NCBI GenBank assembly: GCA_025359625.1
Contig: JANYFT010000413.1
Coordinates: forward strand, 1 to 47,696
Direction of reading: 5' to 3'
From: Ferruginibacter sp.
GTDB lineage: Bacteria; Bacteroidota; Bacteroidia; Chitinophagales; Chitinophagaceae
DNA: 47,696 nt
Below, piece after piece: positions 1-47,696 of the stretch. The translations under genes and the position numbers were made by a program. The first letter of the stretch is position 1. Every line of letters starts with the position of its first letter. The notes under the pieces were generated by a model. It was given only the letters and a program-made list of their open reading frames with translations. It was not told where the DNA came from and did not search any database.

Positions 1-99
1 CAATTTTTTTTATTACCGGGCTAAAGCCATAGCACCAGCCACAGTAGGCATCGTAGCAGTATATTAGGGTGGGTTTGTTCATCATTATTTTTTTTAAGT

Positions 100-149
100 A
101 TTTGCATTAGCCGGGGAGTCACTGAGGTGACTCCCCGGCTAATGCAAAT
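100..149. repeat. Perfect 23-bp inverted repeat at the polA stop codon
   Basis: The arms at 100-122 and 127-149 are perfectly complementary and flank a four-base TGAG loop. The arm nearest polA touches the first base of its stop codon (TGA, 149-151). A very stable hairpin would form in the polA mRNA right at the end of the gene. Neither strand has a U-run directly after the stem (the minus strand continues with an A-rich stretch), so this is not a canonical intrinsic terminator. It may act as a 3'-end stabiliser, a processed terminator or a dispersed palindromic repeat. The core CCGGGGAGTCAC resembles CCGGTGAGTCAC in the hairpin after the acyl-CoA dehydrogenase gene. Confidence 0.85.
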
Positions 150-3010
150 CAATGCGCTTCCAGCCAATTATAACCCACACCAATTTCAGCATCAGTGGGC
201 ACATCATTGGGCAACGCCAAAGCTGTTTGCATGCAGTGTAAAATAACAGGCTTTATAATTTCTATTTCATCTTTATGTGCATCAAACACCAGTTCATCAT
301 GCACCTGTAATAACATTTTACTTTTAAAATTTTGTGTCTTAAATTCCTGATGAATCTTTATCATCGCCAGTTTTATCATATCTGCGGCACTGCCTTGTAT
401 GGGACTATTGATGGCGTTGCGTTCTGCAAAACCTCTTACGGTAAAGTTCGCACTGTTGATATCTTTCAGCCATCTTTTGCGGCCCATTAAAGTTTCAACA
501 TACCCATTTTCTTTGCAAAAATTGATGGTATCGTCCATGTACTTTTGAATATTGGGAAACTGCTTTTTGTAATTGTCAATAATTTCTTTGGCCTCTCCTC
601 GTGAAATTTTTAAATTTTCAGCCAGCCCAAATGCACCCTGCCCGTAAATGATTCCAAAATTTACACTCTTGGCTTTATACCTCATTTCTTTTGTTACGGC
701 CGCTTCTTCTACATTAAAAACTTTGGCAGCAGTGGCCGTATGAATGTCTTTGCCTGTTTTAAAAGCAGCACACATATTTACATCGCCACTAATGGCAGCA
801 ACAATGCGTAATTCAATCTGAGAATAATCTGCAGATATCAATACATGGTTTTCATCCCTTGGGATAAATGCTTTTCTTATCTCTTTTCCCCTATCCGTTC
901 TTACAGGAATATTTTGCAGGTTGGGGTTAGTGCTGCTAAGCCTTCCGGTTACTGCTACTGCCTGTGAATAAGAGGTATGAACACGACCAGTTTTTTTGTT
1001 GATCAGTTCAGGTAATGCATCGATGTAAGTATTTTTTAGTTTTGTTAATTCCCTGAAGGTTAAGATATCATCGCATATTTTATGCTGGCCTGCCAGTTTA
1101 GCCAATACATCTTCGCCGGTGGCGTATTGGCCTGTTTTTGTTTTTTTTGCTTTTGGGTCCAGCTTCATCTTATCAAATAAAACTTCACCCAATTGTTTTG
1201 GAGAAGCAAGATTAAAACGGACACCTGCCTGTTCGTAAACACTATCTTCACTTATTTTTGCTTCTACCTCCAACACCTTACTGTATTCTTTTAAAAAATT
1301 TTCATCTATGCGGATGCCTTCAAATTCCATATCTGTCAACACTTTCACCAAAGGGTTTTCTACCTCATAAAAAATTTTTTCAACGTCTTTACTTTTTAAT
1401 TCTTCTAAAAAAACATTTCTTAATTGTAAAGTGATGTCTGCATCTTCCGCCGCATATTCTTTTATTTTTTCGGGCTCTACATCCCTCATATTTCCCTGGC
1501 CTTTTCCTTTTTTACCAATCAACTCTTCAATATGTACCGGGTCGTAGCCCAGGTATTTTGCACTCAATGCATCCATACTGCTTTTGCCATCAGGTTCTGT
1601 TACATAATGGGCCAGCATGGTATCAAAAATATTTCCTTTTAATTCAATGCCATACCATTTCATTACCAGCAGGTCGTATTTAATATTTTGCCCAATCCAT
1701 GTTTTTCTTCTGTCGTTAAATAATATGGAAAAAGATTGCAACAACCGCAGGCATTCTTCTTTAACAACAGAACAGGGAATATAATATGCTTCGCCAGTTT
1801 GATAAGAAAAGCTAATGCCTACCAGCTCAGCTTCGTTAGCATAAATAGAGGTTGTTTCTGTATCAAAAGATATTTCAGGTTGTGTAATTAGTTTGCTTAT
1901 TAATTCTTCAATTAATTCAGGGGTATTAATAAGTGTATAATTGTGAGGTGTGTTGTTAATATTTTTATCAACCATTAATACAACTGCTATATCTTCTTCA
2001 ATAGTATCAATTGGCGACGTTGCTTGTAATTCTAACTGCGGGTTTACATCTTTGAACATATCCATTTGTCCATTGACTAATTGTTTATTTATCAAACCGC
2101 CTTCCTGTATTTGAACACCGGGCACCATCTGCATTTCTTCTCCCAAAACCCTTTTAATAAAACCTCTGAACTCCAGTTCTGTAAACACTTCTTTTAAGGA
2201 TTCTTTATTCATTTCTTTAATCCTAAAATCTTCTTCATGAAATACCGCAGCAGGAATATCTGTGATGATAGTAGCTAATTTTTTACTCATGATGGCACCA
2301 TCTTTTCCAGATCGTATTTTTTCACCCAATGCGCCTTTTATATTGTCGCTGTTGGCTAATATATTTTCTATGGAATGATATTCTTTCAGCAGTTTTGCAG
2401 CAGTTTTTTCTCCTATTCCAGCAATACCCGGAATGTTATCAACCGCATCTCCCATCAATCCCAAAATGTCAATTACCTGGCCAACATTTTGGATATCCCA
2501 TTTTTTACAAACCTCTTCAGGGCCCATTATTTCAATAGTTCCTCCCTGGTATGGCGGTTTATAAATTTTAATATTTTCACTCACCAGTTGGCCATAATCT
2601 TTATCGGGGGTTACCATAAAAACTTCGTATCCTACTTTTTCTGCCTGTTTTGCCAATGCTCCAATTACATCATCGGCTTCATAACCATCAATGGCAATAA
2701 CGGGAATATTAAAAGCCTTAATGATCCGTTGTATATCGGGAATAGATGACCTGATATCTTCCGGCGTTTCCTGCCGGTTAGCTTTGTAATCAGCAAAATC
2801 GGTATGCCTTTCTGTGGGGGCATGGGTATCAAAACACACAGCCATGTGGGTTGGCTTTTGGTTATTGATGAGGTCAATCAAGGTATTGGTAAATCCAAAT
2901 TGCGCATTTGTATTTCTTCCTTTACTGGTAATGCGAGGGCTGCGGATGAGGGCGTAATACGCCCTGAAGACTAATGCATAGGCATCAAGTAAAAATAATT
3001 TTTTAGACAT
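149..3010 (-). CDS. polA: DNA polymerase I
   Basis: Family A DNA polymerase of 953 residues for repair and Okazaki-fragment processing. The N-terminal 5'-3' exonuclease domain covers about residues 1-290 (LFLLDAYALVFRAYYAL, EADDVIGALA, GLMGDAVDNIPG). The 3'-5' proofreading domain follows and keeps its metal ligands (FDTETTS, NIKYDLL, YAAEDADIT), so proofreading should be active. The polymerase domain has motif A (SADYSQIELR), motif B (RYKAKSVNFGIIYG) and motif C (QVHDELVF). I chose the ATG at 3010 because MSKKLFLLDAYAL matches the usual family start; the longer frame begins with a TTG six codons upstream. A promoter-like TTG-N20-TACTTTTA ends four bases before this ATG, so the mRNA may be leaderless. 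Confidence 0.97.
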   Translation of the reverse strand: MSKKLFLLDAYALVFRAYYALIRSPRITSKGRNTNAQFGFTNTLIDLINNQKPTHMAVCFDTHAPTERHTDFADYKANRQETPEDIRSSIPDIQRIIKAFNIPVIAIDGYEADDVIGALAKQAEKVGYEVFMVTPDKDYGQLVSENIKIYKPPYQGGTIEIMGPEEVCKKWDIQNVGQVIDILGLMGDAVDNIPGIAGIGEKTAAKLLKEYHSIENILANSDNIKGALGEKIRSGKDGAIMSKKLATIITDIPAAVFHEEDFRIKEMNKESLKEVFTELEFRGFIKRVLGEEMQMVPGVQIQEGGLINKQLVNGQMDMFKDVNPQLELQATSPIDTIEEDIAVVLMVDKNINNTPHNYTLINTPELIEELISKLITQPEISFDTETTSIYANEAELVGISFSYQTGEAYYIPCSVVKEECLRLLQSFSILFNDRRKTWIGQNIKYDLLVMKWYGIELKGNIFDTMLAHYVTEPDGKSSMDALSAKYLGYDPVHIEELIGKKGKGQGNMRDVEPEKIKEYAAEDADITLQLRNVFLEELKSKDVEKIFYEVENPLVKVLTDMEFEGIRIDENFLKEYSKVLEVEAKISEDSVYEQAGVRFNLASPKQLGEVLFDKMKLDPKAKKTKTGQYATGEDVLAKLAGQHKICDDILTFRELTKLKNTYIDALPELINKKTGRVHTSYSQAVAVTGRLSSTNPNLQNIPVRTDRGKEIRKAFIPRDENHVLISADYSQIELRIVAAISGDVNMCAAFKTGKDIHTATAAKVFNVEEAAVTKEMRYKAKSVNFGIIYGQGAFGLAENLKISRGEAKEIIDNYKKQFPNIQKYMDDTINFCKENGYVETLMGRKRWLKDINSANFTVRGFAERNAINSPIQGSAADMIKLAMIKIHQEFKTQNFKSKMLLQVHDELVFDAHKDEIEIIKPVILHCMQTALALPNDVPTDAEIGVGYNWLEAH

Positions 3011-3014
3011 GGCG

Positions 3015-3045
3015 TAAAAGTAAAACAATCTTTGTCTCCAATCAA
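3015..3045 (-). promoter_or_regulatory. Candidate polA promoter, leaderless
   Basis: On the minus strand a TTG (3045-3043) is followed after 20 bases by TACTTTTA (3022-3015), one mismatch from the Bacteroidota -7 consensus TAnnTTTG. Only four bases separate the -7 box from the polA ATG, so transcription would begin at or beside the start codon. Confidence 0.45.
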
Positions 3046-3213
3046 CACAGATATTGTAATGTTTTACTTTACGATCTTATTATAAAATTGGTGTAGTAAA
3101 ATGCGGAAACTAAAATAGGTTTGCAAAAAAGCAAACCAGGAGAATAAAATATTTATGAAAGTGAAAGTAAAAGTTTACTTTTTAATAAACAGTGTCTGAC
3201 TCTTTTCTTAAAA

Positions 3214-3309
3214 CTAATAGTTAACCAGTTTTTTCGAGGTTGACCAGTCAATAAAATACAGCACCACGGAACTGAATAAGGCAAAACTAATAATTAGAAA
3301 ATTTTTCAT
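3214..3309 (-). CDS. Possible 31-residue single-span membrane peptide
   Basis: An ATG-started frame encodes 31 residues beginning MKNFLIISFALFSSVVLYF, followed by a short polar tail (DWSTSKKLVNY). It looks like one transmembrane helix with a basic cytoplasmic or periplasmic end. It lies in the 440-base gap between the esterase and polA genes, on the same strand as both. I do not recognise a family and see no ribosome binding site, which is normal in this phylum. Chance is a real alternative for such a short AT-rich frame. The rest of the gap (3011-3213 and 3310-3449) shows nothing else I can support. Confidence 0.3.
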   Translation of the reverse strand: MKNFLIISFALFSSVVLYFIDWSTSKKLVNY

Positions 3310-3449
3310 GATTAGGAATATTGGTTTCTTTTATAACTAAAAAAAAGCGATATTATTGTTTCAATACAAAAATTTACTGGCTTTCTAATTGCTTTATTTT
3401 TAGTGTAGTCCTTATCTTGTCCTTTTAAAGGAAGTTTTTTAGTTGAGTA

Positions 3450-4181
3450 CTAAAATCTTGTATCAATAAATAAAGGTAACATGGCCCTCCAGGTTGGCCA
3501 GTCGTGGTTCCACTCGTTACCCCATACACTTAATTCATAATTAATTCCTTTGTTAAACAAAACACCAGCAAAAGTTTTTGCCGCATCAGGATCTTCATGA
3601 TCGCCACACCCGGTTAAAATATGTATATGGTGGCTGCTCCGTATCTGCTCCAAAATAGCATGATCTGTTAAATTAGCCATATACAACAAAGGTGAATTTA
3701 AATACACCTGGTCATCAAAAAAACCTTTGCTATATTCTCTAAGGTTATATACACCACTCATGGCAATGACACCATCAATAAGGTCGGGCCTTTTTAAAAA
3801 TAGATTCATGCTGTGCAATGCACCGAAAGAAGCACCGGAAACTATAATCGGTGTTTCTGCAGAAGTAGCATTTTTTATAAATGGAACCACTTCATTATAG
3901 ATGTATTCATTAAACCGGTTGTGATGAATGGCCTTATGTTCCCCCGGCATATCGTGGTGCATCCAGCTTTCGTTATTAATGCTGTTAACGGAGAACACTT
4001 TTATCTTACCGCTGTTAATATAGGGTGCCAGGTAATCTATTAATTGAAAGCGTTCATATTCCAGGTAATCAGCAGCAGCGGTGGGAATTAATAACAATGC
4101 AAACCCGTAATCACCATATTTGGCAAGTGGCATTTCTCTTTGTAAAGCCGCACTGTACCAGCTTGTAAGTTCTCTTTTCAT
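3450..4181 (-). CDS. Esterase-like alpha/beta hydrolase
   Basis: A 243-residue protein of the putative esterase (Esterase D-like) alpha/beta-hydrolase family. The nucleophile elbow is GASFG with Ser118. A conserved C-terminal stretch around WNEWNHDWPTW probably supplies the catalytic His, and DHEDPDA in the second half may supply the acid. No signal peptide is visible, so it is probably cytoplasmic. The substrate cannot be read from the sequence; related proteins cleave acyl esters or short carbohydrate esters. It lies between parA and polA with clear gaps on both sides, so it is probably transcribed alone. Confidence 0.8.
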   Translation of the reverse strand: MKRELTSWYSAALQREMPLAKYGDYGFALLLIPTAAADYLEYERFQLIDYLAPYINSGKIKVFSVNSINNESWMHHDMPGEHKAIHHNRFNEYIYNEVVPFIKNATSAETPIIVSGASFGALHSMNLFLKRPDLIDGVIAMSGVYNLREYSKGFFDDQVYLNSPLLYMANLTDHAILEQIRSSHHIHILTGCGDHEDPDAAKTFAGVLFNKGINYELSVWGNEWNHDWPTWRAMLPLFIDTRF

Positions 4182-4264
4182 ATAGATTATTTTCCGGTGC
4201 TTATCTTGCCAGTTATACTTACTCAGTAATTAAAAGCATTTTTTTCAAAAAATCACAGGCAGCA

Positions 4265-5008
4265 TTATTCCACCACACCTTCTTTAATTTCGGTCCATAA
4301 TTCATGATAACATTTGGCGGCATAACTACTGCGGGCATACTCTTCAATAGGTTGGCGATGAATACCCATTTTTTCTACTTCAGATAAATAAGGAATATAA
4401 TTCTGGAAGAATTTTTTGTCTTTATACAACTGTTCCATAATTTCGTTGTGCATGTTTTTGCGCCTGTCGGCCATGGCAAAAAAGCACATCAGTTTAGCAC
4501 TATCCAATTCTTTTTCTTTAAAATAATCCTTTACCATATTGTAGGTACGGGTAGACAATGTGGTGGGGATGATGGGCATTAAAACAATATCGGCCGCACT
4601 GAAAATATTTTCACTCAGAGCGCTAAAACCAGGAGGGCAATCAATAAATACAAAATCATATTCCTTTTCCAGTTGTTTTAAAATTCCTTTCAGCCGGTTT
4701 TTTTGACCCTTCATTTCTTCCAGCATGATATCAAAACTTTTGGCAGAGTTATCAGCAGCAATAATTTCCAGGTTATCATATTCCGTTGATAGAATGGCAC
4801 TTTCCAGATTGGCATCTTTACTAATTAACTTTTTTATACCCTGTGCATCTTTTGGTTTTACCTTATAGTAAAAAGTCGTTGATCCCTGCGGATCAATATC
4901 CCACAATAAAGTTTTAAAACCATCCTTTGCAGCTAAGTAAGCAAAGTTTACACAGGAAGCTGTTTTGCCAACGCCACCTTTGAGGTTGTAGAGTGCAACT
5001 GTTATCAT
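4265..5008 (-). CDS. ParA/MinD-family P-loop ATPase without ParB
   Basis: A 247-residue ParA-type ATPase. It has the deviant Walker A motif KGGVGKT near residue 10 with the signature lysine, the switch I-like DIDPQGS near residue 38, and Walker B FIDCPPG near residue 123. Such proteins position chromosomes, plasmids or protein cargo by nucleotide-dependent DNA or membrane binding. No parB gene or obvious parS-like repeat lies nearby; the neighbours are uvrB and an esterase. It could therefore be an orphan cargo-positioning ATPase rather than the chromosomal partition protein. The family call is firm and the role is open. Confidence 0.85.
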   Translation of the reverse strand: MITVALYNLKGGVGKTASCVNFAYLAAKDGFKTLLWDIDPQGSTTFYYKVKPKDAQGIKKLISKDANLESAILSTEYDNLEIIAADNSAKSFDIMLEEMKGQKNRLKGILKQLEKEYDFVFIDCPPGFSALSENIFSAADIVLMPIIPTTLSTRTYNMVKDYFKEKELDSAKLMCFFAMADRRKNMHNEIMEQLYKDKKFFQNYIPYLSEVEKMGIHRQPIEEYARSSYAAKCYHELWTEIKEGVVE

Positions 5009-5180
5009 ACATCACAAGTTTATTTGAGAAAATAAAGGATTATGAAAGATATGAATTATTTTGATTTTGAATGTCTGATTTTTTACTTCCAGATTTTGAG
5101 AAGCAGGTTGTACCATATTTGTTTGTTTTATAAGCATAAAAAAAACTAGTTATACAGTAATGCTTCTTTAAAGAATAGGT

Positions 5181-7217
5181 TTATTTCATCCCCTCCAACT
5201 CCTTCTGCATCCTGAACATTTCATCCCTTAACCTGGCGGCTTCCATAAAGTCCAGGTCACGGGCGGCTTTCTCCATTTCCTTTTTAATTTTAGAAATGCC
5301 TTTTTCCATTTGCGGAATGGTTTTATAAACAGCCTGGTCTTCTGCAGCTACGGTTACAATATCCTGATCTTCCCCAATAGAATAAGGGTTGGACGGATCG
5401 TAGCCTTTTACATCCAGCACAGAACCCTGTGCAAATATTTGTTCTTTACTTTTTATAATGGTGGTTGGTGTTATGCCAGGTTCAATATTGTAAGCAACCT
5501 GCTTCTCTCTTCTCCGGCTGGTTTCATCAATTGTTTTTTGCATGCTTTCTGTCATCTTATCTGCATAAAAAATTACCAGCCCATCTACATTGCGGGCAGC
5601 CCTGCCTGCTGTTTGCGTAAGACTGCGTTCGTTGCGTAAAAAGCCTTCCTTATCAGCGTCTAAAATGGCAACCAGCGATACTTCCGGCAGATCCAAACCT
5701 TCTCTTAATAAATTTACACCCACCAATACATCTATTACGCCTAAACGCAGTTCCCGTAAAATTTCTATTCTTTCCAATGTATGTACTTCGCTGTGGATGT
5801 ATTTACTTTTGATGTTGATGCGGTGCAGGTATTTATCCATTTCTTCTGCCATGCGCTTGGTAAGGGTTGTTACCAATACACGATCACCTTTGGTAATTCT
5901 TTTATCAATCTCATCCAGCAAATCATCTATCTGGTTAATAGAAGGTCGAACTTCAATTGGCGGATCCAGTAAACCTGTTGGCCTCACCACCTGTTCAACT
6001 ACCACACCACCAGTTTTTTCCAGTTCAAAATCTCCGGGTGTTGCAGAAACAAAAATGGTTTGGTTGGTCATATTTTCAAACTCATGAAAATTAAGTGGCC
6101 GGTTATCTAAAGCTGAGGGCAACCGAAAACCATAATCTACCAATATTAACTTGCGGCTCCTGTCGCCGCCATACATACCGCTTACCTGCGGAATGGTCTG
6201 GTGGCTTTCATCAATAATGCAAATAAAATCTTTGGGGAAATAATCCAGCAAACAGAAAGGCCTTGTACCAGGTTTACGCCGGTCAAAAAACCTGGAGTAG
6301 TTTTCTATACCATTACAAAAACCCAGTTCCCTGATCATTTCAAGATCGTAATTCACCCTTTCGTTCAGGCGCTGTGCTTCAATAAATTTGCCACTATTTT
6401 TAAAATATTCTACCTGTGCGGCGGTTTCATCCTGTATCTCATAAATTACCTGCTGCATAATATCTTTGGGTGCCAGGTATAAGTTGGCAGGAAAAATAGC
6501 TGCATTATCCACCAGGCCGATTCGCTTGCTGCTGCTCAGTTCCAGCGTTTCAATGGTTTCAATTTCATCTCCAAAAAAAGTAATACGGTAACCAAAATCT
6601 ACATACGGTAAATTAATATCTACGGTATCACCTTTTACTCTAAAAGTACCTCGGGTAAAATCTCCCTGCGAACGGCTGTACAAACTGTTTACCAATGCGT
6701 GCAAAAACCCCTGGCGTGAAATGACCTGTCCTTTTTGAATGCGGACAATGCCATTTTCAAACTCTGTTGGATTTCCCATACCATAAATACAACTTACACT
6801 TGCCACCACAATAATATCCCTTCGGCCACTTAATAACTGTGCTGTTGCCTGCAAGCGGAGCTTGTCTAATTCTTCGTTGATGGCCAGGTCTTTTTCTATA
6901 TAAGTGTTACTGACTGGCATGTATGCTTCCGGCTGGTAATAATCATAATAGCTTACAAAATATCCCACCGCATTATCAGGAAAAAATTGTTTGAATTCGC
7001 CATACAATTGTGCCACCAACGTTTTGTTGTGCGTTAATACCAAAACCGGCCGCTGCACATTTTGAATTACACTGGCAATGGTATACGTTTTACCACTACC
7101 CGTTACGCCCAGTAATGTCTGGTATCGCTCCCCTTCATTAATACCTTCTGTTAATTTACGGATAGCATCCGGCTGATCGCCGGCAGGTGAATATGGTGAT
7201 TGAAGATTAAAGCCCAT
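5181..7217 (-). CDS. uvrB: Excinuclease ABC subunit B
   Basis: UvrB of normal length (678 residues), the damage-verifying helicase-like subunit of nucleotide excision repair. It works with UvrA, which loads it, and UvrC, which incises. Visible features in order: Walker A GVTGSGKTYT near residue 40; the beta-hairpin YYDYYQPEAY near residue 94 that probes the damaged strand; helicase motif IDESHQT; motif VSATPGDFE; the C-terminal helicase motifs (GVNLLREGLDLPE, QTAGRAARN); and a C-terminal UVR motif (AARDLDFMEAARLRDEM) for UvrC contact. It starts at MGFNLQSPYSPAGDQP, the usual family beginning. No uvrA or uvrC is nearby, which is common. Confidence 0.98.
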   Translation of the reverse strand: MGFNLQSPYSPAGDQPDAIRKLTEGINEGERYQTLLGVTGSGKTYTIASVIQNVQRPVLVLTHNKTLVAQLYGEFKQFFPDNAVGYFVSYYDYYQPEAYMPVSNTYIEKDLAINEELDKLRLQATAQLLSGRRDIIVVASVSCIYGMGNPTEFENGIVRIQKGQVISRQGFLHALVNSLYSRSQGDFTRGTFRVKGDTVDINLPYVDFGYRITFFGDEIETIETLELSSSKRIGLVDNAAIFPANLYLAPKDIMQQVIYEIQDETAAQVEYFKNSGKFIEAQRLNERVNYDLEMIRELGFCNGIENYSRFFDRRKPGTRPFCLLDYFPKDFICIIDESHQTIPQVSGMYGGDRSRKLILVDYGFRLPSALDNRPLNFHEFENMTNQTIFVSATPGDFELEKTGGVVVEQVVRPTGLLDPPIEVRPSINQIDDLLDEIDKRITKGDRVLVTTLTKRMAEEMDKYLHRINIKSKYIHSEVHTLERIEILRELRLGVIDVLVGVNLLREGLDLPEVSLVAILDADKEGFLRNERSLTQTAGRAARNVDGLVIFYADKMTESMQKTIDETSRRREKQVAYNIEPGITPTTIIKSKEQIFAQGSVLDVKGYDPSNPYSIGEDQDIVTVAAEDQAVYKTIPQMEKGISKIKKEMEKAARDLDFMEAARLRDEMFRMQKELEGMK

Positions 7218-7297
7218 AATTGATTTTAGTAAACAATAAATTTAGTAAGAAAGTTTGGGGTAACGATGGTAGCTGCTAAATATTAGTAGTACTTTTT

Positions 7298-7615
7298 TTA
7301 TTGCATCTTTTGTAATGCTTTATCGTTTTTAAGTATCATTTTATCTATCGCTTTTTTTCTTATAAACCAGGCAATTGTAAAAGATGGGATAATATCTGTA
7401 AAAGGAATGATCTCTTCCAGAAAATTAAGCACGCTGCCAATCATGCCCAGACGGCCACCAAATAATTTAAAAAAAATGTACCCGGAGATGGGAGCCCAAA
7501 CAACGTCTGCAAATTCTCCCAGTGCCGGAAAAATGTAGCTTGCCATGCCTACCAGGTCCAATAAAACGCACAACGCAATATTGGGCAGAAACAATTCTTT
7601 TTCATTTTCTTTCAT
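7298..7615 (-). CDS. Small conserved membrane protein of unknown function
   Basis: A 105-residue protein with a polar N-terminus, hydrophobic segments at about 12-30 (IALCVLLDLVGMASYIF) and 42-52, and a further hydrophobic stretch around IIPFTDIIPSFTIAWFI at about 70-87, then a basic tail. The pattern with PALGEFADVVWAPISGYIFFKLFGG is one I associate with short uncharacterised Bacteroidota membrane proteins, but I cannot name a family. It lies 80 bases upstream of uvrB on the same strand and could be co-transcribed with it. Confidence 0.6.
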   Translation of the reverse strand: MKENEKELFLPNIALCVLLDLVGMASYIFPALGEFADVVWAPISGYIFFKLFGGRLGMIGSVLNFLEEIIPFTDIIPSFTIAWFIRKKAIDKMILKNDKALQKMQ

Positions 7616-7795
7616 CAGAATATATATATTTTTATTAACCCATCAATTCCCCTGCCATTTACAGTTTACTCGAAAATTTGTTTAATTGATATTGATACGT
7701 GTATATATCAAATGATTTTTTATACTAAATCGTCCTTTTGAACAAATGGAATACCATTATATTGGCTGTACATCAATTATAAACAACATTTAACC

Positions 7796-7825
7796 TTGCG
7801 GTACAACTGAATTTGCTTACTTTTG
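7796..7825 (+). promoter_or_regulatory. Promoter of typA
   Basis: TTG at 7796-7798 and TACTTTTG at 7818-7825, separated by 19 bases, match the Bacteroidota primary sigma consensus TTG-N19-TAnnTTTG exactly. The start codon lies about 90 bases downstream. The remainder of the 302-base gap (7616-7917) is AT-rich and shows nothing else I can support. Confidence 0.75.
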
Positions 7826-7917
7826 CACCTTCAAAAAACAGCTATCATTTTTTAGTATTGGCAGTAACCTTTTGGGATTAACCACAGGCTAAAAGAATAG
7901 CAAAAAGCTAAGTAATA

Positions 7918-9729
7918 ATGAATATAAGAAACATCGCCATCATTGCTCACGTAGATCATGGCAAAACTACATTGGTTGATAAAATTCTGCATACCACGAA
8001 TATTTTTCGTGATAACCAGGAAACCGGTGAGTTAATAATGGATAGTAATGACCTCGAAAAGGAACGTGGTATTACTATTTTTAGTAAAAACGTATCAGTA
8101 AACTACAAGGGCGTTAAAATTAACGTGATAGATACTCCTGGTCACGCCGATTTTGGCGGTGAGGTTGAAAGGGTATTGAAAATGGCAGATGGTGTTGTGT
8201 TGTTGGTTGATGCCTTTGAAGGACCGATGCCTCAAACACGTTTTGTGTTGCAGAAGGCTTTACAATTAGGTTTACGTCCCATTGTTGTTATCAATAAAGT
8301 TGATAAACCCAACTGTCGTCCGGATGAAGTGCATGACGCAGTTTTTGAATTATTTTTTAACCTGGATGCAACAGAAGAACAACTTGATTTTGCTACTGTT
8401 TACGGCAGTAGTAAACAAGGCTGGATGAATACTACATTAGAACCAACTGATAATATCTTCCCTCTTTTAGATACTATTTTAGAAAAAGTGCCAGAGCCTC
8501 ATGTAACTGAAGGCAACCTGCAATTACAAATTACTTCACTGGATTATTCTTCTTTTTTAGGAAGAATTGCTGTGGGAAGAATTGCAAGAGGCGTGATTAA
8601 AGAAAATCAACCAATTTGTTTGATGAAAACGGATGGCAGTATTGTGAAAAGCAGGGTAAAAGAACTGTATGTTTTTGAAGGGCTTGGTAAAAAGAAAGTT
8701 ACAGAAGTAAGTGCAGGAGATATTTGTGCAGTAGTTGGTATTGAAGGCTTTAACATCGGCGAAACCATTGCTGATTTTGAAAATCCGGAAGCATTGCCCA
8801 TTACGAGTATTGATGAACCAACTATGAACATGCAGTTCAGCATTAATAACTCTCCATTTTTTGGACGTGATGGTAAATTTGTTACCAGTCGCCATTTAAG
8901 GGACAGGCTGGAAAAGGAATTGGAAAAAAACCTGGCACTTCGTGTAACGCCAACAGATAGTGCAGATAGCTTTATGGTATATGGCAGAGGTATTTTACAT
9001 TTGAGTGTATTGATTGAGACCATGCGCAGGGAAGGATATGAATTAACTGTAGGACAGCCACAGGTACTGACAAAAGAAGTGGATGGAAAAAAACACGAAC
9101 CGTATGAAGTACTGGTAGTAGATGTTCCGGCTGAATACAGTGGAAAAGTAATTGACCTTGTTACGCAACGCAAAGGCGAAATGCTGATAATGGAAAGTAA
9201 GGGTGAAATGCAGCATTTAGAGTTTGATATTCCTTCAAGAGGCTTATTGGGACTGCGTTCTCAAATGTTAACCAACACTGCTGGTGAAGCTGTTATGGCT
9301 CATCGCTTTAATGAATACAAACCTTGGAAAGGCCCTATCCCCGGGAGAAATAATGGTGTAATGCTGGCTAAAAATGCTGGCTTCCCTACAGGTTATTCTA
9401 TTGATAAATTACAGGATAGGGGTTCTTTTTTTATAGATACCACCGATGAAATATATGTTGGCCAGGTAATTGGCGAAAGCACTAAACCAGGCGACCTGGT
9501 AGTAAACGTAGTGGAGAAAAAGCAGCTAACCAATATGCGTGCAAGTGGTACAGATGATTCAGTTCGTGTGATACCAAAAAGGCAGTTTACGTTGGAGGAA
9601 TGTATGGAGTATATCCAGCAGGACGAATGCATAGAAGTAACACCAAAAAACATCCGTATGCGTAAAGTTATTTTGGATGAAGATGAAAGAAAGAAAGTAT
9701 CAAAAATGATGAAAGCAGAAGTAGCGTAA
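7918..9729 (+). CDS. typA: Translational GTPase TypA/BipA
   Basis: A 603-residue ribosome-binding GTPase of the elongation-factor superfamily, linked to 50S subunit assembly and growth under stress or low temperature. The GTPase domain starts at once with P-loop AHVDHGKTT (residues 10-18), then RGITIFSKN (switch I), DTPGHADF (G3) and NKVDKP (G4). EF-Tu-like domain II, the EF-G-like domains III and V, and the TypA-specific C-terminal region with PIPGRNNGVMLAKNAG follow. Length and domain order match the family. It is monocistronic, with its own promoter at 7796-7825 and an intrinsic terminator at 9751-9783. Confidence 0.97.
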   Translation: MNIRNIAIIAHVDHGKTTLVDKILHTTNIFRDNQETGELIMDSNDLEKERGITIFSKNVSVNYKGVKINVIDTPGHADFGGEVERVLKMADGVVLLVDAFEGPMPQTRFVLQKALQLGLRPIVVINKVDKPNCRPDEVHDAVFELFFNLDATEEQLDFATVYGSSKQGWMNTTLEPTDNIFPLLDTILEKVPEPHVTEGNLQLQITSLDYSSFLGRIAVGRIARGVIKENQPICLMKTDGSIVKSRVKELYVFEGLGKKKVTEVSAGDICAVVGIEGFNIGETIADFENPEALPITSIDEPTMNMQFSINNSPFFGRDGKFVTSRHLRDRLEKELEKNLALRVTPTDSADSFMVYGRGILHLSVLIETMRREGYELTVGQPQVLTKEVDGKKHEPYEVLVVDVPAEYSGKVIDLVTQRKGEMLIMESKGEMQHLEFDIPSRGLLGLRSQMLTNTAGEAVMAHRFNEYKPWKGPIPGRNNGVMLAKNAGFPTGYSIDKLQDRGSFFIDTTDEIYVGQVIGESTKPGDLVVNVVEKKQLTNMRASGTDDSVRVIPKRQFTLEECMEYIQQDECIEVTPKNIRMRKVILDEDERKKVSKMMKAEVA

Positions 9730-9750
9730 TTCAAATCGGATAATATTAGA

Positions 9751-9783
9751 AATCCCTCAATTTATATTGAGGGATTTTTTTTA
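9751..9783 (+). terminator. Intrinsic terminator of typA
   Basis: Ten-base arms AATCCCTCAA (9751-9760) and TTGAGGGATT (9767-9776) flank a six-base loop. They are followed by a T-run to about 9782, some 20 bases after the typA stop codon. Confidence 0.9.
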
Positions 9784-9942
9784 CCGTCACCCTGATAAAA
9801 ATACTTCCGGCTATTAGGAATAATAGGCCTTTTTTTCCAGATATATTATTACTGTTTAATAAACAAATAAAAATATTTTTTGAGCAAGTTTTTAAAATTA
9901 TATTGTATGCATTTTAATGATTATTAAAAAAGCCTCCAGCAT

Positions 9943-11208
9943 ATGAAAAGAAGTTATTACACAGTCGGCCTCATTATGCTGACCTTCTTCGTCATCTCTT
10001 TTTTAACCAATGTTATCGGTCCGCTCATTCCTGACATGATTACAGGATTCAGCCTGAGCCTTACATTGGTGGCTTTATTGCCTTTTGCTTTTTTCATTGC
10101 CTACGGTGTTATGTCAATACCGTCAGGTATGCTGATAGAAAAATACAATGAAAAAAAAATGATGGTTGCGGCTTTTATAGTTGCTTTGGTGGGTTCACTA
10201 ATACTGGCGTTGTTTCCCAATTATTTGTCGGCGGTATTTTCTTTGTTTATCATTGGTTGTGGTATGGCAATGCTACAGGTGGTGATCAATCCATTGTTGC
10301 GCACGGCCGGTGGTGAAGAGCATTATGCTTTTTATTCAGTAATGGCACAGCTTATATTTGGACTGGCTTCTTTTTTAAGCCCGTTTGTCTATTCAGGAAT
10401 GGTAATCCGTCTTGCACAGGATACACAGCACAATAGCTTCTTTTCCTTCTTCAATAAATTGGTGCCGCCGCAGTTGCCATGGATTTCGCTTTACTTTCTT
10501 TTTGTTGTTATTTGTATGTTGATGGTATTCATCATCCTGTTCTCAAAGTTTCCAAAAGTAGAATTGAAAACAGATGAAAAAGCCGGCCAATGGGCAACGC
10601 ATGTACAATTATTTAAGACCAAAAAAGTGGTGCTGTTTTTTATAGCCATGCTTTGTTATGTTGGTTCAGAGCAAGGCGTAGCCAATTGGATATCGCAGTT
10701 CCTGTTTACTTATCATGGCCTTGACCCGCAAAAAAAAGGTGCAGATACAGTGGCTTATTTTTGGGGATTAATGACTGCCGGTGGTGTGCTGGGCTTGTTG
10801 TTACTGAAATTATTAGACAGCAGGGTTGTACTGATTTCGTTTACAACTTTAGCGATCCTTAGCTTAAGTGCCGCTTTATTTGGTTCCTCAAAAATTGCAT
10901 TAATTGCTTTTCCGATGGTTGGCTTTTTTGCTTCTGTGATGTATCCCATTATATTTTCGCTGGCATTGAATTCGGTTGAAGAACATCATGGTTCTTTCTC
11001 GGGTATTCTTGTAACGGGTATCATTGGTGGCGCCATCATTCCGCTGGTGGTTGGCTGGCTGGGCGATCATTTTGGATTGAAGATCGGCATGTGCTTTTTA
11101 TACCTCACCATGGCTTATATTTTGAGTATTGGTTTTTGGGCAAAACCCATCATTACCAATAAAACCATTCCCCTTTTTAAAAAGAAGGAAAGCGTGCAAA
11201 CCGTTTAA
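9943..11208 (+). CDS. MFS sugar permease, FucP/GluP-like
   Basis: A 421-residue major facilitator superfamily transporter with about 12 hydrophobic spans and a central cytoplasmic loop near residues 205-225. The N-terminal half (GPLIPDMITGFSLSL, FIAYGVMSIPSGMLIEKYNEKKMM, MAMLQVVINPLLR) resembles the fucose permease and glucose/galactose transporter family, which import sugars by proton symport. The substrate is not certain. The stop codon is ten bases before a ROK-family sugar kinase start, so the two form an operon in which an imported sugar would be phosphorylated. A convergent gene pair downstream (secreted oxidoreductase and DUF1080) may release the sugar from glycosides. Confidence 0.85.
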   Translation: MKRSYYTVGLIMLTFFVISFLTNVIGPLIPDMITGFSLSLTLVALLPFAFFIAYGVMSIPSGMLIEKYNEKKMMVAAFIVALVGSLILALFPNYLSAVFSLFIIGCGMAMLQVVINPLLRTAGGEEHYAFYSVMAQLIFGLASFLSPFVYSGMVIRLAQDTQHNSFFSFFNKLVPPQLPWISLYFLFVVICMLMVFIILFSKFPKVELKTDEKAGQWATHVQLFKTKKVVLFFIAMLCYVGSEQGVANWISQFLFTYHGLDPQKKGADTVAYFWGLMTAGGVLGLLLLKLLDSRVVLISFTTLAILSLSAALFGSSKIALIAFPMVGFFASVMYPIIFSLALNSVEEHHGSFSGILVTGIIGGAIIPLVVGWLGDHFGLKIGMCFLYLTMAYILSIGFWAKPIITNKTIPLFKKKESVQTV

Positions 11209-11217
11209 GCTATTTGT

Positions 11218-12069
11218 ATGAACGATAAAAAAATTATAGGCGTTGATTTTGGCGCTACAAGTATCAAGGCCGGCGTGGTGCATGGCGATCAGCTTTCTGC
11301 CATCCATTCAAAACATATCAACAATGCCGGTATCGAAGATGATGTGTTGCAGGATTTATTTTTTGTGATAGATCAGTTAATAGCCAAAGAAGTGGTGTCA
11401 ATTGGAGTGGGTGTGCCGGGAGTGGTGGATACAGAAGAAGGCATTGTGTACGATGTGATCAACATTCCTTCCTGGAAAGAAGTCCCTTTAAAAAAGATAC
11501 TGGAAGAACGGTATCATATCCCTGCATTTATCAACAACGATGCTAATTGCTTTGCATTAGGCGAACATTATTTTGGAAAAGGCATTGGCAAAAAAGAGAT
11601 GATTGGTCTTACCATAGGAACCGGTCTGGGTGCCGGTATCATCATCAACAACCACCTTTTTGCAGGCGCCAATTGCGGTGCCGGCGAATTTGGTATGGTG
11701 CAATACCTGGATCATGTGTACGAGTATTATGCCTGCGGCCAGTTCTTCAATAATATATATCATACGGATGGCCCAGTAGTTTTTGAAAAAGCCAAAGCAG
11801 GCGATCAGCAGGAGCAGCAATGGTATGCAGAAATGGGTATACATCTCGGCAATGCCATCAAAACCATTCTATACACCTACGATATTTCCCTGATTATTTT
11901 TGGCGGGTCGGTACGACTGGCGTATCCCTATTTCCAGGAAAATATGTGGAAACAAATTAAAACTTTCGCCTTTACAAAGTCTGCAGAACGATTAAGGATT
12001 GAAATATCCAACATGGAAAACCCGGCTATTTTTGGAGCGGCGGGATTGTATTATGATAATGTGCAGTGA
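11218..12069 (+). CDS. ROK-family sugar kinase lacking the zinc motif
   Basis: A 283-residue ROK protein. It has the N-terminal ATP-binding DFGATSIKAG and the sugar-binding and catalytic stretch INNDANCFALGE with the catalytic Asp. It also has the second phosphate motif TIGTGLGAGIIINNHLFAG. There is no helix-turn-helix, so it should be an enzyme and not a repressor. The canonical ExGH becomes GEFGM and the usual CxCGxxGCxE zinc cluster is replaced by YEYYACGQFF, so it probably folds without zinc. It lies ten bases after the MFS permease gene and would phosphorylate the imported hexose or a derivative. Sugar specificity cannot be read. Confidence 0.87.
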   Translation: MNDKKIIGVDFGATSIKAGVVHGDQLSAIHSKHINNAGIEDDVLQDLFFVIDQLIAKEVVSIGVGVPGVVDTEEGIVYDVINIPSWKEVPLKKILEERYHIPAFINNDANCFALGEHYFGKGIGKKEMIGLTIGTGLGAGIIINNHLFAGANCGAGEFGMVQYLDHVYEYYACGQFFNNIYHTDGPVVFEKAKAGDQQEQQWYAEMGIHLGNAIKTILYTYDISLIIFGGSVRLAYPYFQENMWKQIKTFAFTKSAERLRIEISNMENPAIFGAAGLYYDNVQ

Positions 12070-12408
12070 AGTAATTGTTAGTTTTTAATAATCACATTCA
12101 TGTCAATTAAATGCTTACTCACAAAAGCTAAGTCAGGAAATTTTTCTGCATTTTTATTTTTTTTTATTCGAGTTGGCAACTTCCAAAGCGTGTCCTGACG
12201 AATTTACCGTTTAGAAAGTCATTCAATTCAGGCTTCTTTTATTCATAATAATCCATAGCTCCGACGGGGCTTGAAGCCGCCGTCGGGGTTTCGGATACCC
12301 CAAAACCCCAAGTGATTTTAGATTTATAAACAATATTTAAAACATAGAACCCGTAATCTCCCCCAATCCAAGAAGCTTTCAAATCGTTGAACAACTCATA
12401 ACTCATAA
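12070..12408. other. Gap between convergent genes with palindromic DNA
   Basis: This 339-base stretch separates the convergent ROK kinase and oxidoreductase genes. It holds a pair of seven-base inverted repeats (GTCAGGA 12132-12138 and TCCTGAC 12193-12199) 54 bases apart, and a GC-rich hairpin cluster at 12261-12301 described separately. A 63-codon frame on the minus strand runs through the hairpins and overlaps the end of the oxidoreductase gene; I do not think it is a gene. I see no canonical intrinsic terminator. Confidence 0.6.
12261..12301. repeat. GC-rich double hairpin, possible dispersed repeat
   Basis: CCGACGG (12261-12267) and CCGTCGG (12280-12286) enclose GGCTTGAAGCC, giving an almost perfect 12-bp stem with one bulged base. 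A second hairpin, GGGGT (12285-12289) with ACCCC (12297-12301), overlaps its foot. The composition stands out from the AT-rich surroundings. There is no T-run on either side. It has the look of a REP-like palindromic unit, but I see only one copy here. Confidence 0.55.
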
Positions 12409-13932
12409 CTAAATTTTCAATTCTCCCCACCCCTTCCTGTATTCTCTTTTAATAAACTGATTAGCAGCTTCAAAATTGGTGACTTTCATATTGGCGCCAT
12501 CCCATTTAAAATCCAGATAGCGACCGTTAAATTTAAAGCCTTCCATGGTGCCGTACACAGGATCTTTGCGGGAGATTTTTTCCTGTAGGTTAAAACTTCT
12601 TAGCAACAGGTTACCCAACAAAACCGTTTCAGTAAGCGGACCTGCATAGCCTTCAAACGGAGAGTCAACTTCCATTTTACCGTAGCCGGCAATGCTGGCA
12701 TCAACCCATTGCCACCAGTGGCCATCCATGCCACCTTGTACCCTTGGATACTTTTCAGGAATATGTACATCTTTGTTCAATGAAAGCGGCAGCAACCTTG
12801 GATGGCTTCCACCCCAGCCACAGGAAACTTTTCCTTTGGTGCCAATAAACAAGGTGCAACCTTCAAAATCATTTTCGCCGGGAAAATCACCCAGCACATC
12901 ATTCATATTTACATCGGGTTCTATCTCTGCAATGCGTTCAGGCGTAATGCCGCCATCCATCCAGTACAGGTCAATATCTTTGCCGCTGCGTTGCTTAAAT
13001 TTAAATTTGATAGAACTCGATACCGGGCCGCTTTCAGGATAAATACCTTCTTTAAAAATACCATTATAAACCGTGCTGGCGCTGCCCGATACATCAGTAG
13101 GATAACCCAACCCAAGCAACTTAAAAGGTGGCCCCATAATGTGACAACCCATATCACCCAAAGCACCCGTACCAAACTGCCACCAGCCCCGCCAGTTAAA
13201 GGGAACAAGATTGTCTATGTAGTCTGTCTGCGGTGCAGTGCCCAGCCACAAATCCCATTTCAATTCCTTAGGAATTGCAGGACGTTCTTTGGGCCATGAA
13301 ATGCCCTGCGGCCAAACAGGCCTGTCCGTCCAGCAATATACTTTTTCTATATCACCGATCAGCCCGGCTTCAAACCATTCCCTCATTGTGCGCATGCCAT
13401 CGCAGGAAGCACCTTGGTCGCCCATTTGCGTAACGACCTTATATTTTTTTGCGGCTTCTGTTATTACCCGAGCCTCATAAATATCATGCGTTAAAGGTTT
13501 TTGCAAATAGAGATGCTTGTTTAATTTCATCGCACTCAAACCAACAATAGCATGGTTATGATCCGGTATCGCCACCGTTACTGCATCAAAGTTTTTACTT
13601 TCTTTTTCAAACATTTCCCGCCAGTCGTGGTAAAATTTTGCTGACGGAAATTCTTTTAATCTTGGCGCAGCCTGCCTTTCATCTACATCACACAAAAAAG
13701 CTACTACCGCATTTTTTTTAGGCGCACTGGCATAATGATGAATGTCGTTTTCAGCTTCACCACCACAGCCTACAGCAGCGATGTATAATTTATCGCTGGG
13801 CGCTGTATACCCTTTGCCGCCCAAAACAAAACGGGGCACAATATAAAATCCGACGGTAACAATTGCAGCCTTCTTTATAAACTCTTTGCGAGTGGTTGTT
13901 TTTTTTGACGGGTTATTTTTTCTTTTTTCCAT
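12409..13932 (-). CDS. Secreted Gfo/Idh/MocA-family oxidoreductase
   Basis: A 507-residue NAD(P)-dependent sugar oxidoreductase. The N-terminus has a Tat-like export signal (TTRKEFIKKAA, then a hydrophobic stretch to about residue 38) with RK in place of the strict RR. The Rossmann fold has AVGCGGEAEND near residue 53, and the family EKP motif is QKPLTH. The C-terminal alpha/beta domain carries conserved Trp/Gly-rich sequences (WRGWWQFGTGALGDMGCHI). In Bacteroidota such exported proteins beside DUF1080 proteins act in oxidative 3-keto-glycoside breakdown. Here the DUF1080 gene lies 12 bases upstream, so they form one operon. The exact substrate is inferred only. Confidence 0.88.
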   Translation of the reverse strand: MEKRKNNPSKKTTTRKEFIKKAAIVTVGFYIVPRFVLGGKGYTAPSDKLYIAAVGCGGEAENDIHHYASAPKKNAVVAFLCDVDERQAAPRLKEFPSAKFYHDWREMFEKESKNFDAVTVAIPDHNHAIVGLSAMKLNKHLYLQKPLTHDIYEARVITEAAKKYKVVTQMGDQGASCDGMRTMREWFEAGLIGDIEKVYCWTDRPVWPQGISWPKERPAIPKELKWDLWLGTAPQTDYIDNLVPFNWRGWWQFGTGALGDMGCHIMGPPFKLLGLGYPTDVSGSASTVYNGIFKEGIYPESGPVSSSIKFKFKQRSGKDIDLYWMDGGITPERIAEIEPDVNMNDVLGDFPGENDFEGCTLFIGTKGKVSCGWGGSHPRLLPLSLNKDVHIPEKYPRVQGGMDGHWWQWVDASIAGYGKMEVDSPFEGYAGPLTETVLLGNLLLRSFNLQEKISRKDPVYGTMEGFKFNGRYLDFKWDGANMKVTNFEAANQFIKREYRKGWGELKI

Positions 13933-13944
13933 GGCAGATAAAAA

Positions 13945-14646
13945 TTATTTTTTAGCAAGTGGTTTAACAGCAACTTCTTTAAAATATACCACATCATCTT
14001 CTCCGTGATTTTGCAAACCAATATAACCTGCGTCCGGCCTTCTGCCCTTCATGGGTTCAAAATCAAATTTGCGTTCCGGGGTGGGATCGCCTTCTTTATA
14101 ATCGGTTACTTTTTCGCCATTCACATACACAATCGTCCGTGGACCATCCAGCGTAATTTCCATCGTATTCCATTCGGGGCCTGGCTTGCCAGGTCTGGCC
14201 AATGGCTTTGTTAATGAATACAATGTTCCTGTTATGTGGTGATCATCTTCATCTGAGGTTTCAGGATGATTGTCTATCTGTACTTCATAGCCGTAAAATA
14301 CAGGCATCCATTCTTCTTTTGGCTCAATTGGTATACGGATAAATATACCTGAATTGCTGTTGAACTTTTGCATTTTGTAAACTACACGAATCGTGCAATT
14401 ACTCAGTTTCCCCCCAATATAATACAACAGGCCCATTCCGCCACGACCCCGTATCAGCCCATCTTCCACCTCGCTGCTGCCTTTGCCTGCATGTTTCCAA
14501 CCGGTAAGGTCTTTGCCGTTAAAAAGTTGTTTCCAGCTACTGGTTGAAATCCTTTTTTTGCTGGTCTGAGCGATTACTTTAAATTGGCTAAGTAAAAATA
14601 AAAAAGCCGTAAAGCAGGCTACTTTTGAGAATATTTTTTTTATCAT
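13945..14646 (-). CDS. DUF1080 (3-keto-disaccharide hydrolase-like) secreted protein
   Basis: A 233-residue DUF1080 protein with a concanavalin-like jelly-roll fold. It has a signal peptide (MIKKIFSKVACFTAFLFLL, cleaved near VIAQ). The mature part shows the usual WKQLFNGKDLTGWKHAG opening, the RGRGGMGLLYYIG strand, NSGIFIRIP, the EVQIDNHPE core and the C-terminal GYIGLQNHGEDDVVYFKEVAVKPL. I chose the ATG at 14646; the longer frame starts seven codons earlier at a TTG. It is followed after 12 bases by the exported oxidoreductase, which supports a role in cleaving 3-keto-glycosides in the periplasm or at the surface. Confidence 0.87.
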   Translation of the reverse strand: MIKKIFSKVACFTAFLFLLSQFKVIAQTSKKRISTSSWKQLFNGKDLTGWKHAGKGSSEVEDGLIRGRGGMGLLYYIGGKLSNCTIRVVYKMQKFNSNSGIFIRIPIEPKEEWMPVFYGYEVQIDNHPETSDEDDHHITGTLYSLTKPLARPGKPGPEWNTMEITLDGPRTIVYVNGEKVTDYKEGDPTPERKFDFEPMKGRRPDAGYIGLQNHGEDDVVYFKEVAVKPLAKK

Positions 14647-14860
14647 GATAGCATATTTTAAACTCAAAATTTTTATTTAAGCCGTTGTAAGTTAGTATAA
14701 AAAATATCTTGAAAACAGAAGGGCAAATAGTAGTACTAAAAATTAAGGTTTAATGGGGTTTAAATAAGGATGTCTACACCAAATAGATAAAATCAGTTGA
14801 AGGTTGAGCCGTATTATCTTGGCAGCACAATATTTCTTTAATAAGGCACATCTAATCTTT

Positions 14861-14902
14861 CAAAAACAAAAAACCCGTACAAGTAAATACCAGTACGGGT
14901 TT
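14861..14902 (-). terminator. Intrinsic terminator after the structured RNA
   Basis: On the minus strand AAACCCGTAC (14902-14893) and GTACGGGTTT (14880-14871) form a perfect ten-base stem with a 12-base loop. TTTGTTTTTG follows. It ends a minus-strand transcript well before the DUF1080 gene. Confidence 0.85.
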
Positions 14903-15108
14903 AAGTCAATCAAGTTGCTGTAGGGGGAGGGATCGAACCTCCACGAAGCAGTTAGTTGTAGCACAAAGAAAGTTGAGTGGTCGACCCTGGTCGGTTCTGT
15001 ATTGCTACAAAATCGGCTCTATGCTATATTTATCCTGTTACCTTCACCCCCGAGACAAGAGGGCATGTCTGCCAAAAATTTCATCACCCCACAATTTTAA
15101 GAACCTTA
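14871..15108 (-). ncRNA. Candidate structured RNA with tRNA T-arm-like hairpin
   Basis: No protein gene is seen in 14647-15230. Read on the minus strand, a promoter-like TAGATTTG is followed by a run of stems. AGACA pairs with TGTCT (15052-15070 area). A perfect eight-base helix, TTGTAGCA (15010-15003) with TGCTACAA (14963-14956), encloses about 39 bases. GGAGG-TTCGATC-CCTCC (14942-14926) looks exactly like a tRNA T-arm. An intrinsic terminator ends the unit. It does not show the tag frame or acceptor ends expected of tmRNA, nor the conserved RNase P or SRP cores I know. It may be a novel small RNA, a diverged tRNA-like RNA, or a remnant of a tRNA used as an attachment site. The boundaries are estimates. 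The interval 14647-14870 holds only the DUF1080 upstream region. Confidence 0.45.
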
Positions 15109-15114
15109 ATAGTG

Positions 15115-15144
15115 CAAATCTATATAAAATGCCATTATATTGAA
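15115..15144 (-). promoter_or_regulatory. Candidate promoter of the structured RNA
   Basis: TAGATTTG (15122-15115) is a perfect TAnnTTTG -7 box followed by C. With a 19-base spacer the -33 position is TTC (15144-15142), one base from TTG. Its position just upstream of the predicted RNA supports an independent transcription unit. Confidence 0.45.
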
Positions 15145-15179
15145 AATATTTTATAAAATATTTTATAAAAATAGATATT

Positions 15180-15207
15180 ATTCAAACAACTTGCTATATA
15201 TTTGAAT
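15180..15207 (+). promoter_or_regulatory. Lrp-family promoter with inverted-repeat operator
   Basis: ATTCAAA (15180-15186) and TTTGAAT (15201-15207) form an inverted repeat that overlaps a perfect -7 box TATATTTG (15197-15204), 27 bases before the regulator start. The preceding stretch has AT-rich tandem units of the ATTTTATAAAAT type near 15145-15170. Autorepression by the regulator downstream is the simple reading. I see no good TTG at -33. Confidence 0.4.
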
Positions 15208-15230
15208 AAACACTAAAATAAAAATATAAA

Positions 15231-15704
15231 ATGGCTACTAAATTAAATCTTGACAAACTTGATTTGCAGATAATTCATGAAATGATGGAGACTGCAGAAA
15301 TTTCTTATGCCGAATTGGGTAAGAAATTGTTTGTTAGCGGCGGCACCATTCATGTACGAATCAAAAAACTTCAAGAGTTCGGAATTGTCAAAGGTACAAA
15401 ACTAAATGTAGATATACGGCAGTTGGGTTATGACATTACTGCTTTTGTGGGAATTTATTTAGAAAAAAGTTCTTTGTATGATACTGTGGCTAAAGAATTA
15501 ATGAATATTCCTGAAATTGTGAGACTCAACTATATAACCGGCAATTACAGCATGTTTATTGAAATTGTTTGCAAGGATATTACTCAACTCCGTTACGTTT
15601 TGCACGATGCGTTACAAAAAATTAAAGGCATTGACCGCACAGAAACTTTCATTTCGCTGGAAGAAGGATTTAATAGGAACGTACAGGTGGCGCCGGTTGA
15701 ATAA
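15231..15704 (+). CDS. Lrp/AsnC-family transcriptional regulator
   Basis: A 157-residue regulator. The N-terminal winged helix-turn-helix (LDKLDLQIIHEMMETAEISYAELG, then VSGGTIHVRIKKLQEFGIVKG) covers residues 5-55. A C-terminal RAM/AsnC ligand-binding domain follows (ITAFVGIYLEK, VRLNYITGNYSMFIEIVCKD). Members bind amino acids and form octamers on DNA. The ligand is unknown. It stands alone, between the structured RNA and the convergent ABC permease gene, so its targets may be elsewhere. The upstream inverted repeat suggests autoregulation. Confidence 0.92.
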   Translation: MATKLNLDKLDLQIIHEMMETAEISYAELGKKLFVSGGTIHVRIKKLQEFGIVKGTKLNVDIRQLGYDITAFVGIYLEKSSLYDTVAKELMNIPEIVRLNYITGNYSMFIEIVCKDITQLRYVLHDALQKIKGIDRTETFISLEEGFNRNVQVAPVE

Positions 15705-15798
15705 ATGCTCCCTCTGTATCATTTAGGAAAATTTAAAAGAACAAAATATTTTTAAAAACTAAAAAGATAAACAAATATTTTTTACGAAATTCCTCACT

Positions 15799-16911
15799 TC
15801 AGGAGGAAGGGGCTTTTACATCTACTGCATCCCTTAATCCATTACCCAACAAATTAAAAGCCAGTACCAATACCATAATTGCAAGCCCCGGCACCAATGC
15901 CAGTATTGCATGATGGGTAATGATGAAATTGTAATTTTCTTTTATCATTAATCCCCAGCTTGGTTGGGGTGGCTGCACACCAATGCCCAAAAAACTTAAG
16001 CCTGCTTCAATTATAATGGCAGTGGCAAAATTACTTGCAGCAATAACCAATACAGGCCCTAAAATATTGGGTAAAATATGTTTAATAATTATCCTGCTGT
16101 CACCTAATCCGAGTGCTTTTGCAGCCTGCACATATTCCAGTTCTTTTAGTGCCAATACCTGTCCACGGATTAAACGGGCTACACTCACCCACATTGTAAG
16201 ACCAACAACAATAAATATTTGCCAAAAGCCTTTGCCCAAAGCCATTGTAATAGCAAAAACCAATAGCAGGGTTGGAATGCTCCAGGTAACATTTACGAGC
16301 CACATGATTACTTCGTCTACCCAGCCCCGGTAGTACCCTGCAAGCGCACCCAATATAATACCCAGCGTAAGTGATATAAGCACTGCAATTAAACCAACCG
16401 CCAGGCTAACTTTTGTGCCAATGATGAGCCTGCTTAAAAAATCACGGCCAAATTTATCAGTACCAAGATAATATTTTTTTGTAACGATGTTTTGCAACAG
16501 CACCGTATTGGGTTGGTGATTGGTAAGCTGGTTGATGGAATAGATTTGTACCACGCTGGTATCTTCATCAACATATTTATTTACTATAAGCGAATCGGCC
16601 TGAATATGATACTTGCTGATGGGCAGGTAGCGATAATCCTCAGCCCGGCCACTAATTAATTTCGTAAACCAGCCAACAGGATTATTTTTTCTATCAGGGA
16701 TTTTTAAAAACAGTTGAGTATAGCCAGGGCTTTTGGCTTGTATCTCTACCGTTTGAAGATCCGCATTGGGTGAGGCATCTGGTGCAACCAGGTAACCAAA
16801 TAATGAAATAAAAACAGCTAAGCCAATAATTAGCAAACCAAATAATGCACCCTTATTTTTTTTAAGGCGTTGCCAGGCTTGTTGTGAAAAGGAAAAGTTC
16901 TGCTGCGGCAT
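15799..16911 (-). CDS. Oligopeptide-type ABC transporter permease (DppC/OppC-like)
   Basis: A 370-residue inner-membrane permease. TM1 is at about residues 20-45 with the OppC-type N-terminal AWQRLKKNKGALFGLLIIG. A periplasmic segment of about 110 residues (to KKYYLGTDKFGRDFLSRLI) is longer than in enteric DppC/OppC. The BPD permease domain has five further spans and the EAA loop (EYVQAAKALGLGDSRIIIKHILPN) that contacts the ATPase, ending in FNLLGNGLRDAVD. No partner permease, ATPase or binding protein is next to it. It lies 25 bases after a GT2 glycosyltransferase gene, probably in one transcript. The substrate could be peptides, nickel or something else. Confidence 0.9.
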   Translation of the reverse strand: MPQQNFSFSQQAWQRLKKNKGALFGLLIIGLAVFISLFGYLVAPDASPNADLQTVEIQAKSPGYTQLFLKIPDRKNNPVGWFTKLISGRAEDYRYLPISKYHIQADSLIVNKYVDEDTSVVQIYSINQLTNHQPNTVLLQNIVTKKYYLGTDKFGRDFLSRLIIGTKVSLAVGLIAVLISLTLGIILGALAGYYRGWVDEVIMWLVNVTWSIPTLLLVFAITMALGKGFWQIFIVVGLTMWVSVARLIRGQVLALKELEYVQAAKALGLGDSRIIIKHILPNILGPVLVIAASNFATAIIIEAGLSFLGIGVQPPQPSWGLMIKENYNFIITHHAILALVPGLAIMVLVLAFNLLGNGLRDAVDVKAPSS

Positions 16912-16935
16912 ACTGCAAATTACAATTTCATGGAA

Positions 16936-18141
16936 TCATTTTACTATTCTTGATTTCCAGGTATAAGAACCAAACTTGCCCAGCCCGCCCGCCACAATAG
17001 TGTATAAAATATGAAAGGGTTGTGCCACAGGAAACCACCATAAAATAAGTTGCTTGTTGAAAAACTTTGCTACAGGAAAAAGAAAAAATAGCTCAACCAA
17101 TGTTTTTAAGACCAGCAATAAAAACCAATAATTAATAATTGATAATTGATAATTTAAAATTGAAAATGTTGTATTGCTGAATGCTGCCATAACTGGTAAA
17201 GCTAAAAATGACAAATTGAAAAAGTAAACCAGTATCAATACCGCCATTATTCTTTTATCATCATATTTATCTGCCTTGCTTGCCCAGCGTATACGTTGAT
17301 TAAAAAAGCCTTTCCATGTTTCCATTGGTTTGGTTTGTACAATGGCTTCTTTAGATTTTAAAAATAGCACCCTGTTGGGATGAAGTTGGTATATTTTGTG
17401 CATCAGCAACATGTCATCTCCGCTGGCAATATTATCAATGCCTTTAAAACCACCTGCTTCGTGAAAAGCTTTTTTTTCGTAAGCAAGGTTGGCTCCATTG
17501 CACATGCTGTGCATTTTTTTAAAAACTGATGCACCGGTAATTCCCTGCAAGGTCATAAAATCGAGTGCCTGAAATATGGATATAAAACGATTGTTGCAAT
17601 TGATAGAAACCGGTGCTGCAATAAAGGCCGGACTGTACTCTTCATAAAAACATGCGATGGTTTGCAACCAGTTGCTGCCCATAAAACAATCCGCATCAGT
17701 TGTCACAATCAAATCTCCGGTTGATTGGGCAATGGCTACTTCAATGGCTTTTTTTTTGTAGGCATTGAAAGTTCCGGAAACAAAATCTTTTAAAAAAATG
17801 CAATGTGTGTTTTCTTTATTAAATGATTGAACCAACTGCACGGTATTATCGGTTGAATGATCATCCACCACAATTATTTCAAATAAATCAGCAGGATAGG
17901 TTTGTTTTAAAATGGATTGTAAACAGAGGGTAATATTTGGTGCTTCATTTCTTGCGGGAATGATGATGGAAATTTTAGTTGTATTTTTTTTATTTGTTGC
18001 CCCAGGAAAAATAGTATTGTCATTGTACTGCAGTAAAGGATGATAGTCGGGAATTTGTTGCCAGCATTGCCGATAATAAATAATGAGTACTGCATAAAAA
18101 ACAAAAAAAATAAAAGCTGTAGCAAGTAGAAGGAGTTCCAT
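16936..18141 (-). CDS. Membrane GT2-family glycosyltransferase
   Basis: A 401-residue processive-type glycosyltransferase. It has one N-terminal membrane span (residues 2-22), then a GT-A domain with SIIIPARNEAPNI, VVDDHSTDNT, the metal-binding DxD-like TTDADC, and the acceptor-site SGDDMLL and QRIRW motifs. Two or three C-terminal spans follow. These features fit transfer of a sugar from a nucleotide donor to a lipid or polysaccharide at the membrane. The acceptor is unknown. Its promoter (18203-18231) is divergent from marR, and the marR operator lies directly beside it. An ABC permease gene follows after 25 bases. Confidence 0.88.
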   Translation of the reverse strand: MELLLLATAFIFFVFYAVLIIYYRQCWQQIPDYHPLLQYNDNTIFPGATNKKNTTKISIIIPARNEAPNITLCLQSILKQTYPADLFEIIVVDDHSTDNTVQLVQSFNKENTHCIFLKDFVSGTFNAYKKKAIEVAIAQSTGDLIVTTDADCFMGSNWLQTIACFYEEYSPAFIAAPVSINCNNRFISIFQALDFMTLQGITGASVFKKMHSMCNGANLAYEKKAFHEAGGFKGIDNIASGDDMLLMHKIYQLHPNRVLFLKSKEAIVQTKPMETWKGFFNQRIRWASKADKYDDKRIMAVLILVYFFNLSFLALPVMAAFSNTTFSILNYQLSIINYWFLLLVLKTLVELFFLFPVAKFFNKQLILWWFPVAQPFHILYTIVAGGLGKFGSYTWKSRIVK

Positions 18142-18202
18142 AATGATATGTCGTACAAGAGTGCGACGCCAATGATGTTAAATTTGTGTACTAAAGTCCG
18201 GA

Positions 18203-18231
18203 CAAAAATAATTTTTAAAATCTCAAACCAA
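18203..18231 (-). promoter_or_regulatory. Promoter of the glycosyltransferase-permease pair
   Basis: On the minus strand TTG (18231-18229) and TATTTTTG (18210-18203), 18 bases apart, fit the Bacteroidota consensus. The glycosyltransferase ATG lies about 60 bases downstream. The marR operator begins 13 bases upstream of the TTG. Confidence 0.6.
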
Positions 18232-18243
18232 TCATATATCTTT

Positions 18244-18267
18244 ATATAGTTGTCTAAACAACTATAT
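18244..18267. promoter_or_regulatory. Perfect MarR operator overlapping the marR start codon
   Basis: ATATAGTTGT (18244-18253) and ACAACTATAT (18258-18267) are perfect ten-base arms around CTAA, a size and form typical of MarR dimer sites. The right arm covers the first two bases of the regulator's ATG (18266-18268). Bound protein would block its own expression, and the site is close enough to the divergent glycosyltransferase promoter to affect it too. Confidence 0.7.
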
Positions 18268-18715
18268 GCCAAACAACCAATTTAAACGGGGAGAATTATA
18301 CAGCTTTATAACCGGTAAGGCCAGCACTGCTATTGCGAGACGATTGCAGAAAAATTTTAAAGAAGCGAATGTTGAAATTACGATTGAACAATGGAGTGTA
18401 TTGTATCATTTATGGAAACAGGATGGACTTAGCCAGCAACAATTGTGCGATGCAACTTTCAGGGATAAACCAAGCATTACAAGGCTGGTAGATAATTTAG
18501 AAAAATTGAAACTGGTAAAGCGGGTAGCCAGTAAGGATGACCGCAGGATGAATATGATTTACCTGACAAATGAAGCACAGGTATTGCAGGAACAAACAAT
18601 GGGATTGGCAAGTCAAACACTGAACGAGGCATTGGAAGGAGTTACAATTGAGCAAATTGAAATGGCCAAAATGGTTTTGCAAAAAGTGTATGATAATCTG
18701 GCAAACCCCCTCTAA
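18266..18715 (+). CDS. MarR-family transcriptional regulator
   Basis: A 149-residue winged-helix regulator. Helices for dimerisation flank the DNA-binding core (ITIEQWSVLYHLWKQDGLSQQQLCDATFRDKPSITRLVDNLEKLKLVKR). The wing follows as VASKDDRRMNMIYLT, the standard DxRxxxxxLT feature. Such proteins sense small phenolics, oxidants or lipids. The operator at 18244-18267 overlaps its own start codon, so autorepression is likely. It is divergent from the glycosyltransferase-permease unit and upstream of an acyl-CoA dehydrogenase gene, so either could be a target. Confidence 0.93.
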   Translation: MPNNQFKRGELYSFITGKASTAIARRLQKNFKEANVEITIEQWSVLYHLWKQDGLSQQQLCDATFRDKPSITRLVDNLEKLKLVKRVASKDDRRMNMIYLTNEAQVLQEQTMGLASQTLNEALEGVTIEQIEMAKMVLQKVYDNLANPL

Positions 18716-18750
18716 CTTTTAAGGATAGCGTAAGAAAGAATTTTAATATT

Positions 18751-18808
18751 GAAAGCGCATTAATATTTTATAGATTTAGAAATTACATTTTAATGCGTTT
18801 CAAATGTA
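18751..18808 (+). repeat. Nested inverted repeats upstream of the acyl-CoA dehydrogenase
   Basis: GAAAGCGCATTAA (18751-18763) and TTAATGCGTTTC (18790-18801) are near-perfect inverted arms with one extra base. TACATTT (18784-18790) and AAATGTA (18802-18808) form a second, overlapping pair. Lying 80-140 bases before the dehydrogenase start, they may be operators or a leader hairpin. Confidence 0.4.
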
Positions 18809-18889
18809 GCAAAACCAACACTAAACAACTTTTTAAATAATCATTCTCCAATATCCGCTTTAGCGGCGATGGGGGCAAACCTTATAATT

Positions 18890-20683
18890 ATGAGCACAAC
18901 AACTTCAACCACAACATCACTAAAAGGTGGTGAATGGTTAATTAAAGAAAGCAATGCCTTTGAAACATTTACGCCCGAAGGTTTTAATGAGGAGCAGTTG
19001 ATGGTGAAGGAAATGTGTTTGCAGTTTCTGCAAACGGAGGTTCACCCAATTGCAGATAGAATTGATAAATTAGAACCGGGGCTGATGCCATCCCTGATGG
19101 TTAAAGCTGGCGAACAGGGTTTGTTGGGCGCTTCTATTCCCGAACAATATGGTGGCCTTGGAAAAGATTTTGTTACGTCTACACTGGTGAATGAAGGTCT
19201 GGGTGGTGGCTATTCTTTTAGTGTTGCCGTAGCGGCACATACCGGTATTGGCACCCTCCCCATTTTATATTTTGGTACCGATGAACAAAAACAAAAATAC
19301 ATTCCCAAACTGGCCAGCGGCGAATGGAAAGGTGCTTACGGGTTAACAGAGCCCAATAGTGGCAGTGATGCTTTGGGAGCAAAAACAAGTGCCCTACTTT
19401 CTGCTGATGGCAAACATTATATTTTAAACGGGCAAAAATGCTGGATCACCAATGGCGGTTTTGCGGATGTGTATACCGTGTTTGCAAAAATTGATGGCGA
19501 TAAATTTTCTACGTTTATTGTTGAACGTGGCTTTGAAGGATTTACCCAGGGACCAGAAGAACATAAAATGGGTATCAAAGGTTCATCCACTGTACAACTG
19601 TATTTCCAGGATTGTAAAGTGCCGGTTGAAAATTTGTTGGGCGAAATTGGTAAGGGGCATATCATCGCTTTTAATATTTTGAATATTGGCCGGTTGAAGT
19701 TATGCGCTGCAGCATTGGGCGGTTCTAAAATGGCATTGAATAGCACTATCGAATACGCCAAAACAAGGGAGCAATTTAAAACGGCGATTGCCAACTTCGG
19801 CGCTATCAAATATAAATTGGCAGAGGCTGCCATCAGAATTTTTGTAAGTGAAAGCGCACTGTACAGGACCAGTAAATGGGTAGACGATAAAGAAATAGAA
19901 CTGGCCAATTCAGGCAAACCATTTAATGAAGCCTTATTAGGTGCAGCGGAAGAATTTGCTGTGGAATGCGCTATTTTAAAAGTGCATGGCAGTGAAGTGC
20001 TGGATTATGTGGTGGATGAGGGGGTACAGGTTTTTGGCGGTAATGGATTTAGTGATGAATATGCTATCAGCCGTGCTTACAGGGATAGCCGTATCAATCG
20101 GATTTATGAAGGCACCAACGAGATCAACCGTTTGCTTACTGTGGATATGATTTTAAAAAGAGCTATGAAAGGTAAACTGGATCTGATGGGTCCGGCCATG
20201 GCGGTTTCAAAAGAATTGATGAGCATACCTGAATTTGGTAATGAAGATGAAACTGCTTTTGCTGCGGAAAGAAAATCTATCCTTAATATGAAGAAATGTA
20301 TTTTAATGGTGGCCGGCGCAGCAATACAAAAACTGATGATGAAAATTTCAGACGAGCAGGAAATACTGATGAATATTGCGGATATGGCTATTGAAACTTT
20401 TGTGGCCGAAAGCACTTTATTACGTATTGTAAAAATGGTGGATAAGCAGGGTGAAACAGCCAGCAGCATACATATTGACATTATGCGCTGTTACCTGAAT
20501 GATGCCATTGACAGGGTAAACAAAGCTGGTAAAGAAGCCATCAATGCATTTGCAGATGGAGATGAACAACGGATGATGTTGCTGGGTTTAAAACGCTTTA
20601 CCAAGGCCGCCCCATTTAACAGCAAAGATGCCCGGAGAAGAATTGCTGATAAATTGATTGCGGAGAATAAATATCCATGGTAA
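18890..20683 (+). CDS. Acyl-CoA dehydrogenase (long form)
   Basis: A 597-residue FAD-dependent acyl-CoA dehydrogenase for the first step of fatty-acid beta-oxidation. The N-terminal helical domain has EEQLMVKEMCLQFLQ. The middle beta domain has GAYGLTEPNSGSDA and CWITNGGFADVYTVFAK. The flavin-binding C-domain has YAKTREQFKTAIANF and QVFGGNGFSDEYAISRAYRDSR. The catalytic Glu is in IYEGTNEINR. About 170 extra C-terminal residues resemble the VLCAD/ACAD9-type extension common in this phylum. I chose the ATG at 18890 (MSTTTSTTTS); the earlier frame start overlaps untranslated-looking sequence. An inverted repeat precedes it and two hairpins follow. Confidence 0.92.
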   Translation: MSTTTSTTTSLKGGEWLIKESNAFETFTPEGFNEEQLMVKEMCLQFLQTEVHPIADRIDKLEPGLMPSLMVKAGEQGLLGASIPEQYGGLGKDFVTSTLVNEGLGGGYSFSVAVAAHTGIGTLPILYFGTDEQKQKYIPKLASGEWKGAYGLTEPNSGSDALGAKTSALLSADGKHYILNGQKCWITNGGFADVYTVFAKIDGDKFSTFIVERGFEGFTQGPEEHKMGIKGSSTVQLYFQDCKVPVENLLGEIGKGHIIAFNILNIGRLKLCAAALGGSKMALNSTIEYAKTREQFKTAIANFGAIKYKLAEAAIRIFVSESALYRTSKWVDDKEIELANSGKPFNEALLGAAEEFAVECAILKVHGSEVLDYVVDEGVQVFGGNGFSDEYAISRAYRDSRINRIYEGTNEINRLLTVDMILKRAMKGKLDLMGPAMAVSKELMSIPEFGNEDETAFAAERKSILNMKKCILMVAGAAIQKLMMKISDEQEILMNIADMAIETFVAESTLLRIVKMVDKQGETASSIHIDIMRCYLNDAIDRVNKAGKEAINAFADGDEQRMMLLGLKRFTKAAPFNSKDARRRIADKLIAENKYPW

Positions 20684-20686
20684 AAC

Positions 20687-20726
20687 GTACCCGGTGAGTC
20701 ACCCTTTAGATTCACTCACCGGGTAC
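20687..20726 (+). repeat. GC-rich hairpin just after the dehydrogenase stop
   Basis: GTACCCGGTGAGT (20687-20699) and ACTCACCGGGTAC (20714-20726) form a perfect 13-base stem with a 14-base loop, three bases after the stop codon. There is no proper T-run. Part of it (CCGGTGAGTCAC) matches 11 of 12 bases of the palindrome at the polA stop. Confidence 0.75.
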
Positions 20727-20736
20727 ATTTTATAGA

Positions 20737-20772
20737 AGCCATTTTCTGAACACAGAAAATGGCTATTTTTTT
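20737..20772 (+). terminator. Intrinsic terminator of the acyl-CoA dehydrogenase
   Basis: AGCCATTTTCTG (20737-20748) and CAGAAAATGGCT (20753-20764) form a perfect 12-base stem with a four-base loop, followed by ATTTTTTTG. Confidence 0.9.
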
Positions 20773-20807
20773 GCTGGCATCCCTTTGAAATTTTTTACCT
20801 TTCCACA

Positions 20808-22550
20808 ATGAAATTTTCTCTCTCTGTATCATTCTTATTTATTGCCGGCCTTACTTTTTCTCAAACAACCGATAAACCATTTATCCGGTTGGTTCAACCC
20901 TTTAAAGAAAGTAATACTGTAACATCATCCGGTAATTTTATTATTGGCAGTACCTGCAAAACATGTATAGTTACTGTTAATGAAAACCCCGTGAAAGTTT
21001 ATTCAACCGGTGCTTTTGCTATTGAATTAAATTTAAAACCAGGCGACAGTTCCTTTAACATTCTATCCTCTTTATCAGGCAAATTTGTTTCGAAAAAAAT
21101 CACTTATATCTATACGCTGCCCAAGCCTGTTGAACCTGTTAAAATACTGGATATAGAAAGCATAGAAACTTATCCCGAAGGCAACTTAATTGTAATCCCC
21201 GGCGATAAAATAAAGTTTAAAGTAAAAGCTTTAACCCATTGCGTAGTAAATGCCATGGTAGATACAAGGTTGTATGAAATGCCATTGAGCTTAACAAAAG
21301 GAATGCCCGGCATTTACCAGGGTGAATATATTGTGAAAGCTTCAGACAGTTTTGCAGTGTTGAAAATACCTGTTACCATCTCAGACTCTTTGGATATTAA
21401 AGTAACTAAAGAAACGAAAGCAATTTTTTCTGTTTTGTCGCCCTTTGCGTCAGACGTTGCCACCACAAAAGGAAGGCTAGCCCATTTGGAATATGGTTTG
21501 GGTGAGGACAGGTTAGGCGGTGCAAAAGTTGGTTATATTGACAGCAATATTGTTTTAAAAATAATTGGCAAAACAGGCACACATTACAAAATACAATTGG
21601 CAAAATCAAGAACTGCCTATATTCCGGAGGAACTGGTAACGTTGATGGCCAAAGGAACATTTACCCCTGAATCACTAACAGCCAAATGGAATGTGTATGG
21701 CGATGATAAATATGATTATGTAAAAGTTGGCCTGTTTGCAAAATTGCCTTATCAATCTTTTCAGTTAACTGACCCTTCTGCTATTGTGGTGGATATTTTT
21801 GGCGCTACCAATAACACCAACTGGATAACACAACTGGAAACGGTAACCGAAATAAAAAAAGTAGATTATGAACAGGTTGCAGATGATATTTTTAGGGTAA
21901 CAATCAGTTTAAAACATGCGCAACATTGGGGGCATCTTGTTTATTACAATGGTAACACGCTTGTAATTAAAATAAAACACCAGCCTGAAAATTTATCAAT
22001 TAAAAATTTAACCATTGCGGTAGATGCAGGGCATGGCGGCACCAATAATGGAGCAGTTGGCGCTACCGGAATTTATGAAAAAGAAATTACACTTGCCTTG
22101 AGTTTAAAATTGCAAAAAGCATTGGAGAAAGAAGGTGCCAAAGTAATTATGACCCGTACCAAAGAACAATTTTTTGATAATAAAGAACGTATCCTTTTTT
22201 ACAGGGACAGCCTGCCAGACCTGTTGCTAAGCGTTCACCTGAATTCATCTGAAGACCCCTTTCGCACAAGCGGTACCAGTACCTATTACCGTTATGCCGG
22301 TTTTCGCAATTTAAGTTTAGATATCTACAAACGTATGCAGGAACTGGGTTTGAAGGAATATGGCAATACGGGTTCTTTTAATTTTATGCTCAACAGCCCT
22401 ACTGAATATCCCAATGCATTAATAGAAACATTGTTTTTGAGTAACCTGGAGGAAGAAGAAAAAATTCTGGATGAAAATTTTCAGCAGCAAATGATAAATA
22501 AGATTGTGATGGGGGTTAAAGATTTTTTAAAAGGATGCAAAGCGCAATAA
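20808..22550 (+). CDS. Secreted N-acetylmuramoyl-L-alanine amidase (Amidase_3)
   Basis: A 580-residue cell-wall amidase that cleaves the bond between N-acetylmuramic acid and the stem peptide. It has an N-terminal signal peptide (KFSLSVSFLFIAGLTFSQ). A long non-catalytic region of about 380 residues with Ig-like and AMIN-like beta segments precedes the catalytic domain. The catalytic domain (about 400-575) keeps the zinc ligands and catalytic residue: DAGHGGTNNG (His), GIYEKEITL (Glu), LLSVHLNSS (His) and ALIETLFLSN (Glu). The pattern fits AmiA/B/C-type enzymes of daughter-cell separation, here with an unusually large N-terminal module. It is between a terminator and korB. Confidence 0.92.
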   Translation: MKFSLSVSFLFIAGLTFSQTTDKPFIRLVQPFKESNTVTSSGNFIIGSTCKTCIVTVNENPVKVYSTGAFAIELNLKPGDSSFNILSSLSGKFVSKKITYIYTLPKPVEPVKILDIESIETYPEGNLIVIPGDKIKFKVKALTHCVVNAMVDTRLYEMPLSLTKGMPGIYQGEYIVKASDSFAVLKIPVTISDSLDIKVTKETKAIFSVLSPFASDVATTKGRLAHLEYGLGEDRLGGAKVGYIDSNIVLKIIGKTGTHYKIQLAKSRTAYIPEELVTLMAKGTFTPESLTAKWNVYGDDKYDYVKVGLFAKLPYQSFQLTDPSAIVVDIFGATNNTNWITQLETVTEIKKVDYEQVADDIFRVTISLKHAQHWGHLVYYNGNTLVIKIKHQPENLSIKNLTIAVDAGHGGTNNGAVGATGIYEKEITLALSLKLQKALEKEGAKVIMTRTKEQFFDNKERILFYRDSLPDLLLSVHLNSSEDPFRTSGTSTYYRYAGFRNLSLDIYKRMQELGLKEYGNTGSFNFMLNSPTEYPNALIETLFLSNLEEEEKILDENFQQQMINKIVMGVKDFLKGCKAQ

Positions 22551-22660
22551 AATTTAATATTATTTCAAGCGTTATAAATGTTAATGTATCAATGGTTACA
22601 GTTTTCATTTTCAATTGTTATCATCTATTTGTAACTTTATGCCCTTAATAAAAAGCCGAT

Positions 22661-23704
22661 ATGAGTGAGACCGCAACTCCAATACCCGTAAAAACCCTAA
22701 CTGCAAAAGATTTTGCCACCGACCAGGAAGTACGCTGGTGCCCCGGTTGTGGCGACTATTCTATTTTAGCACAGGTTCAAAAAATAATGCCTACACTGGG
22801 TATTCCCAAAGAAAATATAGTAATGATCAGTGGTATTGGCTGTAGCAGCCGCTTTCCATATTATATGAATACGTACGGTATGCATAGCATTCACGGGAGG
22901 GCAACAGCGGTAGCAAGTGGCTTAAAGGCTGCCCGGCCCGAGTTAAGTGTTTGGATTGTAACGGGAGATGGTGATGGCCTCAGCATTGGCGGAAACCACA
23001 CCATTCATTTGCTAAGAAGAAATTTTGATGTAAATGTTTTATTATTTAATAACCAGATCTATGGCTTGACAAAGGGGCAATATTCGCCAACATCTGAAGA
23101 AAATAAAATTACCAAATCAACCCCTTTTGGAAGTATTGACCATCCCTTTAACCCCTTGGCACTGGCCATGGGTGCTGATGCTAGTTTTATTGCCCGCACA
23201 ATGGACAGGGACCCTAAACATTTGCAGGCAATGTTGCTGCGTTCGCAGGCACACAGGGGTTCGTCTTTTTTAGAAATCTATCAAAACTGCAATATTTTTA
23301 ATGATGGGGCTTTTGAAATATTTACAGAAAAAAGCAGCAAGCCCGAAGAAGTGTTATTTTTAGAACAGGGTAAACCACTGGTGTTTGGTACTGCACAAAA
23401 TAAAGGGATCAAGCTGGATGGTTTTAAACCGGTAATAGTAGAGATTGGAGAAGGTGGGGCAAGTCTGGATGACCTTTGGATACATGACGACAGGGATTTT
23501 TATAAGGCGCAGATATTGATCCGCATGTTTGATGACCCCAAATTGACCGGACATTTACCGAGGCCTTTCGGCGTGTTTTACGAAACAGAAAGAGCTTGTT
23601 ATGAAGAAGGTATGGCCATGCAGATAGAAGATGTAATTGCTAAAAGAGGAAAGGGTGATCTGGATAAATTGTTACGGGGTAATGAAACCTGGACAATCAG
23701 TTAA
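22661..23704 (+). CDS. 2-oxoacid:ferredoxin oxidoreductase beta subunit
   Basis: A 347-residue thiamine-diphosphate subunit of the KorB/PorB type. It has the iron-sulfur and TPP site RWCPGCGDYSIL, GIGCSSRFPYY, the TPP/Mg motif TGDGDGLSIGGNH, and FNNQIYGLTKGQYSPTS. The enzyme would oxidise 2-oxoglutarate (or another 2-oxoacid) to the acyl-CoA and reduce ferredoxin. The alpha subunit, normally encoded directly upstream, is absent here: an amidase gene precedes it and asd follows convergently. The alpha subunit must be encoded elsewhere. The specificity between oxoglutarate and other acids is not readable; the beta-subunit assignment is firm. Confidence 0.93.
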   Translation: MSETATPIPVKTLTAKDFATDQEVRWCPGCGDYSILAQVQKIMPTLGIPKENIVMISGIGCSSRFPYYMNTYGMHSIHGRATAVASGLKAARPELSVWIVTGDGDGLSIGGNHTIHLLRRNFDVNVLLFNNQIYGLTKGQYSPTSEENKITKSTPFGSIDHPFNPLALAMGADASFIARTMDRDPKHLQAMLLRSQAHRGSSFLEIYQNCNIFNDGAFEIFTEKSSKPEEVLFLEQGKPLVFGTAQNKGIKLDGFKPVIVEIGEGGASLDDLWIHDDRDFYKAQILIRMFDDPKLTGHLPRPFGVFYETERACYEEGMAMQIEDVIAKRGKGDLDKLLRGNETWTIS

Positions 23705-23779
23705 GACCCTGCCCACCTGGAAAATGAAGAAAAAATAAACCAGCTTTGTTTTGTACCCCGAACATAAATGAAATTAATA

Positions 23780-23815
23780 AAAACGGCCATCTTTTTCAAA
23801 TGGCCGTTTTGCTTT
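23780..23815. terminator. Bidirectional terminator between korB-like gene and asd
   Basis: AAAACGGCCAT (23780-23790) and ATGGCCGTTTT (23800-23810) form an 11-base stem with a nine-base loop. Convergent genes on both sides use it. The T-run is better on the minus strand (for asd). Confidence 0.88.
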
Positions 23816-23841
23816 AGGTTTATGGTTGAAAAAAAGTGAGT

Positions 23842-24831
23842 TTACACCAAGCCCTTTTCCATCAAATACTCTGCAATCTGCACTGCATTTGTAGCAGCAC
23901 CTTTTCGCAGGTTATCGCTCACTATCCAGCAATTTAATGTATTGGCCTGGGTTTCATCTCTTCTTATCCTGCCAACAAAAGTTTCATCTTTTTCATGAGC
24001 AGTTAACGGCATCGGGTAAATAAAATTGGCAATGTCATCCTGTACTACAACACCCGGCGCTTTGCTTAAAAGATCTCTCAGTTCATCCAAATCAAAATCA
24101 TTTTCAAACTCAATATTTACACTTTCGCTGTGGCCGCCCATTACAGGGATACGGACTGTAGTGGCTGTCACTTTTATAGCGGCATCACCTATGATCTTCA
24201 CAGTTTCATGCGTCATTTTCATTTCTTCCTTGGTATAGCCATTTGCTAAAAACACATCTATTTGCGGAATGGCATTCAGGTCAATCGGGTATTTGTAAGC
24301 CATCTCTCCTTCTATACCTTTTCTTTCATTCATTAATTGTTCAACTGCTTTAACACCAGTGCCGGTAACACTTTGATAAGTTGATACCACTACCCTTTTG
24401 ATCTTGTATCTATCATGCAATGGTTTTAATACTACTACCATTTGAATCGTAGAGCAGTTGGGGTTGGCTATAATTTTATCTTCTTTTGTAAGCACATTGG
24501 CATTTACTTCCGGCACCACTAATTTTTTTGTTGGGTCCATCCGCCATGCGCTGGAGTTATCAATTACCGTGATACCAGCTTCGGCAAAAAGAGGGGCCAG
24601 CACTAAGGAGGTACCACCACCGGCAGAAAAAATGGCAATGGCAGGTTTTGCCGCAATAGCATCTTCGTAACCCACTACCTTATATTTTTTTCCTTTAAAT
24701 TCTACTTCCTTACCAATTGATTTTTCAGAAGCAACAGGAATAAGTTCGGTTACCGGAAAATTTCTTTCGGCCAACACCTGTAACATTTTAGTGCCTACCA
24801 AACCGGTAGCTCCAACTACAGCAACTTTCAT
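23842..24831 (-). CDS. asd: Aspartate-semialdehyde dehydrogenase
   Basis: A 329-residue enzyme that reduces aspartyl phosphate to aspartate semialdehyde, the branch point to lysine and diaminopimelate, threonine, methionine and isoleucine. The NADP site is VVGATGLVGTKML at the N-terminus. The catalytic Cys is Cys126 in IANPNCSTIQ. The substrate- and catalysis-related stretch TATTVRIPVMGGHSESVNIEF contains the family Arg and His. The length is normal. It is transcribed alone, ends at the bidirectional terminator 23780-23815, and is preceded by a Lys/Thr-rich leader ORF and attenuator-like hairpins at 24898-25024, pointing to control by aspartate-family amino acids. Confidence 0.96.
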   Translation of the reverse strand: MKVAVVGATGLVGTKMLQVLAERNFPVTELIPVASEKSIGKEVEFKGKKYKVVGYEDAIAAKPAIAIFSAGGGTSLVLAPLFAEAGITVIDNSSAWRMDPTKKLVVPEVNANVLTKEDKIIANPNCSTIQMVVVLKPLHDRYKIKRVVVSTYQSVTGTGVKAVEQLMNERKGIEGEMAYKYPIDLNAIPQIDVFLANGYTKEEMKMTHETVKIIGDAAIKVTATTVRIPVMGGHSESVNIEFENDFDLDELRDLLSKAPGVVVQDDIANFIYPMPLTAHEKDETFVGRIRRDETQANTLNCWIVSDNLRKGAATNAVQIAEYLMEKGLV

Positions 24832-24897
24832 TTGTTTTAGTTTTTATTTTGATTAAAGCTTTTCAATTTTACCCTGCGCTTATTTCCATTAAAAAAA

Positions 24898-24986
24898 GGA
24901 AGGGCAAAATAAAACCTTCCGTTTTGGCGGAAGGCTATGTATATTTTGAAACAAACAAAACACTGATTTACCTTCCGCTGCCGGAA
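24898..24986 (-). promoter_or_regulatory. Attenuator-like hairpins upstream of asd
   Basis: On the minus strand five complementary blocks follow in order. Block 1 is TTCCG (24986-24982). Block 2 is GCGGAAGG (24978-24971), within the end of the leader ORF. Block 3 is CCTTCCGC (24934-24927), block 4 is CGGAAGG (24921-24915), and block 5 is CCTTCC (24903-24898). Blocks 3 and 4 form a hairpin followed by TTTTATTTT (24914-24906), an intrinsic terminator. Blocks 2 and 3 can form an eight-base antiterminator instead, leaving 4 to pair with 5. Blocks 1 and 2 form a pause-type hairpin. The asd ATG lies about 75 bases beyond. Confidence 0.75.
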
Positions 24987-25024
24987 TGTTTCTTTGTTGT
25001 TTTAGTATGTTTTATCATCACCAT
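24968..25024 (-). CDS. Lys/Thr-rich leader peptide of asd
   Basis: An 18-residue frame, MVMIKHTKTTKKHSGSGR, with an ATG start and TAA stop. Of its first 12 residues, ten are Met, Ile, Lys or Thr, all products of the pathway that runs through aspartate semialdehyde. If charged tRNA is short, a ribosome would stall on the Lys/Thr run, leaving block 2 free to pair with block 3 and so prevent the terminator. If it reaches the stop codon it would cover block 2 and let the terminator form. A promoter box ends only six bases before the ATG. No other gene fits this 340-base gap; a 74-codon frame on the plus strand is not convincing. Confidence 0.65.
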   Translation of the reverse strand: MVMIKHTKTTKKHSGSGR

Positions 25025-25030
25025 TGAAAA

Positions 25031-25061
25031 CGAAAATAGTTACTATTTAATAATCAGCCAA
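25031..25061 (-). promoter_or_regulatory. Candidate promoter of the asd leader
   Basis: TTG (25061-25059) and TATTTTCG (25038-25031), 20 bases apart, match the Bacteroidota consensus with one mismatch in the -7 box. The box ends six bases before the leader ATG, so the leader peptide would be translated from a leaderless or nearly leaderless mRNA. Confidence 0.5.
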
Positions 25062-25171
25062 ACATTCAGCTAAAATAATTAATTGAACTTTTAAAGGGCG
25101 CTATTCTTTACGGAGGTAAAGTGAGTAGGGATTAATAAAGTAAGTATCTTTAAAATTACCTACAATTGATT

Positions 25172-27805
25172 ATGATTAAACGAATACTACTTTATCTGCC
25201 GGTTTTATTAGTCTTCAATTTAATAGCCAGGGCACAATTTTCTGAAAATTTTGTTGATGGTGATTTTTCCGGGAACCCTGCATGGACAGGTGGTACAGGC
25301 GATTGGATCATTAATATATCTGGTCAGTTACAAAGTAATAACACTGTTGCCAACAGCAGTTTTTATTTATCTACAGCTAATACACTGGTTACTACTGCAC
25401 AATGGGAATTTTATACCAATCTTACATTTGCTACTTCAGGCTCAAACTATGTGGATGTTTATTTAACTGCTTCAGTAAGCGACCTTACTGCTATCAGCAC
25501 AGCTGGCTATTTTGTTCGTATTGGTAATACAGCAGACGAAATTAGCTTGTACCGGAAAGATGCAGGGATTGCTGCTGGTATCAAAATAATTGATGGTGCA
25601 GATGGTTCGGTAAGCAGCTCTATAAATAACCAGGCAAAAATAAAAGTAATCAGGGATGCGAATAACCAATGGACATTATTGCGTGACATAACAGGAACAG
25701 GCAATAGTTATTTTAGTGAAGGAAATGTAACCGATGCCACTTTTACAACTTCTTCTTTTTTCGGTTTTCTTGTAAAACAGAGCACTGTAACCAGTTTTGC
25801 ACAAAAACATTTTTTTGATGATATTGAGGTGAAGGCTTATGTACCAGATACCGCACCGCCAGTTATTCAATCCGCAACAGTAACATCTGCCAGTACATTG
25901 GATATATTATTTAATGAGCCAGTAGATAATACAACCAGCCAGGCCATAGCGAATTATGTAGCCAATAATTTGGCCGCATCTCCGGCCACCGCAATATTAG
26001 ATGGAGCCAATACCGCATTAGTCCATCTTACTTTTACCAATAATTTTTCCAGTGGAATAAATTATTTGCTAACTGTAAATGGCGTAAAAGATCTGTCGGA
26101 TAATGCCCTTGTAAATGCAACGACACCGTTTATTTATTTTGCTCCTTACACGGCTCAGCAATATGATGTAGTGATAGACGAAATAATGAGCGACCCAACA
26201 CCACAAGTAACATTGCCCAATACCGAATGGATAGAATTAAGAAATACTTCCACATCAGCCATTAACCTGCAGGATTTTAAAATAAGCGACCGTACAAGTG
26301 TAAGCGGCGCCATGCCCCATTTTATTTTAAAGCCAGATAGTTTTGTAATTGTTTGCAGCAGCAGTGCCGTTGCAGCAATGGCGCCGTTTGGAACAACAAT
26401 ATCGGTTACCAGTTTCCCTTCGCTGGATAATGATGGTGATCAGTTGTCGCTTATTTCATCACAGGGAAAAATTATTCATGCGGTTAATTATACCGCTGCC
26501 TGGTATCAAAACGAATTAAAGAAAGATGGGGGATGGACGCTTGAAATGACCGATACCAAAAACCCTTGTTCGGGCATCCGCAACTGGAAAGCAAGCACCG
26601 ATTTGAGAGGTGGTTCGCCCGGTAGCAAAAATGCAACAGATGCTGTTAATACAGACAATGGGGCACCCAGATTGTTAAGGGGGTATGCAACAGATAATGT
26701 AAATATTACGTTGGTTTTTGATGAACCATTAGACAATCTTAAAGCTGCCAATACAACCAATTATACAATCAGCGGGGGTATAGGTTCGCCCATTGCTGCG
26801 GTTATGCTGTCACCGGTTTTTGATAATGTAAACTTACACCTGGCTACCCCATTGCTTGCTTCAAAAGTATATACCATTACAGCCACTGGTGTTACCGATT
26901 GTGTGGGCAACGCAATCGGTACAAAAAATACTGCAAGGGTTGGGCTTAGCGTTGTAGCCGATAGTCTTGATATTGTGATCAATGAAATTTTATTTAACCC
27001 ACCACCAGCGGGAAGCGATTATGTTGAAATTTATAACCGCAGTAACAAGATAATTGATCTTAAGCAAACCTATATTGCCAACCGTGGTATCAATGGCGCC
27101 ATTGGCAGTATTACACAAATAGCTGCCGAAAACTACCTTTTATTTCCGCAGGATTTCATGGTGTTGACCCCTGACATACCTTACGTGAAAGCTGCCTTCA
27201 TCAATCAAAACCCCGATGCCTTTATAACTTCCCATCTGCCTTCTTTTAATGATGATAAAGGTAGTGTGCTTATTTTAAATGCACAGGGTACTATAACAGA
27301 TGAATTAACTTATAGCGATAAATGGCATTTTAAATTATTGGATAATAAGGAAGGCGTAGCCCTGGAAAGGATTGATTACAATGCGCCAACCCAATCTGCA
27401 GACAACTGGCATTCCGCCGCTACCAGCACAGGTTATGGCACACCCACGTATAAAAATTCACAGTACCGGATAAACGATGGTATGCAGGGTGAGATAAAAT
27501 TATCACCTGAAATCGTATCACCAGACAATGATGGCCAGGACGATTTTGGTACGCTTGAATATGATTTTCCGGAACCGGGGTACGTGGCTAACATTACGAT
27601 TTTTGATGCTTCGGGCAAACGGGTGCGTTACTTGCAGCGCAATGCACTATGTGGCACAAAAGGCAATTTTAGATGGGATGGATTAGGAGAAAAAAATCAA
27701 TCGTTGGCAATTGGTGTTTATATTGTGTACGCAGAAATTTTCAACCTTAAAGGAAAAACAAAACAATTTAAAATACCCATTGTATTAGCGAGGAGAAATC
27801 AGTAG
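25172..27805 (+). CDS. Secreted lamin-tail-domain surface protein
   Basis: An 877-residue exported protein with a signal peptide (IKRILLYLPVLLVFNLIARAQ). Modules in order: a jelly-roll-like region (about 20-205); an Ig-like SbsA-type domain (APPVIQSATVTSASTLDILFNEPVD); a lamin-tail domain (VVIDEIMSDPTPQ, NTEWIELRNTS); a second Ig-like domain (APRLLRGYATDNVNITLVFDEPLD); a second lamin-tail domain (IVINEILFNPPPAGSDYVEIYNRS); and a C-terminal FlgD-like/gliding-type beta domain (GVYIVYAEIFNLKGKTKQFK). It is probably a cell-surface or extracellular adhesion or scaffold protein. The signal suggests export and the C-terminus resembles T9SS-linked proteins, but I cannot confirm T9SS use. The ATG at 25172 gives the best signal peptide. 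Confidence 0.85.
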   Translation: MIKRILLYLPVLLVFNLIARAQFSENFVDGDFSGNPAWTGGTGDWIINISGQLQSNNTVANSSFYLSTANTLVTTAQWEFYTNLTFATSGSNYVDVYLTASVSDLTAISTAGYFVRIGNTADEISLYRKDAGIAAGIKIIDGADGSVSSSINNQAKIKVIRDANNQWTLLRDITGTGNSYFSEGNVTDATFTTSSFFGFLVKQSTVTSFAQKHFFDDIEVKAYVPDTAPPVIQSATVTSASTLDILFNEPVDNTTSQAIANYVANNLAASPATAILDGANTALVHLTFTNNFSSGINYLLTVNGVKDLSDNALVNATTPFIYFAPYTAQQYDVVIDEIMSDPTPQVTLPNTEWIELRNTSTSAINLQDFKISDRTSVSGAMPHFILKPDSFVIVCSSSAVAAMAPFGTTISVTSFPSLDNDGDQLSLISSQGKIIHAVNYTAAWYQNELKKDGGWTLEMTDTKNPCSGIRNWKASTDLRGGSPGSKNATDAVNTDNGAPRLLRGYATDNVNITLVFDEPLDNLKAANTTNYTISGGIGSPIAAVMLSPVFDNVNLHLATPLLASKVYTITATGVTDCVGNAIGTKNTARVGLSVVADSLDIVINEILFNPPPAGSDYVEIYNRSNKIIDLKQTYIANRGINGAIGSITQIAAENYLLFPQDFMVLTPDIPYVKAAFINQNPDAFITSHLPSFNDDKGSVLILNAQGTITDELTYSDKWHFKLLDNKEGVALERIDYNAPTQSADNWHSAATSTGYGTPTYKNSQYRINDGMQGEIKLSPEIVSPDNDGQDDFGTLEYDFPEPGYVANITIFDASGKRVRYLQRNALCGTKGNFRWDGLGEKNQSLAIGVYIVYAEIFNLKGKTKQFKIPIVLARRNQ

Positions 27806-27886
27806 ATGAGTGATGAATAAATCCCCTTAAGTAATCAGTTATTTTTTTGCAATTACGAATTATTAAAACACTCAAATAATATATTC

Positions 27887-30052
27887 ATGCAAATAAAAAC
27901 ATTCCTGCTTCCAGTAGCTTTTATGGCTATGATGGCGCTATCATGCAACAATCCAACACAAGTGAAAAAAACAGCTTACAACTGGCCGGTAAATATTACA
28001 GCGCCGGTATGCGAATCGAAACCTAAAGAACTGACCGCCCATGGCGATGTAAGGACAGACAACTACTACTGGCTGAATGATTATTTTAAGAAAGGTCCGG
28101 ATAGCACCAAAGTAGTTGACTATTTAAAAGCCGAGAATAAATATTACGACACCATGATGTCGGGCACAAAAACATTGCAGGAGAAACTTTATACAGAAAT
28201 GAAGGCCCGGATAAAAGAAAAAGACGAGAGTGTGCCATTTTTTAAGCAGGGTTATTTCTATTACAGCAGGCAGGTAGAAGGCAAGGATTATTTTGTGTAT
28301 TGCAGAAAAAAGGGAACGCTTAGTGCTGCTGAAGAAGTACTACTGGATGTAAACGCTATGGCAGAAGGGCACAATTATTTTTCGGCCAGGGGCTTTGCCA
28401 TCAGCATGGATAATAATTTGCTGGCGTATGGTACAGATATGTTATCCAGAAGGGAATACATTATTTACATAAAGAACCTGCAAACAGGCGAAACGTATAA
28501 GGATGCCATCACAGATACCGAAGGCGATCCTGTTTGGGCCAATGATAACCAGACTATTTTTTACACTGCTAAAAACCCGGTAACACTGTTATCTGAAAAA
28601 ATAAAAAAACATACGCTGGGTACAGAAGCGGCATCAGACAAAATAGTGTACGAAGAAAAAGATCCGAGCAATTATATTGGGGTAGGCAAAACCAAATCGG
28701 ATAAATATATTTTGATAACCTCAGAAGCCACTTTATCATCCGAAATAAAATGGATTGATGCCAACAGGCCAGGCGATGCATTTGCAGTTTTTCAACCACG
28801 CATAAAAGATGTTTTGTACGATGTGGATCATGCTACTGATAAATTTTACATCCGCACCAATCTGCATGCAAAAAACTTTAAGATAGTTACCTGCGGCGAA
28901 GACAAGAAAGATAGCACTAACTGGAAAGACCTGGTGCCACACAACAATAGTATTTTGGTACAGGGTTTTGAGTTGTTTAAAAATTTTATGGCCGTATCGG
29001 AAAGAAAAGATGGTCTGACACAAATGCACATCATCAGCCTTAAAGACAATACCAGCCATTACCTGGCATTTGATGAACCCGCCTATACTGCAAGCATTGG
29101 TACCAATGCCGATTACAATACAGATACACTTCGCTTTAATTATACATCCTTAACAACGCCCAATTCTGTATATGATTATAATATGGTTAGTAAAGAAAAA
29201 AAGCTGTTGAAACAACAGGAAGTATTGGGCAATTTTAAGGTTACAGATTATATTACAGAACGCATGTTTGCCACAGCAAAGGATGGCACAAAAATTCCTA
29301 TTGCAATAGTGTATAAAAAAGGGTTTAATAAAGATAGTAATGCGCCCATGTTGCTAAATGCTTATGGCAGCTATGGTATCAGCAGCGATGCTTCTTTCAA
29401 CAGTGTGCGGCTAACTTTATTAAACCGCGGCTTTGCTTTTGCAATAGCGAATATCCGTGGCGGTGAGGAGATGGGCAGGTATTGGTACGAGGAGGGAAAG
29501 ATGATGAAAAAGAAAAATACTTTTACTGATTTTATTGATTGTGCTGAATACCTCGTAGCCAATAAATATACCAGCACCAAACATTTGTACATTAATGGGG
29601 GCAGTGCCGGTGGCCTGTTAATGGGTGCCGTGGTAAACATGCGTCCCGATCTTTGGAATGGTGTAATTGCAGCCGTGCCATTTGTAGATGTTGTAACCAC
29701 CATGAGTGATGCAACCATACCGCTTACAACCAATGAGTACGATGAATGGGGAAATCCTGCCAATAAGGAAAGTTATGATTACATGAAATCGTATTCACCT
29801 TATGACAATGTCGAAAAGAAAGCCTATCCAAATATGCTGGTAACCACTGGTCTTCACGACAGCCAGGTACAATATTTTGAACCTGCCAAATGGGTTGCCA
29901 AATTAAGAACTATGAAAACAGACAGCAACAAATTGTTTCTCTACACCAATATGGAGGCCGGTCATGGCGGTGCTTCCGGAAGATTTAAGCCCCTAAAAGA
30001 TAAAGCCAGGGAGTACGCATTTTTTCTGGCACTGGAAGGAATGACGGACTAA
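27887..30052 (+). CDS. Oligopeptidase B-like S9 peptidase, lipoprotein
   Basis: A 721-residue prolyl-oligopeptidase-family serine peptidase. The N-terminus is a lipoprotein signal (LPVAFMAMMALSC) with Cys20, so it should be anchored in the envelope. A beta-propeller domain covers about residues 80-430 and restricts the substrate to short peptides. The hydrolase domain has the oligopeptidase B signature (NIRGGEEMGRYWYEEG, KKKNTFTDFIDCAEYLV) and the catalytic triad GGSAGG (Ser), TTGLHDSQV (Asp) and EAGHGG (His). It probably cleaves after basic residues. An intrinsic terminator-like hairpin follows, and the gene is probably monocistronic. Confidence 0.93.
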   Translation: MQIKTFLLPVAFMAMMALSCNNPTQVKKTAYNWPVNITAPVCESKPKELTAHGDVRTDNYYWLNDYFKKGPDSTKVVDYLKAENKYYDTMMSGTKTLQEKLYTEMKARIKEKDESVPFFKQGYFYYSRQVEGKDYFVYCRKKGTLSAAEEVLLDVNAMAEGHNYFSARGFAISMDNNLLAYGTDMLSRREYIIYIKNLQTGETYKDAITDTEGDPVWANDNQTIFYTAKNPVTLLSEKIKKHTLGTEAASDKIVYEEKDPSNYIGVGKTKSDKYILITSEATLSSEIKWIDANRPGDAFAVFQPRIKDVLYDVDHATDKFYIRTNLHAKNFKIVTCGEDKKDSTNWKDLVPHNNSILVQGFELFKNFMAVSERKDGLTQMHIISLKDNTSHYLAFDEPAYTASIGTNADYNTDTLRFNYTSLTTPNSVYDYNMVSKEKKLLKQQEVLGNFKVTDYITERMFATAKDGTKIPIAIVYKKGFNKDSNAPMLLNAYGSYGISSDASFNSVRLTLLNRGFAFAIANIRGGEEMGRYWYEEGKMMKKKNTFTDFIDCAEYLVANKYTSTKHLYINGGSAGGLLMGAVVNMRPDLWNGVIAAVPFVDVVTTMSDATIPLTTNEYDEWGNPANKESYDYMKSYSPYDNVEKKAYPNMLVTTGLHDSQVQYFEPAKWVAKLRTMKTDSNKLFLYTNMEAGHGGASGRFKPLKDKAREYAFFLALEGMTD

Positions 30053-30163
30053 AAGATTATTAAAGCTAAAAAAACAGAAGTCTTTATTGCTAATAATATA
30101 CAGCAGCAAACACAAAATTATTCAAGACAGATTCCGGTTGTAATTGCTTAAAAAACTACAGTG

Positions 30164-30198
30164 ATAAGCCACCTTGAGCAAGGTGGCTTATTCATTTA
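30164..30198 (+). terminator. Hairpin terminator after the S9 peptidase
   Basis: ATAAGCCACCTT (30164-30175) and AAGGTGGCTTAT (30180-30191) form a perfect 12-base stem with a GAGC loop. The T-run after it (TCATTT) is weak. It lies about 110 bases after the stop and is convergent with cysS, so it may serve either strand. Confidence 0.7.
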
Positions 30199-30288
30199 AA
30201 AAGTAGTTAAACTCTGTAAATTTTGAAAATATTTATCAAGCCGGTACGCTTTGTTGCAATGCATTTTTTCAAAAAAATAAACCAATTT

Positions 30289-31776
30289 TTACATATTCCA
30301 GCTCATCGCACCATCCTTTTCATCCTTCAATTCAATACCTAAAGTGGTCAATTGGTTTCGAATTTTATCAGAAGTGGCATAATCTTTTTTTGCTTTGGAT
30401 TCCTTACGGATATCGATCAGCAATTGCATTACACCATGTAAAGTTTCGTCGTCTGCCGCGGTAACATAAGTTAGTCCAAAAACATCTTCCAAATAGATTT
30501 TGAATTGCTTTTGCAATAAAATAAGTGTTGACCCTGCAATGGCATTTGCTGCAATATGGCCATCTTTAATACCATTGATAACGGGCGTTAATTCAAACAT
30601 ATTGGCTAATATTTTAGCTGTACTAAAATCATCATCCATAAATTCATCAAACTCATTTATCCATTGCAGTACTTTTGTTTCCAGCGCTGCATCTGTTGCC
30701 GGTTCTTCAGTACCAGGGTTTAACTTTTTTAATACTTCATAAGCTTCCCACAACCTTTTCAGTGCTTTTTCGCTTGCAAGCAGGGCCTCGCTGCTAAAAT
30801 CTACCGGGCTGCGGTAATGACTTTGTAATATAAAAAACCGTATCGTCATCGGGGCAAAAGCCTGGGTAAGCAACGGATGATTGCCACTAAACATTTCTGT
30901 AAGCTTTATCACATTGTTATAACTTTTACCCATCTTTTTACCATTGATGGTAATCATATTGTTGTGTATCCAATATTTTGCCGGACTATGAAGATTGCAA
31001 ATAGTGCTCTGTGCAATTTCACTTTCGTGATGTGGAAACTGCAGGTCCATACCGCCGCCATGTATGTCAAATTCGGCACCCAGATATTTGGTTGCCATGG
31101 CAGAGCATTCAATGTGCCATCCAGGAAAACCTTCTCCCCACGGGCTTTTCCAGCGCATGATATGTTCCGGCGCTGCAGATTTCCATAAGGCAAAATCGGC
31201 TTTATCTCTTTTTTCCTGCTGGCCGTCCAGCTCTCTTGTTGTTTCCAATAAATCATCCATTACCCTGCCGCTCAATTTTCCATAATCATGTGTTGCAGCA
31301 TATTTTTTTAAATCAAAATATACTGACCCGTTTACTTCGTAGGCATATCCTTCTGCAATAATTTTTTCAATCATGTTTAATTGCTCTACAATATGCCCGG
31401 TTGCAGTAGGCTCAATACTGGGTTCCACACAATTAAATTGCAACATGGCCCAATGAAAAAGATTGGTGTATTTCTGCACCAGTTCCATTGGTTCTAATTT
31501 TTCGAGTATTGCTTTTTTACCCACTTTATCTTCGGCTTCTTTTCCCTCCTCTTCAAAATGGCCGGCATCTGTAATGTTGCGCACGTATCTTACTTTGTAG
31601 CCTTTGTGGGTGAGGTAACGAAATATAAAATCAAAAGTTATGTAGGGCCTTGCATGGCCAAGGTGGCTTTCACCGCTAACCGTTGGGCCGCACACATACA
31701 TACCTACATGACCGGGAGTAATTGAGGTAAAGACTTCTTTTTTGCGGGTGTAAGAGTTATAAACTTTTAGTGACAT
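30289..31776 (-). CDS. cysS: Cysteinyl-tRNA synthetase
   Basis: A 495-residue class I synthetase that charges tRNA-Cys. The active-site zinc Cys29 is in YVCGPTVSGESHLGHARPY, with the HIGH motif as HLGH (38-41). FPGWHIECSAMATKYLG and DIHGGGMDLQFPHHESEIAQ carry the remaining zinc ligands. The second signature is KKMGKS. The C-terminal anticodon-binding helices end with KDEKDGAMSWNM. Length and start are normal. Upstream lie about 175 non-coding bases, a Cys-rich 20-codon frame (31952-32014) and a promoter-like box, which together suggest cysteine-dependent control. Confidence 0.97.
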   Translation of the reverse strand: MSLKVYNSYTRKKEVFTSITPGHVGMYVCGPTVSGESHLGHARPYITFDFIFRYLTHKGYKVRYVRNITDAGHFEEEGKEAEDKVGKKAILEKLEPMELVQKYTNLFHWAMLQFNCVEPSIEPTATGHIVEQLNMIEKIIAEGYAYEVNGSVYFDLKKYAATHDYGKLSGRVMDDLLETTRELDGQQEKRDKADFALWKSAAPEHIMRWKSPWGEGFPGWHIECSAMATKYLGAEFDIHGGGMDLQFPHHESEIAQSTICNLHSPAKYWIHNNMITINGKKMGKSYNNVIKLTEMFSGNHPLLTQAFAPMTIRFFILQSHYRSPVDFSSEALLASEKALKRLWEAYEVLKKLNPGTEEPATDAALETKVLQWINEFDEFMDDDFSTAKILANMFELTPVINGIKDGHIAANAIAGSTLILLQKQFKIYLEDVFGLTYVTAADDETLHGVMQLLIDIRKESKAKKDYATSDKIRNQLTTLGIELKDEKDGAMSWNM

Positions 31777-31943
31777 TTTTATTTTTTTTGTTGACTGCTA
31801 TTGACAAACGACAAAGAAGTCTCTTTTTTTTAAAATTTTAATCCAAAATTTATTTTAATTAAGTAGTTCCATACGTCGCCTCTTCAGCATCACTTCTGAA
31901 TTTTTACTGTATAAGGAACAATTAAAATGATATACAATTGGCA

Positions 31944-31973
31944 CAAAGATATTATGCTATGCCGCAAAGGCAA
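31944..31973 (-). promoter_or_regulatory. Alternative cysS promoter
   Basis: TTG (31973-31971) and TATCTTTG (31951-31944), 19 bases apart, fit the Bacteroidota consensus. The boxes lie in the end of the Cys-rich frame and would bypass it, so cysS might have two promoters or one of the two readings is accidental. Confidence 0.4.
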
Positions 31974-32014
31974 CAACAGCGGGGAGATAAATATTTATTG
32001 ATAAAAAGATGCAT
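31952..32014 (-). CDS. Cys-rich leader ORF upstream of cysS
   Basis: A 20-residue frame (MHLFINKYLS, then PRCCCLCGIA) with ATG start and TAA stop, and four Cys codons within five positions. A perfect -7 box ends six bases before its ATG, as at the asd leader. It lies 176 bases upstream of cysS on the same strand and shortly after the previous gene's stop. Polycysteine leader ORFs act as cysteine-responsive attenuators in mycobacteria. Here I see no U-run terminator; two small stems sharing GGCA (31963-31960) exclude each other. It might act through Rho or translation. Chance remains possible for so short a frame. Confidence 0.5.
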   Translation of the reverse strand: MHLFINKYLSPRCCCLCGIA

Positions 32015-32020
32015 GGTGGT

Positions 32021-32028
32021 CAAATATA
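32021..32028 (-). promoter_or_regulatory. -7 box before the Cys-rich leader
   Basis: TATATTTG on the minus strand matches TAnnTTTG exactly and ends six bases before the leader ATG. At the expected -33 position I see TGG in place of TTG (32050-32048, spacer 19), so only half of the promoter is good. Confidence 0.4.
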
Positions 32029-32054
32029 ATAAAAATATTAAAAATAACCAGTTG

Positions 32055-33215
32055 TTACTTTTCTTGCGAAGTGGTAATATCTGCAATAATAGGAAAATGG
32101 TCACTTAATTTTTTGGAAATACGCACATATTGATTAACCTGGTATTGTGGATCTACAAAAATATTATCAATGCGCAATGTAGGTGCAATGCCACTAAAGG
32201 TTCTGCCTAAACCAGTACCCTTTTTTTCAAAGGCATTTTGTAAACCATTTCCAATGGTTTCGTAAGCGTAAGAGTTGGGTACATCATTAAAATCGCCACA
32301 TACAATTACAGGATAAGGACTTTTATTAATTTCTTCTCTTACCCTGTCTGCCTGGGCCTGTCGTTTTAAAAAACCAGCCTTAAATTTCCCTATAATATTT
32401 TTAGACTTTTCAATATCATCGTCAGATTTAATGGTAGGGTTATCGATGTATTGCATATTGCCTGGGCTGAATTTTAATGATTGTAAATGGATATTGAAAA
32501 CTCTTAGCGTGTCTCCACCTTTTACGATATCCACATATTGAAAAATAGCATTGTACTCATTTGGGTAAGTTGTAATGGTATGCCTGTTTATGATAGGATA
32601 TTTTGAAAAAATAATAATTCCGAAATGCTGGCTGCTCAGGTAATTTTCTTTCCAGTTATAACTGTAATATTCATCTGCAAAATGAAGGGAAAGTTCAAAA
32701 TCCTGGATAGAATAAAAGGCAAATTTTTTGTAGTATTTGTTATTAAGATCAATAATACTATCGCCTGCTACCATTTCCTGAAAACAGGCAATATCTGGCT
32801 GATAGTCATTGATGAGATCAATCATTTTATTATGTACACCTGGATTTTTTTTATAGTTTAAAATATCAAACTGGGCTACATTCCAGCTCATGACCCTTAT
32901 GGCATCTTGTTGCTTTTGAAGCGTAAAGCCAGCCGATACTCTTAAGGGTATAATTTTAAGGATGTGTTTCCAGCCTGCTATCATAATCACAATAAAAAGC
33001 AGCGACCATTTGGATTTAGCCACTAACCAAAAAATAAAAAATAAAAATAATACCACAAAAAGATAAAATGCGGATAATGCAAGCAGGCCCACAAACCAAC
33101 GACCTCCCGTAAATACCCACTTTGAATAGCAACCCAAAAGAAACAGTATAGCAACAACAATATTGGCTATTATGAAAACCTTTTTGGTTAATATACGATA
33201 GATAGGTTTAGGCAT
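32055..33215 (-). CDS. Membrane-anchored endonuclease/exonuclease/phosphatase-family protein
   Basis: A 386-residue protein. Three hydrophobic segments in the first 95 residues (IANIVVAILFLLGCY, FVGLLALSAFYLFVVLFLFFIFWLVA, LLFIVIMIAGW) anchor a DNase I-like EEP domain. The domain has RVMSWNVAQFD, ACFQEMVAG (metal-binding Glu), VCGDFNDVPNSYAY (catalytic Asp/Asn), RIDNIFVD and SDHFPIIADI (catalytic His). Substrates in this superfamily include DNA, phospholipids and phosphoinositides; the membrane anchor favours a lipid or envelope substrate. It follows the two rhomboid genes on the same strand after 145 bases and may be co-transcribed with them. Confidence 0.88.
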   Translation of the reverse strand: MPKPIYRILTKKVFIIANIVVAILFLLGCYSKWVFTGGRWFVGLLALSAFYLFVVLFLFFIFWLVAKSKWSLLFIVIMIAGWKHILKIIPLRVSAGFTLQKQQDAIRVMSWNVAQFDILNYKKNPGVHNKMIDLINDYQPDIACFQEMVAGDSIIDLNNKYYKKFAFYSIQDFELSLHFADEYYSYNWKENYLSSQHFGIIIFSKYPIINRHTITTYPNEYNAIFQYVDIVKGGDTLRVFNIHLQSLKFSPGNMQYIDNPTIKSDDDIEKSKNIIGKFKAGFLKRQAQADRVREEINKSPYPVIVCGDFNDVPNSYAYETIGNGLQNAFEKKGTGLGRTFSGIAPTLRIDNIFVDPQYQVNQYVRISKKLSDHFPIIADITTSQEK

Positions 33216-33359
33216 GCCATAAAGATACTCTTTGCCTTTTAAAAAAAATTTGACGGGAGAAGTTATAACAAGAATTTTAAAATAGAGATAGCACGAATTT
33301 TAAAACACTAATTAAACGAATTATGAAATGGAGAAGTTTTGATTTAGTTTATTGAAGGA

Positions 33360-34298
33360 TTACAAGTCTTCTTCGGCAGCTCTTTTTAAAATATTTTTTT
33401 CTTCATCTGTTAAAAGGTGATACCCTTTTTGATTGATCTTATCCAATATTTCATCCACCCTCTGTGGTGTTATATTTGGTGTTTTTTTGTAGGGCTTTCT
33501 GCCTTGTGTATTATAAAAAACTTTCTCTTTAATATTGACAGCGCCCTTTTTTTTATTTGGGTTAAAGAGATTCATGAGCCAGTTATAAAAATTATTCATC
33601 CAAACGCTGCCATCAAAATCTTTCCTTAATAAATAAATAAAAATAAACCCTGCTGCTGCCCCTGCTAAATGTGACAGGCTAAACGCTGCACTTAAAGAAG
33701 CAATACCTGCAAAATCTATCAATATATAAATTAAGGTAAGTATCCAGATGGGTATGCCACCATTTAAATTCTTAAAAAACCTAAAATCTGGTGCCAGGGT
33801 AGTGGTGGCAACTGCTACAGCCATGGTGGCTGCATTGCCTCCGAGCAAAACGGCACTACTGACATTTGGCCTTAAAGGTGGTATACTGTAATTAGCCAGA
33901 ATAAAAATAAGTCCGCCTGCAAGGCCTCCGTAAATATAAATGGGGATTAGCTTTTTATTGCCGGTAAGTTCCTGCAAAATAAATCCAAATGCCCATAGCC
34001 ATAAGCTATTGCTTAGAATTTGCCATACACTTACATGGCTGAACATATAAATTAAAATGGTCCACGGGCGTTCAGAAAGCCTGCTAAGTTGTGCAGGCAT
34101 TTCAAAATATTGTACTACTTCTGAAAAAAATAAACCTTCACCTTTCTGAAAAAAGAAATATACTACCTGAAGTATAAGTAATATTAAAAAGAACACAATG
34201 TTGATAGTGAATAAGCCCATCAATGCATTACCATCTTGTCCGAGGGATAACCTTCTCCGGGGCTGTTTAAAATCCGAATATCTGTCTGACTCTCCCAT
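33360..34298 (-). CDS. Rhomboid-family protein, predicted inactive
   Basis: A 312-residue membrane protein with the rhomboid fold (six or so spans; WILIYMFSH-type amphipathic loop region, WLWAFGFILQELTG). At the place of the catalytic GxSG it has LLGGNAATM, with Asn155 for the nucleophile Ser, while the partner His remains (SLSHLAG, His210). It should therefore not cleave. A cytoplasmic C-terminal tail ends with a short conserved helical segment (VDEILDKINQKGYHLLTDEEKNIL). It follows the active rhomboid gene by 54 bases, so it may be a non-catalytic partner, as iRhoms are in animals. The comparison with iRhom is inference. Confidence 0.85.
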   Translation of the reverse strand: MGESDRYSDFKQPRRRLSLGQDGNALMGLFTINIVFFLILLILQVVYFFFQKGEGLFFSEVVQYFEMPAQLSRLSERPWTILIYMFSHVSVWQILSNSLWLWAFGFILQELTGNKKLIPIYIYGGLAGGLIFILANYSIPPLRPNVSSAVLLGGNAATMAVAVATTTLAPDFRFFKNLNGGIPIWILTLIYILIDFAGIASLSAAFSLSHLAGAAAGFIFIYLLRKDFDGSVWMNNFYNWLMNLFNPNKKKGAVNIKEKVFYNTQGRKPYKKTPNITPQRVDEILDKINQKGYHLLTDEEKNILKRAAEEDL

Positions 34299-34351
34299 GT
34301 TTAAAATTGTGTTACAAATTTACAAACACCCGCTGAAAGATGTTGTTAACT

Positions 34352-35053
34352 TTAATAAAACGTTTTACGGTTGGTTTTGTTCCAGAAAAAAATAAGAAAA
34401 AAACCAACAACAGCGCCGCCAAGATGAGCAAAGTGGCCTACATTATCTCCGGCAATTTGACGCACTCCCATAAATACATCCAACAGTATAAAAAAAGGAA
34501 TTACGTATTTTGCTTTTAAAGGGATTGGTATAAACATAATATACAATTCGGTATTGGGGAAAAGATAAGCGTAGGCGGCCATTACACCCATGATGGCACC
34601 AGATGCACCAATGGCCTGGTATTGTTGTTTGTAGGCTGTTATTAAATCGGGTGCAGACATCCCATTTGCCAAACCTTCTGCAGATTTGGAAAATTGATCG
34701 GCACTAAAAGGAACACTTAACTGTATAAAAATACCAGCTCCTAAACCGCAGATGAGATAAAAAAGTAAAAACCGTTTGGAGCCTAAATGCCGCTCCATAA
34801 TAGTTCCGAACATCCAAAGGGTAAACATATTGAAAAAAATATGGGTTAAACCAGTAGGGTCATGCAGAAACATGTTGGTTATAAACTGGTGCGGATAAAA
34901 CAAAGAAGATTTATAATAATGTAAAGCACCCCATGCTGTAACGTCAAATGGTTTTACCAAAATCTGGGCTAAATAAACTAGTACATTTATGATAAGTAAA
35001 TTAAAAACAATAGGGGTATCTCTTTGAAGAGAATTATTAAATTTGAATGCCAT
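34352..35053 (-). CDS. Rhomboid intramembrane serine protease
   Basis: A 233-residue six-span intramembrane protease. The oxyanion-type HIFFNM loop is near residue 71. The catalytic Ser151 is in GASGAIMG and the catalytic His is probably His210 in HFAHLGG. It would cleave transmembrane segments of substrate proteins within the inner membrane. It is the first gene of a probable three-gene unit with an inactive rhomboid and an EEP protein. A perfect -7 box TAACTTTG (35065-35058) ends four bases before its ATG, so the transcript may be leaderless. Confidence 0.92.
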   Translation of the reverse strand: MAFKFNNSLQRDTPIVFNLLIINVLVYLAQILVKPFDVTAWGALHYYKSSLFYPHQFITNMFLHDPTGLTHIFFNMFTLWMFGTIMERHLGSKRFLLFYLICGLGAGIFIQLSVPFSADQFSKSAEGLANGMSAPDLITAYKQQYQAIGASGAIMGVMAAYAYLFPNTELYIMFIPIPLKAKYVIPFFILLDVFMGVRQIAGDNVGHFAHLGGAVVGFFLIFFWNKTNRKTFY

Positions 35054-35057
35054 AAAT

Positions 35058-35065
35058 CAAAGTTA
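35058..35065 (-). promoter_or_regulatory. -7 box of the rhomboid operon
   Basis: TAACTTTG ends four bases before the rhomboid ATG. A TTG lies 22 bases upstream of it (35090-35088), slightly farther than usual. Confidence 0.45.
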
Positions 35066-35069
35066 GTAG

Positions 35070-36560
35070 TTAATTTTTCAACTTTAGCAACACTACACAT
35101 TCAATATGATGGGTATGCGGAAACATGTCTACCGGTTGTATTTTTTCTACTAAATACTTTTCTGCCAATAACCCAATATCTCTGGCCTGTGTTGCTGTAT
35201 TGCAGCTAACATAAACAATTTTAGCCGCCCCTATTTCCAGTAATTTAATCACTAAATTTTCATGCATCCCCGCCCGTGGCGGATCGGTTATAATAACATC
35301 AGGCCTGCCATGTTGTGCAAAAAAATCATCATTACAAATTTTTATTACATCGCCGGCAAAAAATTCAGCATGAGTAATATTGTTAAGTGCAGCATTTTCC
35401 CTGGCGTCTTCAATAGCTTCAGGAATGGCTTCTACACCAATAATTTTTTTTGCCAGTTTGCTTAAAAAAATGCCAATGCTACCGGTGCCGCAATAAAGAT
35501 CATACACAATTTCGTTACCGGTTAATTGTGCAAAATTTTTGGTGATGGTGTATAATTTTTCAGCCTGCTTGGTATTGGTTTGAAAAAAGGATTTTGGACC
35601 GATCTTAAACTTAAATTCTTCCAAATGCTCTATCACAAAGCCTTTACCATAATATACCTGTGGCGTAAGATCGTAAATAGTATCATTCCATTTCGTATTA
35701 ATAGTGTATAGTAAAGTGGTGATGGAAGGAACCTGTTGTAATAAATTATCCAGTAATTTTTTTGTTTCTCTTTCATCCTCATAACCAAGACAAATATTTA
35801 CCATCAGTTCGCCGGTAGTGCAATAGCGAATGATGATATTACGTAACCAGCCGGTATGTTGTTTAATATCGTAAAAACTATAATTATTTTGCTGGGCAAA
35901 ATTCCTGGCAGTATTGCGGATGGTATTGTTTACCTCGTTCATAAGGTAACAAGTTTCAATATCAATTATCTTATCAAAAATTCGGGGCACATGAAAACCT
36001 ACAGCACCAGCTCCCCTATCCCCTAAAGCGGGGTTCCTGGAATCTTCTGATGCCAGAGTCTGTTCAGAAATAGCAGGCTCTGAGAACTCTCCTTTGGAGG
36101 GCAGGGGGGCTGGCAAATTTTTTATTTCTTCGCTGGTTAAATAACGTTTATTGCTAAAAGTAAATTCCAGTTTATTTCTATAGTAGATGGTGTCTGCTCC
36201 GCCAACAATTGGCATCATTTCGGGAAGATCTACTTTACCAATCCGTTTTAAATTTTGGGCTACTTCCTGTTGCTTGTATAATAGTTGCTTTTCGTATGGC
36301 AACATCTGCCATTTGCAACCGCCGCATAGCCCAAAGTGCTGGCAAAATGGTGTTGTTCTTTCGGCAGAATATTCATGAATATGGGTAGCTTTTCCTTCGC
36401 CCCAGTCTTTTTTATTGGTACTGATAAATACATCCACCACGTCGCCGGGCACAGCACCTTCAATAAAAAACACTTTACCATCAAACCTTGCAACAGATTT
36501 GCCTTCGGCAGCGTAACCGGTAACCAAAACCTTTTCTAATAAAAACTTTTTTCTTTTCAC
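35070..36560 (-). CDS. rlmD: 23S rRNA (uracil-C5)-methyltransferase, RlmD-type
   Basis: A 496-residue RumA-family enzyme that makes 5-methyluridine in 23S rRNA using SAM. The N-terminal TRAM domain covers residues 5-60. The iron-sulfur cluster Cys residues are in CQHFGLCGGCKWQ, with a fourth in DIETCYLMN. The SAM site is YDLYCGTGSIGIFL. Catalysis uses DPPRAGMH and the nucleophile in VYVSCNTATQARD. About 35 residues (149-184) are encoded by an inserted palindromic element (36007-36113). The start is GTG at 36560, five bases after a -7 box. Specificity for U1939 versus other sites is inferred from the family. Confidence 0.92.
   Translation of the reverse strand: MKRKKFLLEKVLVTGYAAEGKSVARFDGKVFFIEGAVPGDVVDVFISTNKKDWGEGKATHIHEYSAERTTPFCQHFGLCGGCKWQMLPYEKQLLYKQQEVAQNLKRIGKVDLPEMMPIVGGADTIYYRNKLEFTFSNKRYLTSEEIKNLPAPLPSKGEFSEPAISEQTLASEDSRNPALGDRGAGAVGFHVPRIFDKIIDIETCYLMNEVNNTIRNTARNFAQQNNYSFYDIKQHTGWLRNIIIRYCTTGELMVNICLGYEDERETKKLLDNLLQQVPSITTLLYTINTKWNDTIYDLTPQVYYGKGFVIEHLEEFKFKIGPKSFFQTNTKQAEKLYTITKNFAQLTGNEIVYDLYCGTGSIGIFLSKLAKKIIGVEAIPEAIEDARENAALNNITHAEFFAGDVIKICNDDFFAQHGRPDVIITDPPRAGMHENLVIKLLEIGAAKIVYVSCNTATQARDIGLLAEKYLVEKIQPVDMFPHTHHIECVVLLKLKN
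36007..36113. repeat. In-frame palindromic element inside rlmD
   Basis: The ends are imperfect inverted repeats (CCAGCTCCCCTATCCC at 36007-36022 against the complement of GGGCAGGGGGGCTGG at 36099-36113). Internal dyads include CCCCT-AAAG-CGGGG near 36021 and CTCCT-TTGG-AGGG near 36089. It is much richer in C/G runs than the gene around it. It adds about 35 codons between the first and second halves of the protein without a stop, resembling intragenic palindromic elements known in Rickettsia. Confidence 0.6.
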
Positions 36561-36565
36561 GGGTG

Positions 36566-36573
36566 CAAAAATA
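36566..36573 (-). promoter_or_regulatory. -7 box of rlmD
   Basis: TATTTTTG on the minus strand ends five bases before the GTG start. No clear TTG lies at the expected spacing. Confidence 0.45.
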
Positions 36574-36685
36574 ACCAGTCTTTTTATTTAATTAGCAGAT
36601 AATCTGTCAGCCATTTTTTTGTTAACGATATGCAATTTAAAAAGCCTGGTTCTTTGGGTAATGCTCATTAACCATTCATTTTAGA

Positions 36686-36693
36686 TACTTTTG
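36686..36693 (+). promoter_or_regulatory. -7 box of the thioredoxin-PPIase operon
   Basis: TACTTTTG matches TAnnTTTG and lies 21 bases before the ATG at 36715. The -33 region has no clear TTG at the usual distance. Confidence 0.45.
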
Positions 36694-36714
36694 TTAGCGT
36701 ATTAAATTTTTTTA

Positions 36715-38154
36715 ATGAAACGATATCTAATTATCCTGGCAGCTACATTTTGCTTAGCCACAGCCCGTTCTCAAAACTATAAAGTAACACTGCAAACAAG
36801 CCAATACAAATCGGGTGTTGCTTACCTGACCTACCACATGGGTAAAAACCTGAATGTAGAAGATTCTGCTGCGGTAAGTAATAAAGGTCTTGCTATTTTT
36901 TCTGGCAAAAGAATATTACCGGCGGGTATTTATGCACTTGTATTGCCGGGCAAATCAAAAAGCGTTGATTTTTTAATAGAGAAAGAACAGGTGATAACCA
37001 TCACAACAGATACAACTGATCTGCTGTCAAAAACGATTGTAACCGGCTCTCCTGCTAATATATTGTTACAACAATATCAAAAAACCATTGCCGCCAAGGC
37101 GCAATTACTGGATGCTGAAAAGCGGGCCTATAGTGCAGCTACTACCAAGGCCGATACGGCCTTGCATGAAACAAATTATAACAAGCTAAACAAAGATCTG
37201 AACGATTACAGGAATAACATTATTAAGACTCAGCCAAAATCTATGATGACTGCTTTGCTAAATGCTATGAAAGATCCTGCAGTATTAAATAATAAACCAC
37301 AAACCCATACCGACTCGTTACAAAATTATTATTATTATAAAACACATTATTGGGATGGGGTTACTTTTATGGATGAACGCATCATCCGCACCCCATTTTT
37401 TTTACCTAAGTTAGAAAGATATTACAGGGAATTAATGGTGCCGGAACCAGACAGTATTATTAAAGAAGCAGATTATCAGTTGTTGCTGGCACGTAGTTCT
37501 CCCGAGATGTATAAGTTTTTATTAAACTGGCTTACAGACGAATATATTAACCCAAAATATATGGGTCAGGATGCTGTGTTTGTGCACCTGTTTGAAAAAT
37601 ACCATAGCAAAGGTTTAAGTAACTGGCTTAATGAAAAGCAAATGGAAACCATTAGCCGCCGTGCGTACATGCTGATGGCCAACCTTATTGGAGCCAAAGC
37701 AGCCGACCTTGAGATGCTTGACACAGCTGGGAGACCTGCTCCATTATACGAGGTTGCTGCTGATTATACGGTGGTGGTTTTTTGGGATCCAACCTGCGGG
37801 CATTGTAGAGAAGAATTACCCCGGCTGGATTCTATTTACAGAGCCAACTGGAAAGCACACCGGGTAAAAATGTATGGCGTTTTATTGGCAGACAGTAAAG
37901 AAGACTTAAAGCAGGAATGGTTAAAATATATACGGGCACACAATCTTGCAGACTGGGTAAACGTTTATCAAACCAAAGAAATTGAAACTGCCAATACTGC
38001 AGCACAAAAACCGGGGTATCGTCAATTATATGATGTCACACTAACACCTACCATTTATCTGCTGGATAAAGAGAAACGTATCATCGCAAAAAAATTAACC
38101 TGGCAGCAATTAGATGAACTGCTACAGGTAAAATGGAAAATAAAAACCAACTAA
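36715..38154 (+). CDS. TlpA-type thioredoxin-fold envelope protein with DUF4369/DUF5106-like regions
   Basis: A 479-residue exported protein. Signal peptide to about residue 20 (LIILAATFCLATARS). A DUF4369-like beta domain covers about 22-120 (GVAYLTYHMGKNLNVEDSAAVSNKG). A helical middle region with DUF5106 character follows. The C-terminal thioredoxin domain has the redox motif CGHC near residue 362 and the cis-Pro loop LTPTIYLLD. It should reduce or rearrange disulfides in the periplasm. The PPIase gene starts 20 bases later, so the two probably share one transcript for envelope protein folding. Confidence 0.87.
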   Translation: MKRYLIILAATFCLATARSQNYKVTLQTSQYKSGVAYLTYHMGKNLNVEDSAAVSNKGLAIFSGKRILPAGIYALVLPGKSKSVDFLIEKEQVITITTDTTDLLSKTIVTGSPANILLQQYQKTIAAKAQLLDAEKRAYSAATTKADTALHETNYNKLNKDLNDYRNNIIKTQPKSMMTALLNAMKDPAVLNNKPQTHTDSLQNYYYYKTHYWDGVTFMDERIIRTPFFLPKLERYYRELMVPEPDSIIKEADYQLLLARSSPEMYKFLLNWLTDEYINPKYMGQDAVFVHLFEKYHSKGLSNWLNEKQMETISRRAYMLMANLIGAKAADLEMLDTAGRPAPLYEVAADYTVVVFWDPTCGHCREELPRLDSIYRANWKAHRVKMYGVLLADSKEDLKQEWLKYIRAHNLADWVNVYQTKEIETANTAAQKPGYRQLYDVTLTPTIYLLDKEKRIIAKKLTWQQLDELLQVKWKIKTN

Positions 38155-38173
38155 AAGCTTAAACAGGTTTACA

Positions 38174-40105
38174 ATGAAGAAAATATATTTATTGCTTACG
38201 TTAACGCTTGGCACTGCACAACTTTTTTCTCAAACACTATTTACTTACGGTGATAAACCTGTTGGAAAAGAAGAATTTTTACGGGCATATAATAAAAACA
38301 AAACACCTGTTTCCGATAAGGAAAAATCGTTGCGGGAATACCTTGACCTGTATTCAAAATTTAAACTAAAAGTAAAAGCAGCGCAGGAACTTCACCTCGA
38401 TACGTTACAGCAATTAAAGTATGATATGCAAAGTTTCAGCAGCCAGGTAGAAGAAGGCTATCTGAATGATGAAAAAATGACCAATGCATTGCTGGATGAA
38501 GTAATAGAACGGAGCCAAAAAGATATTCATTTAATTCATTTTTTTGCACCACTTAACGTAAATACCAATTTGGCTGATTCAACCAAAACTGTAATGGCAA
38601 TGGATGAAGTGATAGAAACATTAAAAAGTGGTGCCGCCGATTACGGTGCTGCTGCAAGTAAAATAAGTGAAAAATATATCCCTGTTACCGGAAAAGATAT
38701 GGGGTATATCACAGCTTTATCGCTGCCATATCCAATAGAAAATTTAGTATATAATTTAAAGCCGGGTGGCATTAGTACCGTTTATCGCACAAAAGCCGGG
38801 TTGCACGTTTTTAAAAATAATGACGAAAGAAAAAGTGCCGGTAAATGGAAAATTGCACAAATATTATTTACCATACCACCCGATGCATCCGGGGATCAAT
38901 TAAAAGCAGTAGAAAAAAAAACAGATTCTGTTTATGCCCTTTTAGTTGCAGGTGCCGATTTTACAACAATGGCAAAAGAATTTAGTGAAGACAGGCTTAC
39001 AGCACTCAATGGCGGAGAAATGCCGGAGTTTGGAACAGGCAAATTTGACATGTCTTTTGAAACAAAAGTATTTGAATTGAAAAAAGACGCCGACATCTCA
39101 AAACCAATATACACGGGCTATGGATACCATATTGTAAAACGGTTGCAACAGCAAAATATGCCAACAGACAGAAGCGATGAGACTTTTACCACTTCATTAA
39201 AACAGCAAATTGCAAAAGATACCAGAATTAATAAAGCCAAGGAGAATTTTATAAAAGACATCACGGTAAAAACAGGCTATAAAAAAAACACCGTTGTAAA
39301 AGATGCTGACCTTTTTAGGTTTGCCGACAGTGTTGCTTTAAATAAAACAACAGGAAATTATTCAATAAATAATAAAACGATTATCTCCTTTACAAAATCA
39401 AATAGCAAGGGAATTGAATGGTTGAACTTTGTAAAGGATTATAAATTAAACACAGATGTTTATAAAGGGGAAAGTAATAAAGAGTTACTCAATAAATTTA
39501 TTTCAACCAGCATATTGGAATATTACCGCAAACACCTGGATGAATTTAATACAGATTTTAAATACCAGATGCAGGAGTTTAAAGAAGGTAATATGTTATT
39601 TGAAATAATGGAAAGAAAAGTGTGGGGCAAAGCCTCGAATGACAGCGTTGGATTAAAAAAATATTATGATGCACATAAAATAAAATACCAGTGGGATTCG
39701 AGTGCAGCTATATTATTATTTAATTGCAGCGATATTAAAGTAGCCAATGAAGCTATGGCAGCATTAAACAGTGGAAAAGACTGGAAGCAAATAGCACAAC
39801 AAAGCGACGGAAAAATTCAATCAGATTCTGGCAGATATGAATTGTCTCAGCTACAGTTAACTACTGATAAAAAGATCACCGAAGGTTTTATCTCGTCGCC
39901 GGTATTGAACAGTGGAGATAACACCACTAATTTTGTAAAAGTGTTACAATTGTTCCCCGCCAACCAACAACGAAGTTTTAATGACGCAAGAGGATTGGTG
40001 ATTAATGAGTATCAAAGTTATTTAGAAGAAAAATGGGTAGAAGAATTAAAAAAAAGATACCCGATTAAGGTATACGAGGCTGTTTTCCAGTCATTGTTGA
40101 AATAA
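38174..40105 (+). CDS. Periplasmic parvulin-type peptidyl-prolyl isomerase
   Basis: A 643-residue exported folding factor with a signal peptide (KKIYLLLTLTLGTAQLFS). Residues 25-115 form a SurA-like helical chaperone region. Two parvulin domains follow, the first degenerate (about 118-215, DIHLIHFFAPL to GLHVFK). The second is recognisable (about 220-320, WKIAQILFTIP, FTTMAKEFSEDRLTALNGGEMPEFGTG, GYGYHIVKRL). A long C-terminal region resembles another chaperone segment. It probably assists outer-membrane protein folding. It is in an operon with the TlpA-like protein and ends at an intrinsic terminator. Confidence 0.88.
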   Translation: MKKIYLLLTLTLGTAQLFSQTLFTYGDKPVGKEEFLRAYNKNKTPVSDKEKSLREYLDLYSKFKLKVKAAQELHLDTLQQLKYDMQSFSSQVEEGYLNDEKMTNALLDEVIERSQKDIHLIHFFAPLNVNTNLADSTKTVMAMDEVIETLKSGAADYGAAASKISEKYIPVTGKDMGYITALSLPYPIENLVYNLKPGGISTVYRTKAGLHVFKNNDERKSAGKWKIAQILFTIPPDASGDQLKAVEKKTDSVYALLVAGADFTTMAKEFSEDRLTALNGGEMPEFGTGKFDMSFETKVFELKKDADISKPIYTGYGYHIVKRLQQQNMPTDRSDETFTTSLKQQIAKDTRINKAKENFIKDITVKTGYKKNTVVKDADLFRFADSVALNKTTGNYSINNKTIISFTKSNSKGIEWLNFVKDYKLNTDVYKGESNKELLNKFISTSILEYYRKHLDEFNTDFKYQMQEFKEGNMLFEIMERKVWGKASNDSVGLKKYYDAHKIKYQWDSSAAILLFNCSDIKVANEAMAALNSGKDWKQIAQQSDGKIQSDSGRYELSQLQLTTDKKITEGFISSPVLNSGDNTTNFVKVLQLFPANQQRSFNDARGLVINEYQSYLEEKWVEELKKRYPIKVYEAVFQSLLK

Positions 40106-40127
40106 ATTAGTTACAACCTTTTGCTAT

Positions 40128-40168
40128 AAAAAGCCTGCTCTCAATTTGGATGGCAGGCTTTTTGTTTT
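40128..40168 (+). terminator. Intrinsic terminator of the thioredoxin-PPIase operon
   Basis: AAAAAGCCTGC (40128-40138) and GCAGGCTTTTT (40153-40163) form an 11-base stem with a 14-base loop and a T-rich tail. Confidence 0.88.
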
Positions 40169-40225
40169 ATTTACACAAACATAAAATAATAGCGATGTGC
40201 TATTAAAATTTTTAAATTAAATTGA

Positions 40226-40924
40226 ATGAATATGAAGAAAATGACAGTAATGCTTATGGTAACATTGATGACCGTAGGCGCAAAAGCGCAATTTTATGTA
40301 CAAGGGGGATTAAACCTTGCTAACATTACAAACACCAACAGCGGCCACACAGAAAAGAACCATTTGCTGCCAACTTTTAATGTAGGTGTAATGAGCAGGT
40401 TCGGTATATCCACTTCCTTTGATCTGGAAGCAGGGGTTTTATTTACAGGAAAAGGTTCCAAAGCAGAAACTTACTTTGATAACGGTGCAAATTATGTAAA
40501 AACAAAATTTAATCCGCTTTACCTTGAAGTTCCATTAAATGCTGTTGTAAAAATTCCACTTGATACAAAAGCAAAATCAAATATATTTTTTCATGCCGGG
40601 CCATATATTGCCGTTGGTGTTGGTGGTAAATCAACTATTGACAGTAAGTTTGGTGCAATACAAGCTAGCTCAAGCAATACTATTAAATTCAGTAACGATA
40701 ACCCGTTTACCTCACAGCAAGATGATGCAGCTTATAATAAATTAAAACGTTTTGACTTTGGTGCAAATGTTGGTGGTGGTATAGATTTTGGTAAATTACT
40801 GCTAAAAGCAAATTATGGTTTTGGTTTAGCAAAAATAAATTCTACCCAAAGTGACAATAATGCAAACGATAAAAATAAATTCAGAACATTTAGTGTTTCT
40901 GTGGGTATTCCATTAGGGAAATAA
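40226..40924 (+). CDS. Outer-membrane beta-barrel protein (OMP_b-brl type)
   Basis: A 232-residue exported protein with a signal peptide (MKKMTVMLMVTLMTVGAKA) cleaved before QFYVQGG. Alternating hydrophobic strands (GGLNLANIT, FNVGVMSRFG, FDLEAGVLFTGKG, LYLEVPLNAVVKI) and a terminal strand TFSVSVGIPLGK fit a small eight- to ten-stranded barrel of the porin-family class. No specific function can be assigned. The start could be the first or the third residue of MNMKK. It is flanked by intrinsic terminators and so is monocistronic. Confidence 0.88.
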   Translation: MNMKKMTVMLMVTLMTVGAKAQFYVQGGLNLANITNTNSGHTEKNHLLPTFNVGVMSRFGISTSFDLEAGVLFTGKGSKAETYFDNGANYVKTKFNPLYLEVPLNAVVKIPLDTKAKSNIFFHAGPYIAVGVGGKSTIDSKFGAIQASSSNTIKFSNDNPFTSQQDDAAYNKLKRFDFGANVGGGIDFGKLLLKANYGFGLAKINSTQSDNNANDKNKFRTFSVSVGIPLGK

Positions 40925-40940
40925 TTTTGTAACCTTTATT

Positions 40941-40978
40941 AAAATGCCGTTCAAAAAATGAACGGCATTTTAATTTTT
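40941..40978 (+). terminator. Intrinsic terminator of the barrel gene
   Basis: AAAATGCCGTTC (40941-40952) and GAACGGCATTTT (40960-40971) form a perfect 12-base stem with a seven-base loop, followed by AATTTTT. Confidence 0.92.
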
Positions 40979-41024
40979 AATAAAGCCTAACTTCCATTTA
41001 TTTTTTTTTGCCCTCTTTAAAATT

Positions 41025-41032
41025 TACTTTTG
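41025..41032 (+). promoter_or_regulatory. -7 box of the aminotransferase gene
   Basis: TACTTTTG followed by C matches the consensus and lies 35 bases before the chosen ATG at 41068. A TTG is present but too close (spacer 14). Confidence 0.5.
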
Positions 41033-41067
41033 CGGTATATAATAATTGTCATCACCAACTTATACTT

Positions 41068-42333
41068 ATGCCTTCATCAAAACTGAGTAAATTGGCCGAA
41101 ACCCTTATCGGCTCTGAAATTGTAAAACTGGGAGCGGACATAAAGGCAAAAATGGCGGAGGGTAATAAAATATATAATTTTACTATTGGCGATTTCGACA
41201 GTTCAATTTTTCCTATACCACAGAAATTTGAAAATGAAATTGTAGATGCATACAAAAAACATCATACAACTTATCCCCCAGCAGATGGTATCCTGGAATT
41301 AAAAAATGCAGTTGCTGAGTTTATACAAAAAAGAGAAGGCATTACATTTGACAACAATGAAATTTTAATAGCGGCAGGAGGAAGACCTTTGATATATGCA
41401 GCTTATCGTGCCATTGTAGACAAAGGAGAAAAAGTAATTTATGCGGTTCCGAGTTGGAACAATAATCATTATGTTCATTTCACGGAAGGGGAACATATAT
41501 TGATCGAAAGCAAAAGAGAAAATAATTTTATGCCTACAGCAGATGAAATTAGGCCGCATTTAAAAGGAACTTCTTTATTGGCATTGTGTTCTCCGTTAAA
41601 TCCAACAGGTACCTCTTTTAGCAAAGAAGAATTAGAAGCTATTTGCGACCTGGTAATTGCTGAAAATGAACAACGGGAAGACAATGAAAAAAAATTGTAT
41701 TTATTATATGATCAGATTTACTGGACACTAACCTACGGGACAACACAACATTACAATCCTGTTTCTCTTCGACCCCAGATGAAAAACTACACTATTTTTA
41801 TTGATGGCATCAGTAAAGCATTTGCTGCAACCGGTGTAAGAGTTGGATGGGCTATGGGGCCGGCAAACCTTATCAGTAAAATGAATGCTATTAACAGTCA
41901 CCTAGGTGCCTGGGCACCAATGGCAGAACAAAAAGCGACTGCCAATTTTTTATTACAAACATCTACAGTTGATGCTTATTTTAACCATTTTAAAGGTGAA
42001 ATTGCAGAGCGTTTACAAAGAATATATGACGGTTTTCAACAACTTAAAGCTGCTGGTTTTTTGGTAGATGCAATTGCGCCACAGGCAGCTATTTATTTAA
42101 CTATACAAATTAACCTGACAGGTAAAAAAACGCTTGAAGGTAAAAAATTAGATGATCAAACAGAGGTTACCCAATATCTATTAAACGAAGCAAAATTGGC
42201 TATTGTTCCGTTTGCAGCTTTTGGGGCATCCGCAAATAGCAACTGGTACCGGTTAAGTGTAGGTACTTGTAAAAAAGAAGAGATAGATGAAATGCTGGGA
42301 AAATTAAGGGAGTCACTGGAACAACTCACCTGA
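41068..42333 (+). CDS. Class I/II pyridoxal-phosphate aminotransferase
   Basis: A 421-residue fold-type I aminotransferase. It has the N-terminal substrate-arm region NFTIGDFDSSIFPIP, the cofactor-ring contact in AVPSWNNNHYVHF, CSPLNPTGT, LLYDQIYWTLTY (Asp and Tyr to the cofactor) and the cofactor Lys in DGISKAFAATGVRVGW. The C-terminal Arg is in WYRLSVGT. It is closest in pattern to aspartate/aromatic aminotransferases, but with a distinctive N-terminus; the amino-acid pair is unknown. I chose the ATG at 41068 (MPSSKLSKLAETL); the longer frame begins upstream of the -7 box. It is convergent with the small genes at 42350-42755. Confidence 0.92.
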   Translation: MPSSKLSKLAETLIGSEIVKLGADIKAKMAEGNKIYNFTIGDFDSSIFPIPQKFENEIVDAYKKHHTTYPPADGILELKNAVAEFIQKREGITFDNNEILIAAGGRPLIYAAYRAIVDKGEKVIYAVPSWNNNHYVHFTEGEHILIESKRENNFMPTADEIRPHLKGTSLLALCSPLNPTGTSFSKEELEAICDLVIAENEQREDNEKKLYLLYDQIYWTLTYGTTQHYNPVSLRPQMKNYTIFIDGISKAFAATGVRVGWAMGPANLISKMNAINSHLGAWAPMAEQKATANFLLQTSTVDAYFNHFKGEIAERLQRIYDGFQQLKAAGFLVDAIAPQAAIYLTIQINLTGKKTLEGKKLDDQTEVTQYLLNEAKLAIVPFAAFGASANSNWYRLSVGTCKKEEIDEMLGKLRESLEQLT

Positions 42334-42349
42334 TAAAAGTTACGTAAAA

Positions 42350-42598
42350 TTAATTTTTACAATTCAAAAAAATGAATGGTTTTAATTCCTGAAGACGAAT
42401 TATTTTACGAAGGATAACATCATTATTGATTACTTTATATTTATTTAAATCAATAATTTCATGGGCCGTAACAAGGTTTTCCAAACGCTCAACAGTAAAT
42501 AGAAGTTCATGTAATAATTCAACTTCATTCTCCATGGCTTGGGGACTCATTAACTCCTGATTAAACAGGACGAGCAAATCGCGGTTTATTCTGTTCAT
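42350..42598 (-). CDS. Hypothetical 82-residue helical protein
   Basis: An 82-residue, mostly helical protein (NRDLLVLFNQELMSPQAMENEVELLHELLFTVERLENLVTAHEIIDL) with leucine-rich, heptad-like spacing. I do not recognise a family. It follows the small lipoprotein gene by 34 bases on the same strand and ends 17 bases from the convergent aminotransferase stop. No better frame overlaps it, so I accept it with moderate confidence. Confidence 0.5.
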   Translation of the reverse strand: MNRINRDLLVLFNQELMSPQAMENEVELLHELLFTVERLENLVTAHEIIDLNKYKVINNDVILRKIIRLQELKPFIFLNCKN

Positions 42599-42632
42599 TG
42601 ATATTTAGACTTATCGGTTTTACTACTTTCAT

Positions 42633-42755
42633 CTAATATCCAACCATACCTTTTTTATTAGGACAGCCACAGTTTTTCTTTGAAGCACTGCAACCCAAAA
42701 GGGCAATTGAAATCACTAAAATCAGTAAAAAACCTATTTTTAAAAATCGTTGCAT
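42633..42755 (-). CDS. Small lipoprotein ending CGCPNKKGMVGY
   Basis: A 40-residue lipoprotein. The basic start MQRFLK is followed by a hydrophobic stretch and the lipobox ALLGC (Cys22). The mature part is only 19 residues, SASKKNCGCPNKKGMVGY after the lipid Cys, with two further Cys residues. I associate short lipoproteins ending in CGCPN(K/R)(K/R)G-type tails with Bacteroidota, though no function is known to me. It probably shares a transcript with the 82-residue gene downstream. Confidence 0.75.
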   Translation of the reverse strand: MQRFLKIGFLLILVISIALLGCSASKKNCGCPNKKGMVGY

Positions 42756-42834
42756 AATTAAAGATTATAAATGTAAACTAATTTTATCCATATTTATTGC
42801 ATTTTGATTATAATTAATTTTTTAAATTAGCATT

Positions 42835-43932
42835 TTGGCAAAACCTTATAAGATTCTAATAGCTCCGCTGGACTGGGGTCTTGGTCATGCAACAAGAAGC
42901 ATTCCGTTGATAATGAGTTTATTGGAAGAAGGTTGCACCATCTATATTGCAGCTGACGGGCAAATAAAATCATTGCTCCAATTTGAATTTCCAAATGCAA
43001 CATTTCTTATACTCAGAGGGTACAAAATACAATATACCAAACAAAAAAAATATCTCCTTTTAAAACTCATGGTGCAAATTCCAGGTATATTGTTTTCAAT
43101 TTATAAGGAATACCGATGGTTAAAAAGCATTGTAAAAAAACATTCCATTGATGCAGTAATTTCGGATAACCGCTTTGGAATGTATCATGCCGGTATCTCA
43201 TCTATTTATATTACTCATCAGCTATTAATCAAAACTGGCAACAAGTTTTCTGAAAGTATAGCCAGAAGATTTCACTTTTGGTTCATTAAGAAATATACGC
43301 ACTGTTGGGTGCCTGATTTTGAAGGAAAGGAAAATATTGCTGGTCAGCTATCACACCCTGAAAACTTACCTGATAACATACAATATATAGGGTGCCTGTC
43401 AAGATTTGAAAGCCTTGAGGCCGCCGAAATAAAATATGATTTGTTGATATTATTGTCAGGGCCGGAACCACAAAGAGCTATTTTTGAAAAATTATTATTA
43501 CATCAGTTACAACAGTTTTCCGGCAAGGTTTTATTGGTGCGTGGACAACCCGGAATAAATGAAACTTTTTGTAATTCTAACGGTATTCCGAATAATATTC
43601 AAATCAAAAATCATCTTGCTGCAAAAGAACTTAACCTGGCAATTGAGCAAGCAAAAATAGTGATTTGCAGATCGGGATATACAACAATAATGGATTTGAT
43701 AAAACTGCAAAAAAAAGCAATACTGGTGCCAACGCCAGGACAAACAGAACAGGAATATTTGGCGGTGCATTTAATGCAACAAAAACTATTTTATAGTGTA
43801 CATCAGGATGAATTTTTATTAAAGGAAGTTCTTGAAACGGTAAATCAGTTCCCCTCTTTATTTATTGATTATGATATGGAACAATACAAAAAAATTATTC
43901 ATCAATTTGTTCAAAAAATATCTGCAAACTAA
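42835..43932 (+). CDS. MurG-like (GT28-type) glycosyltransferase
   Basis: A 365-residue GT-B glycosyltransferase. The N-terminal Rossmann domain starts with APLDWGLGHATRSIPLI, similar to the GxGGH acceptor-side loop of GT28 enzymes. The C-terminal donor domain has LLILLSGPEPQR and ICRSGYTTIMDLIKLQKKAILVPTPGQTEQEYLA, the usual nucleotide-sugar site. It would transfer a sugar, perhaps to a lipid. The reading frame has no ATG at its start: TTG at 42835 is the probable start codon, since an in-frame stop lies 10 bases upstream. It is transcribed alone, divergently from the small lipoprotein. Confidence 0.85.
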   Translation: MAKPYKILIAPLDWGLGHATRSIPLIMSLLEEGCTIYIAADGQIKSLLQFEFPNATFLILRGYKIQYTKQKKYLLLKLMVQIPGILFSIYKEYRWLKSIVKKHSIDAVISDNRFGMYHAGISSIYITHQLLIKTGNKFSESIARRFHFWFIKKYTHCWVPDFEGKENIAGQLSHPENLPDNIQYIGCLSRFESLEAAEIKYDLLILLSGPEPQRAIFEKLLLHQLQQFSGKVLLVRGQPGINETFCNSNGIPNNIQIKNHLAAKELNLAIEQAKIVICRSGYTTIMDLIKLQKKAILVPTPGQTEQEYLAVHLMQQKLFYSVHQDEFLLKEVLETVNQFPSLFIDYDMEQYKKIIHQFVQKISAN

Positions 43933-44094
43933 AAAAATAATTATCCTGGTTGACCGATAGTTTGTTAATGCTATAACAAAACCGACATATTGAAAGCGAG
44001 TATTTTAGTAAAAATTTCCAGGATTATTTCAACCGCAATTACCAAAATAAATGCTTACAAACTAATGAGGGAGTTAATAGGGATGTCTCTAAAA

Positions 44095-44589
44095 TTACAC
44101 CACTTTTGGATAATCAAAAAATAACAACTCTTTTTTTGCTTTTGTAAAATCTTTCCATTTAGCAATATTTATTTGTATAGCAAATATGCCACAGGTAGGG
44201 ATATTGTCAATCAGTACATTTTCTACCAGTTCGTTTGCAAATTCAGTGATACCCGAATTATGAGAAAAAATGGCTACACTTTTAAAATCATCATTGAGCT
44301 GGTCAATTACTTCAAAAAAAATTGGTGACGCGGCATGATATAATGCAGAGATTAGAATAATATCTTCCTTATTTTTATTGTAAACCGTGCAGAATAATTC
44401 TGCTGTTTTCTTTGCTCTTTTAGCGGGACTTGCAACAAATGCATCAATATTTATTTTTCTGTCTAAAAGACGTTGTGCCATAATCGGGGCATCTTTTTTA
44501 CCACGCTCATTAAGTGTGCGGTCAAAATCATTGAGGGTTGCAATATCCCAACTACTTTTTGCATGGCGTATTATGAGTAATGTTTTCAT
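44095..44589 (-). CDS. SixA-like phosphohistidine phosphatase
   Basis: A 164-residue histidine phosphatase. It has the RHG-type signature LLIIRHAKSSW (Arg8, His9), NDFDRTLNERGKKDAPIMAQRL, the second catalytic Arg region SPAKRAKKTAELF, and FSHNSGITEFANEL with the second His. E. coli SixA removes phosphate from phosphohistidine in signalling and PTS proteins. The pattern and length fit SixA; the substrate in this organism is unknown. It is flanked by non-coding DNA, and the purF-like gene lies upstream on the same strand. Confidence 0.93.
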   Translation of the reverse strand: MKTLLIIRHAKSSWDIATLNDFDRTLNERGKKDAPIMAQRLLDRKINIDAFVASPAKRAKKTAELFCTVYNKNKEDIILISALYHAASPIFFEVIDQLNDDFKSVAIFSHNSGITEFANELVENVLIDNIPTCGIFAIQINIAKWKDFTKAKKELLFFDYPKVV

Positions 44590-44730
44590 TATAGATCACA
44601 TTAAAATTAAAAAAGGGGTTATTGAAACTAAAATTATAGACAGTTGATTTAAGAAATGCTTTATAACAATTACTGTACTGTTATGAATTATAGTTTTACA
44701 AAGGTATGTTCTGTAGAGAAAATTTAAGAG

Positions 44731-44820
44731 GTGCCGGATGATGATGCTATGGAAATTATTGGGCACCTTAAAACAAACAAAATTCCTTTTAATTTAAGTA
44801 TACTAAAAAATGGACATTAA
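44731..44820 (+). pseudogene. Possible remnant of a response-regulator receiver domain
   Basis: In the gap between the sixA-like and purF-like genes a plus-strand frame reads PDDDAMEIIGHL and then KTNKIPFNLSILKNGH before a stop. This resembles the N-terminal part of CheY-like receivers (DDD...; NxIPxxLxIxxNGEEA). The start is GTG, and the frame is cut by a stop upstream and by the stop at 44818-44820, which overlaps the convergent purF-like stop. It is also framed by AGGTGCC and GGCACCT inverted repeats. It is probably a decayed gene end, but chance cannot be excluded. Confidence 0.3.
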
Positions 44821-46664
44821 TATCCTCTAACGTTTTTACCTTCCATATAATTTATAAAAGCCTTGTTACAAACACGGTTACCTCCGGGTGTAGGATAGTT
44901 ACCTGTAAAATACCAATCTCCAGTATTCGTAGGGCAAGCTAAATGCAAGGTTTCAATGGTTTGATAAATAACATCTACCGGGATGTTGATTTCTTTAGGT
45001 GTTATCAGTTGTGCAATTTTATTGGAGATATCTTCTAAAGTAAATTGTTTGTAAACCTGCCGCACTACATTTTCTGTATGCAACTGGTTGTTACGTTGTA
45101 ATTCTTTACACTTTAATAACAGGTCATCCAATAACGACTCCTGCTTTCTTTCGTGCAGTAATTCTATTGCAGCTTTAAAGGCAATGAAGTCGCCCATTTT
45201 GCTCATATCAATACCATAACAATCCGGATAACGTATTTGCGGAGCGGATGAAACTACAATAATTCTTTTGGGTTCCAACCTTGCCAACATGCGTATGATG
45301 CTTTCCCTTAAAGTAGTTCCTCTTACAATTGAATCGTCAATCACCACCAACGTGTCTATGCCCTTTCGAACAGTACCATAAGTAATGTCATAAACATGCT
45401 GCACCATTTCATTCCGGCTACTGTCTTCAGTAATAAAAGTACGCAGCTTTACATCTTTGATAGCAATTTTTTCAAACCGTATTTTACGGCTGATCATTTC
45501 CGACAATTTCTCTTCGTCGAAATTACTACCCCAGCTTAAAATTCTTTCTATTTTTATTTTTTTAAGGTATTCATCGGCACCCTTTAAAAGCCCATAAAAA
45601 GCGGTTTCTGCAGTATTGGGGATAAATGAGAAAATGGTATTCTTCAAATCATAGTCAACAGCTTTTAAAACCGGCACACTCAAAAACCGGCCCAATGCTT
45701 TTCGTTCTTTGTATATTTTCTCATCGCTGCCCCGGGAAAAATAAATGCGTTCAAAACTACATGCCTTTCTTTCCTTTGCTTCAACAATTTGTTCAATGGT
45801 GTAATTGCCATCAACATCTACAAGTAATGCACAACCTGGCATTAGTTCCTGTACTTCATTTTCGCCTACATTAAAAGCGGTTCTTATTGCAGCCCTTTCA
45901 CTTGCGGCAACAATCACATCATCATTTATATAATAATAAGAAGGGCGAATGCCGTGTGCATCTCTCATAACAAAAGCTTTGCCATTGCCAGTTAATCCGC
46001 AAAAATTAAATCCTCCATCAAAAAGGGGAACCGCTTTTTTTAATACTTGGGCAACATCCAATTGTCCGGGAAAGGCTTCGTCTGCTTTTACTAAAAAATG
46101 ATGTATCACTTCCATCATTGCTGCAAGGTCACTTTGTTTTTGAAAAACCCCTGGTTCCAAATTTATAAGGCCAAATAATTCTTCCGTATTTACGAGGTTA
46201 AAATTTCCAGCCAAAGCTAAATTTCTTGCAGGAATGGTATCACGCTTTATAAAGGGATGACAAAATTCTGCATTGTTCTTTCCCTGTGTTCCATAGCGTA
46301 AATGGCCTAGTAATAATTCTCCTAAATAATTTACGTGACCTTTCATTAACCCGGGATGGCTTTTTATATCAGGCTGATATTTTTCAAGTTCTTCAATTTC
46401 TTTTCCTATCTGCGAAAAAAGATCAGCAATGGGTTGGTTGGCACAACTGCGTATGCGGTGCAGAAACGGATATCCGGGTTCAACATTTAATTTAACAGCA
46501 GCTATGCCGGCACCATCCTGGCCCCGGTTGTGCTGCTTTTCCATCAGCAGGTACAACTTATTAAGGCCGTACAAAACTGACCCATATTGTTGCTGGTAAT
46601 AACTAAAAGGTTTGCGAAGGCGAATAAAGGCGAGGCCACATTCGTGTTTGATTTCGTCGCTCAT
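44817..46664 (-). CDS. Long PurF-like glutamine amidotransferase/phosphoribosyltransferase
   Basis: A 615-residue relative of amidophosphoribosyltransferase, about 100 residues longer than standard PurF. The N-terminal Ntn glutaminase-like domain begins MSDEIKHECGLAF with Cys9 and includes QHNRGQDGAGIA, GHLRYGT and NLALAGNFNLVN. The phosphoribosyltransferase domain has the PRPP loop LVVIDDSIVRGTTLRESIIRML. The C-terminus holds GDWYFTGNYPTPGGNRVCNKAF. It may be a second PurF paralogue with a distinct role. I chose the ATG at 46664 because this gives the MSDxIKHECG start; exposing Cys9 as a nucleophile would need processing. Confidence 0.9.
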   Translation of the reverse strand: MSDEIKHECGLAFIRLRKPFSYYQQQYGSVLYGLNKLYLLMEKQHNRGQDGAGIAAVKLNVEPGYPFLHRIRSCANQPIADLFSQIGKEIEELEKYQPDIKSHPGLMKGHVNYLGELLLGHLRYGTQGKNNAEFCHPFIKRDTIPARNLALAGNFNLVNTEELFGLINLEPGVFQKQSDLAAMMEVIHHFLVKADEAFPGQLDVAQVLKKAVPLFDGGFNFCGLTGNGKAFVMRDAHGIRPSYYYINDDVIVAASERAAIRTAFNVGENEVQELMPGCALLVDVDGNYTIEQIVEAKERKACSFERIYFSRGSDEKIYKERKALGRFLSVPVLKAVDYDLKNTIFSFIPNTAETAFYGLLKGADEYLKKIKIERILSWGSNFDEEKLSEMISRKIRFEKIAIKDVKLRTFITEDSSRNEMVQHVYDITYGTVRKGIDTLVVIDDSIVRGTTLRESIIRMLARLEPKRIIVVSSAPQIRYPDCYGIDMSKMGDFIAFKAAIELLHERKQESLLDDLLLKCKELQRNNQLHTENVVRQVYKQFTLEDISNKIAQLITPKEINIPVDVIYQTIETLHLACPTNTGDWYFTGNYPTPGGNRVCNKAFINYMEGKNVRGY

Positions 46665-46679
46665 AAAATTTATAAGTTG

Positions 46680-46687
46680 CAAAGTTA
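46680..46687 (-). promoter_or_regulatory. -7 box of the purF-like gene
   Basis: TAACTTTG on the minus strand ends 15 bases before the chosen ATG at 46664, giving a very short leader. It supports the downstream start over the frame's first codon at 46682. No clear TTG is seen at -33. Confidence 0.45.
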
Positions 46688-46699
46688 AGCCATTGCAAA

Positions 46700-46728
46700 A
46701 TAAAAATCCCGGCGTATTAGCCGGGATT
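46700..46728 (-). terminator. Intrinsic terminator of the barrel gene at 46753
   Basis: On the minus strand AATCCCGGC (46728-46720) and GCCGGGATT (46713-46705) form a nine-base stem with a six-base loop, followed by TTTATTTT. It separates the barrel gene from the purF-like gene. Confidence 0.9.
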
Positions 46729-46752
46729 AAATTTATTTAATTTAATCCAAAT

Positions 46753-47478
46753 TTAAAGTCCGCTTATTGTAAGCCCCACCTGGTAAGGCTTAATCGAAGC
46801 ACCTGCACCATCTTTTAAAAATGATGTAATTGAATAGGCCCCAAAAAGAGAAAAATGCCCGATACCAACTCTGGCGGTAGCGGCTAAACGAGTTGTATTA
46901 AAAAATGTTTTCCTGCTTTCTTTTTCGGTATAGGCATTAAGGGTTGACCCGCTTTTATTAAGCAAAGTTTTACCTTTTGTATGCGCATTTAACATAGTAC
47001 CTACTTTTACACCTAAAGCAACTTTCCAGCTTTTGGCTTCATTTGCAGGGTCAAAAGCGTACCTAAGTTCAATGGGTACTTCTAAAAAAGAAGTTGCCAG
47101 TTTGTATTTTTTAAAATAGCTGGAAGAATCTAAGTTTGTAAAAGGAAGTAATGAACCTGCTGAAGTAATGCCAATACTTGTTTTCTTAAAAAATATACTG
47201 CTTGTACTTGCACCTATTCCAAAAGCAACACTCCAACGGGGATCATTTTTAAAAGGCTTGTTCATCATCACATAAAAATTTAAACCACGGGATAACCCTT
47301 TAATGCGGTTGCTGATGCTATCAGGAGCACCGCTTAAATGATCGCTGCTAATCTGTAGCATTATATGATCGCCGGCCCGGTCAACATCTACTTTGCTCCA
47401 ATCTTTTTTAGGTTTTAACTGTGCAGATGCTGCAAAAAGAGAAACAAGCGCAATTACTATAAATGCAATTTTCTTCAT
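46753..47478 (-). CDS. Outer-membrane beta-barrel-like protein
   Basis: A 241-residue exported protein with a signal peptide (MKKIAFIVIALVSLFAASA) cleaved before QLKPKKDWS. Alternating strands (DHIMLQISSDHL, LNFYVMMNKPF, WSVAFGIGASTSSIFF, TSFLEVPIELRYAF, WKVALGVKVGTML, FNTTRLAATARVGIG, FSLFGAYSITSFL, IKPYQVGLTISGL) and an aromatic/hydrophobic C-terminal strand fit a small barrel. A -7-like TATTTTTG lies just upstream on the minus strand near 47498-47505. Function unknown. Confidence 0.85.
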   Translation of the reverse strand: MKKIAFIVIALVSLFAASAQLKPKKDWSKVDVDRAGDHIMLQISSDHLSGAPDSISNRIKGLSRGLNFYVMMNKPFKNDPRWSVAFGIGASTSSIFFKKTSIGITSAGSLLPFTNLDSSSYFKKYKLATSFLEVPIELRYAFDPANEAKSWKVALGVKVGTMLNAHTKGKTLLNKSGSTLNAYTEKESRKTFFNTTRLAATARVGIGHFSLFGAYSITSFLKDGAGASIKPYQVGLTISGL

Positions 47479-47542
47479 AATGTAATCTTAAGTGGCAAAA
47501 ATAATAGCCAGCAGGGTTAATGAAAGGTTAAATGAAAGTGAA

Positions 47543-47567
47543 AAAAATTGCCCGAAATACATCGGGC
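47543..47567 (-). terminator. Intrinsic terminator of the tRNA gene
   Basis: On the minus strand GCCCGA (47567-47562) and TCGGGC (47555-47550) form a short stem with a six-base loop, followed by AATTTTTTT. It lies about 14 bases after the tRNA 3' end. Confidence 0.85.
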
Positions 47568-47580
47568 TAATTTTTTTGTG

Positions 47581-47654
47581 TGGGCCCACCTGGGCTCGAA
47601 CCAGGGACCACCTGATTATGAGTCAGGTGCTCTAACCAACTGAGCTATAGGCCC
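47581..47654 (-). tRNA. tRNA with CAU anticodon, probably tRNA-Ile2
   Basis: A full 74-base cloverleaf including the discriminator A: acceptor stem GGGCCTA with TGGGCCC, D-arm GCTC-AGTTGGTTA-GAGC, anticodon arm CCTGA-CTCATAA-TCAGG and T-arm CCTGG-TTCGAGC-CCAGG. CCA is not encoded. The CAU anticodon could mean elongator Met or Ile read through lysidine. The pairs C4-G69 and C5-G68 match those TilS prefers in E. coli tRNA-Ile2, whereas E. coli tRNA-Met has U4-A69 and A5-U68, so I favour Ile2. Confidence 0.93.
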
Positions 47655-47677
47655 TGTTATTTTTACATAACGGACGG

Positions 47678-47685
47678 CAAAAGTA
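47678..47685 (-). promoter_or_regulatory. -7 box of the tRNA gene
   Basis: TACTTTTG followed by C on the minus strand matches the consensus and lies 23 bases before the tRNA 5' end. The -33 element would fall beyond the window edge. Confidence 0.65.
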
Positions 47686-47696
47686 AGTAAAATAAG

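Follow-up and report, generated by a model that had tools for sequence, protein, structure and literature searches.

The asd gene codes for an enzyme at a branch point from which lysine, threonine, methionine and isoleucine are made, and the region upstream of it in this genome raises the question of how the aspartate pathway may be controlled in these Bacteroidota. An earlier note, made from the sequence alone, had proposed an attenuator with a leader peptide rich in Met, Ile, Lys and Thr. Having compared the region with those of relatives, we assign a probability of about 0.88 to the reading that the asd leader is a ribosome-mediated transcription attenuator, which would be a concrete and testable answer.

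The asd leader and its parts

In the window, that is, the whole stretch of 47,696 nucleotides that was analyzed, asd (23842–24831; Pfam PF01118 and PF02774) encodes an aspartate-semialdehyde dehydrogenase of 329 aa and is the gene proposed to be regulated. It lies on the minus strand, as do all the features of the leader. Reading that strand from 25062 to 24906, we find in order a promoter, an 18-codon ORF, block 2, a 33-nt spacer, and a terminator hairpin with a T-rich tail. The promoter is of the Bacteroidota type (25031–25062), with TTTG at 25062–25059, a 20-nt spacer, and the −7 box TATTTTCG at 25038–25031. The leader ORF, MVMIKHTKTTKKHSGSGR (24968–25024), runs from an ATG at 25024 to a TAA stop at 24970–24968. 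Its codons 5–12, KHTKTTKK, are the control codons and at the same time an RNA strand that we call segment A (24989–25012). Then come segment 1, TTCCG (24982–24986), a potential partner of block 2 in a small hairpin, and block 2 itself, GCGGAAGG (24971–24978), the antiterminator strand, which runs up to the stop codon. Segment A′ (24948–24963) lies in the spacer beyond the stop; we recognized it by its co-evolution with the control-codon strand in relatives. Block 3, CCTTCCGC (24927–24934), is common to antiterminator and terminator. Block 4, CGGAAGG (24921–24915), and the tail TTTTATTTT (24914–24906) make up the 3′ half of the terminator (24906–24921).

The promoter, ORF, blocks 2 to 4, T-rich tail and asd described in the earlier note are all present on the minus strand and agree base for base, as does its count of 10 Met, Ile, Lys or Thr among the first 12 leader residues. 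As expected of an attenuator, a short ORF rich in codons for the pathway end products lies between promoter and gene, and an intrinsic terminator lies between ORF and gene.

The terminator stem has 7 Watson-Crick pairs, or 9 counting the flanking G-U and A-U, and the T-rich tail ends ~75 nt before asd. The 130-nt leader folds better than 200/200 dinucleotide shuffles (z −3.76), and its minimum-energy fold includes the antiterminator pairing of blocks 2 and 3 (2:3). A consensus scan for terminator-like sites in 6 kb finds 9, the asd-leader terminator among them, where 5.6 would be expected by chance, and for this reason our case rests on conservation. A terminator-like hairpin 3′ of asd (23780–23810, minus strand), seen in the consensus scan only, is consistent with a single-gene transcript. 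We also observe a possible second terminator at 24921–24891, in which block 4 could pair with a downstream CCTTCC (24903–24898) followed by seven T; it is not conserved.

A predicted, almost leaderless start

Transcription of the leader is predicted to start near 25026, ~2 nt before the ATG, because the −7 box, TAnnTTTG, is placed at −12 to −5 in Flavobacterium psychrophilum (PMC9723704). This start, like the pairing of A with A′ described below, is absent from the earlier note. The spacing recurs in relatives. Among the 89 non-redundant leaders defined in the next section, 78 have a strict TAnnTT[TC]G box whose end is 2–14 nt from the first ATG, and these distances peak sharply at 7–8 nt; over the rest of the upstream 200 nt such boxes are rare, save for a small cluster at 35–39 nt (10). 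The implied 5′ UTR is ~4 nt (median), so that the transcript is predicted to be almost leaderless. For F. psychrophilum, the reported share of leaderless mRNAs is 5.5% (PMC9723704); for Bacteroides thetaiotaomicron, 5′ UTRs shorter than 10 nt are put at about 3.7% (PMC7366714). Our prediction suggests a regulatory use for this kind of translation, reported rare in the phylum, where ribosome loading must be immediate.

Conservation among relatives

We found asd in 186/195 Chitinophagaceae genomes and took the upstream regions of the best-scoring 110 of the 186 matches, our own included (30 + 80 loci). By script, 101/110 of these regions have a short ORF with a terminator behind it. After dropping a false match (L027) and a region with a misassigned ORF (L013, whose leader is MLKMKHTKQIQK...), 99 remain, and removal of near-identical leaders leaves the 89. 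Among the 9/110 regions that the script did not match, one (L124) has a leader with a GTG start. For 80 named loci, the script matched 26, of which five were false by eye (L091, L098, L101, L106 and L108), leaving 21, to which inspection by eye added L056. As an example, the leader of the cultured Niastella yeongjuensis DSM 17621 (L060) is MQVIKKHTKTTKTSSIHGEG; another cultured relative with the element is Limnovirga soli KCS-6 (L041). The peptide motif kept before asd is KHTK(R/T)xKK, in ORFs of 13 to 24 codons.

A covariance model built from 58 leaders, whose search is independent of the choice of the best 110 asd matches, matches 242/394 Chitinophagaceae genomes in 71/101 genera at E 1e-6 or better; 152/394 (~39%) have no match at that cutoff. 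Searching at the level of the order, no match below E 1e-6 falls outside Chitinophagaceae among the matches listed. At the level of the class, the element is found in 10/198 genomes outside Chitinophagaceae, from five other families, and in the 8 of these 10 loci that were examined it precedes asd (8/8). The leaders there read MIMDQHKKCGKKRFHNGEGC, MKMICKNKKHDKKLFHSGKGN, MMIKKIKCAKKLFR (in two genomes), MKMICSKKCMKKPVR and MNISCMKRKMKKPLL, with one frame ending MKRKMKKPSGYRKGN; in L370 the script chose MERIIVFYTKK, and MKNFKSIKQLNKPFL sits at the start of the model.

Within our own genome, the copy before asd is the one strong match. The next, at 28.5 bits, falls on the opposite strand of that very site. 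Of the weaker matches, the five that were examined (L249–L252, L259) show no leader with Lys and Thr.

The divergent neighbor of asd in the window (25166–27805, plus strand) encodes a protein with a lamin-tail domain and Ig-like character and a subthreshold match to a type IX secretion tail. By tblastn, this gene or a similar one lies near asd in several loci that have no leader (L006, L142, L147 and L182 in Chitinophagaceae; also L032, L034 and L037).

Competing pairings and their co-evolution

RNAalifold on a MAFFT alignment recovers the terminator, with changes on both sides in 4/7 of its pairs, and no other pairing. It saw the terminator alone because the register of A′ varies between species, and we therefore used swap tests, in which pairing partners are exchanged between species (89 leaders, 5000 permutations); these tests ignore kinship, and the values that follow are to be read with that in mind. 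The terminator pairing of blocks 3 and 4 (3:4) co-evolves with z −21.1 (0/5000 permutations), and the antiterminator 2:3 with z −6.8 (0/5000). The latter is what an attenuator would need, an antiterminator with one strand in common with the terminator and preserved by co-evolution. Coordinated change can be seen by eye in L047, where blocks 2, 3 and 4 have changed jointly to GGGGCT, AGGCCCC and GGGGC. The earlier note had staked its reading on conservation of the ORF and paired blocks in relatives; peptide motif, terminator and antiterminator are all conserved with coordinated change, and the reading has survived.

A further pairing, between the control codons and the post-stop spacer (A:A′), also co-evolves, with z −9.9 (0/5000; an ungapped version of the test gives z 6.8), against z −0.2 for a negative control of block 2 with the spacer. 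Unusual A strands match their own A′: in L188, L131, L128 and L163 the true partner ranks 1, 2, 7 and 1 of 89. In the window itself A:A′ is weak (rank 28/89; 0.05 expected pairs). Judged across species, the co-evolution of A:A′ is clear. How it stands to 2:3 can be pictured in two ways. A true pseudoknot with 2:3 is sterically feasible, with median loops of 21, 6 and 16 nt (84/89 leaders without overlap). Alternatively, A:A′ may be nested around a hairpin of segment 1 with block 2 (1:2), and be exclusive with 2:3.

Two smaller pairings had also been proposed. The segments of the 1:2 hairpin, a candidate for the protector that would hide block 2 when no ribosome is present, are indeed in the window, and its comparative support is modest, since z is −2.7, reached by 18/5000 permutations, with z −1.6 for a 1:3 control (89 leaders). 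The alternative of block 4 with a downstream block 5 (4:5) is likewise present in the window, and in relatives it does not rise above chance (12/89 vs. 15/89 with shuffled downstream DNA), so that we do not retain it.

The proposed switch in a folding model

The proposed mechanism is as follows. Since transcription would start ~2 nt before the leader ATG, a ribosome would load almost at the 5′ end. When charged Lys-tRNA is scarce (in Chitinophagaceae probably Thr-tRNA too), the ribosome would stall at codons 5–12, leaving block 2 free to pair with the emerging block 3; no terminator would form, and asd would be transcribed. With an adequate supply, the ribosome would reach the stop and cover block 2, blocks 3 and 4 would pair, and transcription would end at the T-rich tail.

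We examined this by constrained equilibrium folding of the 89 leaders with the ribosome at the stop, stalled, or absent. The mean probability of the terminator is 1.00 with the ribosome at the stop, 0.97 for the free leader, and 0.64–0.65 when the A site holds codons 7–8; for the leader of the window the corresponding values are 1.00, 0.39 (a mixed state) and, stalled, 0.01. In 87/89 leaders the model gives the terminator a higher probability for a ribosome at the stop than for one stalled at codons 7–9, which is the geometry of an attenuator. Before block 4 is made, the free leader is expected to form 6.6 pairs of 2:3, the leader with a stalled ribosome 8.8, and that with a ribosome at the stop 0.6; the stalled value exceeds the free one in 87/89 leaders. 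By these terminator and 2:3 values the model reproduces the classical logic, although species vary widely. The terminator shift exceeds 0.3 in just 49/89 leaders at the best codon and in 36/89 averaged over codons 7–9, and for that reason, as far as the model goes, kinetics must help beyond equilibrium folding.

What A:A′ does is harder to say. Our guess is that it may favor termination when the leader carries no ribosome; the folding model gives no support to this. In the ribosome-free model, a scrambled spacer brings no gain in 2:3 pairing (6.59 natural vs. 5.84 scrambled pairs; natural lower in 33/89), and since scrambling slightly lowers it, A:A′ has no role as a clamp in the model.

The ribosome-free state bears on another explanation, that attenuation depends on leader translation in general (initiation, Rho, or the coupling of transcription to translation) and not on stalling at particular Lys and Thr codons. 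An almost leaderless ORF could well make the switch sensitive to initiation, and in the window the ribosome-free state of the model differs from both of the others. We still consider this explanation unlikely, because codon identity follows the pathway, with Lys at asd and dapA and His at hisG.

Which amino acids the leader would sense

The codon table of the 89 leaders gives a clear picture of which amino acids are kept. Every leader has at least 3 Lys codons (89/89). Column 17 is Lys in 80/89, encoded by AAG in 43 and AAA in 37, and Lys fills column 20 in 77 leaders and column 21 in 78. Thr is present in 81/89, twice or more in 66/89, and missing from 8/89; at column 19, 47 leaders have Thr, written with any of the four ACN codons, and 20 have Ile. 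The Lys plus Thr fraction is 0.385 in frame and 0.242 when the nucleotides are shuffled; the other two frames give 0.111 and 0.251. Lys codons interchange between AAA and AAG, and Thr uses all ACN codons or gives way to Ile, and therefore selection acts on the amino acid. At columns 14–16, AAA CAT ACA, there is little synonymous variation, in a strand that pairs with the post-stop spacer, and this part of the codon conservation is probably due to A:A′ pairing and not to the peptide. As judged from the aligned leaders, the constraint on the control codons is one on both amino acid and RNA.

Lys is probably the main signal, because the leaders outside Chitinophagaceae are Lys-rich with little Thr: those chosen by script, together with L062, hold 43 Lys and 2 Thr in total. 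As a refinement of the fourfold Met/Ile/Lys/Thr signal that had been proposed, Lys looks like its core and Thr like a feature of Chitinophagaceae. From the few independent lineages at hand, we infer that Lys is constant, Thr a trait of Chitinophagaceae, and Met and Ile frequent elsewhere.

The same conservation could be that of a metabolite- or protein-binding riboswitch, an aptamer for lysine or another ligand in which the ORF is incidental. The strong conservation at the RNA level, which extends to the His codon CAT and to codon bias within A, and the extra conserved pairing A:A′ would both fit an aptamer. An aptamer would not account for the AAA/AAG and ACN changes that preserve the amino acid, or for an ORF that varies between 13 and 24 codons. 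Moreover, in a scan of the window with Rfam 15, tRNA alone reaches its gathering threshold (RF00005, a tRNA gene at 47581–47654, minus strand), and in nine related loci scanned at a relaxed threshold no family except tRNA reaches its own; the lysine riboswitch and the T-box are presumably among the 4227 families scanned. Taken together, we regard a riboswitch as very improbable.

A constitutive terminator, for instance of an upstream or antisense transcript, next to an accidental ORF is barely credible: chance terminator-like sites are common at the rate given above, but the upstream gene is divergent, so that no transcription is expected to enter the leader from there, and the ORF is conserved jointly with the promoter spacing and the 2:3 pairing.

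Related leaders before dapA, hisG and thrA

Two or more matches to the covariance model occur in 21 genomes. In the 7 where a further copy was examined, six copies lie before dapA, a lysine-branch gene confirmed by Pfam DHDPS (L241, L261, L262, L264, L266 and L268), and one, L274, lies at a contig end. The dapA leaders carry KHTK[RQ]VKK in five cases and KNTKRSKK in one; the first Thr and the Lys stay, and the second Thr becomes Val or Ser. At the best dapA match in each of 16 genomes, our own included, there is no ATG-started ORF with the Lys/Thr motif, and the link to dapA is therefore limited to few genera.

Weak matches to the model led to His-rich leaders before hisG. By script, 13/15 hisG loci have one, and G126 has one in another locus (L245); our own hisG sits at a contig end. 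These His-codon leaders, for example MKTFAHTHHHHFLPQG, have the same plan (L305, L308–L319, L245, L246, L248 and L257). In these leaders block 2 reads GGTAAGCC or much the same, and in most of them it contains the stop codon. Pairing of the His codons with the spacer gives z −2.5 (34/5000), and a mean of −14.4 vs. −7.9 kcal/mol for shuffled spacers (17 leaders).

By eye, there are Thr-rich short ORFs before thrA in at least 10/16 genomes. The loci in question (L320–L335), before a fused aspartokinase/homoserine dehydrogenase, have Thr/Ile-rich ORFs, one ending STTTTTTTTTR; behind the ORFs come a hairpin resembling ACAACCCGTTAAGGGTTGT and then CATATCACC...GGGC, and no U-tract terminator is listed further on. 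The script finds a U-tailed hairpin in 4/16 thrA loci, in each case inside or upstream of the ORF region. The thrA leader is perhaps translational or of the Rho type.

A wider reading, put forward tentatively and at slightly less than even odds, which the want of model support for an A:A′ clamp has lowered, is that Bacteroidia use a common design of almost leaderless leader-peptide attenuators whose control codons also form a conserved pairing strand. The asd peptide would be a combined sensor, reading Lys always together with a lineage-specific second product (Thr in Chitinophagaceae, Met/Ile-rich elsewhere), the dapA copies would drop the second Thr, and versions with His codons would serve hisG. 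If this were true, running short of a single end product among several would be enough to open the shared asd step.

Comparison with known systems

The comparative genomics of attenuation by Vitreschak et al. in 2004 reportedly predicted attenuators also in Bacteroidetes/Chlorobi. As far as the cited texts go, attenuation has been proposed for Bacteroidota in a general way: leader-peptide attenuation is placed upstream of amino-acid biosynthesis operons in F. psychrophilum (PMC9723704), and sORFs in long 5′ UTRs are described in B. thetaiotaomicron, where leader-peptide attenuation is noted (PMC7366714). These cases share the phylum and the proposed mechanism with ours, and the texts cited name no asd or Lys leader. 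Nor did a search of the open-access literature, which took in PMC4833913, PMC2965389, PMC7366714 and PMC9723704, bring up an asd or Lys leader in Bacteroidota.

The Rfam family Thr_leader (RF00506) is also a leader of the threonine pathway, and one relative (L012) aligns to its full model with 30.3 bits and an E-value of 0.045. That score is below the 55-bit threshold, the window has no match, and the asd leader, unlike Thr_leader, is Lys-rich. The lysine riboswitch, which binds its ligand directly and has no ORF, is alike in the lysine-dependent control of the same pathway, and has no Rfam match in the window.

The closest likeness is to the leaders of the enterobacterial thr, his and trp operons, which are controlled by ribosome-mediated attenuation. 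They too have a short ORF with codons for the end product, a 2:3 antiterminator, a 3:4 terminator, and a ribosome at the stop that masks block 2. The asd leader differs from them in its predicted almost leaderless start, in the gene it precedes (asd, or dapA), in having Lys as its core codon, and in that its control codons pair with the spacer beside block 2 and not with block 2 itself. Ribosome-mediated attenuation itself is classical; what is new, on the comparative evidence given here, is a candidate attenuator at asd that is almost leaderless and centered on Lys.
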